Below are positions 1 through 64,000 of a stretch of 64,000 nt of DNA, piece after piece. Origin of the DNA: Warburgia ugandensis (Eukaryota; Streptophyta; Magnoliopsida; Canellales; Canellaceae); the NCBI GenBank assembly GCA_035236585.1, contig CP141126.1, positions 69,727,414 to 69,791,413 on the forward strand. Reading direction: 5' to 3'. The position numbers and the translations under genes are program-made. Every line of letters begins with the position of its first letter. Positions within the stretch are counted from its first letter, which is position 1. The notes under the pieces were generated by a model that saw nothing but the letters and a program-made list of their open reading frames with translations, made no database searches and had not been told where the DNA came from.

Positions 1-45
1 CAGACTACTACTTGGGTAATTTTTATACAAATTCAACACTTATCA
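1..45 (-). mobile_element. Tip of an Athila-like LTR (start of U3), fossil
   Basis: The first 45 bases match, on the minus strand, the first bases of the other Athila-like LTRs here (compare the ends at 7,983 and 25,582), finishing on the plus strand in CTTATCA. The rest lies left of the window. The next bases (TAAAT, 46-50) would be one side of a target duplication that cannot be tested here. It probably belongs to an element inserted into the leader of element A. Confidence 0.6.
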
Positions 46-1060
46 TAAATCTTAATTTTAATTATTTAATTTAAATGGGGGGCAAGTGTGGGGTATGGTG
101 GCCTACACTTGATCTTTATAACAAACCTCAATTTAAGTTTTTCTCACTTTTATTTATTTTCTTAGTGTAGTTGCATTTAGTGTAATTGCATCATGATGTA
201 GTTCATTATCACTTGTTTCATATTATTTAGGGTTATTGCCATAGATTGAGCCTATTTAATAAAGATTAGCTTGAACTCAGCTATAACTAAGGCATAGGCT
301 GTCTGGTTGTAGTATCTTATCTATCAAGGTGTCGACCCTTTATTACATAGCATAGGTAGGCATTTGTTTCCTTTCTTTGCAATTGAATTGCATATTCACT
401 TGCTCCATAGTGGATGTTCACATTGATAGTAAGGGCCCCATAAGAACCCTCATAAGATAAGAACTGGATTTCATAACCAGATCCTTGGCCCTCCTAGTTA
501 ATCAAATCAATTCCTTGTATGATTGTGATCCCAAACCTTAAAGCTTAATTTAAAATCAAGTAGCAATATATTGAGGGCATCAAGCTCGTATGACTCTCTT
601 AGAAGGAAGAGATCTATTGTCACTCTTGTGACTAATAAGCATTGTCATTATAGTGGGTATGCAATATCCAAGTGATTTTCTCGTGCCTTTCATTAATATT
701 TTTTGTGGTCTAAATGCCTCCTTACATGAGAATTGTATTAACCACTTTAGAGAAGAACCTAGCTGGTAAGTAGTAGTCGAGCCTGAATAAAAGGAGGAGC
801 TATCTAGATCTAGGTCTAAAAGTTACCCCTCTATAAATTAGCAAAGATTATCAAAATAGCTTGTTAGTGGAATATTAGGATTGATTGTAGATCATATAGA
901 GTTAGGAGTCACATTTAGAGTTAGGTTGCATTATTTAGATAGGTTTTCATTTTAGTGCATGCAAAGTTGTCAATCTTAGAACATAGTATTAGTACCATTT
1001 GATCCTGAGATTGAACAAATGCATAAGTAAGCAGTATGAAATCAAATTCCTAGCCCCATG
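46..1060 (+). mobile_element. Element A (Athila-like Ty3/Gypsy): untranslated leader
   Basis: This stretch has no coding content. It matches the leaders of two other Athila-like copies: 57,064-58,350 on the plus strand and the split leader of element N on the minus strand. Shared landmarks include a GGGCCCCATA block near 435, a GTCTAAATGCCTCC block at 707-720, and the tract leading into gag near 1,060. In the intact family this is the region between the primer-binding site and gag, and carries packaging and translation signals. The 5' LTR of A is not in the window. Confidence 0.7.
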
Positions 1061-1069
1061 GCAGAACCA

Positions 1070-2783
1070 TCAATTGTAGTTGAGCACAAGGCCATAAGAT
1101 ATTTCATGTGCCACTCTAGTTGAATACTCCATCTTGCATCACATTGCCACCCAACCATGCAGATCACTTTGAACTTAAACCTGGAGTTATATAGTTACTC
1201 CCAACATTTTGTGGTTGAGAGAGAGAGAGAGAGTATCCAAACCTACATATCAAGGAATTCCTTGATATTTATGCTACATTCGAAGTCTGAAATATTTTGA
1301 ATAATTCTATTCAATTTAGGTTTTTCTTTCTTGTTGAAAGACAAGGCCAAATCCTAGATGAATTCTTTGGAGGTCAATTCCATTGCCACATGTGACCAAT
1401 TGTCTAAAAAGTTATTAAACAAATCCTTCCTCCTCCACAAGACTAATGCCCTTTGTAGGGAGATTATCAAATCCCTGCAAATGTTAGGAAAGGTGGAATG
1501 AATTGCTACAAAAGTGCCCTCACCACGGATTTGAAAAATGGTAACAAATTCAATACTTCCACGAGGCACTAACACTTCAAAATAGACTGATAATAGATGC
1601 AGCTAGTGGCGGTGTCCTCATCTTGAAAAGTGGGATAAAGGCATGGAAATTTTTTGAGACTTTAGCTGAAAATTTCTAGCAATGAGATTATGCTAATAGG
1701 AGAGAGAAAAATACCCAAGCTCAAAAGAAAGGAGGCCTTCATGGAATAGGAGTGACCATAGAGATGTGATATAAGCTTGACTTAAATCAAAGAATGGACA
1801 AGGTTGAGAATCTATTTTAGAAAATGGATGCGCGTTTTGAAGCCTTTGTGGCTAACAATGTATACACAACCTCCATAGGAGGGTTGTTCTATTTTTTCCA
1901 GTCTAGCACACTTAACATCAACCTATCCATCTAATAATGTGTTTCCTAAATATCTTTCAGAACAAGCTAATGCAATGAATGCATATAGCAACCCTAGCAA
2001 CAATGATCCATATTCTAAGACCTATAATATGGGATGGGCTAGGCATCTAAATTTTTTAGGGTTTGAGAATAGCATTAAAGGGGGTCCACCTGGGATTCCT
2101 CAAACCTTTCTTCATGCTCCACTACCACAACAGCCACTTTTTCAGTAGTTTTTGCAATAAACAAGTAAACCATCAATTGAAGAAGCCCTAAATCTATTTA
2201 TGAAGAGTTCTCTATGGTTCTAGACTAATACTAAACAAACCCTACAATGTAATTCACAATGCATTGTAAAGTTGGAATATCGTATGGGTCAATTGTCTAC
2301 CACCATAAGTAAAAGGGACAAAGGAAAATTTCCTAATCGTCCTATTTCAAACCTTAAGGGATAGCTTAAAATGGGGTCAAGTTCAAATAGAAAAAGACCC
2401 CTTGAGCAAGCCAAGTCCATAACTACCCTTAAGAGTGGCCATCAAATATATAACAAGGTAGGGCAGATTGAGGAAACTTTAGAGGAAAATGAGCAAGTTA
2501 AAACATAAGAGAAAGAGAAAAGACAAAAATCTCCTACTTCATCCAAGCTTATAGTGGCGACACCTTATGTGCCTAAAGCACCATTTCTTCAACTATTAAA
2601 ATATTCTAAGAAAGGAACTAATTTCTATGAGATAATGGATGTTTTTAAACATGTGCAAATCAAGATCCCATTACTCAATGCTATTAAAGACATTTTGCTC
2701 ATGCCAAATTTCTCAAAGAGCTCTACACAATGTACAAAAGAATGCTTCTTCACTGAGAGGTGATTTCTTTGATCTAGGACCAC
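1070..2783 (+). mobile_element. Element A: gag and protease-proximal coding fossil
   Basis: Plus-strand translation in several frames gives the plant Ty3/Gypsy gag core (Retrotrans_gag type) around 1,300-1,600, parallel to the cleaner minus-strand copy at 17,618-17,833. Pieces of the downstream gag tail follow (about 1,640-2,150). At 2,554-2,763 lies the linker that precedes the protease in Athila/Tat elements (a PLLNAIKDI-like stretch). In a living element gag forms the particle that packages the RNA. This copy is broken many times and cannot make a protein. A pure GA run at about 1,216-1,232 lies inside it. The coding stretch stops where an LTR remnant begins at 2,784. Confidence 0.75.
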
Positions 2784-3665
2784 TGTAATGACTCCAATTT
2801 TGTAATATTAAAATCCCAAGTTAGCAATGAAAAGTTCAGTTTTTGAAGATAAGGGCATTTTGGTCATTTCACTATTTACCTTGACTGAACCCAGAATTTT
2901 GGTCATGAAAATGTTACCATTAGGTGCATATCGGAAAAAGGAATCCAACAAGACCAAAATCACCCAAAACGGAGTTAAAATGAGCAAGTTATGGCCCTTT
3001 GAAGTTTAGGGGCAAAAATGTAATTTTCACAACAAACGGATTTATCCTGCAAAACACAGGGGCCCGTTTTGATACGGGCACCCTTCATCTTCAACCTCCT
3101 AGAGGGTTCTAGAACGGTAGTGATTGGAGGAGAAATCACCGCCATTCTGGAGGTTTCTCCATCGCCATTCAAAGGCAGTGAGAGCCCCCTCCAGAACCCT
3201 CTCATAGCTCTATAAACAGAGCTCTTAGGCGCCTCTAATGACAGCCCAAAAGGTTGAAGAAAACCCATTGTGGAGGAGTGACCTAGAGGGGAAACAAGGA
3301 GAAAAACCCAGCAACAAGCCAGGTATGCCTAAGATCCCTCAAAACCCATCTTCACAGTAGTTCTAAGATCAATTTCCCTAGGTTTTTGCATGAAAAATCA
3401 TGCAAAATGGAGCCCTGGAGAGCCACCAAGGACCCAGGGACGTCCCCTGGGCCGGTAGACCTTTGGAAAACTAATGATACCAAGGCCCAATTAGGACCTT
3501 AGGACACCCATAGGCATAGGGATGGACCCTTAATGCCTAAGTGATAAGACCAACTACTCTAAAACCCATAAAAGATGGGCCAAACTAACCTTGATTCCTC
3601 AAACCATGTTCAGGAGCGTACAAGGACAAAGGGGTTAACACGACCTAGCTAGGAGGTGCTCTATC
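2784..3665 (+). mobile_element. LTR remnant J, chromovirus-type, inserted in element A
   Basis: It starts TGTAATGACTCCAATTTTG, the LTR start seen after the polypurine tracts of chromodomain elements E and D. A promoter-like CTATAAAC sits at 3,210-3,217, about 430 bases in, which fixes the orientation as plus. Coding sequence of element A stands on both sides, so this is an insertion. The right end is not sharp: I could not match a target duplication to the flank ACCAC at 2,779-2,783, so the 3' end may be eroded. It is likely a solo or truncated LTR. Confidence 0.6.
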
Positions 3666-3699
3666 ACTACTAGATTCTTTTAAAAGAACTATGATTGTT

Positions 3700-5298
3700 T
3701 TGCAAAAACATGATGTAAGACAGAATTAGTGTGGATCGTAGTGGGACATAGAAGGGATTAGCGCTACTATGTGTATGCATAGAATTCACTGAGAAGAAAA
3801 TTCTAAACCATATATGGAAACATAGAGGAGCCTAAATCCCAACATGGAAGAGGTAATGAGAGGTGAAGTGCTAAAAATCCTAGATATTTGTGTCATCTAC
3901 CCTATATATGACAGCACTTGGGTTAGCCCAATTCAGGTTGTACCTAAGATGTCTGGAGTCATGGTAATCAAAAAATGAGGATAATGAGTTAATCCACACT
4001 CGCATGACCACTAGGTGGAGTGTTTGTATAGATTACTGAAAACTGAATTAGGTCAATAGGAGAGACCACTCTACTCTTTATTGACCAAATGCTAGAAAGG
4101 TTAGTCAATCATAGTTAGTATTGCTTTCTCGATAGATACTCTCACTATAACCAAATATCTATAGCATGTGAGGACCAGGAGAAGACTACCGTTACCTATC
4201 CTTTTGTGACCTTCCCCTACCATTCTATGCCTTTTAAACTTTGTAATGCTTTAGCTACTTTTCAAAGCTGTATGTTGAGCATATTATTTGATATGATGGA
4301 GAGTTTCTTAGAAGTGCTTAGGGATAAAATTTTAGTGTTTAGCTCTTCATTTGATCAATGCTTGCATGATCTAAAACTTGTCCTTGCTAGGCATTAGGAA
4401 AGAATTTAGTGCTAAATTGGGAAAAATGTCATTTCATGGTACAAAATGGCATTATTTTAGGCCACATCATATCATATAATGGCATAGAAGTAGACAAAGG
4501 CAAAGTGGATTTAATCTCTAACCTTCCTCCTCCAAGGACAGCGAAGAAAATCCACTCATTTTTAGACCATGTTGGTTTTTTTAGATAATTCATTAGGGAC
4601 ATTAGTAAAATTGCTAAGACCCTATGTAATTTACTTATGAAGGAGCAACTTTTGAATTTGATGATGATTGTATTAAAGCATTTTAGCACCTAAAGGATGA
4701 CTTAACTTCTGTGCTTATTATTCGACAGCCAGATTGGAGTGCACCATTTGAAATAATGTATAATGCTTCAGACTACAGGATCGAGATTGTGTTGGGGTAA
4801 CGTATTGATAAAATCCCCCATGTGATATATTATGCTACCAAGACACTCAATGATGCCCAACTCAATTATTCCACTATAGAAAAAGGTTTGTTGGTTATTG
4901 TATTTGCACTGGATATTTAGATGTCACTTATTTGGATTTAAGGTCATTATCTATTTGGACCATGCAACATTAAAATATCTTCTTCCTGAGAAGGATGCAA
5001 ACTTAGGATTATCTTATGGATATTATTGCTACAGGAGTTTGATTTACAAATTTGGGATAAGAAAGGCCCTGAAAATGTTATAACAGACCATTTATTTAGG
5101 TTTACTATGGAGCCCACTAGTGAGAATTTACCCACAACAGAAACATTTCCAAACAAACAATTGTTGCACATTTCTCAATTTCCTTGTTAGATAGATATAG
5201 CCATCTTGTCATAGGTCAAATTCTTAATCATTGGTCTAAACAAGATAGCAAAAGATTTATTGCTAAGGTAAAATACTTTAAATGAGATGATCCATACT
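3700..5298 (+). mobile_element. Element A: reverse transcriptase and RNase H fossil
   Basis: Plus-strand translation shows Ty3/Gypsy RT landmarks in order: the entry region of RT near 3,835-3,960; the MPFKLCNALATFQ block inside the single frame 4,206-4,397; and the thumb and connection near 4,400-4,680. RNase H follows from about 4,690, with a NYSTIEK block and a DHATLKYLL block near 4,870-4,990. The linker toward the integrase reaches 5,298, where element N starts. The match is closest to Athila-type elements. The enzyme copied element RNA to DNA inside the particle. The frame is broken many times. Confidence 0.85.
5294..5298. repeat. Target-site duplication ATACT, left side of element N
   Basis: ATACT at 5,294-5,298 touches the outer end of the 3' LTR of N. 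The same five bases at 25,583-25,587 touch the outer end of the 5' LTR. Five bases is the normal Ty3/Gypsy integrase stagger, so the pair marks one integration event. Confidence 0.85.
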
Positions 5299-7983
5299 TG
5301 GTTTAGCTTTAAAATTACTCTCAAGCACACGAATCAATGTAGTAATTTGCACATGAGAGAGGTCAATCCCACAAGGAATCTGATAGAATTTTCAATTGAT
5401 TGGATCTTATTTAAGTTGCTTAGCTTAGCCAAAGAAAGAGGATTTTGATTGACTAAGAATTTAAACAACATGGAACGGGAAACATGTATAAAATTAGAAA
5501 CATGAACTAAAGGAAACTTTCCAAAATAAAGATATTCAATGGAATTAGAAACTTTCCTAACTACCATGCATTCAATAAAATAAACCAATGAAAAACTACA
5601 ATGAACCCATAAGAAACTTAAACTAAGAAAACTTGCTAAAAATGAGCTTTCCTAAACTAACACTTTCTAAATCTAAAACTTTGTAGAAATAAAACTTTCT
5701 AATAGTAAATATGGAAGCTTTCTAAATCCAAACTAAAAACATAAATTACTTAACAATGATCATATAACCTAACCATGAACAACTAAATCATTTAGGACTA
5801 AAGAAACATTAACAAGATGATGTGCATGGAACTAATAAAGGAAGGAATGTAAAGTACAGATGGAACTTAGAATGCAGTATTCTGTCATGGTGTGCATGAG
5901 AACATGAGATTTGAGCATGAAATTAATGATGGAAAGAATGCATGTATGGGACATGGAAAGTGTGCATGAACTAAGACGCAAGAATGAAACATGAAACTAT
6001 GATGGATATTGATGCATGAATGGCACAAAACATAAATGAGAAATAGCAATGAAACAAGTAATTAAACTAAGTAGACACACCTCAAGGCCATGCACAAGAT
6101 TCTTGAGTGTGGTGCATTTGATGCTAAAATGTAAAATCCATATAATGAACCATGTTAATACTTGAATGATAGATGCATAGGATTAAAGGCATGGAATACA
6201 AACATGAACATGGAACTTAATGGACTTAACATTAGCAATATTAATGAATGTGAATTATGCATGAAATTAAGTCTTCATTGAATTGAAAGTTCATATAAGA
6301 ACTATGTGTTTTTGTACATGTAACATATGAAGGGAAATTATGTACTTTTCAAGGATCCAAATCTACGCAAAACTAAATCCAACTTTCACACTTAAATAAC
6401 CAAAGGAGCATGTGTGTAAATCCAAATATTATCAATGAGAAGAGAGGGAAAAGGATGGGAATGAGAATAAGGAAAGTAGAGAAATTTAAGGAGGATTCAA
6501 AAAAATTTAAGGGACAAGAACTTGATCTAAGGAATACAATGTCTTGACTATCACTACAAGAGAGTTGTGGACCTTGAATACAAGGATCTAGAGCACTAAA
6601 TTAAAATTAACAAGCAAGGAAAGCTAAGGAGAAAAGCAAGGAAATTAACCCATAAGATAAACAAACTAAGCAAAGTAAACAATAAAAGAACAAGATCAAT
6701 GACTAACTTGGAAACTAAGAGTGCAAAGCAAAAGGAAAAAGACCTAGAACTTCAACAAGAAAGGAGGCTTGGAAGGCTACAACCATGGGAGAATTATATT
6801 AAAGATATCTAAGGGAGAAATGTGGGAGGAGCCACTATTTTAGGAGGTAAGCATCTCTCCCTCTCTATGATGTCTTTGATGTGGTACCCCAATGAGACTT
6901 TTATAGGCTATGCAGTTTGTAACTTTGATGAGGATTGGTTCATAAAACATAGAAATTGGTGAAGAGTGCAAAACCATGGAATTATAGAAGGCAAATCACT
7001 AACCATGCGAGGGGTTTAGGAATGTAATTGTGGGATGAATTGGCTAGATTTAGAAGGTAGGTCAATCAAGGAAGGATTTGAATGGGCTAAGACTCAGAAA
7101 GAGGGATATGAATAGAAGTCATGGAGTCAAATTAGAAAGGGGTAGGTGGCATAGAGATAGTGGACATCTTAAGGTGGAAGCACCTCCTTTGTAGTAGGTG
7201 CGTCTCTCCCTTGTAGAAATTGAAGAAATCCTATGTATGGTGGTGAGTGGAGAGAGAGAGAGAGAGATGGGAAGAAATAGAAAGGGAAAAGAAATTTAAG
7301 GGCTCTCTACCCATTGGCCCACATTTCATAATATCTTTCAATGTACTAATCTCCTTCTAATCCTTTCTAATTATCCCTTGAAATTCATGATTTCATTATA
7401 GGATAATTGTTTGAAAAGTCTCCTCCAATAGTGTAACTCCATGTGGCATTGTCTTAAGTGGCTTGGCTTCATTACTCACACACCCCTAGCTTTAATGGCT
7501 AGGCTTGTCACCTTTTCTCGTGGCTCAAATGGCTTAGGTGGATTTCATGGTCCCCATGCAATGGTGGTGAAAATGCATGGCTTGTGCATGGGCACATTTT
7601 AGTCATTTTTGGATCTTCTCATTGCTTTCTTGCTTGCCTAGAGATGATCTTGAACCTTGATTTATCTTTTAAATGTTGAAATTTGGGACTTTGGCCTTCT
7701 TTTGATCTTGATCTTCAAATCTCATCTTTCTAGATATTGGTCATTGGATCATCTTCTCAACACTTACAAAAGAGTACAACCCTAATTAAATCCTATAAAA
7801 TTATGGTAATTCACATACCTACTCTTGATTAGCTCTTGAACATGCCAAATATCAAACTTTTGAATTCTTAGGTCAGAAATGCATGTGTTATGAAAGTCTT
7901 GGAAAATCCTAGAATAATGCACATAATTTGTAACACGTGGACTACTAATTGGATACTTTTTATGCAAAATTGAACACTTATCA
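5299..7983 (-). repeat. Element N 3' LTR
   Basis: This 2.7-kb LTR is on the minus strand. It starts at 7,983 with TGATAAGTG and ends at 5,299 in ...AAACCA. It is homologous along its length to the 5' LTR at 23,173-25,582. It contains GA-rich runs (about 7,251-7,264) and AT-rich stretches and no credible gene. It is preceded (minus strand) by the purine run TTGAGGGG at about 7,985-7,992, the expected polypurine tract for plus-strand priming. Confidence 0.85.
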
Positions 7984-9850
7984 CACCCCTCAACTAGAAT
8001 TTTGCAAGTCCTAGGAAAAACAAGTAAAAAATCATGAAAATACAAATGATTGTCATTTTTGTATGTACTCTCGAGTGTGCATTTAGCATATGCAACAAGA
8101 GCATCAACACCTAGGTTACCACTAGTAGACAAGTTACGACTTGTGAGGGTTTGCAATGAATAAAGGCAGCCACGATGAAGGAAGCTCTCACATGTGCAAG
8201 GTCCAGGGAAGGGGCAGACCATAAGGGCTTATAGTACACAGCCTTACCTTGAATTTTTCAAGAGGGTGTTTCCACACCTTGAACCCATGACCTCAAGGTC
8301 ACATGACAGCTAGTTTTACCATGCACCAAGGCTCCCCTTCAAATGAATATACCCATAAAATACCGTAAGATGATGTCCTTTATTTATCTAAAAAAATTCT
8401 CATCCATTAGCACTCTGATGGCTTCAATAACTTAATAAAGATGAATGAAAAATTCTACAAGTTAGAAATATACTAAAGCCATTTTATTACAGATATATCT
8501 CAGAGTGCAATGTGTGTATAGGATACATAAATCAAGAATTTTAAACAAATATGCTTATACTTCACTAGAATATTATCTTGACCTCAATTTCTCATTGGTC
8601 ACTTAGAAATAAAGTTCTTAAGGAAAAAAAGGTCGACAAAATTCTCTCTCTATGTGACCATATTGAACCATACTAATGGTTCACATAATCTGTTTTAAGC
8701 ATAGATGAGACAAAGGATTTATGATCCCTAAGAATAGATTCCACTACCAAGATCAGTAAAAATATTTCAACTTGATTCCTTCCTATTTATATCCTCATTA
8801 AGCTAACCTTCCACCTTAAGATCAATAGGACTTTAGATAGGACGACACATAGGCTTGGGATAGGTTCTAAAAGAAGGGTGTAAGGACTCAAATTTTCAAA
8901 TTTGAGTAGAGGTCTTCAATTGAATGTTGGCCATCTTTACTTATGATTACACTAATGTGAATAACTTTTCTATTTTACCTCTTCTTCTTCACAACTATTC
9001 CTTCTTTTCTTGATATTTCTTTTTGACTTTTCTTTCTATTTGTTTGAAGAAAGGCTTACTCTTTGTAAACACTTTGATATTTTTCACTTCTTTGACTTTG
9101 GTCTTTTTTCAACCTTCTCATTTTTGAAAGATTGGTAATGGATATTTTATATTTGGTTTTTTGGGTCAAAGATAAATGGGATGTTGAAAACAAAAGGCTT
9201 ACTAAGAGGCTTAAAGGAACTATCTAATGGTATAATATACATGGTAAGCTTTATGTCTTTGGGCTAAAACAAGGATGGCCTATATCATTTCTTTGGTTTC
9301 TTAAAGCTTATTACATTTAATAAATGTTTAGGAAACTTAGTTAGTATTCCTATTATTTTGACCAAAACAAAGATATTGAGATCTTTCAAAGTTATGTTAG
9401 CTGAAGAAATTATGAAATTATTTATAACCCTCAAAAATATGATAGTCTCTAAAACTCACTTGGGTGGATATGTCTCCAATGGTTTTCCTCACAATATCTA
9501 AGTCATAATCATCTATCTGTCTAAACTTATGCACCATGTGTAAGTATGTTTTGAGATTTAACTTTCATAAGATACTTCAAGACATGAATAAAATTTAAGA
9601 TTAAATATATGCATCTTAAGAAGTTAAAGTACAAGAAATAATAAGCTTCTAAAAATCCAATTCCAATCATAGTAAAGGAACTTTGACCTTAAAACTTTTA
9701 AAACTCAAAAAACTTTTTCTTTTTGCAGAAAAACTCAAAATCTCATGCATGTCTAGACCCCCAACTTGAACTAAACATTGTCCCCAATATTTTAAAACAT
9801 AGGACTCCTATATGATAAATGGGAAATGTAGAACGCCAAGTTTAACATCT
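7984..9850 (-). mobile_element. Element N: non-coding region between integrase and 3' LTR
   Basis: About 1.9 kb separates the end of the integrase from the polypurine tract. It matches the same interval of element A (26,480-28,521) in reverse orientation, including the pieces near 8,030-8,130 and 9,430-9,540. Many Athila elements carry an envelope-like frame here; I see no recognisable one. An Au SINE sits at 8,161-8,335. The 146-codon open frame at 7,782-8,222 (minus) runs through SINE, flank and LTR and is chance. Confidence 0.7.
8161..8335 (-). mobile_element. Au-type SINE (tRNA-derived)
   Basis: Read on the minus strand, the 175 bases start GGAGCCTTGGTGCATGG and contain the GTGACCTTGAGGTCATGGG block. 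A B-box-like GGGTTCAAGGTG covers about 8,275-8,286. Then come GGTAAGGCTGTGTAC and CCCCTTCCCTGGACC, and the sequence ends GGCTGCCTTT. This order of blocks and the length are those I know for the Au SINE family (about 180 bases) of angiosperms. Such elements are transcribed by RNA polymerase III and copied by LINE machinery. Similar ATTCATT strings flank it (about 8,153-8,160 and 8,343-8,350), but the right one is offset, so the duplication is tentative. Identity to consensus is judged from memory. Confidence 0.85.
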
Positions 9851-10561
9851 TCAGCTAGACATACATTGCTATGATGAATGCCAGACTAATGATGGATGGA
9901 GGTGTCATGGTACTACTAAGATGGGTCTTGGTAGACTAGTTCCTTTAGTAGGGTTTCTTCCACTTTAGGGTTTACCCACTTTAAGTGGGGTTTCATCCTC
10001 TACCCATTGACTTTGGAAATCTCTCCATCCTTTTCTATCACAATGGCCCCATGGGGACAAACATTATGTAATATGTAGGATCTAGACCATCGATATCAAA
10101 GTTTTCTAGGAAATAGATGTAATCTAAAATTATACAAAAGGACCTTTTGTCCTAGGGTGAAAGTCTTTCGCATGATCTATTTATCATAATTGCTTTTCAT
10201 GCAATTTTTGTATATCTTATCACACTCATATGCATTTTCCCTTAGTTCATCCAACTCATAAAATTGGAGCTTTATGTGGGTTTCAGTAGTACCTAAGTAA
10301 AAGTTTAGCATTTTAGTGGCTCAATATGCTCTATACTCAGTTTATTCTGGGAGATGGAAGGCCTTACCATACATCTAGTGGTAGTATGATATGCCTATGG
10401 GGGTCTTATATGAAGTATGATAGGCCCATAAAGCATCACTAAGTCTTAAAGACTAGACTTTCTTATTTGAATTGATTGTAACATCATATTGCTTCATTAA
10501 GATCTCAAAAACTCTTGCAAAAGTGTTTCCCTCCATCACTAATTATGGAATCAAGAGTACT
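9850..10561 (-). mobile_element. Element N: integrase, C-terminal half (fossil)
   Basis: Minus-strand translation gives the second half of an Athila-type integrase. It shows the region after the second catalytic Asp, an ALWAYHTSYKTPIG-like block near 10,410-10,440, the Athila-typical stretch leading to LNFYL and LQFYELDEL near 10,280-10,350, and a GQKVLLYN-like C-terminal motif near 10,130. It stops at the insertion of S1. The N-terminal half is at 14,796-15,340. It is broken many times. Confidence 0.8.
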
Positions 10562-13500
10562 TGCAACACCTCAGGATTTTCATGAAAGGATTTTGTGTTT
10601 ATTTCAAAAGATGGCGTGCCTCTAAATTGTAAAATACAAAAACAGCAGAAGATTTTTCTTTGAAATTCATTTTTACAAAAGCCTGGATGTCACCTCAACT
10701 CTCATACTATACATAGCATAGTTTTTATAGTAGATAGACATTCATTTTATGAAACAATAGGACCCATCTAGTGGTTCACATACACAACCCCTATAATCAT
10801 TATACTAAATGTCCAAGTAGCATAATCCAAATAACTAACTACATAATACAAAGACTTTAACAAAATATATACCTGAGTGCAGAAGTATGGCTATTGAACT
10901 CCTCTCCTTTGTGTATGTCTGTATCTGAGATATTTTAAACATAAAATATTTACAAAATCTCAGCAAGCTATACTTGGTAGGGGAGAGTTAAGAAAACATG
11001 TTAACTACATATGAATTAAGAATTTTATATCAATTAAAATATTCAATTTCATCATGAGACTTATACGGGATGAAGTTTACAACTTAGTTCATAATTCAAT
11101 TGTCTATAAGTCATTGATAAAATAGCTATTTATAATTCTTCTTCATCATATGAATATAAGAATCATAATTTAGAGATTTCACTTTACATGATATATTTAA
11201 TATATATAATTCACTAGTATTTTAATTATTTATCATTATCATTTTCCATATGATACCATACTCCAAATTTATGAATCATACCTGCATAATACATCTACCC
11301 ATTCACTTTCCCATACGAAAGTTTTTATGAAACTATGCCCTCCAACATATACATATAGGACTATATCATATATATTTAAATCATTAAAAGTCATACAAAG
11401 TTATAAACATAGTCCATAAGTTTTATAACCTGCATTCCCAGGCTATACTGGGTCTCATACACATACCCCTTACCATACAGGGTTTATAAAACTCCAACCA
11501 CTATTGGTAACATCATAAAAGGCATCTCATCATGCCATCATCATATAAGGCATCTCATCATGCCATCATACATGCACTATAGTGCATCAAATACAAGGAC
11601 CCCTATGCTACAGTCTGATCCGTACCAGAGCACTCGAATAACTACTTTCATACTCCATGGATACCAAGTGTGGAAAATCATCTACATCATGTCTATATGG
11701 GTAGACAAACCATCACGGTGGTGGCCTTCCCATATTGCCCCACCCGACATTTTGGCTCTCTTTGGGAACGGTATCATCATATATATCACATTTCGAAGAG
11801 CAGGTGGCCAAACCCTACTACTCTCCTAGCATAGCATCCCCAGGCCTATGCCTGTCTAAAACAAAACTCTCAGGCCACCATGCCTGCATGTAAAATAATA
11901 ATATATAGGCATCTTGCCTGTCCATAATATATATATATATATGAATATCCCATCATAATCATAACATCCTCAATTATTAGGTGATCACTCACCAAGGATG
12001 TAATGTAAAATCCTTGTCTCACACATCACATATGATGTAATGGTACCCATGTACCATAAATGTCTGTTTATCACAATAATAGCTATTATATTTTTAAGAA
12101 CAGATCGTGTGTATCCTTTAATATCCTTTAATAGGCTTTAATTATAAACATGTCATTCATGTAGCATTTCAATTAACAAATTTTCATCATTCACAAGTAA
12201 ACATTTTTCATCATCGTATATCATATGTAATGCACAATTTAAATGATATAATATTTATCATAAGAATAAGATCATGTTTAAAAAACATGCATCTTACTAT
12301 TAAGACATGCTTTCTCAATTCTCCACCTACCTCATGTGGCTAGTTCATCCATTTCCCACTAGCTGATCGACGATGTTGGTGAAGTCTCTGAGATCCATGT
12401 TGATCTAGTCCTTGTTCTTCACCTAGATCTGCCAATTCGAGTAACCATGAATTATTCTAATCAATTAATTCTTTTTAAACAACTTTAATAGTATGGATCA
12501 TAAGATTAGATCTTATTCTATACCTTGATTCTTCAATTGATCTTAGCCGTTGATCTAAATTAATGAGATCAACGTACAATTGGTTTTTAATCCTAGATAT
12601 CTATTAGGATTCTTTATCTTTACTTTCTAAGGGTCAAAATGGTCCATTTGGGTTATAAAAATGAAGTTATCTAATCTACAACTTACTTTATTATGATTAA
12701 ACTAAATACTAATAATCCTGGTCATTTAATCATTTATTTACAGTGTTTATATTGATCTAATGGTCAGATCTAACTCTGATCAGTTAGATCTAACATCTTA
12801 GTTTCAATGTTTCCTAAAGTGGATCAGTCAATTTGAATCTAATTTCTTCAATTTAGTCACTATCCTATTATTTTTAAAGTTATGAAATTCATCTGTGGTG
12901 TCTGATCAACGATCAAACATTAAAAAGTTACTATGTGAACAGTAACCGATTGGATGACTAAGATTGTCCGATCTGTTTGTAGTCAATTTACATTTAAATT
13001 CATCAATTGCTCCTACATTATAGTAATTGCATGGCTGTTTAATTCATCTCTGGTGTCTGATCAGCAATCAGATGTCAAATTTTTATTGTATGAATAGTAC
13101 CCAATCGGGTAGCTGTGATCATCCGATCGGTCATATAGCCTAGATTGACAATGTGAGTTGATTTTAAGGTTTGTCAATTGTGTATCTACCTACCCATAAG
13201 CTTAGATTGAGAAATGGGTGGTTGGATCATCCTTAATTTTAGATCTAGGATAGAAATTCATGGATCTAATAAATTTCACCAAATTAAGAATAGGGTTTTT
13301 TAGATCTTACCTAAAGGAGACGTGACAGTGTTTTTGCCCTTCCTAGGCATGCTAGATTGGCTCTGATCTACTTTGAAACAGTCCATCCCTAGCTGCGTGC
13401 ACTGTTCATGCCCCGATTTGCATTAGTTTCTTCTCTAATCATAGCCAAACTAGAGGGGTTTTGCTCATCTGGTGATGGAGGACGTGATGAATGGCTTAGA

Positions 13501-14790
13501 TCTCCGAATCCAAGTCATCTCCTTCACTGTTCAACCCTGAACCCGACAGTTTTCTTCTCACTGTCAGTGTTCCTCCTTGAAATCTGACATAAACTCTCCA
13601 GATCACTGTTTGAGAGTCTTTCCCATGTTCTTCTCATCACAAAGAAGGGTGAAAGTCATCAACGCATTGCCATTTCTGGTGACTATTCCCTTGCACACCT
13701 TTCCCTCTTCAATCTTAAGTCATTCCCCCTCCAACCATGATGGACCCAAGGGGGTTTTGATCCTCCCTTCATGGAGAGTAAAGTGGACGATTGGATTAAC
13801 AATCTGAGCCACCATTGTTGCCTGCGTGCTCTCCTTCTCCTGCGACACACAAAAAAAAAACCCCAACCCTCTTCTCCAACACAACTAGGTTTCTCTGGCA
13901 AGCAGAGCCACTCCCTATCTCTTTTTATTCCTTTCTTCCTCTTCTCCTTCTTCCTTATTCTCTCCTCTTTCTTCCTTCTCCTTTCCTCTTCTTCCCCCCA
14001 TCAGGTTTCCTCTTTTCGTGGGGTTTGGGAAACAGACCAATGTCTATTTTCCCTTTTCATTTAAGTGAGGGGGTGCCATTATCAAACCTGCCCCTCCCCC
14101 TTTTTGTTATTTTAATTTATTTTCTTTTTCTTTAATTATTTTATATTAGTTGTTAATCATGATGTTTTTATTATTTTAAACATCATGATAGTAGTTAATG
14201 ATGGTTTTTAATTCCATTGATTGTTACATTCCAACTACAAGTGGGGCCCACTTAGTGAAATTACAAAAAAACCTTTTTGTTAGAAAATTATTGTTCATTC
14301 ATCAACCTCCGGTTTCAACAAACTTAGTGTCATTGGATTCGTATCAATGAGTATAATCCAGATTTTATAATTTCAATTTCATGTTTTAATTACTATATTG
14401 CCCCTAACTTTGAAGGCCCCTAACTTCTTCATACAGACTCTGTTTTTAGCATTCTTTGGCTTGTTGGATTTCATTTTTTGAATGCTATCTAATGGTTTTA
14501 GTTTTATTTGTAAATTATACTTCTATAAAAAGATACACTCCTTGAAAACTCATAACTTGCTCATGGAATAGTAAAATTTTAGGCTGAAATTCATCCTAAC
14601 TTCGATTTCAGTGTTCTTTATATTGTTGGACTCGATTTTTCAAGTACATTCCAAATATTCATGCTTCCACACAAAATTCCATTTCTATAAAAAATTATTT
14701 CTTTAAGTAAAAAATTCCAACTATATTCCAAAATTCTAATTTCACATAATAATGCCTAGAATAGTATTTACAAAATTTGGGGTCATTACA
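10562..14790 (-). mobile_element. Solo LTR S1 of a long-LTR chromovirus-type family
   Basis: This 4,229-base insertion lies inside the integrase of N. Its plus-strand ends are TGCAACACCTCAGG and GGGGTCATTACA (TG...CA with inverted-repeat-like tips). It is flanked by GTACT at 10,557-10,561 and 14,791-14,795. No gag or pol is present inside, so it is a solo LTR, the product of recombination between the two LTRs of a full element. It is homologous over its length to S2 (18,808-22,695). Orientation is minus, judged from the start TGTAATGACCCC, which is how LTRs begin after the polypurine tracts of chromodomain elements E and D. Inside are a palindrome (10,925-10,963), a module with AGGCCTATGCCTG near 11,840, AT runs (about 11,930 and 14,803 just outside), and a CT-rich tract at 13,900-14,000 that creates false open frames. 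Confidence 0.88.
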
Positions 14791-14795
14791 GTACT

Positions 14796-15340
14796 AAAGC
14801 ATGCATATATATATATATATATATATTTAAGAACATGACCACCACCCTGTGGTCATTGGTCTTGCGCATTATAACCTCTTGGACACATAGTCCACTCCCA
14901 CAAGGATTTATAGATAATTAAGAGAGTTGGGAAAAAGTCCCACAAAAGTCATTGCTCTAAACATCAAAAAGTATAATGATAAGAATAGGGCTTAAGGGCA
15001 TTATATTTCTTTTTCCTATACTCCCTAACTATTGATATCTAGCACATGCTATGCAATGAACATGTGAATCCCTAAAAATGGTGGGCCAATAAAAACCACA
15101 CTACAAAATCTTTGTAGCTGTCTTTCTAGAATTGAAATGGCCCTCTCATGCATGGTCAGGACAAAAGAAAATGATTTTATGATGTTCATTATATAGTATA
15201 CATGTCCTAATGACTTGATTAGGACAATACTTAAATAAGTATAGATTGTCCCATGTAAAGTGCTTGACCTCGGTATGGAATCTGTTTCTACCATGTTTTG
15301 GCTAGTGATTAGCCATCTGACCCATGACAAGATAATTGAC
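14796..15340 (-). mobile_element. Element N: integrase, N-terminal half (fossil)
   Basis: Minus-strand translation shows the zinc-binding H2C2-type region and the GHFNSRKTATKIL block near 15,100-15,140, then a GFYWPTIFRD block and the IGKRNIMPL motif, then the start of the catalytic core. These are Athila/Tat-type integrase landmarks. Just inside the S1 junction is an (AT)n run at about 14,803-14,827. The coding sense continues on the other side of S1. Confidence 0.82.
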
Positions 15341-16480
15341 TATATTTGTATACCAAGGCAACTGGAAAATGTGCCACAATTGTTCATGTAAAAAGGTTTC
15401 TATTATAGGCACATTCTTGCAAATAAACTCCACAAGCAATCTGGATAAGTGGTCTACTACAACATATTTGGAAGATTTCTTATCTCAAATTTCTAAATCA
15501 AACTCCTATAGCAATAGTATCCATTAGATCATCCTTCCTTGAGAGAAGATATTTCAAAGATGTATGGTCTGAATAGACAAGGACTTTAGATCCTAGCAAG
15601 TAAGATCTAAATTTATCCAAGGCAAATATAACTACCAACAACTCTTTTTCTATAGTGGAATAATTGAGATGAGCATCTATGAGTGCCTTGGTGACATAAC
15701 ATATCACATGCAAATGTTTATCAATGTACTGCCCTAACACAGCATTACACATTATTTCAAATTGTGCACTCCATTCTGGTGGTCAAATAATAGGTACAGA
15801 AGTTGATTCAGCCTTTAGGTGCTCAAATGCTTTCATAAAATCACCATCACAGAGAAAAGTTTCTTCCTTCATAAGTAAATTACATAGGTATTTAGCAATT
15901 TTTACTAAATTCCTTGTTGAATCATCTATAGAAACCAGAAAGGCCTAAAAAAGAGTGGATTTCCTTCACCATCCTTAGAGGAGGAAGGTTAAAGATTAAT
16001 TCCACTGGGGTTTTGTCTACTTCTATGCCATTCTGTGATATAATGTGACCTAGAATAATGCCACTATTTACCATGAAATGACTTTTCTCCCAACCTAACA
16101 CTAAACTCTTTTCCTAATACCTAACAAGTACTAACTTTGTGGTGTAGACATTCATCAAATGAAGATCCAAATACTAAAAAATCATCCACAAAAACTTGTA
16201 AGAACTTCTCCCCCATATCAAAGAGTATGCTTAACATACACCTATGAAATGTAGTTGGAGCATTCTAAAGTCCAAGCACCAAACCCCTCCTTAGTGAGCA
16301 TTGTAAAGTCCAAAAGAGCTCACTTGCTTAGTGAGGAAGGCTTTGTTTTGCACATTAGGCTTGCACTTTTGTGTGCAAAACTCTTTAAGAAATTTGGCAT
16401 AAGCAGGAATGTCTTTGATAGCATTGAGTAATGGAAATTTATTTGAACATGCTTAAACACATCCATTATCTCATTGAAAT
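15340..16480 (-). mobile_element. Element N: reverse transcriptase and RNase H fossil
   Basis: The clean minus-strand frame at 15,498-15,752 carries RNase H landmarks NYSTIEKELL, FALDKFRSYLLGSK and DHTSLKYLL, diagnostic of plant Ty3/Gypsy. Upstream in element order (higher coordinates) is the RT thumb region with the HFM...GIILGHIIS...GIEVDK series at about 16,000-16,090. The pre-protease linker is recognisable near 16,330-16,450. The reading frame is broken many times. Confidence 0.85.
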
Positions 16481-17480
16481 TAGTTCCTTTCTAAGCCTTG
16501 TTTAGTAACTGAAGGGGTGGGGCTTTTACACATAAGGTGCCTCCACTATAGTTTCAGATGGAGTTGGAGATTTTTGTCTTTTCTCTATCTCTTATGTTGT
16601 AGCGAGTTCAATCTCCTTGATAGTTCCCTTAGTCTGCCTTACTTTATTATCAACTCGAGGGACATTTGTAAGGGTAGTTATGGACTTTGCTTGGTCATGT
16701 GTTCTAGTTGAACTTGACCTTATTTCAAACTATTGCTTAGGATTTGGAATTGGCTGACTAGGAAATTGTCTATTTCCACTATCATTGACCTCATTTGCAT
16801 TTCTAATTTGGCAATAGCTTGAGAATTTACATTGTTGCTCTATCTACTCTAATCGATGGCTTGTCTAGTTTCAACCTAGTTTTTTAAAGTTTTCTTCATA
16901 AATGATTGCATAGTTTGCTTGAATGTGGTGCTTCTTTTGTTCTCAAGGAAGCCAAAAACCATGTGGCTACTATGGAACTAAAGTCTTAGGAATGTTTTGT
17001 GCATGGGGTTCATAGATGGACCTCACTTATAATTGTTCTTAGACCATGACAAGTTAGGATGCCTAAACCATCCTGTATTGTAGGTCTTAGAATAAGGATT
17101 ATTGGTAAGATGGCGATATGCATTCATTGCATTTGCCTATTTGAAAAGATATTTTGTTTATACTATATCGATGGGCAAATTGATGTTAAATGTGTCGGGC
17201 TAAAACAAATAGCACAAACCTCTTGTGGAGATTAAGTGGTTGCATTAGCAGCCATTATAGCATCTAGTTTGGCATTCATTGTTTAGAACATTTGTCAAAC
17301 TTGTCCAAATGTTCTTCCATAGCATCTATCCTAAAAGTGTTATTTGTGATCACTCCTATTTCATACATGCCTCCTTTCTTTTGAGGCCAAGTATTTCCCT
17401 CTCTCTTTTATTAGAGTAATCCCATTGGTGGGAGTTTTTAGCTAAAGTTTGGAAAAATTCCTAGCCTTTGTATCAATTTT
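16480..17480 (-). mobile_element. Element N: gag-pol spacer and gag tail, poorly preserved
   Basis: About 1 kb lies between the gag core and the pre-protease linker. Minus-strand pieces resemble the gag tail of element A (1,640-2,500), for example the stretch at 17,030-17,120 that parallels 2,000-2,060. No intact domain is readable. The small open frames on either strand have no family features. Confidence 0.55.
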
Positions 17481-18070
17481 CAACATGAGGGCCCCTCCAT
17501 TAGATTCATCAAACATCTATCTATTTGAGGTGTTAGTGCCTCATAGAAGCACTGAACTTCCTATTATTTTTTAAATCCATGGTGGTGACACTTCTCTAAT
17601 AATTCATTCCACCATTCCTAGCATTCATAATGTTGCTCATCTTCTCTTTGACAAAAATTGATGATCTCCCTACATATGGTATTGGTCTTATGGACGGGGA
17701 AGAATTTTTTCAGAAACTTTTTAGACAATCGGTCCCATGTAACAACGGAATTGACCTCAAAAGAATTCATCCATGATTTGGCCTTATCTTTCAATGATGA
17801 GGGGAACAACCTAAGTCTAATAGAATCATCCAAAATATTTTGGAGCCTAAATGTAGGACAAATATTAAGGAATTCCTTAATATTTAGGTATGGATCCTCT
17901 ATCTCTTAACCATAAAATGTTGTGAGTAACTATATGACTCCAAGTTGAAGTTCAAAGTGGTCTGTATTGGTGGGTGGTAAGGTGATGCATGATGGGATAT
18001 TTAATTGGGTTGGGGTATAGAAATCTTTAAAGGCCTTGTGCTCAAATACAACTTGTTGGTCTACCATGGG
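17480..18070 (-). mobile_element. Element N: gag core fossil
   Basis: The frame at 17,618-17,833 (minus) reads DDSIRLRLFPSSLKDKAKSW followed by a W.RLSKKFLKKFFP block and a C.REI segment. This is the classic Retrotrans_gag core of Athila/Tat elements. Upstream residues continue to about 18,070. Gag would have formed the particle. The gene as a whole is broken. Confidence 0.88.
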
Positions 18071-18807
18071 GTTATGAATTTGTTTTCTCTCCTCTTTCCT
18101 ATGGGTAAATTTAGTCTCAAGATCTAATGGTACTAACTAAGTGTTCTAAGATCGATGACCTTGCATGCACTAAGATGAAAACCTATATAAATGATGTAAC
18201 CTAACTCTATATGATGCATAATCAATCCTAATGGTTCATCATTGAGCTGTTTTGATAATCTTTGTTAATCTACAGGATGGTAGCTTTAGACTTGACCTTG
18301 ACAACTCCTCCCTTTATCTGTGCTCAACTATTGCTTCCTAATTAGACTCCTCTCTAAAGTGGTTAATACAATTCTCATGGAAGGAGGTGTCTATGCTTGA
18401 ACAACCATCAATGAAAGGTGTGGGAAAATAATTTGGATTTTGTATACCAATTATAACCATAATTCTTAGAAGCCATTGCGTGACAATAGATCTCCTCCTA
18501 AAAGATTCCTAAGAGCTTGAAACCTTAAGTCTCTTGTTACTTAATTTTAAATTAAGATTCAAGGGATGGGATCATGAACATACAAGGAATTGATTTGATT
18601 ACCTAGGTGGGCCAAGAATCTGTTGATGAAATCCAGTCCTTATCTTATGAGATTTCCTACGGGGCCCTTACTAGCAATATGGTCCATACACCATAAAGCT
18701 GTAAATGTGTAATACAATAGAAGGAAAGGAAACTAATTCCTACTAATGAGCTTTCTGACAAAGTAACCTTTGCTAAATAGGTGCAATCTAATGCAACAAG
18801 TATGATT
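18071..18807 (-). mobile_element. Element N: leader, inner part
   Basis: This is untranslated leader between gag and the S2 insertion, homologous in reverse to 430-1,060 and to 57,700-58,350. It carries the same GGGCCC landmark (18,661) and the AAGGAGG...TCTA block (about 18,381). The outer part of the leader is at 22,701-23,145, beyond S2. Confidence 0.7.
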
Positions 18808-19169
18808 TGTGACTCCTCAGGTTTTGCCCAAAAAATTTTCGTATTTGTTTTGGAATGGCGGTGCACCAATATGTTTAGAAATTCAAAAACAACAAAAACA
18901 TGTTCTTTGAAATTCATTTTTCCAAAAACTCGGATGTCACCTCAACTCCCATACTATACATAATATAGTTTTATAGAAGATAGACATGCATTTTATGAAA
19001 CAGCAGGACCCATCTAGTGGTTCACATATACAACCCTCATAATCATTATATTAAATGTCCAAGCAGCATAATCCAAATAACTAACTACACAATACAAAAA
19101 CTTTAACAAAATATATAAGTATGGTTGTTGAACGCTTGTTTGTATATGTCTTCTCCTATATGTATGTAT

Positions 19170-19208
19170 CTGAGATATTGTAAACATAAAACATTTACAA
19201 TATCTCAG
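19170..19208. repeat. Perfect 15-base inverted repeat in S2
   Basis: CTGAGATATTGTAAA, a 9-base loop CATAAAACA, then TTTACAATATCTCAG. It lies 362 bases from the LTR tip at 18,808. In S1 the imperfect counterpart lies 363 bases from its tip. Confidence 0.85.
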
Positions 19209-20869
19209 CAAGATATGCTCGGTTGGGGAGAGTTAAGAAAACATGTTAATTACATATAAATTAAGAATTTTACATCAATTAAAATATTCAATTATCTGCA
19301 AGTCATTAATAAAATAGCTATTTATAATTCTTCTTCTTTATATGAATATAATAATCACATTTTAGAGATTACACTTTACACAATATATTTAATATATATA
19401 ATTCACTAGTGTTTTAAATATGAATCATTATCATTTTCCATGTGATACCATACTCCAATTCTATGAACCGTACTCTCCATAATATATCTACCCATTCACT
19501 TCCCATATGAAAACATTTATGAAACTATGCCCTCCAACATATACATATAGGACTATATCATATATATTAAAATAATTAAAAGTCGTACAAAATTATGAAC
19601 ATAGTTCATAGGTTTTATAACCTATATTCCTAGACTATACTAGGTCTCAAAATCATACCCCTTCCATATGAGGTTTATAATACTCCAACCGCTGCTGGTA
19701 ACATCATAAAACGCATCTCATCATGCCATCATCATATAAGGCATCTCATCCTGCCATCATATACGTACCATAGTGCATCAAATACAAGGACTACTATGCT
19801 ATAGTTTGACATGTACCAGCACAATCAGATAACTATTTCCATACTCCAAGGATACTAAGTGTGGAAAATCATCTACATCATGTCTATATGAGTAAACAGA
19901 CTATCATAGTGGTGGCCTTCCCATATTGCCCCACCTGACATTTTGCCTCTCTTTGGGCATGTTATCATCATATGTATATCACATTTCAGAGAATAAGTGG
20001 CCAAACCCTACTACTCTACTAGTATAGCATCCCCAGGCCTATGCTTGTCTAAAATAAAACTCTCAAGCCACCATGCTTGGATGTAAAATAATAATATATA
20101 GGCATCTTACATGTCCATAATATATCTCACCATAATCATAACATCCTCACTTATTAGGTGATCGCCCACCAAGGATGTAATGTGATATCCTTGACTCATA
20201 CATCACATATAATGTAATGATACCCATGTACTATAAATATCTTTTTATCACAATAATAGCTATGATATTTTTAAGAATAGATCATGTGTATCCTTTAATA
20301 TCATTCAGTAGGCTTCAATTATAAACATGTCATTCATGTAGCATTTCAATTAACAAATTTTCACCATTCACAAGTAAACATTTTTCATCATCATATATCA
20401 TATGAAATGCACAATTTAAATGATATAATATCTATCACAAGAATAAGATAATGTTTAAAAACATGCATCTTACTCTTAAGACATGCTTTCTTAATTCTCC
20501 ACCTACCTTGTGTGGCGAGTTCATCCATTTCTCACTAGCTGATTGATGACGCTTGCAAAGTCTCACATATCCATATTGATCTAGTCCTTGTTCTTCACCT
20601 AAATTTCCCAATCAAGTAATCAATTACTAATCCTAAGGGAATAATCCTTTTTAATAACTTTTATGGTATGGATCATAGAATTTGATCATATTCCATACCA
20701 AAATTCCTCTATTGACCTCAGCCGTGGCTCTAGGTTAGCGAGATCATCTCTAATAGGCTTCTAATCCTAATATCTTATAGGATTTGTGATTTGCATGTCC
20801 TAAGGGTTATGATAGACAATTTGGGTAGGGAAAGTGAAACTAGATCTTCACTGTTGAATGGCCATGGAT

Positions 20870-21370
20870 CTGCCCAATTGTCGTCGTAACAGTATTGTTG
20901 TGTTAGGATCTCCGTCAAATCAATGTGTAGGGTGTGATCAATCATAGATCAAATGGTTTGGTGTTAGATGTACAGTCAGATTCAATTGAAAGTTCAAATC
21001 TATGTTGGATCTAGGTGCTCAATGGTTGACATAAGGTTAAATTATCTTAAAGTGCTGCATCTGTCACAGATTTGGTATGTATTGACCAATCAACAATGAG
21101 ATCATGATGAATGGTTAGATAGGTCACAGATCTATGTGTTGATGACTGATTGATGGTTTCATCATGTGGGGATTTGTGAATTTAGTTATAAATTTGTCAG
21201 TTGGGGATAGATCAATGGTCTTACAGCATTTGATGGTTAGATTAATTACAGATCTGCCATTTGGAGACAGATCAATGACAAACATTGATATATTGTTGGA
21301 TCAATCACAGATCAGGTGATCTGGTGTCTAATCGACAATTTGATTATGGTGAATGGTCTGATTTGTGTGG
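20870..21370. repeat. Degenerate subrepeats inside S2
   Basis: Phrases such as CAGATCTGCCATTTGGAGA, TAGATCAATGG and GATCATGATGAATGGTT recur at irregular spacing of some tens of bases. A similar field occurs at 63,400-63,760 in F2 at the corresponding place in the LTR. It looks like an old, decayed minisatellite of the U3 half. Confidence 0.6.
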
Positions 21371-22700
21371 ATTTGGATAGATCAAAAGCACAAAAGATTC
21401 ATAGGCAACGAGGCACTAGTGGTGAGGGGGAGAGAAAAGACTCCTGCAGCCATCATGCATGGCAAGAGTGTAGGTCGAGCTGCACCAAGGGAAGAAGAAG
21501 ATGGGGAAGATAGGTTTTGGGCACAGCCTGCTTAACATTGCCTATGAGGCACTGTGCCAGTGGAATGAGGAAGATAGAGAGGGAGAAAATGGGGCTGGTG
21601 TGGTGGGTCAAAGAAGGAGATGGGGGAGATGGGGGAGAAAGGAGGGGGAAAGAGTAAAACACGGATGGCCAAAGAAGAAGAAAAACCCTACAAGGGTTTC
21701 TATCAAACGCATAGTAGGTGGAGCATTGTGACAAAGATGGGAAATGGTGCTTGCCAGTGAAATATAGATCTGGGATTTTTTTGTCGACACCAGAGAGAGG
21801 GGGGCCCGGTTGTTTGTCAGTGAAACCCACTAGGGTTCTGGTCAATCCCATTGGAGAAATGAAAGTGGGGGAAAACCCCACGCATGGCCAAAAGAGGAAA
21901 CCTGATATGGGTTGTCTGCCATCACCAGAGAGCAAGAGGGGACAGATTGTTGTAGAAACTCAATTTGGGTTTCTTTTCATTGCCAAAAAATGCCCAACAG
22001 AGGAGGGTTGTGTTGGAACTAGAGAGAGGGAGATCAGGTGGGAGAGGAGTTGCCAGAGAAGACCTAGTCCAGGTTTCTCCTTATCACCAGAAAAAGGGAG
22101 GACCTTGGGCGAGGTGAATGGCTACTTGCCAGAAAAACCCGTTTTGGGTTTCTTTTTGTCACCTGGAAAAGGGTTTCTAGGGAGGGAGCAAGGAGATTGG
22201 AGAGAGGAGAGAGGGAGAGAGAGAGAAAACCAGACCAACATTTCGTTGGGTTTACAATGTGAGGGGGGGTGCCAATATCAATTTGGCCCTCTTCTGTTAT
22301 GCTTTTTTTTTAATTATCGTATTGCCCCTGACTTTGAAGGCCCATAACTTCTTAATTCGCACCCTGTTTTCAGTGTTCTTTTGCTTGTTGGATTTTGTTT
22401 TCTAAGTAATATCTAATGAAATAATTTCAGTTCCAAATTATACTTCTATAATAAGATATACTCCTTGAAAACTCATAACTTGATCATGGCATAGTAAAAT
22501 TTTGGGGTGAAATTCATCTGAACTCCAATTTTAGTGTTCTTAATATCGTTGGACTCAATTTTTCGAGTATGTTCCAAATTCCATTTCTATAAAAAAAAAT
22601 TATTTTCTCTGGGTCAAAATTCCAATTATATTCCAAAATTCTAATTTCCCATAATAACACCTAGAATAGTATTTACAAAATTTGTGGTTGTTACATGATT

Positions 22701-23145
22701 GATGACCCTAGTCTATATGAACTACACTAATGATCAATATGCAAACTACATTAAGAAAATAAAAGAGAGTGAGAGACGCTTACAGTGGGATTACTGATGA
22801 TGACCAAGTGTGGGCCCAACATACCACACACATAGAATATATTATTACAACCCATTTGAAATAAAATAAGCAATTGCAAATTACAATGGTCCCTAAAAAC
22901 AAGTTCACTCAAAAATCTAATCTAAGAAAGCAAGGAAATCCTAATTAAGTTGATGAAGCTTTGGCATACAAGATTGACACCACTCCTTTTTCCATATTTC
23001 CTTTGCATAAAACAAAGAAAAATGGTCAAATTTTGAAGAACTGGAAAAATATGCAAGAATGATACAAAAATCTTAATCTAATGCAACCTAAAGCTACGTC
23101 TAGAGATAAACAATTTAAAGAAAAATTCAACCACTAATCTATTGT
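22701..23145 (-). mobile_element. Element N: leader, outer part
   Basis: This is leader next to the primer-binding site, matching 57,064-57,470 of element F. Shared text includes the CATCTTCTTTGTTTTATGCAA block, the AAGCTTCATTGATG/CAACTTAATTAGG block and the GTGTGGGCCC-like block near 22,810. It is non-coding. Confidence 0.7.
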
Positions 23146-23172
23146 GATTCCCCTACAATGATGCCTAAAAAC
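23146..23172 (-). promoter_or_regulatory. Element N primer-binding site (tRNA-Asp-like, degraded)
   Basis: Immediately inside the 5' LTR, the minus strand reads TTTTTAGGCATCATTGTAGG then GGAATC. The Athila site I know is TTTTTGGCGCCGTTGCCGGG followed by GA, complementary to the 3' end of tRNA-Asp. The match is partial, as expected for an old copy, and its position is exactly right. Confidence 0.65.
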
Positions 23173-25582
23173 TCCTTAGCTTTAAACTTAGTCACAAGCA
23201 CACGAATCAATGTTGTAATTTGCACACGAGAGAGAGGTCGATCCCACAAGGAATCTTACAAAAATTTTCAATTGATTGGATCTTATTTAATTTGCTTAGC
23301 TTAGCTAATGAAAGAGGATTTTGATTAACTAGGAATTTAAACAATATGGAACCTTTCCATGGGAACCATGTACGTATAACCTAACCATGAACAACTAAAT
23401 CATACAGAACTAAAGAAACATTAATAAGATGATGTGCATGTAACTAATAAAGGAACGAATGTAAAATATGCATGGAACATAGAATGCACTATTTTAGCAT
23501 GGTGTACATGAGAATATGAGATTTTCCCATGAGATTAATGATGGAAAGAATGCATGTATGGGACATGGAAAGTGCGCATGAACTAAGATGCAACTTTGAT
23601 GCAAGACTAAAAAATGAAACTTTGATGGATATTGATGCATGAATGACACAAAACCTAATTGAGAAACAATAATGAACTAAGTAATTAATCTAAGGAGACA
23701 CACCTCAAGGCCATGCACATAACCTTTAGAGTTGTGAGCATGGTTCTTGAGTATGGTGCTTTGGAAGCTAAAATAGAAAACACATATAATGATGCACATG
23801 AACACTTGAATGAAATATGCAAAGGATTAAGGGCATGGAATACAAGCATTAACATGAAATTTATGGACTTAACATTAGCAACAATGAATAAGAATTACAC
23901 ATGAAATTAAGTCTTCATTGAATTAAAAGTTCATACAAGGATTATGTGCTTTTTACATGTATCATATAATGGGAAATTTACACTTTTCAAAGATCCAAAT
24001 CTATCCAAAACTAAATCCAAATTTCACACTTCAATAATCTAAGAAGCATTCATCTAAATCCAAAGATTAAATAAAGAGAAGAGTGGGAAAAAGATTGGAC
24101 TGAGAAGAAGGAAAGTAATGAAATTTAAAGAGCACTCACAAAATTTTAAGGGATAAGAATTTGATCCAGGAACTGCAATCCCTTGGCTGTCACTATAAGG
24201 GAGTTATGGTCCTTGAATACAAGGATCTAAAGCTCTAATTTGAAATCAAGAAGCAAGAAAAACTGAGGAGTAAAGTAAGGAAATTAACGCATAAGATAAA
24301 GAAACAAAATAAAGGAATAAGAGTAATGACTAACTTGCAAATTAAGAGTGCAAAGCGAAAGGAAAAAAGATGTGGAACTTCAACAAAGAAAGGAGGCCTA
24401 GAAGATTGCTTTACATAGAAGATCTTTAACAGAGAAAGGTGGGAGGTACCACCCTTTTAGGAGGTAAGCGTCTCTCCCTCTCTATGATGTATTTGACATG
24501 GTGCCCTAATGAGACTATTATAGGTTATGCCCATTCTAACTTTGATAAGGATTGGTTTATGAAACTTAGAAAGTGGTGAAGAGTCCAAAACCATTCAATT
24601 ATGGAATAAGAAATTATTAAACACTCATGGGGTTTTGTCATATAATTGTGGGATGAATTGCTATATTTAGAAGGAAGGTCACTTAGAGAAGAATTTGGAT
24701 AGGGTAATACTTAGAAATAGGGACAGTAATAGAAGTCATGGAGTGGAATTAGAATGGTATAAGCGAGATAAAGATAGTGGACATCTTAATGTGGGAGATG
24801 CCAACTTTTTAAGAGGTGGCTCTCCCCCTTCGAGAGACCATGGAAATCCTATTTATGGTGGTGAGTAGAGAGAGAGAGAGAGAGAAAGAGATGGAATGAT
24901 AAAAGAAACTTAAGCTCTCTCTTCCATTGGTCCACATTGCATATTATCTTTCCATGAACTAATCTCCTTCTAATTATCCCTTGGAATTCATGATTTTATC
25001 ATACTATAATTGCTTGAAAAGTCTCCTCCAATAATGTGACTCCATGTGGCATTGTCTTAAATGGCTTAGCTTCATTACTCATAGCTTTGGCTTTAATGAC
25101 TTGGCTTGTCACCTTTTCTCATGGCTCAAATGGCTTAGGTGGCTTTCATGGTTCCCATGCAAAGGTGGTGAAAATGCTTGGCTTGCGATGGGCCTATTTT
25201 AGTCACCTTTGGATCTTTCCATTGCTTTCTTGCTTGCCTTAAGATGATCCTAAACCTTGATTTAGTTTTGAATAGTTAAAATTTAAGTCATCAGCCTTCT
25301 TTTGATCTTAATATTCAAATCTCATCTTACTTGATCTTGGCCATTGGATCATCTTCTTAGAACATATGAAAGAGAAAAACCCTAATTAAATCCTAGAAAT
25401 AATGCTTAGTCACATATCTATTCAAGATTAGCTCCTAAACCTACCACATATCAGGCTTTTGAATTATTAGAGTAGAAACACACATGTTATGAAATTTTAG
25501 GAGAACTGTAGAATAATGACTATAATTTATAACACATGTACTACTAATTGTGCACTTTTTATAAAAAATTGAATACTTATCA
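23173..25582 (-). repeat. Element N 5' LTR
   Basis: This 2.4-kb LTR starts at 25,582 (TGATAAGTATTC on the minus strand) and ends at about 23,173, next to the primer-binding site. It is homologous to 5,299-7,983. ATACT follows its outer end. It holds GA runs at about 24,868-24,883 and no gene. Confidence 0.85.
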
Positions 25583-25587
25583 ATACT
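25583..25587. repeat. Target-site duplication ATACT, right side of element N
   Basis: It is the partner of 5,294-5,298. Element A integrase sequence continues directly after it. Confidence 0.85.
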
Positions 25588-26480
25588 TTTTCAAATACTC
25601 TCTTGGTTAGGTCATTAGGAGGTGTATACCAAATAATGAACATCATAAAATCATTTCCTTTTATAAAGACCATGCATGCCAAGGCCATTTTAGGTCTAGA
25701 AAGATAGTTGCAAAGGTTTTGCATTGTGGGTTTTATTAGCCAATCATTCACATGCTTATTATGTAACATGTGCTAGATGTCAACAATTTAGTAGCATAGG
25801 AAAGAGAAATATGATGCCCTTGATTGCACACTTTGATACCCCAAGGGTCATTATTAGAGATGAGAGCAAATACTTTTGCAATAGAATGTTTGAGAATTTA
25901 ATATAGAAATATGGTGTTACCCATAAGATTGCCACTCCTTGTCATCCTTAGACTAGTGGACAGGCAAAAGTGTCAAATAAAGAGATAAAGTTAATCATAG
26001 AAAAGACAAATAATCCAAATAGGAAAGTTTGGTCTATATGACTTAGTAACGCTTTATGGTCCTATCATATTGCATACAAGACCTCTATAGGCATATCACC
26101 CTATAGATTGGTCTATGGAAAGGCATGTCACCTACTAGAGAACATGAGCATAAAGCATATTGGGCCATTAAAAAGTTCAATTTTGACCTAGACAATATTG
26201 GTACATATAGGAAACTCCAACTGAATGATTTGGATGAGCTTAGTAAAGATGCATAGAAGTCTGCTATGCTATACAAAGACCACATGAAAAGCCTTCGTGA
26301 TAAAAATATTTTGAGAAAGTCCTTCATCCCAGGATAGAAGCTCCCTTTTTATAATCTTAGATTGCATGTATTCCTTAAAAAACTTCTTTCTCAATGGATG
26401 GGACCCCACATAGTAAGACATATCTATCCTCATTGGACCATCAAGATAGAAAATGATGAGAAGATTCCAAAGTAAATGGC
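25588..26480 (+). mobile_element. Element A: integrase fossil (continues from 5,298)
   Basis: Plus-strand translation gives the zinc-binding region (GHFRSRK near 25,690), KRNMMPL near 25,805, and the second half of the catalytic core with the RVIIRDES motif near 25,845. After that come ATPCHP, a YKTSIGISPYRLVYGKACH block near 26,075-26,130 and the Athila-typical HEHKAYWAIKKFNFDLD stretch near 26,150-26,200. That last run is diagnostic of Athila/Tat-type integrases. Broken many times. Confidence 0.88.
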
Positions 26481-27020
26481 CAAAGGTTGAAACATTATGT
26501 AGAATTGGACAACCCTGAAGGAGAAGAAATATTGTTAGAGAAACCAATCTACCAAGACCTACCTTAGCAAGTCCCATGACACCTGCATCTACTATAAGAT
26601 CTGCATTCATCATAGCATTGTATTTTTGGCTGAAGACATTCAACTTAGCACTTACTAGGAGGCAAATAGGGTTTTTTCTTTAGAGTCTCATTTTTCTACA
26701 TTATTCATATAGGGTCCTATGTTTTAAAACACTAAGGACAAGGTTTAGTTTAGGTTGGGGATGTAGATATCCATCAGATTTTTGAGTTTCTCTTGTTTAC
26801 AAAAAATAAAAAGAAAAGAAGAAGAAGAAATTCTCAGTTTTCAATGTTTTTAAGGTCAAACATCCTTTACTATGATGAGAATTGAATTTTCTAAAGTTTA
26901 GTATTTCTCCTAATTTAGATTCTTAATAGAAATGCTTGTGATTAATTATGCATCTTATTCATGTCTTGAAGTATTTTATGAAATTTAAATCTCGGAACAC
27001 ACTTACACATAGTACATAGT

Positions 27021-27199
27021 TTGTATTATTAGAGACTTATGACCTAGAAACCCTAAGCAAATCAATGGAGACCTATATACTCAAGTGAGTATTAGAGATT
27101 ATCACAGTACGTGATTTGTATTATTAGAGACTTATGACCTACAAACCCTAAGCAAATCAGTGGAGACCTATATACCCAAATGAGTATTAGAGATTATCA
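27021..27199 (+). repeat. Tandem duplication, 95-base unit
   Basis: TTGTATTATTAGAGACTTAT at 27,021 recurs at 27,116, a spacing of 95 bases, and the similarity continues through GAGTATTAGAGATTATCA. There are about 1.9 copies with a few differences. The corresponding place in N (about 9,431-9,500) has one copy, so the duplication arose in A's own lineage. Confidence 0.8.
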
Positions 27200-27480
27200 T
27201 CTTCCTAAGGGTTATATATCTAATTCTATATTTCTTCAAAAATCATCAATTTTGAAAGATCCTAATATCTTTGTTTCTATCAATTGCCAAGAATCAAATA
27301 GGAGTACTTTGTTTCCTAAATATTTTATAGAATCTAATAGGCTTTAAGAGACCCAGGAAATGATATAGACCATCATTGTTTTAGCTAGAGACATAAAGCC
27401 TACCCAGTATATTAATATCACTAAATAGACCCTTTAAGCCTCTCGGTAAGCCTTTTGGTTTCAAAAACATATCTAATTAA

Positions 27481-27628
27481 ACCTAGAAACCAAGTTAAAA
27501 ATATCCGTTGCTTATCATTCAAAAAATGAGTAGAGATGGTAGAAAAAGAATTAAACCTAGAAACCAAGTTAAAAATATCCATTACTTATCATTCAAAAAA
27601 TGAGTAAAGGTGGTAGAAAATGTCCAAA
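27481..27628 (+). repeat. Tandem duplication, 74-base unit
   Basis: ACCTAGAAACCAAGTTAAAA starts at 27,481 and again at 27,555. The two copies differ at a few positions through the AAAAAATGAGTA...GGTGGTAGAAAA end. The matching part of N (near 9,120) is single copy. Confidence 0.8.
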
Positions 27629-28510
27629 TGTGACAAAATTCTAAGAAGTAAAAATTAGCAAAATACAAAGAAAAACCCTTTCTTCAAAGAAAAAGAAATA
27701 AAAAAAGAAACATTAGAAAAAGGAAGGAATAGTTGTGAAGAGAAGGAAAAATAGAAAAGATATTGACTTTAGTGTGATAAAAAGGAAAGTTGTCCAACAT
27801 TCACTGAAGACCTGTACTTAGATTTGAATTTGAATCCTTATACCTTTTTCTTTTAGAACCACTCCCAAACCTACATTTCGTCCTATCTAAAGACCAGTTG
27901 ATATTAAATGGATGATAGCCTTAAAAAGGATATAAATAGGAAGGAATTAAGGTGAACTACCTCCACTGGTCTTGGTAATGGCATCCATTTTTAGAGATCA
28001 CATTTCTTTATCTCATCAAAGCTTTATGAACCATCACTATCTTTGAATCTAGTCACATAGAGAATTTTGTTTGATCCTTTTTCTCAGAGAGCTTTAATTC
28101 AAGTGTATAATAGCGAGAAATTGAGGTCAAAACATCATTTCAATAGAGTATAAGCATATCTATTTAGAAGTCTAGATTTTGTAGCTTGTACACACATTGC
28201 ACTCCAAGATATATCTATAGTAAAATTGTTTTGGTATGTGGGTAACTTGTAGAATTTCTCATTTATCTTTATTAAATTGTTAATCAAGTAGATTGTTAAG
28301 GGATGAGAATTCTTTGAGATAAAATAAAGAACTTAATCTTGTTGAATTTTGTGAACATATTCTTACAAATCCTCACAATTCTGAGCTCATCTACTAGGGA
28401 TAACCTAGTGGTTTAAGGGCTTTCTGCATATGTTAAATGAAATCATGAGTACCAACCATTTTTGTATTCACAAATTTTCACATGTTTTTCTCATTACTAG
28501 TAAGATCATG

Positions 28511-28521
28511 ATTGAGGGATG
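28511..28521 (+). promoter_or_regulatory. Element A polypurine tract
   Basis: ATTGAGGGATG stands directly before the 3' LTR start TGATAAGTG. It is the plus-strand primer site expected here and parallels TTGAGGGG in N. Confidence 0.65.
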
Positions 28522-30859
28522 TGATAAGTGTCCAATTTTGTATAAAAAATAACCAATTAGTATGTCATGTGTTGTAAATTGGAGGCATTATTCTAAGGTT
28601 TTTTCAAAAATTCATGGCACATGCATTACTAAGCCAATGATTTAGAAGTTTGATATTTTGTAGATTTAGGAATTAATCTAGAGAAAGTATGTCATAACCA
28701 TAAATTCATGGACTTAATTAAGGTTTTTAATCTTTTGTAGGTATTGAGAAGATGATCGAATGATTGAGATCAACTAAAGATTAGAGTCAAAGATCAAGAT
28801 CAAAACAGAGAGAGCAAGGACCGAAATATAATCATTCCAAAGTTTAATCAAGGTTCAAGATCATCCTAGGGCAAGCAAGAAAGCAATTGGAAGACTCAAA
28901 GGTGACTAGAATGGGCCCATGAAAAAACAATGCAATTTTCACCACCTTTGCATGAGATTTGAAGCCATGCATGGAAGCCACTTATGCCATATAAGACATG
29001 CTAAAGGATGATAAGTCATTCAAGCCATTAGCCAAGCGACTAAACAACTCAAGCCACCAAGCAATGGCTCATCAAAGTGAGCCACGAAGCTACTTAAGCT
29101 AATGCCATATGGAGTCACATGATTGGAGGAAGATTTTCAAGCATTTATCCACATGTTGAAATTGGATTTCTGAAGGATAATTAGCATGGAAGTAAGGAGA
29201 TTATCATAAGAAGATATGCATGTTATGATGGACCAATGAGTGAAGAGTTTTTCTCTTTCTTTTTCTTCTTCTCTATTTCTCCATCTTTCCCTCTCTTTTC
29301 TACCTATTTCCTTTTCTTTTTCCTAACCCTCCACATGAAACACTTGTAAGGGAAGCAAGTCCATGCCAACTTCCTTAAAAAGTCGCAGCTCCTCCCCACT
29401 TTTTGTTATCCTTTGGGTTTCCACCTCATCCAACTTCTAATTCCATCTCTTTCCACCTTCCACCTAATTTCTAAAGTCCCTTCTCATCTTTTTAGGGGGA
29501 GAGTTAATCTATAAGTAGTAGTCATCACACCATCTCCCAATATAGGAACTCCACACCTCCTCCCTAGGCTAGTATTCCACACCTTCCTTCATGGTGCTCT
29601 TCTATAGTTTCAATGCAATTCTATTTTGGTTGCCCTTTTTTGTAATTCCACACCTTATTCACACTTATTTCCTTTGATTCTAAGATTTTCTATGTTAGTT
29701 CCTTGCTTTGTTTCATTGCTTTACTTGTTTGTTTGAGTTTTACTTTCGTTCACATAATTGTTCGTTGAATTCCTGTGAGTTTTCATCCATCTTTTCTAAA
29801 TCCTCTTGCTTAGTTCTTTTAGATACAAGTCCTCTTTTCTTCTATAGTGATAGTGAATAGAATAGTGGCTTTGAATCATCTTGTTTCCCCTTCATCACTT
29901 TCCTTGTTACTTACATACATCTAGGTCTATTTCTTGTTGATTTTGTTCCCATCTTCATGATCTTATCATCTTGATTTTCTCTCTTATTTCACATGCATGA
30001 TATCTTAGCTTAGTTTATGATCATTGGATGGTGTTGAAATGGATCAAAAACATTGATTTTGGGTTGAGTTTATTTCCATGAAAAGTGTGCATCATTCTTT
30101 GTATTACTCCTATGTACATGCACAACATCTTGATGTAATGTCCACTTCAATGAATTCAATTTGTTGAAGAGAAATACCTTTGGTTGACTTTAATATTAAC
30201 TCTCTTCTAATTTCACTTGTTGTGCACTTTTCATATTGAACATCATTTTTTATTTCATGTCTTATTTCCATTCAAGCATCCTGCACACCATGCTAGTAGT
30301 TTTCATTTATGTTTTCATGCGCAATTTCCATATGTTTATTCATCTCATTTGCTTGATTCCTTAGGAACCAAATATAGCATTTTAATTTGTTTAGTTAATT
30401 ATTTCATTAGATTTCATGATTGCAAGCTTTTGATACATCCAAATTAGCCTTCTTTCCCACTCCATGAACCATGCACACAAATCCTTGGTTCATGCACATG
30501 GTGATTGAAGTGTATTTCTTTAATTAGTTGGCTGTTTCCTTATCTCTTTACAATTTATATTACTTTGTTTAGTTGTTTTACATCTTAGTTTAGATTAGTA
30601 AGTTTCTAAGTTTGGTTTTTAGATAGTGTTAATTTAAGCAAGTTACTTTATTTGTAGTTTTCATTTCCATGCATGAATCCTTTTTAGTGTTATGTACTTT
30701 CCTAGTTTAATCAAACCAATCTCCCTTAGGCTAAAGATAAATTATTTAAATAAGTCTAATTAATTAAAAATCTATGACATTCCTTGTGGGATCAACCTCA
30801 CTAGCATACATGTACTACAATTGATTCGTGTGCCTGTGAGTGATTTTAAAACTATAACA
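28522..30859 (+). repeat. Element A 3' LTR
   Basis: This is a 2.3-kb LTR on the plus strand starting TGATAAGTGTCC and ending ...CTATAACA. It is homologous in reverse to both LTRs of N and in the same sense to the F LTR (54,945-57,037). The right flank is ATATT, one side of a duplication whose partner is outside the window. No gene is inside; the 76-codon frame at 30,217-30,447 is chance. Confidence 0.82.
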
Positions 30860-31303
30860 ATATTCACTACCAACTACAATGTAAAACAAATTATCATGTA
30901 AGTCCTAATTTAGGAATTGTAAAGAAATTAGAAAAGCATACATTGGAATCCTAGATATAGTCTTCTTGTACAAGGGTAGGTGCATGTACAACCACCTCCT
31001 CTTCCAAGTTAGAATGGCTCACCCTTGACCTGTATTATATTACAACCCTTTCTGAATAAATTGTGACTAAATAAAATGCTTTCATGTATTCACTGCAATT
31101 CACTCAAGATAAAAATTTATAAAGTATCCTAATTTCCTTAAATTCCCACTCTAAATTACTACAAAAATAAAAAATGAAAGTGAGTACCCAAAAATCACAA
31201 GAATAGGGAGATAGTATGAACAATATGCCACTAAAATGAATGCATCCCTAAATTCAATGATTAGTGGTAAAGGAATTAACTTGGATTTTAATTAAAATTT
31301 TAT
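30860..31303 (-). mobile_element. Element G (Athila-like): part of the leader
   Basis: On the minus strand this non-coding stretch has the leader phrase GGTCAAGGGTGAGCC near 31,020, comparable to GGTCAAGTGTGGGCC in F (57,367). It lies between the end of a minus-strand LTR and the end of element A, so A appears to have landed in the leader of G. The remainder of G is left of the window. Confidence 0.5.
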
Positions 31304-34300
31304 TGCGAGTCCCTAGCTAGGTCCAATATAGCATACACATGACAACTATAGGTCAATCCATAAAGACTCCATAATTAATAGATTTTAATTAAAATTTCAT
31401 TTTAATTACTTTAGCGTAGCCAAATGATTCAATTGAATAAATTAATTACCTAAAATGTTAAAATCATAGAAAATCACATTAAACTCTTGAAATTAAACCT
31501 AAGCCTATTAATTAAAAATTGAATTTATTAGAATTCAAATATTCTTAGGATTAATCTATTTATATTTTTTTACATACATATTTTAAGAGAATTTCAATAA
31601 CTTTTAAAACACTAAAGATACTTAATATTAGTTTTCTAGACTAGTAATACACTTATTCAAAATATAGCCTATCTTTTTAGGGCACAGGCTATCAAAGATT
31701 CTCATATATTACTCTCTTTTTACCTGCTTAGTATCCCTCTTCATCAATAATCACTAAGCATGTACTAAGAGTGCTGAAATATAATATTAATCTTTATGCA
31801 CTTTTTAACCTAGAATCATTTAATCTTAAAATACCTATTCTAATATATTTTTATTTTATTCCCTATGTAAACTAATTTAGCAATCAAGTGTAAATAAAAC
31901 TAAACTACATCTAATACATAACAAAAGCATGAATGACATATGTACAAAATGAAGAACACATTAATAATGTAAAGGAAACTTTTATTTTAATAATGGAATA
32001 ATAACAATTGAGTGAGAAAACAAAAACAAATAAAACTGTGGGTTAGAATGAAATCACCAAAAGATTCCTCCCCATCACTTAAAAGAATTCCTCAGTCAAC
32101 TATGGTATCTTGCACACTGCCACCAAAATTTGCATTTTCCAAATAATACCTTACTCTTATTATGCCACTCAGTAAGTGCCTAGTGTGTTTTCCAACAGCT
32201 AGAACCCATAGGAGAGATTTTACACCCTAAAATACATGTTTTCAATGTATAGCACCAAGAGAGAGAAAGAGATTCAGAAAGGCTTGTAAATGGAAAGATC
32301 ATGGAGAGATGAATGAATGGAATGATAGAGTATAGGATGGAAGTGTAGAGGCATGAATTTTAGATCATAATATGAAGAGAAAAATTTAGCAAAACAAAAC
32401 ATGAATTTTGGATTGAAAATATAAGTTTAAAAAAATGAAAAGTCAAATAATGGAGAAAGTTTAGAAAATTAGGTAGAAAAGATTGAAAATATGGTAATAA
32501 AGGGACAAATCAATGCAAGGATTATGGAATCAATTATAGGGGATATTTTGGTGTTTTATAGAGGATGGAATGTAATGATAATATCTTGATTTTTATAGTG
32601 AGATGAAGTGTAAAAAAAATGAAACAAAAGAAGTATGATAGAAGAAAAATAGCAAGCATTTCTTATCTCTTCTCTTCTCCTTGGGTGTTCCTCCCTTTAG
32701 GATGTTCTCCCTTTATATTTGATCACATCATATTGTCTTCTAGTGTTGAGAACTCCTCTTAGTTCTCTCCTATTTCTTTCTCTCATTTAGGATGTCGAGT
32801 AAGGGAATAGAAAGACTAGACAGAATGGGTTTGAACAATCCACTATATTTAGAATTTTGGAGGGGAAGCCCTAGGGAATGGAGGGTGGAGATGATATGTA
32901 TTAAAGGAAGGATAAATGGTTGGAATTTAAGTATGGAAAGTAGGTTAGATATATGGGAAAGGTGTGAAATCTACGGGGACATGGATTTAGGTGAGAAGGA
33001 AGGGGATAAGGTGAAAAGGAAAGGAAAAATAGGAAAACAATAAGGAGGATAGGCTATGGGAGGAAAGAAGATAGGAAGGAATAAATCTTGGAAAATAAGT
33101 GGAAATGAGAAAAAAAAAGAGTTGGGATGCATGGAATGGATTTTTGCTCATGTTGAAGTTCCAAAATCCAAGGTGAATGCAAACCATTGGATTGAAATAA
33201 ATGATTGAGATCTTTCCTTGTTAAGGTTTTGATTTGACTTTTCAATAAGGGCAAGGTGGCTAGGGTTTCATATTTCATTGATCTTTCTCTCCTCCACTGG
33301 ATCATTCTTCAATCCTAGAATGGGTGGTTGAGATCCCCTTGAAGCCTCCCATCAGAACAATGTAGTTTAATGTTTTTTTCTTCTCATCCATTAGATTGGC
33401 ATGCCTTAGGTTGAACGACTAAGATTCCATTGATATTTTCTTATTTAAACTGAGTTCATTGCTTTATTTTCTCCTTAGCCCACCACTTTTTATCTCCAAC
33501 CAATTACATTCAAGAGGAAAGCATATTTTCTCCTTAGGAGAATATGTTTTTCTCCTTCTTAAAACACAGTCAGCAGCCCATAGAAATTTTCTCCATCAAT
33601 CATGGGTCAGTCTAACTCAAATAGCTTCTCATTGGTTGCTTTAGGGTGGTATTACATGTGGAATGATCTTAGCCACTCTTTCTTGAATTTCTTAGATGAA
33701 AACTAATTGTGGAATCCCATTTTTTGTCTCTCTCCTCCCTCTTTATTTTTCTCCACCATCATACTAATCCCTTCATCTATTCCATGTGGATTTAAGTGGG
33801 AAGCACCACCATTTCTTGAAAAATTCATGGTACACGTGTAGGTGGTCCCCATTCTAAAGTCTAAAAAGAGAAAGTTAAGGTTTTTTATCTCTCACTGGCC
33901 CCCGCTTGAGTGTACTTCACATGTGTGCTTCCTTTAACATGAATCTTAAGATTCACTTAGAAGCTCCGAAAAGGTGGTGGAATACATGAAAGCATGGAAG
34001 TTCTGCCAACTCATGTTTTGACATTTTAAGCTTCTATTGCATGGATATGGTTTGGCAATGCTTCTAAGGTTTCTGGCTACGCTAAAAATGGTTATAACAC
34101 CCATTTTCATTCTAAACTTTGGAACTTCATTGCATTTGAGAGGGGCCCATGTTTATGCTCGGACTCTAAACTATCCATCTTTTAGGATTTGGAAAGCCAA
34201 AAATATCCTTTTTAAAATTGTACCCTAATCCTGCAAAAAATGGAAATAACCCTAATTAGTGATATTTATGATAAAACAAGGCTAAAACCACTAAACATGG

Positions 34301-34332
34301 AGACATTCTTTGTAATAATTCCATACTTATCA
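31304..34332 (-). repeat. Element G LTR (Athila-like), about 3.0 kb
   Basis: It starts on the minus strand at 34,332 with TGATAAGTATGG and ends at about 31,304 in ...GACTCGCA. The end segment near 31,345-31,430 (ATAGGTCAATCC...ACTTTAGCGTAGCC) parallels the ends of the other Athila-like LTRs and of K. The body is strongly diverged from A, N and F, so it is a separate and longer subfamily. It has no credible gene; small frames near 32,800-33,650 lack any family feature. Confidence 0.6.
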
Positions 34333-34335
34333 TTA

Positions 34336-35737
34336 TGCACATGATCTATCTTTCATTGCCTTGGTACATGTTTTATCTTGCCCATGCAAAGATGAATATT
34401 ACTAATATATAACCATGTGATCATTCACTATATTGGATTGCATTCATTGTTGGCACTCAAAGGTAGGCAGTAAAAGTGATCATGACACATTTCTATAATG
34501 GAGACCATGCACATGCATCACATGACCATACACACATCATGCCCATGGTTGTTGCTGCAATCTATGCTTTAGGCTTAAATGGAAACTTGATAAACAAAGT
34601 CTTGATGATGCATATCCATTAGGTATGATGCTAGAATCACATAAACTTGTGAAATAAATGAGACCTTTAACATAATGGTGCACATGGCTAAAGAGGAAGC
34701 AAACTACAGAGATCCTGCAATGTTCTACATCTTAGACCATGTGCATGCATTGCATGACTACATAGAGGCCATGTTCATTGTTCATTCATGCATATATGTT
34801 TTGGAATTGATGAAACCATGATGAAAAAAATCTTTCATATTGCTGATTCAATGTGCATATCACTATCATGAAACTCAAGAAAATGCATTAGAAACTTCAT
34901 GTAATTGTGCTCATGATTAAAGAGGGCCCAAAGTAAAATAGAATGTTATAAACTCTTATATCAAATACCAGATAATATTGTCAACCTTTATTGAAAATCT
35001 AAGAGAAGATCCAAGCATTCATATTTATAGTAACATATATATTTGAATAAGAAATTTGACCTAGTAGGGATATGTGCACAGTAAAAATAAAATCTCATAG
35101 AAGTTTTGGTCTTTTGAAAAGAAGATGCACCTAATCTAAATGACACCTATGCCACTTATTTGTTGATTGCTAGATTCTAATCCTAGATGATCCCTACTCC
35201 AAAACATAGGAGAGTTGGTAGTTTTCCTCCTCTTTCTTCCCCCTCTCCCCCTCTCCCCCTCTCTCTTTCTCTCTTCCTTTGCTTTTATCTTTTTGTCCAT
35301 TCCTTTCTCTCTATCTCTCATGATCTTTTTTCTTTCCTCCCAATACCTGGATGTTCCATTATAATTAGATGTCTTGGTTAGTTTACCTTAATTGTCTAGG
35401 TTCTAACCTTCCAAGTATTGCTTGGATGTAGATCTAGTCTTCTATTTCCTAATCTACTACCCTTCAATTTTTTTTGTTTCCATAGGTTCCCTCTCACTAA
35501 CCATGGATTCCATCCTAATATCCTCAAGATTTCAAGTCAGTGGAGATGTCCTTTTTCTGGATGCATTTGATTTTTATTTGGATTTTGTTCCAAAAAGTCA
35601 AAATGTGTTGATATGGTGACTCGAACTCTTGACCTAAGGTATTCATACTCACTTTGTAACTAGTAGAGCTAGCATGCTTCTATTGGTTAACTCTTGCAAA
35701 AATAAATATTTATACTATGAAATTTTGAACTATTACA
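34336..35737 (-). mobile_element. LTR copy E1 (chromovirus-type), probably solo
   Basis: This 1.4-kb stretch is homologous in the same orientation to the 3' LTR of element E (37,397-38,703), ending on the plus strand in ACTATTACA. Coding sequence of a Tat-like integrase begins directly after it, so it is an insertion there. The left end is blurred because the LTR of G starts next to it. The middle has a CT-rich tract at 35,225-35,280. Confidence 0.68.
35615..35678 (-). other. tRNA-like segment inside LTR copy E1
   Basis: The minus strand reads TAGCTCTACTAGTT (35,658-35,671, A-box-like) and, 27 bases on, AAGAGTTCGAGTCACC (35,615-35,630, B-box-like). The spacing fits an internal RNA polymerase III promoter. 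It could be the head of a tRNA-derived SINE or a tRNA relic. The sister LTR at 37,397-38,703 keeps only the B-box part. It does not fold obviously into a functional tRNA. Confidence 0.35.
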
Positions 35738-37396
35738 ATATCATATACTAATGAAAATGGTGTTGTCCCAGTAGATATTCTCATTGCCATTCTGTACCCC
35801 CATAAAGCTTCTTACAACTTAAAGGCCTTAATTTTTACTTCATCAATGGTTTGGTTTAGAATCCTCTTAATTTTTTTGTTGGCTGCTTCAACTGCTCCAT
35901 TGTTTGTAGCCTATACAGGGATAAGAAATGCCTTCTAATTTTGTAATGCTAGCACAATCTTTTGACTTCTCTCTTAAAATTATTCACATATTGATACATC
36001 TTCTTTGCATCAAGAGATTTGTAAGAAATGGCTTCTGCCCATTTCGTAAATCAATCAATTTCCACTAGTATGTAAGGTGTCCATTGAAAGCCTTCAAGAA
36101 GATCTTGCCAATTGCATTAATTCATTTATTAGCATGTATCTAGGAAGTCTTATAGTGCATGACATATTATCTACAATATTTGGCAATATTTGGTAAATAA
36201 TACCCTTCCCTACCTTCTTCTTCTAACACCCAACCAAGCAATGTGACATCCCATTACTTTCTATATAACAACCCATCAAAAAATAAATTAATATTGACCA
36301 ACCAAATATTTAGAGAAATTCTTTACTATTTCATGCCCAATACCATGTTGCCCCACGACCTAAGGTTGGCAATAACCCCCTCCCAACATATAATTATATC
36401 CATAGCCCTTTTCTCATCATCACAAACTTCCAACAATAAAATCAATATGATCACTAACCCGATATATGTTGATTGTCCTCCTCCATCATTAAAGAACCCT
36501 TATCATCATATTAGAGCATGGCCTAGGGGATCAATCAAATGTTACCATTACAATGGAATATTTTTAAAGTCTTTCATAGCATTCTAATTCCATCATCCCT
36601 AAATATTATGCTCCCTTGCAAGTACCCACCCAAGTTGGTATTACTCATGCTCCTAATTATTTTGTAAAAGAATAGTTGATTAACATTAAACTAGTGGTTG
36701 AACCTAACCCCCCAATAATCAATCCATTGTGACATATGATTCAAATAGAAAGAAAATTATTGGATCATTGGATTTGGATGTGATAAATGGCCCTTGATTT
36801 TTTTTTTGATACACTTTCAAATTCTAGATATTGATTCTTTTTTCACATTATTTCTGGGAAGGTATGGCTTCATTCTCATAAAGCTATGGCATCTTCACTC
36901 CATCAAAAGCAGAGGATTTCATATCAAGATATATTGCTATAGTCATAGCCATATGCTTATGTTATGAAGTATCAATATAAGCATCTACTAATATTTCTTA
37001 GGGACATGCTATCTCATGTTATTTGAACGGATTTTCTTTGGATCCTTCTTGGGTGATGGTAACTAACTGCTTGAATGAAAAGATAACTTCATCTTTCATT
37101 CATAATTTTCTTGTGTAAAAGATGTTTCTTGACATGAGTTATCTTCGAGAAATTCCACTTGGAAAAGGAGGAAGCAAAGTTTGAAATTTTTCAATTGGTG
37201 GTAAGATAATAGGAAAGTATAGATTAGGTTATCAACTAAATGAAGGGGAACAACCACCTGTAAGAACAATTGTAGGTGATAATTTGGGACAATTTTTTCC
37301 TACCTTTATGGGACATTTACAAAGCAAGGAAACCAATTTTATTTCATTGGATTCCAGATAGTGGTTTATATTGTGCATGTTTGCTAACAGCAAATG
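35738..37396 (-). mobile_element. Tat-like integrase fragment (Ty3/Gypsy fossil)
   Basis: Minus-strand translation near 35,738-35,900 gives NNGAVEAANKKIKRILNQT and then a GYRMAMRISTGTTPFSLVY stretch, the integrase core end typical of Tat-lineage elements. At about 36,020-36,130 are pieces of the core start (a KAFNGH...DLRNGQKP region) and, further on, the zinc-binding region. From about 36,600 to 37,396 I can assign nothing. The piece is older than the LTRs on its two sides. Broken many times. Confidence 0.65.
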
Positions 37397-38703
37397 ATTC
37401 ATTACACACATGTTCTATCTTCTATTACCTTGGTACTTGTTTTATACTGCACATGCAATGATGAACACTTAAAACATATAAATGTGTCATCATTCACTAT
37501 ACTGCATGCATTTATTGTTGGCACTCACAAGCAGGAAGTAACAGAGATCATGCCATATTTCTACAACTGAGACCATGCACTTCCATCACATGACCACACA
37601 AACATCATGTGCATGGTTGTTGTTGAAATCTATGCTTCATCCTTGAATGGAAACTTTATAAACACACTCTTGACGATGCAGATTCAATAAGTATGATACT
37701 ACAATGGTAAAAACTTGTGAACCAAATCAGAACCTTAACATAGTGATGCCCATGAAGAGGAAACAAACTACAAGATCCTACAATTTTCCATATGTTAGAC
37801 GATGTGCATGCATCACTTGACTACACAGAGCTCATGCACACAGTTCATTCATGCATATATTTTCTAACTTTATGATAACATGATGAAAAAAATCTTTCAT
37901 ATTGCTAATTCAATGTGTATATCACTATCATGATAAAACTCATGAAAATGCATTAGAAACTTCATGAAATTGTTCTCATGATTAAAGAGGAGGCAAAGTA
38001 AAACAAAACATGATAAAATTTACATATCAAATATTAGATAACATCATCAGCCTTTATCTAAAGTCTGAGAGAAGATCCAAACATTCACAGATATATATAT
38101 ATATATATATATTTGAATTAGAAATTTGATCTAGATGGGATATGATCATAGCAAAATTGACATACAATACAATTTTTTATCTTTTGAAAAAAAGACAAGA
38201 CTAATCTAGAAGATAACTACTCCCCTTACCTGCTAATTGCTTGTTTCTAATCACAGATGATCCCTGCCCCAAAACATAGGAGATCCAGATTCAAGCCATA
38301 TTGTTCCTCGTCTTTCTTCCCTCGCCCCTCGCCCCTCTCTCTTTCTCTTTCTTTCTCACCTACTTTCCTCCTCTTTTTCTCTCCCATGATTTTTCTTCTT
38401 TCCTCACTACCACAAGATGTCCCATTATAATTAGATGTCTTAGCTAGTTTAGTTCATGTGTCTGGGTCTAACCTTCATGTATTGCTAGACTATAGATCTA
38501 GTCTTCTATTTCCTAATTCACTACCCTCAATTTGATTTATTTCCTTAGGTTCCCTATCACCAACCATGGATATTCCAAATCGGTGAAGATGTCCTTTTGT
38601 GGATGTATTTGACTTTCATTTGGATTTTGCTCTGAAAATTAAAAAATGTGTTAGTATATGACTTGAACTCTAGATTTATATTATGAACATTTGAGTTATT
38701 ACA
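37397..38703 (-). repeat. Element E 3' LTR (chromovirus)
   Basis: This 1.3-kb LTR is on the minus strand, starting at 38,703 with TGTAATAACTC. It is preceded in element order by the purine run TAAGGAGAGGGA (38,704-38,715) and by the chromodomain end of pol. It is homologous to E1 at 34,336-35,737. An (AT)n run lies at about 38,092-38,112. Confidence 0.78.
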
Positions 38704-38715
38704 TCCCTCTCCTTA
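38704..38715 (-). promoter_or_regulatory. Element E polypurine tract
   Basis: TAAGGAGAGGGA on the minus strand lies immediately before the LTR start TGTAATAACTC. This fixes the orientation of the LTR family. Confidence 0.7.
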
Positions 38716-39609
38716 TTCATATTTTGCCCTCAAAATTTTTTAAGGTAATTTAGGGAACAATTAGGGGATTTTCTATCTCATTTTGCTTTTGGCTTACCAA
38801 GTGGCTTCTTCTGTTAAGTGATGTTTCCACGAGACCTTGACTATTATGATGGTCTTGCTCCTTAGAGTCCTTTCCTTATGATCCAATTTTTTTAGTGGCA
38901 TTTCCATAAAAGTCAAATCTAGTTGCAATTCCACTAGCACTTGACCAAGTATGTAAGTAGGATTGGGAACATACTTCCTTAACATCGACACGTGAAACAC
39001 ATTATACACTTCTCACAACTATGGTGGTGATGTGAGTCAATAAGCAATTTGCCCAATCCTCTACCCGATGCCAAATGGACCTTGAAATCATGGACTTAGT
39101 TTTTCCTTAACATTAATACCTCTTTTTATTGGTGAGATTTTAAGAAAGACTTGGTCTCCAACTGCAAACTCAAGGCCTTTATGCCTTATGTTTGTGTAAC
39201 TCTTTTGTCTTCTATGGTATGTCAGTAATTGCTTGCAAATCACTATCACCTTTTCTATGTAATGGTCAATTATTTTTGACTTTACAAACTATCTCTCCCC
39301 AATATGTAGGCGTACGACATGGAGTGCCTTGTATGGTCTCATGTTGATGCTAGAATAGTAGTTGTAGTTGTAAGTATACTCAATGAGTAGAAGATGTTCA
39401 TTCTAATTACCCTTCTGTTCCACATCGCAAGCCCTCAACATATCTTCAAGAGTTTGAATCATCCACTTAGACCATTCGTCAAAGGGTGGAAAGCAATGCT
39501 AAATCTTGTAGATGTGCCAAGTCCTACCTAAATCTATGATAGAATTGAGAAGTGAACCTATTATTTCTATCAAATATAAGGATCATTCATACCCAATGTA
39601 GGCTAACTA
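38716..39609 (-). mobile_element. Element E: integrase C-terminus with chromodomain (Tekay/Del-like chromovirus fossil)
   Basis: The minus-strand frame at 38,794-39,009 begins YNVFHVSMLRKYVPNPT and continues through a LDHKERTLRSK and KVSWKHHLTEEATW series. This is the conserved integrase tail and chromodomain of plant chromoviruses. The chromodomain in this group is thought to guide integration to heterochromatin marks. Upstream (39,010-39,609) the integrase core is readable, including a DRNNRFTSQF-like block near 39,540. The coding sense ends at 39,609 where another LTR begins. Broken several times. Confidence 0.85.
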
Positions 39610-40909
39610 TGATGACCTGGGTTTTCATATGCATTTTTAGGTGCAAAACTAATTCTTAATGTGGGATCAATCCCTATTTGAAAACACTTTTATAAAAACA
39701 ATGCAACACAATGGAAAAATCTTTTATTTTAAAATCATTTTGAAAACCTTGAGGGTCATTTACTTCCAAGAGAAAAAAATAATTTTTGAAACTAAAACAA
39801 ACATATATGCATCTCGAATCTAGCTAGTCACAGCTCATAGTCCAACTATAATAATTACATATACATGTCCAAAGGATAAGTCATATACTTACATTTATAC
39901 TTGTCTTTATCTTCATTCACTTGACTATAATGCTAACATTTCTTAATACTTTTTCTAATCTTGCTAGAGCTAATGTGTAAAAATAATATATTTAATTGAG
40001 TATTTAACATACTCAATAGGTGATCTGATACTACTAATTTGAAAATATGGTATGCAACATGCATAATTTCAAGAGGGGTTTTTCAAGTAATAAAATCATG
40101 AAATTCCTTTTCGTGTAAACATGGTATTTATACATAAATCATTCTCTCATTTCAAATGATAGAATTTCCAACAAAATCAATAATTCAATAACACAAAGAT
40201 TACAAAATTCTTAAAATAACAATGATTACTAAATTCTTAAAGTAGTAATCAATCAAACCAAATGATAGAATCTCAACCCTACGGTAGATATCATGAACAT
40301 GGCTATCTTAGTGAACACATCAAGCTGACTGGCCATGAGTACTAATCTAAGACCATCTCAATGCACCATCTAAGGTGTTAACAAAACCAAAATCATAGGG
40401 TCCATTATGCTCATGACCAGACTTATCATAAATCACATGTCTCCAGTATTTAGAGACCAGCCACCATAACCTCCACAGTTGACTATGGAAATGTCTCAAA
40501 AAGGGTGTCGAGAACACCTACAGTGGTAGTCCTGGTACCACAGCAGTCGACAAAGGGACAAGTGCCGCTTTGGGCAATGATACCTACCACCTTCGGTGGT
40601 TAGAGACAGGGAGGCCAACCCTGTACTAACAACCTCTTAGCATAATGCCCACTAGGCTCACTAGCCTAAAAGAAATATATATGTGTATACATATATTCCA
40701 AAACTCAATCATCATAGATCATGCAATCTATGCAACTTGTTCCAAAAAAATGCAAGCAATGCATATATAAAATTGTCCATGGAAGATGTAAGCAATAGCA
40801 TTCAGGATCATGAATCATGAGAACAATCCGCACGCTCATTATAAAAATATCATATCCAAAAGCATACTAAACACAGAATAGATTCAAGAAAATCATTTAG
40901 ATTTTGGAA
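39610..40909 (-). mobile_element. Chromovirus D 3' LTR, end part
   Basis: It starts on the plus strand as TGATGACCTGGGTTTTC, the inner end of a minus-strand LTR of the S1/S2 type. It contains the family module near 40,560-40,680 (GGTTAGAGACAGGGAGGCCA...CTTAGCATAATGCCC), comparable to 11,750-11,850 of S1. The left flank is AACTA inside the integrase of E. The other part of this LTR is at 50,653-51,709, and the two are separated by a 9.7-kb insertion. Confidence 0.6.
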
Positions 40910-43683
40910 TGCAATTTAAAAATCTTAAAACCTCCATTTTCTTATGAAATGATAAAAAGGAGAATATATGTAATACAAATTTCTGTATTTAGGAATCAAG
41001 TTTCCAATTGCCAAGATCTTCAAGATCTGAGATGATCAGATCTTGGAGATATGTTTTAATAATGATATAATATTGAAATAAAGTTATCTAAATGGTTTAT
41101 TTGGACAGATCTAGGAGATATTTAGGGATTTACCCACTATGGAAGGAAAAACCCTAAAAATTTCAAAGGGACCCACTTGATCAATAAGATCAAGTGTGAT
41201 GAGATCCTTGAGATGGGTGGGATGGATGTTGATATGATGAAATCCAAGGAGATCATGGATGGATTATGACAAAAACAAAACAATATGACCTTTGGACCTT
41301 AACAAAGAAAACCCCCTAAATATAATTAAAACCCATAATAAAAAGGAAAAGATCTAAGATCTAATGGTTGGATGATAAGTGAAGGTTTCTAAAAATATTA
41401 ATATAATCATTTTTATTTTCTATTAATTGATAACAACATATTAAATATGATTTATTTTATAAAGCATGCTAGTGTAACTTTTAGACTTTAGCAAGATATG
41501 TGATTATATTGTTATCATAGGGTGCTAGATTGAATTATCTTAGGGGCACTTTAGTATGATTTTATGCCATTGTAACTTAGGACCGTGCTAGAATTTCATA
41601 TAAGATTATACTATAGTATGAGATTATACCTTAGGTCCATGTTAGTTTAAATTGAGTTATTAAGGTATATTAGTTAGAAATCATGCTAGTGTAATTTTAA
41701 GTACCTTGCCTCATTATCATTAAGTGTTCAATTATGTAGTTTTATGCTTTGAATTTATAATTCATTTATGGTTAAATTTTATTAGTAGATCTACTTGTTA
41801 TGAGATAAAGAGCATAAAACACCAAAAATGGGATCTAATGAGAAAGTAGAGTTTCATGACACAAATAAGAATGGAGTACTTTGGACTTAATTAGTAAGGG
41901 CTATAGTTAGTAGGACAATATAAGGATTATCAAGGAGAATAATAAACCCCATGAATGACATTGTAAATATTCATGGACTTAATTAAAATCTATTAGAAAG
42001 AGTACTTAGGGTCAACATGCTTATAGGAACCTTATGAAAGGTTGAGCTATGGTCACTCTAGTGAATGTTGAACATAGGGGTTATCTAATAGAGCCTCGCT
42101 CTTCCCCTACCTTCCGTTGATGTTTGTGAGGTCTAAATGCCTCCTTACATGAGGATTGAAGTAACGACTTTGTGTTCACCCATTCAGCTAGTAAGCCTTA
42201 GCCAATTAGAAATAAGAGGAGCAGTCTAGACAAAGGCTTAAATAAGTTACCTTTAACTAGGAAAACATTAATTGGTTGAATAATAATAGTAAGAGTATAA
42301 AAGGTTAGTAAATTACCTAACCCTAATAAAAATTGTAAGAAAGATAAGGATGATCAAACAAGATCCATTAGATCTTGGATGATCAAGAACAATAAGAATA
42401 AGAATATTATATTGTACTTAGTATGCATGTTTATTAGTATGCTTGTTATAGTTCATTAGATTAGATAATCCAAACCCTTGATCAAAGATGATTCAAGGAA
42501 GAAAACCAAGATCATCCTCCTTAGGGATGATCCAATAACTGAACCTAGATCAAAGAAGAACTAGATGATAAAAGATCTAGGACCTTAATATTTATTAACA
42601 AGTGTATCAATGGTTCTATGAAAGATCAAGATTAAGGAGATGGACACACAAATACTTAGAGATAAAAAAATACTTAGATATGAATGCTCTAAAGATCATT
42701 CTAAATATCAGATCTAGTGATCAATAGGATTGTTCATAATCTATATATTGACAATATGTATGGATGTACAGATTACATACATTAGTCAGGATCATGGAAG
42801 ATTTGGGAAAAGGGATCACTCCTTGAAGGTAGGAGGATTTGATGAATGCATTTACGTGGGATATACATGATTGAACTCATGACCTTATTTTGACAAGAGT
42901 AATGTTAATACTTATATTAAATCCCTTGAAAACCATATGATCCAACCAAACACATATAAGATGGTTAAGGACTAGACTATAAGTGAATAGGGAACTAGAA
43001 AATATTTTAGCCCTAAGTAAACAGACAGATGGTCTGATATATATGAAATCTATTTTACATATAAGCTTGGAGGCTTGTGAGTTTGTTTTAATAGGCATAA
43101 ACCTAGGGGGATGCTATGCTGGAGGAGTTATAAGGGTTTGGCCACTCCCTCCTTGAAATTTGATGATACCTTGCCCTATGAGAGGTTAAAAGTCAGGTGG
43201 GGCAATTATGGGAAGGGCACCACTGTGAAAGTCTTGCCCCCCCATATGGGCAGTGACATAATATTTTTCATCGCGGTATCAGTGGTGAACATGGTAGTTA
43301 TCCAAGTGCACTAGTACGGATCAGACTATAGCATGGTAGCCCTTTTGATTATTTTGCACTATGATGCATATGAGAATAGGCATAGTGAAATGCCTTATGT
43401 TTTAGCATAATGAAATGCTAGGTGATTGTATATTACCAATATTTCCCAAGAAGGAAAATTCCCAATTAAGATTAGCTGAAATAGTAAATTCTCATAATGG
43501 AGAGAATTGATCAGCTTAGTTGGGAATGATATTTGACTACTTTCATAAATTTAACTGGTTTACCCATGTAGAGTATGTATGTATGTAAATATACATAACT
43601 TACAAAGTAAAGAGTATGTTTAGGGATAGTGAGATTATGAAGTATTGGAATTACCTTGTCAATTATTATGCTTCTTGAATCCT
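40910..43683 (+). mobile_element. LTR copy B (long-LTR family), 5' truncated
   Basis: These 2.8 kb match 45,130-47,930 at about 93-97% by eye, same orientation. They contain a stretch resembling the Athila leader (about 41,800-42,260) and the family module near 43,090-43,310 (GGGGATGCTATGCT...GGGGCAATTATGGG), which matches S1 and S2 in reverse. The promoter half of the LTR is absent. The copy stops at 43,683, just before the point where its sister continues into the 454-base array. Confidence 0.7.
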
Positions 43684-44258
43684 TGTAATAACCCCAATTT
43701 TTGTAATTGATTAAGAAAATCAATAAAGTTTGAGTTTCAGATATTTTGGGCTGAAATATTAGGGTTATACTTTTTATAAAGGTATAATCAAATAATAAGA
43801 CAAGTAAAATTTAAATTAAACTAAGAAAACCCTTCAAAATGACTGTAAGCACGACAAATTTTGAATTCGGATGAAAAATCCTTAAGTTTCTTCATTTCTT
43901 GGACAAAAGGGTAAAATAGTAATTTTACCCAAAAATCAAAATCTCCCAAGAATCAAAATATGAGACATCAAAATTTAGAATGTACTGAGAAATATGAATC
44001 CAATGCCACTAAGTACGCTCAAATCCGAGATCATGGGAATAAAACCCAAAATTTTATACATAAATGGCAAAATAGTCTTTTTACACCATGTGGGGCCCAC
44101 AAGGGACCTAAAAATGAATCTTATGAGCAGCCCACATGAAGTCATGGGTCAACAAACACCAGCTAGTCTTGGGGAAGAAAAATGGAGCATGGGAGACTTT
44201 CATGCCATTTAATAATAAAAAATTAAATATTATAATCATGAAAAAAAGACCAAAATGC

Positions 44259-44267
44259 CTATAAATA
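44259..44267 (+). promoter_or_regulatory. TATA-type promoter element of LTR copy C
   Basis: CTATAAATA lies 575 bases from the LTR start, in the usual place at the end of U3. It is a candidate start-site selector for RNA polymerase II. The related LTRs have CTATAAAC (3,210, J) and CCTATAAAAACC on the minus strand (51,232-51,243, LTR of D). Confidence 0.55.
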
Positions 44268-47200
44268 CAATGCCAAAAACCCTCCAAAAATTCTCATAAA
44301 ATCCCCACAAAATTTTCTTCACTCTCCCTGAAAAATTAGACCTAGATCCCTCCCCAAAAACCCAAAATTTTCAAAAGATATCTTTCTTTTTAATTTCTTT
44401 TTCTTTTTAGATTGGAACAAGAGACCTAAAATCAATTAGGTACTCTGTTCTAGATCTAATTTCATTAATTGTACCATCCAAAACTTCCCACCACATCTAT
44501 TCTACAAAACCCCCAAAGCAATTTCAAGATCCAATGGTTCAAACAACGGCAATTTGCAAGAAAGGTGGATCTTAGGCCATATCTTCATCAACAAGGTATT
44601 CTTTTTAAATTGGGCATATAACCAAGGTTTTCTCCAATCAGGTAGGTGGGAATACTTTCTATAGATGTTTAATACTGGTTTATGTAATTTTTAGTTTACT
44701 ATAATTTATTTTGATGATAAAAAAGGTAAAAATAAAGTAATAACAAATTAATTCAGGATTATAGACTACTTAGATGAAAATTCTGACTACAGGAATAGAT
44801 CCGGAAGGGTCCAAAACCCCTAGGGTAGAATTTTCACAATGATCGGAGAAGGTTTGGTTCCTCAATTGAGAAGGGATTGATTGGACGGTCCAAACAGACT
44901 GTCCGATCTCCCGATCGGATGGACGACGTCCCGCGCGCGTCCATGGATGCCCCATGAGGGCGCTTCCACATTTCATCGAAACAGATGACGCGACAAACTG
45001 AACACGTTCCGCCCGACTAATCTGGGCCGTCCGTTCCTTGGGCCCAGATCAAATCCAAGCCCTAGGAAGGACTGTGAACTTATAGATCCAATTTCGGAGT
45101 CATCTGAACTCCAAATTAAGATCGAAAAGAAGCTATGGAAAGCTTGAAACCTCTATTTTCCGATGAAATGATAAAATGGACATAATATTCAGTAAAACTT
45201 TCTGTATTAAAGAAACAAGTTTCCAATTACCTAGATCTTCAAGATTTGAGATGATCAGATCTTGAAAATATGTTTTACTAATGATATACAATTGAAATAA
45301 AGTGAGATCTACGGCTTATTTGGACATATATGAGATATATTAAGGGATCTACCCATTATGGTAGAAAAACCCTAAAAATACAAAGGGACCCACTTGATCA
45401 ATGAGATCAAGTGTGATCAGATCCTTGGGATGGATAAAATGAATGTTCATATAATGGAATCCAAGAAATCATGGATGGATTATGACAAAAATGGATCAAT
45501 ATGATATTTGGACCTTAATAAAATAAATCCCCTAAATATAACTAATACCATTAATCAAAGAAAAAGATCTAAGATCAAATGGTTGGATCATAAGTAAAGG
45601 TTTCTAAAATTGTTAATGTAATTAGTTTCATTTTATATAATAACATTTTAAATATGATTATGTTATAAAGCATGCTAGTATAACATTTAGACTTTAGCAT
45701 GATATGTGATTTCATTGTTATCATAAGGTGCTAGATTTAATTATCTTAGGGGCACTTTAGTATGATTTCATACCATTCTAACTTAGGACCATGCTAGAAT
45801 TTCATATAAGTTTATACTATAGTAGGAGATTATACCTTAAGTCCATGTTAGTTTAAATTGAGTTATTAAGGTATATTAGTTGGAAATCATGTTAGAGTAA
45901 TTGTAAGTACCTTGTCTCATTATCATTAAGTGTTAAATTATGTAGTTTTATGCTTTGAATTTATAATTCATTTATGGTTAAATGTTATTAGTAGATCTAC
46001 TTGTTATGAGATAAAGAGCATAAAGCATCAAAAAATGTATTCTAATGAGAAAGTATAGTTTCATGACACAAATAAGAATGGAGTACTTTGGACTTAATTA
46101 GTAAGGGCTATAGTTAGTAGGACAATATAAGGATTATCAAATCCTTGGCCCAAACTAGGAGAAGAATAATAAACCCCATGAATGACATTATAAATATTCA
46201 TGGACTTAATTAAAATCTATTAGAAAGAGTACTTAGGGTCAACATGCTTATAGGAACCTTATGAAAGGTTGAGCTATGGTCACTCTAGTGAATGTTGAAC
46301 ATAGGGGTTATCTAATAGAGCCTCGCTCTTCCCCTACCTACCATTGATGTTTGTGAGGTCTAAATGCCTCCTTACATGAGGATTGAAGTAACCACTTTGT
46401 GTTCACCCATTCAGCTAGTAAGCCTTAGCCAATTGGAAATAAGAGGAGCAGTCTAGACAAAGGCTTAAATAAGTTACCTTTAACTAGAAAAACATTAATT
46501 GGTTGAATAATAATAGTAAGAGCATAAAAGGTTAGTAAATTACCTAACCCTAATAAAAATTGTAAGAAAGATAAGGATGATCAAACAAGATCCATTAGAT
46601 CTTGGATGATCAAGAACAATAAGAATAAGAATATTATATTGTACTTAGTATGCATGTTTATTAGTATGCTTGTTATAGTTCATTAGATTAGATAATCCAA
46701 ACCCTTGATCAAAGATGATTCAAAGAAGAAAACCAAGATCATCCTCCATAGGGATGATCCAATAACTGAACTTAGATCAAAGAAGAACTAGATGATAGAA
46801 GATCTAGGACCTTGATCTTTATCATCATGTGTAGATTGTCAATCGATGGATCTATGAAAGATCAAGATCGAGGAGATGGACATACAAAGACTTAGAGATA
46901 GAAAAATACTTAGATATGAATAATCTAAAGATCATTCTAAACATCAGATCTAGTGATCAATAAGATGGTTCATAATTTATATATTGACAATATGTATGGA
47001 TGTACAGATCATATACATCAGTCAGGATCATGGAAGATTTGGGGAAAAGAGATCAATCCATAAAGTTAGGGGGATTTGATGAATGCATTTACATGAGATA
47101 TACATGATTGTACTCATGATTTTATGTTGACAAGAGTAATGTTAATACTTGTATTAAATCTCTTGAAAACCTTATGATCCAACCAAACACATATAAGATG

Positions 47201-47930
47201 GTTAAGGACTAAACTATAAGTGCATAGGGAACTAGAAAATATTTCAGCCCTAAGTAAATTGACATATGGTCTGATATATATGAAATCTATTTTACATACA
47301 AGCTTGGAGGCTTGTGAGTTTGTTTTAATGGGCATAAGCCTAGGGGAATGCTATTGCTAGAGGAGTTATGAGGGTTTGGCCACTCGCTCCTTGAAATTTG
47401 ATGATGTGATGATACCTTGCCCTAAGAGAGGCTAAATGTCGGGTGGTGGCAATTATGGGAAGGCCACTACTATGAAAGTCTTGCCCCCCCATATGGGTAG
47501 TGACATAATATTTCCACCATGGTATTAGTGGCGAACAAGGCAGTTATCCGAGCGCGCTAGTACGAATCAGACTGTAGCATAACAACCTTTCTAATTATTT
47601 TGCACTATGATGCATATGGGAATAGGCATAGTGAAATGCCTTATGTTGTAGCATAATGAAATGCTAGGTAATTATATATTACCAATATTTCCCAAGAAGG
47701 GAAATTTCTAATATAAGATTAGTTGAAATACTAAATTCTCAAAATGAAGAGAATTGATCAGCTTAGTTGGGAATGATATTTGACTATTTTCATAAATTTA
47801 ACTGGTTCACCCATGAAGGGTATGTATGTATATAGATATACATAACTTACAAAGTAAAGAGTATGTTTAAGGATAATAAGATTATGAAGTATTGGAATTA
47901 CCTTGCCAATTATTATGCTTCTTGAATCCC

Positions 47931-50652
47931 CTACCAAGCATTGCTTGCTGAGATATTGTAAATGTTGCAATATCTTAAATATAGGGAAGGAGAGTTAGGA
48001 GTTGAAGACGATAGAAGACTTGAAGAGAATAATCTTCAAGGTATACCCTTGAAGACATGTATTTTTCTTTGTTGAGAGTTTTATTGTATGGTGAGCTTGA
48101 GTTTTGGATTATGTAATTTGGACAAGTATTGTAATAGATTTGGTTGTACTGTGAACCACTAGATGGATCCTAGAATTTAATAAAAGTATATTCCTTCAAT
48201 GGAATTTTATTTTTGTTCACAAATTGTACTTATGTTATGTATGAAGTGGTGACTTGGGTTTTCAAAACAAGTTCTAAAGAAAAGAATTTCCACTGCTTTG
48301 TTTTGCAAAAAAAATTTACACTCATAAGCGCCCTACCTTTCAAAATACTTTACAAATCATGTTACAAAAAATCGGGTCATCACACTACCAAGCATTGCTT
48401 GCTGAGATATTGTAATTGTTGCAATATCTCAGATACATGGAAGGAGAGTTAGGAGTTGAAGATAATAGAAGACTTGAAGAGAATAATCTTCATGGTATAC
48501 CCTTGAAGACATGTATTTTTCTTTGTTGAGAGTTTTATTGTATGGTGAGCTTGAGTTTTGGATTATGTAATTTGGACAAGTATTGTAATAGATTTGGTTG
48601 TACTGTGAACCACTAGATGGATCGTAGAATTTAATAAAAGTATATTCCTTCAATGGAATTTTATTTTTGTACACAAATTGTACTTATGTTATGTATGAAG
48701 TGGTGACTTGGGTTTTCAAAACAAGTTCTAAAGAAAAGAATTTCCACTGCTTTGTTTTGCGAAAAAAATTTACACTCATAAGGGCCCTACCTTTCAAAAT
48801 ACTTTACAAATCATGTTACAAAAAATCGGGTCATCACACTACCAAGCATTGCTTGCTGAGATATTGTAATTGTTGCAATATCTCAGATACATGGAAGGAG
48901 AGTTAGGAGTTGAAGATAATAGAAGACTTGAAGAGAATAATCTTCATGGTATACCCTTGAAGACATGTATTTTTCTTTGTTGAGAGTTTTATTGTATGGT
49001 GAGCTTGAGTTTTGGATTATGTAATTTGGACAAGTATTGTAATAGATTTGGTTGTACTGTGAACCACTAGATGGATCCTAGAATTTAATAAAAGTATATT
49101 CCTTCAATGGAATTTTATTTTTGTACACAAATTGTACTTATGTTATGTATGAAGTGGTGACTTGGGTTTTCAAAACAAGTTCTAAAGAAAAGAATTTCCA
49201 CTGCTTTGTTTTGCGAAAAAAATTTACACTCATAAGGGCCCTACCTTTCAAAATACTTTACAAATCATGTTACAAAAAATCGGGTCATCACACTACCAAG
49301 CATTGCTTGCTGAGATATTGTAATTGTTGCAATATCTCAGATACATGGAAGGAGAGTTAGGAGCTAAAGATAATAGAAGACTTGAAGAGAATAATCTTCA
49401 TGGTATACCCTTGAAGACATGTATTTTTCTTTGTTGAGAGTTTTATTGTATGGTGAGCTTGAGTTTTGGATTATGTAATTTGGACAAGTATTGTAATAGA
49501 TTTGGTTGTACTGTGAACCACTAGATGGATCCTAGAATTTAATAAAAGTATATTCCTTCAATGGAATTTTATTTTTGTACACAAATTGTACTTATGTTAT
49601 GTATGAAGTGGTGACTTGGGTTTTCAAAACAAGTTCTAAAGAAAAGAATTTCCACTGCTTTGTTTTGCGAAAAAAATTTACACTCATAAGGGCCCTACCT
49701 TTCAAAATACTTTACAAATCATGTTACAAAAAATCGGGTCATCACACTACCAAGCATTGCTTGCTGAGATATTGTAATTGTTGCAATATCTCAGATACAT
49801 GGAAGGAGAGTTAGGAGCTGAAGATAATAGAAGACTTGAAGAGAATAATCTTCATGGTATACCCTTGAAGACATGTATTTTTCTTTGTTGAGAGTTTTAT
49901 TGTATGGTGAGCTTGAGTTTTGGATTATGTAATTTGGACAAGTATTGTAATAGATTTGGTTGTACTGTGAACCACTAGATGGATCGTAGAATTTAATAAA
50001 AGTATATTCCTTCAATGGAATTTTATTTTTGTACACAAATTGTATTTATGTTATGTATGAAGTGGTGACTTGGGTTTTCAAAACAAGTTCTAAAGAAAAG
50101 AATTTCCACTGCTTTGTTTTGCGAAAAAAATTTACACTCATAAGGGCCCTACCTTTCAAAATACTTTACAAATCATGTTACAAAAAATCGGGTCATCACA
50201 CTACCAAGCATTGCTTGCTGAGATATTGTAATTGTTGCAATATCTCAGATACATGGAAGGAGAGTTAGGAGCTGAAGATAATAGAAGACTTGAAGAGAAT
50301 AATCTTCATGGTATACCCTTGAAGACATGTATTTTTCTTTGTTGAGAGTTTTATTGTATGGTGAGCTTGAGTTTTGGATTATGTAATTTGGACAAGTATT
50401 GTAATAGATTTGGCTATACTATGAACCAATGGATGGATTCTGGAATTTAATAAAAGTATATTCCTTTAATGGAATTTTATCTTGTACAAAATTTCCACTT
50501 ATGTTATGTATGAAGTGATGACTTAGGTTTTAAAAAAAGTTCTAAAGAAAAGAATTTTCGCTGCTTTGTTTTGTGAAATTTCTTTACACTCATAAGGGCC
50601 CTGCCTTTCAAAATACATTACAAAACGTGTTACAAAAACCCGGGTCATCACA
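47931..50652 (+). repeat. Tandem array, six units of 454 bases, made from an LTR end
   Basis: Units start with CTACCAAGCATTGCTTGCTG at 47,931, 48,385, 48,839, 49,293, 49,747 and 50,201. Five are 454 bases and the last is about 452. Each unit holds, in order, an inverted repeat (CTGAGATATTG...CAATATCTCAG), a TTTAATAAAAG signal, and the LTR tip GGGTCATCACA. Inner units are nearly identical. The first unit differs mainly in its first 100 or so bases and the last mainly after about 50,410. The related LTRs S1, S2 and F2 have this segment once. The array is therefore a local amplification of the LTR's terminal segment. Confidence 0.95.
48402..48432. repeat. Perfect 11-base inverted repeat (one per array unit)
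   Basis: CTGAGATATTG (48,402-48,412), a 9-base loop, then CAATATCTCAG (48,422-48,432). It recurs at 454-base steps in the later units and in imperfect form in unit one. The same structure stands at 19,170-19,208 in S2 (15-base arms), 10,925-10,963 in S1, and 59,986-60,017 in F2. Confidence 0.85.
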
Positions 50653-51709
50653 CTTTTTCAATCATAAATTAGACTTGTTTAACCCTTAGAATTAGAGATT
50701 TTGTGTTTTAGATCTGTTTAAGGGTCGAGGTTGAAATTCTGAATCTAGAACACTAAAAAATGAGGTCATTGGTGGTACTGGTTGTCGCTAGAGAAGGTGA
50801 CCAGTGTGACAATTGCCAATGATAATTTTCTTCTTAGATCGATTCCTAGTGATAAAGGTTTGTAGATCAGGCTCTTACCTTCATTCCTGTCATGTTTGGT
50901 GTGATCCACATTCATTTGATGTCAAAAAATGTGCATTTCCCTGTCAAACTGCTGTCGAAAATCCCAGAGTGGCCAGATTTAGAATCATTGTTAGATCACT
51001 ATTAAAATCTACTTTGATTGGAACATAATTAGAGTTGTTTTGATCCTCTTTACACAAAGAATTCAATGGTGGAGTTTGATCTTTGATCCACCATTGTTTT
51101 GGTGACCATTGTTGAGATCTGCACATTGGCTGTGTTCACTACTGTCGAAAAAAATGGAGAATAGGTGGCTGGGGAAAGAGGAGAGGAAGAGGGAGAGGGA
51201 AATCTATGATAGGGAAAAGAGGGGAAGATGGGTTTTTATAGGTGATGAAGGCGGTGCTGTTCGTGGAGATACCCTCGTCTGTTGTTGTTTTTGCCAACGC
51301 CGTTGCTAACTTTATGCTGGCGCCATAGAAGAAGACCAAAGTTTGTCGGCACCTAACGACCCTTCTAATGCAAATGCAGGTGGTGATGCAGAGATAGAAG
51401 GGGTGTAGTTATCAAAATGGCCGTTTGCATTTTCATATTTTTTTATTTTGAAATATATTTTCATATTATTTAGGAAATTACCAAAATACCCACCAACTTC
51501 AAGTGCCATAACTTTTTCATCTGAACTATCTTTTCAGTATTATTTATGTCATTGGATTCCATTTATCTAGTAGAATCTGATTATGAGAGTATTTTAATCA
51601 AATTTGATCTCTATAAAATCTCACTTCTAAGACTCAAAATTTATAAAACTTTTATTTTCCTCTTCCATCCACTTTTCCAAAATAGGAGTTAAAAATTTGG
51701 ATAGTTACA
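50653..51709 (-). mobile_element. Chromovirus D 3' LTR, start part
   Basis: On the minus strand the LTR starts at 51,709 with TGTAACTATCC, directly after the polypurine tract and chromodomain end of D. A TATA-type CCTATAAAAACC lies at 51,232-51,243. The text breaks off at 50,653, where copy C ends, and resumes at 40,909. No gene is inside; small frames at 50,813-51,339 overlap on both strands and lack family features. Confidence 0.68.
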
Positions 51710-51726
51710 TTATTACCCCTACAAAG
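51710..51726 (-). promoter_or_regulatory. Chromovirus D polypurine tract region
   Basis: The minus strand reads CTTTGTAGGGGTAATAA just before the LTR start TGTAACTATCC and just after the TTTCGAGGAGGAAAT end of the chromodomain frame. This is the arrangement usual in Tekay/Del-like elements. Confidence 0.6.
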
Positions 51727-53654
51727 AATTTCCTCCTCGAAATTCAGCAGTTTTACTACTCACTAAAGAATTCAGGATATTTGTCTCTTTTCCACAAATC
51801 CATTTTCAGGTTTCCTTTTTGACAGATATATATCTCCATAAAACTTTAATTACAGAAATTTCTTTACTTCGCTACTTCTTAATCTTCTTATCCAAAACTT
51901 CAAATGGATCAATAATTAGAGGAATTTTTTCCTCAAAATTCTTTTCATGTTATCTCCCAAACAATTCTAGAAATCTTAATTTGATCATATATTTAAGTCC
52001 TTATAAACCCCTTTAAATTATATAATTCCCAATTTCAAACTTTAAACATTTATGCGGCTCATTCGTGTGACTTTTTCTATTTGCTTTCAGGAATAAAGAG
52101 TAGCTTTTTTTGTGCACTTTGATACTCTCCCTTTACTTGCTCATCCGTCAACATTATTATGTAATTTCATTTCATATAATTGATATATCCAAATCCTTAA
52201 AGTTAGATCATCACAATCCTTCAGTCACGTACAACCTACTCTACACTTCTCTGATAATCATTTTGCATGCTAAATTACTCCTTGTTCTTTTATAAACTCC
52301 TTATTTCTTATTTATTTTCCATTAACAATATAGAATAATCTATTTTTCTCTTGTCTACCATCTTGTGATCACTTTATCATAAAAATCTTCACTTTAAGGT
52401 TGACCTATACTTCCTAGTAAAAGTTCCAAAAGTAGCTAAATCATTATTACATTGTTCACATTATAACTCATCTCACTTCACATTTTCTTCAAGGAACTTT
52501 CAAGATTGATAAATTAAAATTTATAAATCCTACTCAGATCTACAGTAGATGGTACTACCAATCTCCCATGGAAGCATATAATTCCATTAGCATCTTTTGA
52601 AAATTCATCCTTCCCACAGGCATAGATCTCACTGATAAATTGGACAAAAATCCTTGTGTCTTTGGACTCATTGCATCTACAACCACATTTACTTTCACAT
52701 ATGGTGTTGGATGGTGAAGTCATAATCCTTCAAATATTCCATTCATCTCTAATGCCTCATTTATTTAAGGCTTTTGTGATTTGTGAAGACAACAAACTTT
52801 TCATCGTAAAGACAATGTCTCCAAATCTTAGGTCAAAGACAACTTTAGCTAGCTCTACGTCATGCGTGGGGTAATCTACCTCGCTAGTCTTTAGCTGTCT
52901 GGACAAATATGCAATGAATTTTCCACGTTGCATTAGAACACATCTCAAACCCTTCCTAGATGTTTCATTATAAACCACAAATCCATTGTTAGTACTCGGC
53001 AAGGTGAGCATAGATGTTCAGGTAACTTGCACTCATCTATCTAAATAAACTTTACTTCCCTTTGGGTTAGCTTGGTAATTGGTTGGGCTATTCAAGAAAA
53101 TCCCTCAATGAACCTTTGGTAATAACCAGCCAAGCTGAGGATGTTTCGAATTTCTATAGCTGTCTTGTGTTTCTCCCAATTTTCAATCGCTTCCACTTTG
53201 TTGGGGTCAACTGCAACATCATCTTTGAGATTACATAGTTGAGAAACTACATTTTGTCTAAGAAAAACTCACATTTGTTAAATTTTGTGAACAAATGGCA
53301 AGTCTAGAGTGTATTTAGGACAATCCATAGATGATCTCAATGCTCCTCCATTCTAGTAGAATATATCATGACATCATCAACAAAACTAATGGCAACTTAG
53401 TTGAGGTAATTCTTGAATACCTTATTCATCAAGCCCATAAAGGTTGTGAGTACAATCATTAGTTTGAATGGCATCATAAGAAATTTATAATGATGATACT
53501 AGGTTTGGAATCTCATCTTCGAAATATCTTTATCCTAAATCCTCAACTGATCATATCCCAACCTCCAGTCAACTTTTGAGAAAAACCTAGTACATTGTAA
53601 CTGGTCAAACAGATCTTTGATGCATGGCAATATGTACTTGTTCTTGATTATTGA
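51727..53654 (-). mobile_element. Chromovirus D: RT, RNase H, part of integrase and chromodomain (fossil)
   Basis: In element order (right to left): RT from 53,654, with [15 protein letters not shown] near 53,610-53,650 and a FVDDVMIYS-like active-site region near 53,370; RNase H in the frame 52,757-53,011 ([47 protein letters not shown]); the segment before the zinc-binding region in the frame 52,514-52,723 (ICFHGRLVVPS); and chromodomain traces at about 51,730-51,960. The integrase core is hardly recognisable between about 51,960 and 52,500. The lineage is chromovirus, not Athila. Broken many times. Confidence 0.82.
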
Positions 53655-54944
53655 TGTGCTTTAATAATTATCGTAAGTGCATAGTTCTATTGAAGGCATT
53701 TTAATTAAAACTTTGGTTATGTTACTTTAACCTAGCTAAGCCAATGAAAGTAAATATTCTAATAATCAAAACTTAATAAGCAAGCTAGAATAAATAAATT
53801 AAGTACGAAAAGTAAGGAACTAACTAAGAAGTAAACCAAGAAATAAGTGAACAACTAAGGAAAGAAATCAAACATCAAGGCTAACTAACTAAGCAAATAA
53901 ACTATTTAAGAATTGAGAGACAATTTCAATAATTGAATGGTATATTGAAGTGTTACATAAGCAAAGTAAAAGAAATTAAAGCAATTAAATTCTTCAACTT
54001 AGGATAGAATTCCACTAGAGGGCTCTCTTGTTGTGTCATTAAACAAGAGCTTGTAGGCTTCTCTTCCATCCATATTACATTACCACCAATCTTTTCTCAT
54101 CTCCTTAATATAACATGCCACAATCCAATTGTCAAATCCCTATCAGTGATCCATAGGAATGAAGTACTAGGTCAGCCAAGAAAAGAGGCACCAAACACCT
54201 TTCCTAAAAGATCACCACCCATAAAAGAAGAATAAAGGAAGGAGTGGAAGAGAGAAAATAATTTTTTGCATCTCCTTAGCAAGATACTTTAGAAAAGATG
54301 GTACATTTTAAGAAGACAGATAAGAGAGGATAAGAGGTCATTCATCCTTAAGTTAGGAATAGCAATAAAGGAGGCTTCCTACCTTAAAAATGAACTAGAA
54401 TAAAATATAAAATAAAGGGTAAATAGTTGCTCATGGTTTAGGACTCACCAAATTTCAGCCTTAAGAGATGGTGAAGCAAATAGGTACTTTACCATGGAAG
54501 TGGTCCTACTACTCAACATGAAGCCTTTACCTAAGAATTTGGGATACTTTATAGAAGGATTTGGTTTCTTCTCAACCATTATTTTGGGATTGGAAAGACT
54601 TGTTGTTGCAATAAAAGGGCACAATGCTTCTTTCTTTCTCTTATTAATCCCAAATCCCTAAATAAAAACAAAATAGAAATAAAAGGAGGAAGAATGTGTG
54701 TCATGCGAAGGATGAGGGCAAGGTGTATGTATGATGGAGGGAGTGATGCATGGAATGGTGCGATGTATGGAGTGGTCATGTGCTAAAGGGTAAGGATGGA
54801 TGGAGGGTGGAGTGGAAGAAGGCTAAAACATGGGAGGTTGGGATGGTGAGAAATGAGAGATGCATATAATCATAAGGGGGGATACTATGCATGCAATTCC
54901 GAAAGGTTTGATGCATGAAAGAAGAAAATGTAATGTATGCAAGG
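53655..54944 (-). mobile_element. LTR fragment K (Athila-like), minus strand
   Basis: It begins TGTGCTTTAATAATTATCG on the plus strand inside the RT of D. Its first 250 bases resemble the inner end of Athila-like LTRs (the ACTTTAACCTAGCTAAGCCAA block near 53,725; compare 5,425 and 31,415). It ends where the LTR of F starts, so F was inserted into it; the rest should lie right of the window. No gene is seen in it. Confidence 0.5.
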
Positions 54945-57037
54945 TGATAAGTAATAAATTTTGCATAAAAAGTACCCAATTAGAAATAAATGTGTCATAG
55001 ACTATAAGGCATTATTTATGGTTTTTCCAAAATCCCAACACATTCATTTCTAAACTAATAATTCACAAATTCAATATTTTGTAAGTGAAGAGGCTAATCC
55101 TACTTTAGTATGTGATCTGTCATAATTTTTTAGGAACTAAATAGTATTTTTATCATTTGTAGGCATTAAAAGAATGATCCAATAATCTAGGTTGCTTTAG
55201 ATGATAACTGATGATCCAAGTCAAACCATAGAAACCAGATGCATTTTCCATCATTCTAGAGTTCAAGTAATAGTCAAGGTCATTCCAGAGCAAGTAGATG
55301 GATACAATAAACAATTGGTAGAATTCAAGGGGACTAAACTTTGCCTTAGATTTCATGCCATGCAAGCCACCTGGCCACATGAGCCATGAACTAATGGCTA
55401 CGAGAAGTCAAGGCATGTAAGTTATGAAGCCAAGATTGCAAGTCATTGAACCAACTCAGTCAAAAGACATGCAAACCATCTAAGCCATGTTCATTTGGGT
55501 CCACAAATTTTGAGAAAAATATAGTTTTTACAAATTATAGAAGCTATATTCTAAAGAGATAAATAGCAAGAGAAATGGGATGATTATCAACAAGGAGATG
55601 AACATGTTATGTGAACCAATCAAGAGAGAGAATCTCTATCTCCATCTTTCCCTCCTTCTCTCATCCTCTTTACCTCTCCCTGTTACCTTCCATCGTGGAA
55701 CAATTAGAAGCAGATCTCATACAAAATTTTGTGCAATCTCCCTTGCTAATCCCCATCATCCTAGTTTCCCACTTTCCCCTTTTCTAGTTACCACTTCCTA
55801 ATCTCCCATCTCTATCCATATTTTATCTTGTCCTCCTCCCCCATTCTTATCCCTCATTGCTTATTTCTAGGGATAGAATTTTAGCAAGAGATATCCCTTT
55901 TAGATGTGGTGAAGATCATATAAAACAACAAGAGGTCTCCACAGCTCTTTCAAGGTGGCTTTCCATGCACCTCTCCTTATAGTTTTTTACACAAAATTTC
56001 CTCTATCTTTGCATAGCTTTTGTTTGTGGATTCATGCCCACTTTGCTTGGGTGATTCTCCATGTTATTTTGCTTCATTTTGTGCTCTAGTTCATTGTGTC
56101 CAAAGTGCTATCAACCTGTTGTAGTGACATTCAAGAGAGAGTAGCCCTTGGATAATCTTATATTAGGTTACTAGTTCTTTTCTTATCTCTAGTTGCTTAC
56201 TTTACTTTGTTGCTTGTTCTTTTATAGTTACCATCCATCTTCATCTTCTTTGCTTTTCCTTAGGATTGTTTCCCATCTTGCCTTCATTCTCTTCTCAAGT
56301 TCTCTTCCTTGGTTCACACACATGAGATCTATTGGTCACTAGATAGCATTAAATTGAAGTCAAGATTTATTACTTTCATGCTATTGTATGTTGTGCACCA
56401 TTCTTGTAAAGTTTTAGGTCCAATAAAACATGTTTATGTTTCATGTGCACTCATATTGTTCATGTAGCTCTATCTTGCATGGTTTACGTCATTGATGATG
56501 TTATTTGGATGCTTATATTATATTTTCTTCATTGATCATGTTAATTAAATTTTAGACTTTGTTAATATTCATTGCTTAAGTTTAGAGGAATCTTGAGGTT
56601 AGTTTTTATTCATAGATTATGTTTAAGATTAGATCTTAGTTTTTAGAAAGTTCCTACTGTTAGTTTTGAAAAGAAAATTAAATTAAATAATTTTTTATAT
56701 TCTAATATTAGAAACTTCATTCATCTTTAGGAAGTTTCTTTATGATTAGTTGCATGTTGGAAGTTTATTTTTAAGAAATTTATATCCAAAGAAAGTTTCT
56801 AATTTCTAGTTTTAGAAAGTTTCCTTAGTTTATGTTTCTAATTTTGTGCATGTTTCTAATTCCATGTTCTTTTAATTCCTAGAATAAATCAAAATACAAT
56901 ATTTATTTGGCTAAGATAATTGATCTAAATAGATTCCAATTGAATACAAATTTATAAGATTTCTCATGGGATCGACCTCACCTGCATGAGAGCATACTAC
57001 TTTCATTCATGCACTTGTGACTACTTATTAGAACACA
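54945..57037 (+). repeat. Element F (Athila-like) 5' LTR
   Basis: A 2.1-kb LTR starting TGATAAGTAATAAATTTTGC and ending ...TTAGAACACA, followed a few bases later by the primer-binding site. It is homologous to the LTRs of A and N. The left flank is CAAGG (54,940-54,944). It contains a CT-rich tract at about 55,625-55,690 and no gene. Confidence 0.8.
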
Positions 57038-57042
57038 TTAAG

Positions 57043-57063
57043 TTTTTGGCACTATGGGGGAAT
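57043..57063 (+). promoter_or_regulatory. Element F primer-binding site (tRNA-Asp-like, degraded)
   Basis: TTTTTGGCACTATGGGGGAA stands where reverse transcription would start. It resembles the Athila site TTTTTGGCGCCGTTGCCGGG with several differences. Confidence 0.68.
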
Positions 57064-58350
57064 CCCAATGGATTTATGATTGGATTTTAGCTAGAATTAT
57101 TCATCTCTAGTCATAGTTTAGGTTGCATTAGTCTAGGGTTTATGCATCAATTTTTGCATATTTTGCTAGTTTCTTAGAATTGACACATCTTCTTTGTTTT
57201 ATGCAAGGGGCATTTGGTGAAACAAGCAGTGGCAATCCTATGAGCCAAAGCTTCATTGATGTAATTAGGATTTCCTTGCTTTTCTAGATTTTTATTTTTT
57301 ATTTTTGAGAGGACTTGTAGTGAGGCCAAGTGTAATTTTTATTTACAAATGGGATATAATAATTTAGGTCAAGTGTGGGCCACTTCCACTTTAGGATTGG
57401 ATGACCCCACATGTCTATGAGCCAACTCACATGTAGGACCCCACTATAAGTACTCTCTTTATTTTTCTAGTGTAATTGCAGTTAGTATAAATTGCATTTC
57501 TAGTTGGTAGTGTAATTTGTAAAGTATAACTAATGCACACTAAATTGTTGCATAACTTTTAGAACTGTTGCATTAGAATTGTACATATCTAATAAGGATT
57601 AGCCTGAGCTCAAATATAACCACAGCATAGGCTGCCTAGTTATAGTGCCTCATCTATTAAGGAGTGGACCGCTTATTAGATAGCATATAGGTAGGCGTTT
57701 ATATTTCTTATATTGTACTACATGTTTACTGCTTTATGGTGGATGATCAAATTGATAATAAGGGCCCCATAGGAACCCTCATAGGACAAGGATTGGATTT
57801 CATCACCAAATCCTTAGCCCACCAAAGTAATCAAATCAATCCTTGTATGCTCGTGATCCCAAGCATTAAATTTTATTTTAAAATTAAGTAGGAAGAGACT
57901 TAGGGTTTTGAGCTTGTAGGATCCCTTTTAAAGGAGTAAATCTATTGTCACTCTAATGGCTTCTGAGCATTGTGGTTATAGTGGCTATACAAAATCCAAG
58001 CTATTTTCCCAGACCTTACATTGACGTTTGTTGAGGTCTAAATGCCTCCATACATGAGAATTGTATTAACCCTTCTTAGTAGGACCTAACCGCTAAATAG
58101 TGCTTTAGTTTAGATAAAAGGAGAAGCTTTCTAGATTTAGCTCTAAAAGCTACTCCCTATAGGTTAACATAGAATAATAGAATAGCTTAGTAGCGGACCA
58201 CTAGAGTTTGATTGCATATCATTTAGGAGTTGCATTTACTTAGGATTGCATCATAGTGCAGGCACTATCGTTGATCTTAGTACACTGAATTAGCACAGTT
58301 TAATTCTGAGATTGAATGTACCCACAGACAATGGGTAAGAGAACAAATAC
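57064..58350 (+). mobile_element. Element F: untranslated leader
   Basis: Non-coding, homologous to 46-1,060 (A) and in reverse to 22,701-23,145 and 18,071-18,807 (N). Shared blocks are GGTCAAGTGTGGGCC (57,367), GGGCCCCATAGGAACC (57,763) and GGTCTAAATGCCTCC (58,035). Its order confirms that the two leader parts of N were once adjacent. Confidence 0.72.
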
Positions 58351-59438
58351 AGAACATCATGGCAAACCCAGCTGTAGTTGAAGCCAAGGTCATAAAAGAC
58401 TTTTATGTGTGATTGTAATTAAACACTCCCTCATGAATTGCATTACCAACTACCAATGTAGAACATTTTTTGAGCTAAAATATGGAGTTAGTCAATCACT
58501 CCCATCTTATTACGGTCTACAAAGAGGATCCATACATACATATTAGGAATTTCTTGATATGTGTGCCAAATTAAACTTCTAAAACTTTTCAGACAATTCT
58601 ATTAGACTTAGGCTATTTTAAATCTTCTTGAAAGACAAGGCCAAATCTTGGCTAAATTTATTAAAGGTTTATTCCATTGCCATATGGGACCAATTATCAA
58701 AAAAAATTTGAATAAGTTCTTCCATGTACACAAAACCAATTCCCTTCATAGGGAAATTATAAATTTCTGGCAATGAGAAGATGAACTATACTATGAGTGA
58801 TGGGAATGTTACAATGAATTGCTACAAAAATGTCCCTACCATTGATTTTGAGAAATGGCAGCAAGTTCAGTACTTTTATAAAGCACTTACACCTCATAAC
58901 AAAAGAATGGTAGATGACACTGGTGGAGGATCCCTCATGATGAAAAATGAAACAAAGTCTTAGGAATCCTTTGAAACTCTAGCTAAAAATTCCTCACAAT
59001 GGGATTATTCAATCAAAATTCCCAAGCTCTAAGGAAAGGAGGCGTTAATGAAATAGGTGTAACCTAAATGTATCCCATAAACTAGACTCCTTGGCTCAAT
59101 AACATAGATAAGTTCTATACCATGTTCCAGAGAATTGATGCCTTCATGGATGGAAGTTTGTTCATGAAACCTCCACAGGACGTTTGATCTACTTGTTCTA
59201 GCATGGCACACTTATCATCAACTTGTCTAGCAAATCTTGTGTACTCTGCTTATCATTTGGATCAAGATAATGCTATGAATGCATATCAGAATACTTACAA
59301 CAACCCTTAATCCAAAACCTATAATCCAAGATGGCTAAGCATCCTAATTTCTCATGGTCAAAGAACACTCTTTAGGGAGGTCCATCTATGAACCCCGTGC
59401 CCTTGATTTCTCTAAAGCTTTAATTCCCTTGTAGCCTT
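58351..59438 (+). mobile_element. Element F: gag fossil
   Basis: Plus-strand translation in several frames parallels gag of A and N. It includes a KDKAKSW-like region around 58,630-58,660 and the gag tail with a SQWDYS-like piece near 58,990. The copy is broken many times and ends at 59,438, where LTR F2 begins; the continuation is not in the window. The 60-codon frame at 58,781-58,963 is a piece of gag, not a gene. Confidence 0.7.
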
Positions 59439-61369
59439 TGTGACACCCTAGATTTTCAAAATACTTTGTAAAAAAACTTGTTTGAAATTTGGGATATCCC
59501 TTGTTTAAAATTCTTATTGAAAACAAAATAGCAATTTTTTAATATGCATGGAATTTATTTTGAAAATCTTGAGTGTCATTTCTTGCATAAAACACAAGGA
59601 TTTTATGCTAAAATGAGTATCTCATTTCTACCAAAAATCCAGCAAAGTTTCCTTTGTTTTCTAGTCATATGCACATTTAAAGAATGTGTGCAGAAACATT
59701 GTAGACAATACAAATAAATTTTCATGACTTTGAAAACAAATACACAAAGCTTACCACTTCCTAGAACCTTCAGTCACAACTATGTCACAACATATTCCCT
59801 TAAATAAAATTGAATCCATAATATGAAAGTAAATATACATTCGCATTCTCCACTGAATAAGAAACTAGTCTAAGGTTGCGAAGCTCACCATCTAGATACT
59901 TGAAAATCTCCATCTTTTGAAACCTCAAACTCCACAACTGCTCTCACCTTCAATCTTTTCATTTTTCTATTCTAATTCTTCAAATTTGAGACATTGTAAG
60001 CAATTACAATATCTTAACAAGCTAGTGCTTCTCCACGTGGAATAGGTAGCTATTTTGTCTTGCAGTTCATTATTTACATAAATCAATGCATTTGGAGTAT
60101 TTGTTATACCTAAACAAAACTCATGGTGTTTTCAAATAACTACTCATGCTGAAATAGTGTTCTTGAGTCATAAGTCCATGAAATGGGTTTACATGTGCAA
60201 TTCAATATAGTTGATGAATCATGTGCAATTCCAGGCTTTTATTGTTTCATGAGCATTTAAGTGTACTAACATCATTTTTCATAAATAGACACATAAGCAT
60301 TCCAAATTTATTAATGACAAATAATTCTCTAGATTTGTTCAACTTATATCATCATTTAAGATATCACATTAAATGTCTAAGTTGTTTGTCATTTGATAGT
60401 TAACTCTACTTATGAAGAGTGGGGTATCTAACATTCTCATTATCATTTGTAAAAGTAGTCATCTAATAGCTTTCTCTTCATGAACACATTGTATTTTCAT
60501 ATGCAGGCATGAATCAGTATATGATGATGCAGGATCACTCATAATGCTCAATTAATCTAATACCTTAGTAAATCTAACCAAGGTAAAATTGTTGATTTAG
60601 AGGAATCAATATGTACTATAATCCCAATGGTAAAACCACCATCTAAGTATATGCATCAAAGCACACTACTGATAAAAGATAATTTTAGACAATAAGGTCA
60701 AAAAGCATACTATATGGTCAAAGTCCAATTGTTAGCAAACCAACATTGGATGAATTTGTAATCTAGCAAAACTAAAAGCTGATCGTGGTATTCAAAGGCA
60801 TAATTGATCAATTCATGAGTGGAAATGGATCTTTTTGCATCAAATTTAATTGAAATCATAATTATGAAAATTAATCTCATACACATGAGGTGAAAATCCA
60901 TGAGGAAAGATTGGTGATCTCAAATCATCTGCAATGTCCAAAAGAATCTAATAAGTTTCTCAAACTAACATGCTTAAAATAGATGAAGCTGAATCAAGGC
61001 ACATGGCCCTTAGTCCAAAATGCACAAATTCATGCCCACATTACTGTGGAAAACTAATTGCTCCAATAACAATGGCATATAGTCCTGCCATTGTGGACGG
61101 GGTCTAACTCTCGAGATATGACCCACATAAATATCACATAGACTGGACACCTATGCTCGCAGGGCCTTACCATCACCCATTAGTGACTCCTGTGGCCTCT
61201 ATGTTTACTCGTGGATACCTACACGAACCATGACTCATTAGACATCATGGGGGCTACCCAGCTACCACTCATAGTACTTACTCATGAGAAGATACTCTTA
61301 CATCCCACGTCTCCATTGCATGGTTGGTATCAAATCATCTCAGAGATCAGTGGCCAACTACGCCTCCTA

Positions 61370-61760
61370 GCATAGGGTCTCTAGGTCTTATAGCACACAA
61401 CAAGCCTACCTCAAGGTCTTACAGCACACAACAAGGCTACCTCCAAGTCTTATGATACTTTAGAGCACCTACCTAGCGATCTCAGACTTAGGACATTCCT
61501 AGAGTGCCTACGCAAAACATCGATGAAATCCATATCTACCAAGACTTACAATTGCTCGTATAGCACACTCCTAATGCATCAACATATTTGTATCCATCAA
61601 GACTTGTGGCCACTCATAGAGTGCCTACCAAAACCATCAATAAAATCATAACCATTAGGGCTTATAGTTGCTCATAGAGTGCCTACCTCAACATCGACAA
61701 ATTTGCATCCATTAGGACTTATAGCTACTCATTGAGTGGTAACCCAAATCATAAATCATA
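61370..61760. repeat. Short imperfect tandem repeats in F2
   Basis: AGGTCTTATAGCACACAACAAGCCTACCTC is repeated in variants at about 61,382, 61,413 and 61,445 (about 31-base steps). Further on, a longer unit with ACTTATAGCTACTCATAGAGTGCCTACC recurs in variants at about 61,540, 61,600, 61,660 and 61,720 (about 60-base steps). They are decayed and non-coding. Confidence 0.6.
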
Positions 61761-63399
61761 CACATCTTGAAAATCATTTCATGAGAATAAAATTACTATT
61801 TCAATGTTTTATGTGAAGCCATTCAAATCTATTCATTTTCAATTCAGATTCCCATAAGCTATAAAAACTTATCTTTACAATCATTCAAAACATGTAGTCT
61901 TTATTCATAAATTACATAATGCACTTTTAGTTCCAAAAAGTGTACATCCAATGCGATGGCCACAAAAGGTTAATCTTCAAACACTATCTTAAAAGTGCTT
62001 CTCACTAAGTGAACCTTGGTTAAACTAGTGATAAAAGCATTTATGAATAAAGACAGACATGTTACAACTTAAGGTCATGGCTTGTAAATATCTATTTCAT
62101 GTCTATGGTGTTTAGCATATTCTTTCCTAGTTTAAAGGTGAATCATTTCATGTGATTATGGTCATTTCCAGTCCTACATATTAATAGCTAATTCCATTTC
62201 AGTGAATGGTAATGAAATCATGTTAAAGTAAACCTAATTTAGGGCTACTGTTTCCACAAAAAAAAATTATTCTGTCTCTTGTTTTGAAGACCTTAGGATT
62301 ATTCCTTTAGCACCAATTCATGAACACAAGCTATAAGTTCATATATTAATGTTCTTCTATCTTGCGATTAAACATTTCATCATCCTTGGGTTGCTGAGTT
62401 ACAAGTATGACATCTTCTAGCAAACTTGCTTCGGTCTTCCTATATTTTTAAAACCTTGTGAGCTACTTTGAAATCTTTACTTTATTGTTGCTATACTTAT
62501 TAATACTTCATACTGCTTGTCCATTCCAAATATTATAGTATAAATATACAAGTCCTTATTTTTCATAGTATGCATAAGATGAAACCTTATTTAAGGTATT
62601 ACATTTTCTACTTGAAGTATAAGTTCAAAATCAAGGTAGGTAGTCCGATTACTGATTTGTCTTAATTTCATAATTGGGATAAAATAATTGTTTTAAGTTT
62701 ATTTCATGTCTGTAGCTTATTGGAGTGTATATCATGTTTCTAAGCACTATCATCAGCTAAATGTATATATATATATATACTATGTTCCAGTCAATGAGTA
62801 TAATTTTCATTCTTTTGTTTGGCAATACAACTAGGGTAATAGTAACATTTTTTATTTACATTAGCCATTCCATTTTTGAATCGATAATTTAAAAGGTGTC
62901 ACAACATAACTTCTAAATTTATCACATGCTTCCATAATGAAAGTAATTAATTACAATACTTTGTAAATCATCATCTGTATTCTATCATTCTTATAAAGGC
63001 ATGGAAATTATTAAACTTTCTAAAATAGCAATCTTAATCCACTTACCTTGTATGATGCTTATCCTTGGTTCTCATGTGTGCTTCCTTTAGCTCAATCAAT
63101 CAATTGACCAATTCATAGGTTCTGTCATCGATCCTTAGATGGATGGCTACGATCGTGTCTCTATCACTAATTAGTATACCAAGAAAGTAAAGATATACTA
63201 ATTTGTAGCTCCAACCATGGACACTATAGATTAGAAAGAGGTGTGGTGCTTGATCTCACAAATCTGGCATTAGATGGTAAATCAATGGTTAATCTTAGGA
63301 ACGTGCTAAATTGTCATTGGTTTAGTGTTTTGGTGATTGACTTACCATCAGAGCGAAACAAATGCTTAAATCAAATATGGATCTAGGAGTATGTGTCAC

Positions 63400-63760
63400 T
63401 AATATATAGTTAGATCATGATGAATAGTTGGATGTGTTCACATATTAGATCATCAGGTGTGAAATATACATTTAGATCGAATTAGGAGCTTATATTGATT
63501 ATAGATCTGACTTTTAGAGATAGATCAATGGTAAGATCATGATGAATGGTTGGGATCGGTTCAGATCCACCATTTGGAGGTAGATCAATGGTTGGATCAT
63601 GTCTAGATATGAAAAATCAGTCACAAATCTATCATTCAAAGATAGGTCAATGACTAGTCCTTAATGGACGGTCAGATCAGTCGCAGATTGGATGATCTAG
63701 TTTAATAAAGAATTGAGTCACAATTGATGGTTGGATCTTCATCAATCAATAAACAGACAG
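63400..63760. repeat. Degenerate subrepeats inside F2
   Basis: Variants of GATAGATCAATGGT, GATCATGATGAATGGTTGG and CAGATCCACCATTTGGAGG recur. They match the field at 20,870-21,370 in S2 and so belong to the LTR family. Confidence 0.6.
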
Positions 63761-63854
63761 ATAGGTCATGTTCCTCACAACACAAGGATCACAATAGTGG
63801 TCTCAGATGGGCAAAATCTTTCCTATATTTGGTGGAAGAAAGAATCATGGTTTA

Positions 63855-64000
63855 TGTGACGACCTAGGTTTTTGTAACACATTTTGTAATATATTTTGAA
63901 AGGCAAGGTCCTTAATAGTAAAAAAAATTTGCAAAACAAAGTAGTTGAAATTCTTTTCTTTAGAACTTGTTTTGTAAAGCCTAAATCACCACTTCATACA
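63855..64000 (-). mobile_element. LTR H, inner tip, running off the window
   Basis: It begins TGTGACGACCTAGGTTTTTG and continues as the reverse complement of the end of the 454-base unit (for example the TTCTTTTCTTTAGAACTTGT block near 63,953). It is therefore a minus-strand LTR of the same subfamily as copy C, inserted in F2. The left flank is GTTTA (63,850-63,854). Confidence 0.72.

Follow-up and report, generated by a model that had tools for sequence, protein, structure and literature searches.

How the end of a mobile element becomes tandem DNA is the question raised by a small array in the genome of Warburgia ugandensis. The window analysed here is a stretch of 64,000 nucleotides (C1:69727414-69791413) from a genome of 1.12 Gb in 14 contigs. 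Tandem Repeats Finder, run on the window, detected a single array at 47931-50654 with a period of 454, 6.0 copies and 97% matches. The units were cut at CTACC, which places the array at 47931-50652. It is composed of six units on the forward strand, arranged head to tail and numbered U1 (47931..48384), U2 (48385..48838), U3 (48839..49292), U4 (49293..49746), U5 (49747..50200) and U6 (50201..50652). A sequence-only reading of this DNA had proposed six units of 454 bases, and this was borne out, as U1 to U5 have 454 bases each and U6 has 452. All six units end with GGGTCATCACA, and each of the five unit-unit junctions consists of GGGTCATCACA followed directly by CTACC. The array has no frame of at least 130 amino acids, and Rfam gave no match for the window at gathering score; on these grounds a functional role for the array was dropped.

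The unit comes from a family of long LTRs. Genome search with the unit gave 5396 first-look candidates, of which 40 were scored, and six of the 45 matches listed were the array itself. The 39 other listed copies, chosen for likeness to U2, served as the family comparison set, with stretches of 10 kb for 19 loci and 1.2 kb for 20. In all 39 copies examined, the unit forms the terminal segment of an LTR whose body runs continuously into it. The tip is also shared (GGGTC[A/G]TCACA or base variants). GAATCCC is situated directly before the unit in 36 of the 39 copies. A second unit of at least 300 bases was absent from these stretches of 10 kb and 1.2 kb, and L038 and L040 contain a partial additional diverged copy (83-85%). 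The LTR start was obtained in 18 of the 19 loci with 10 kb, and the LTR length was 4457-4949 bases (4.4-4.9 kb) in 15 of the 18 measured copies. In L014, L015 and L021 the LTR was shorter or its start poor, and L017 gave none.

Directly 3' of the LTR, L013, L015 and L049 carry TGGTATCAGAG, and near forms of it are present in L037 and L050. We take this motif to be the primer-binding site for initiator methionine tRNA. L025 and L027 share an internal stretch of ~3.7 kb which is 94.6-96.2% alike. In L027 this stretch has no frame of 150 amino acids, and its three antisense frames of 74-92 amino acids have no Pfam match. In L025 it has one antisense frame of 151 amino acids and one sense frame of 70. 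LARD-like elements are non-autonomous, with long LTRs, a non-coding internal region and a primer-binding site, and are mobilised by an autonomous partner. The source element of the unit is likely to be a non-autonomous element of this LARD-like kind. Two other arrangements were observed in the family. The LTR ends of L049 and L050 (G000:C3:34062600 and 34053300) lie 9.3 kb apart, each followed by the primer-binding site or a near form, and the pair looks like a tandem element of the order LTR-internal-LTR-internal. L014 has two LTR starts (3702 and ~4235) about 533 bases apart within one shortened LTR that has the perfect target-site duplication ATGAT; its double start is an internal partial duplication.

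Alignment of the six units revealed 46 variable columns, which are divided into 11 where U1 alone differs, 31 where U6 alone differs and four others (72, 74, 240 and 299). All 31 U6-only columns are at column 214 or beyond, that is from 50414; the sequence-only reading had described the last unit as odd from about 50,410 on. The U1-only columns are mostly on the left (32, 46, 48, 52, 54, 79, 80 and 109, eight of 11), with 287, 377 and 399 on the right. Between these two sets, columns 110-213 (104 bases) are alike in all six units. The first and last units therefore differ in a complementary manner, and the left/right split of U1-only against U6-only columns is significant (Fisher p = 1.4e-6). 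The idea that the first unit is odd at its beginning held only in combination with U6; taken alone, the U1-only columns are not significantly shifted (8/213 left vs 3/241 right, p = 0.12), and the U1 states at 46, 48 and 52 appear to have arisen later within U1, because the other state is found in 36-38 of the 39 copies.

On the basis of these columns U1 was designated L1-R1 and U6 L2-R2. U2 to U5 have a left half of the U6 type and a right half of the U1 type, so they are L2-R1 hybrids, in line with the last-type beginning and first-type end ascribed to the inner units beforehand. Rare states follow the same division. T at column 109 is common to U2-U6 and present in only one of the 39 other family copies. 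An inserted T at column 280 is common to U1-U5 and found in none of the 39, and A at column 441, also common to U1-U5, is found in none of them by direct comparison and in one by BLAST projection. The left part of the inner units thus has rare states in common with U6, and their right part with U1. They form a homogenised interior of an LTR-derived tandem repeat, with pairwise differences of 1-3 bases (0.2-0.7%, mean 0.51%) among U2-U5. U1 differs from them at 11-14 positions, U6 at 32-33, and U1 and U6 differ from each other by 9.5%. G at column 240 occurs only in U2 and U5, and together with column 72 all four combinations are present, so the hybrids recombined among themselves or mutated twice.

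Two LTRs of related type precede the array on the forward strand. Copy B (40920..43683) is what is left of the left part of an older LTR; it breaks off on the 3' side where the last ~454-base segment should begin, and its 5' side is also missing. The stretch left of it (39610-40919) shows 75-79% identity to parts of L009, L011 and L018 and marks the lost 5' side of B. Copy C (43684..47930) is an LTR body which runs from its TGTAATAACCCC start up to the array, and U1 is its own terminal segment. B and C are 90% identical in alignment. The last base of B is 43683 and the TG start of C is at 43684, and this point is the unit boundary, so the host LTR is interrupted exactly where its terminal segment should start, as had been stated before. 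At this entry, net zero bases are duplicated and zero are lost.

C is without a 5-base target-site duplication, as its left flank is ATCCT, while CTACC follows to the right of U1 and CTTTT to the right of U6. Among 19 sibling loci, 12 show the duplication at full length or at four of five bases. It is complete in L009, L010, L014, L016, L018, L020 and L022 by script and in L023 by eye, and reaches 4/5 in L011, L012, L024 and L029 by script. Of the seven remaining loci, L013 and L015 continue into the primer-binding site, the start is not clean in L017 and L021, and a duplication is absent from L019, L028 and L030. The missing duplication is the main weakness of an origin by nesting of C in B. 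It means that the entry was irregular, or that one duplicate had gone before amplification.

If C lies inside B at 43683/43684, the last segment of B must lie past C, and U6 is probably this stranded segment. The sister LTR, whose end is on the reverse strand at 63837..64000 and which continues into L053, was used as outgroup at sites fixed in the family copies. Outside the conversion tract described below, B is sister-like at 17/91 sites and C at 2/92 (Fisher 2e-4). Among the controls for this region (n=38), L011 was highest with 21/111, in a row probably contaminated by a second, diverged copy at its locus, and the next had 6/99. The right half of U6 is sister-like at 8/19 sites, a larger share than in B; U1 and U3 have 0/19 each, and each of the 39 family controls has at most 1/20.

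A genome search with the right half of U6 alone (5581 candidates, 40 scored) gave 39 other places among the matches listed, at 91-94%, and none of them was among the places found with the unit. Judged by these matches, the right half of U6 is a distinct subfamily with relatives of its own. The reading that U6 is simply an aged member of the family was rejected on account of this separate set of relatives. The best ten of the 39 listed, selected by likeness to the right half of U6, are here called R2 relatives. In the 300 bases before the unit, nine of the ten resemble B more than C, with one tie. Of the family copies, 34 of 37 scored are closer to C, and two of the 39 gave no usable alignment. 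The difference between both groups is significant (Fisher 2e-7, ties excluded). Median identity to the tail of B is 90.3% for the ten R2 relatives and 91.0% for family copies, and to the tail of C 88.0% and 92.7%, respectively. The R2 relatives are therefore no nearer to B in absolute terms, and the signal is the paired contrast between B and C. Three of the ten, at 95.0-96.3%, are nevertheless nearer to the tail of B than the nearest family copy, which by another method differs from it by 5.9%. The last 300 bases of B differ from the family copies by a median of 8.1% and those of C by 7.0%; family copies differ among themselves by 6.0%. The earlier suggestion that C landed at the edge of B's terminal segment gains support from this siding of the relatives with B.

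Whether U6 comes from B as a whole depends on its left half. Every state of the L2 left half also occurs among the 39 family copies, while the right half of U6 has 15 that do not, as would be expected of a chimeric U6. However, the left halves of the ten R2 relatives are also close to both types (median 95.5% to L1 and 95.1% to L2, with L055 at only 85%), so that a young-looking left half need not make U6 chimeric. A stretch of ~20 bases present in three sister LTRs is missing in U6 and, judged by alignment length, in nine of the ten R2 relatives. Because the relatives agree with U6 in both respects, a whole U6 derived from B appears acceptable.

B and C, which are two LTRs 4.2 kb apart, also share a tract of ~650 bases that bears the marks of gene conversion. 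It lies at 46065..46717 in C and at 41858..42490 in B, the latter approximate and taken from alignment offsets, on the forward strand in both. Of the 180 polymorphic sites at 46065-46717, 173 have the same state in B and C; the tract scores 117, with a permutation p of 2e-4, which is the floor of 5000 shuffles. The best score among 16 control copies tested against C was 59; p was <0.05 in three of them (L015, L021 and L024), with far lower scores. Inside the tract C has sister-like states at 5/25 sites, the same as in B, vs 2/92 outside (p = 0.005). Since the sister-like states of C are concentrated inside the tract, B was most likely the donor and C the recipient. The possibility that B and C are the paired LTRs of a single element was considered and rejected, as outside the tract their distance is about equal to that from other copies.

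From these observations we consider the following course probable. The young LTR C would have inserted into the older LTR B of a related subfamily, exactly 454 bases before the 3' end of B. The last 454 bases of C (U1) would thereby have come to lie head to tail with the stranded last segment of B (U6). Misalignment of this dimer by one unit and one unequal crossover within columns 110-213 (48494-48597 in U2) would then give U1, a hybrid and U6, the middle unit of the trimer having its left part from B and its right part from C. More unequal exchanges would have raised the hybrid to four copies, and by this reasoning at least three unequal exchanges are needed for six units. In addition, B and C would have exchanged the ~650-base tract by gene conversion from B to C. 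The sequence itself shows that the unit comes from an LTR end, that B and C meet exactly at the unit boundary, that the units are a mosaic, that the right half of U6 is of another subfamily and that B and C share a conversion tract. We infer the identity of U6 with the end of B, the sequence of events, the dates, and crossover, rather than conversion or a circle, as the founding exchange. At substitution rates of 1.3e-8 and 7e-9 per site and year, the inner-unit divergence of 0.51% would correspond to 0.20 My and 0.37 My, which puts the amplification at roughly 0.2-0.4 My.

An origin from C alone is the alternative that survives best, and we regard it as unlikely. It supposes a break at the end of C and end joining with a 2-base microhomology, later conversion of the right half of U6 from another copy, and a truncation of B at that place by chance. 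Such a duplication accounts for the missing target-site duplication and for the bare junction of CACA with CTACC; the CT of CTACC matches the CT of the right flank CTTTT, as is visible in the sequence, and the left half of U6 appears no older than the family. Yet it would have to be a coincidence that B ends on the unit boundary, for which we estimate a chance of a few in 4,700 positions, and the relatives of the U6 right half would have to side with B by chance as well.

A 454-base extrachromosomal circle or multimer of L2-R1 type, recombined into a single L1-R2 LTR end, would produce L1R1-(L2R1)n-L2R2 in one step. This single event yields the same mosaic, but the host end must be L1-R2 within one LTR, and C has a body of the family type while R2 belongs to the other subfamily, whose relatives side with B. 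It also leaves the stop of B at the unit boundary unexplained, and we hold it to be very unlikely. Template switching in reverse transcription, by which the array was made in cDNA and inserted together with C, would explain why the end of the unit coincides with the LTR tip. This origin is disfavoured and seems highly improbable: the flanks of C plus array are unmatched (ATCCT vs CTTTT), the stretches of the 39 other copies hold no second unit, the junction search given below found no other array, and the right half of U6 is of another subfamily. The array is seen in the assembly alone, but six units that are all different, a window without N and a length of only 2.7 kb make an assembly artefact extremely unlikely.

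The nesting of C in B with subsequent unequal exchange, which we prefer, leaves the question whether the array has spread. The whole assembly was searched with the 25-base unit-unit junction at up to 3 mismatches, a search that misses more diverged junctions or arrays in another phase. It gave six matches, five in the array and one at C1:56129785, and no second array of the unit was found in the assembly at this setting. With 2.7 kb at one locus, and neither long arrays nor several loci, the array is young and local and not yet a satellite. The early satellite envisaged in the sequence-only reading is an outlook only.

The sixth match belongs to L064 (G000:C1:56129250-56130350), where a different LTR with the same tip abuts a single diverged terminal segment of sister type at the entry base of C (junction 546/547). 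The neighbour is presumably an LTR on account of its CCCGGGTCATCACA tip. The diverged unit is 76-77% like U1, U2 and U6. As a second array this locus was rejected, as it has one unit in 1.1 kb beside a different LTR whose upstream stretch is only 60% like U6 over 284 columns. With thousands of copies in the genome, a single coincidence of this kind is roughly what we would expect to meet. We find it unlikely that the base before CTACC is a recurrent entry point, with preferred, duplication-poor landing by which the family repeatedly makes tandem seeds of its own end; if true, the array at 47931-50652 would be one seed that caught. At another locus, L052 (G000:C8:24116200-24118400, 86-1107), the terminal segment of a sister LTR lies ~72 bases beyond the end of a family LTR and in the same direction. 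This is an unamplified nested pair.

To our knowledge, the beginnings of satellites are rarely seen, the founding steps being erased by homogenisation. For Sobo and other LTR-derived satellites of Solanum, we likewise know of no founding event that is still visible.

LTR-derived satellites are themselves a known kind (PMC9659126, PMC12628747). The first of these gives the LTR as source region of Sobo and other Solanum satellites, as here, but those are full satellites, unlike the present array. A close likeness is to CRM1TR and CRM4TR of maize, for which a nested-insertion origin was suggested (Sharma et al. 2013, PMC3648361). These are also tandem repeats that a single retrotransposon family formed from the end region of its LTR, but their unit comprises LTR plus untranslated region, and their loci are of greater size and situated in or close to centromeres. 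The array here consists of six copies of pure LTR end and is still flanked by its two candidate parents. Nested CR1 elements in maize centromere 10 are similar in that related nested elements recombined and mimic a local duplication, a difference that only the subtype alleles reveal (PMC4806543). Chimeric elements with mismatched target-site duplications are described there too (PMC4806543). In contrast to our locus, that case is a single 162-base coding duplication with no amplified LTR-end array (PMC4806543). For the multi-LTR arrays of the TRIM elements Cassandra and Wukong, the authors likewise proposed that unequal exchange drove the tandem growth, though these arrays consist of whole LTRs and internal domains and not of the LTR end (PMC7215508, PMC4528315). 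A literature search that reached few subscription journals gave no other pure LTR-end array that is still bordered by its two founder ends.

The array shows neither a new mechanism nor a function. Its value is that the two candidate founder ends can still be told from each other, from the hybrid and from the neighbouring conversion tract, so that the opening stages of the passage from mobile element to tandem DNA remain legible. For the same reason, the route of nested insertion and unequal exchange, proposed for the maize repeats, becomes testable at one small locus.
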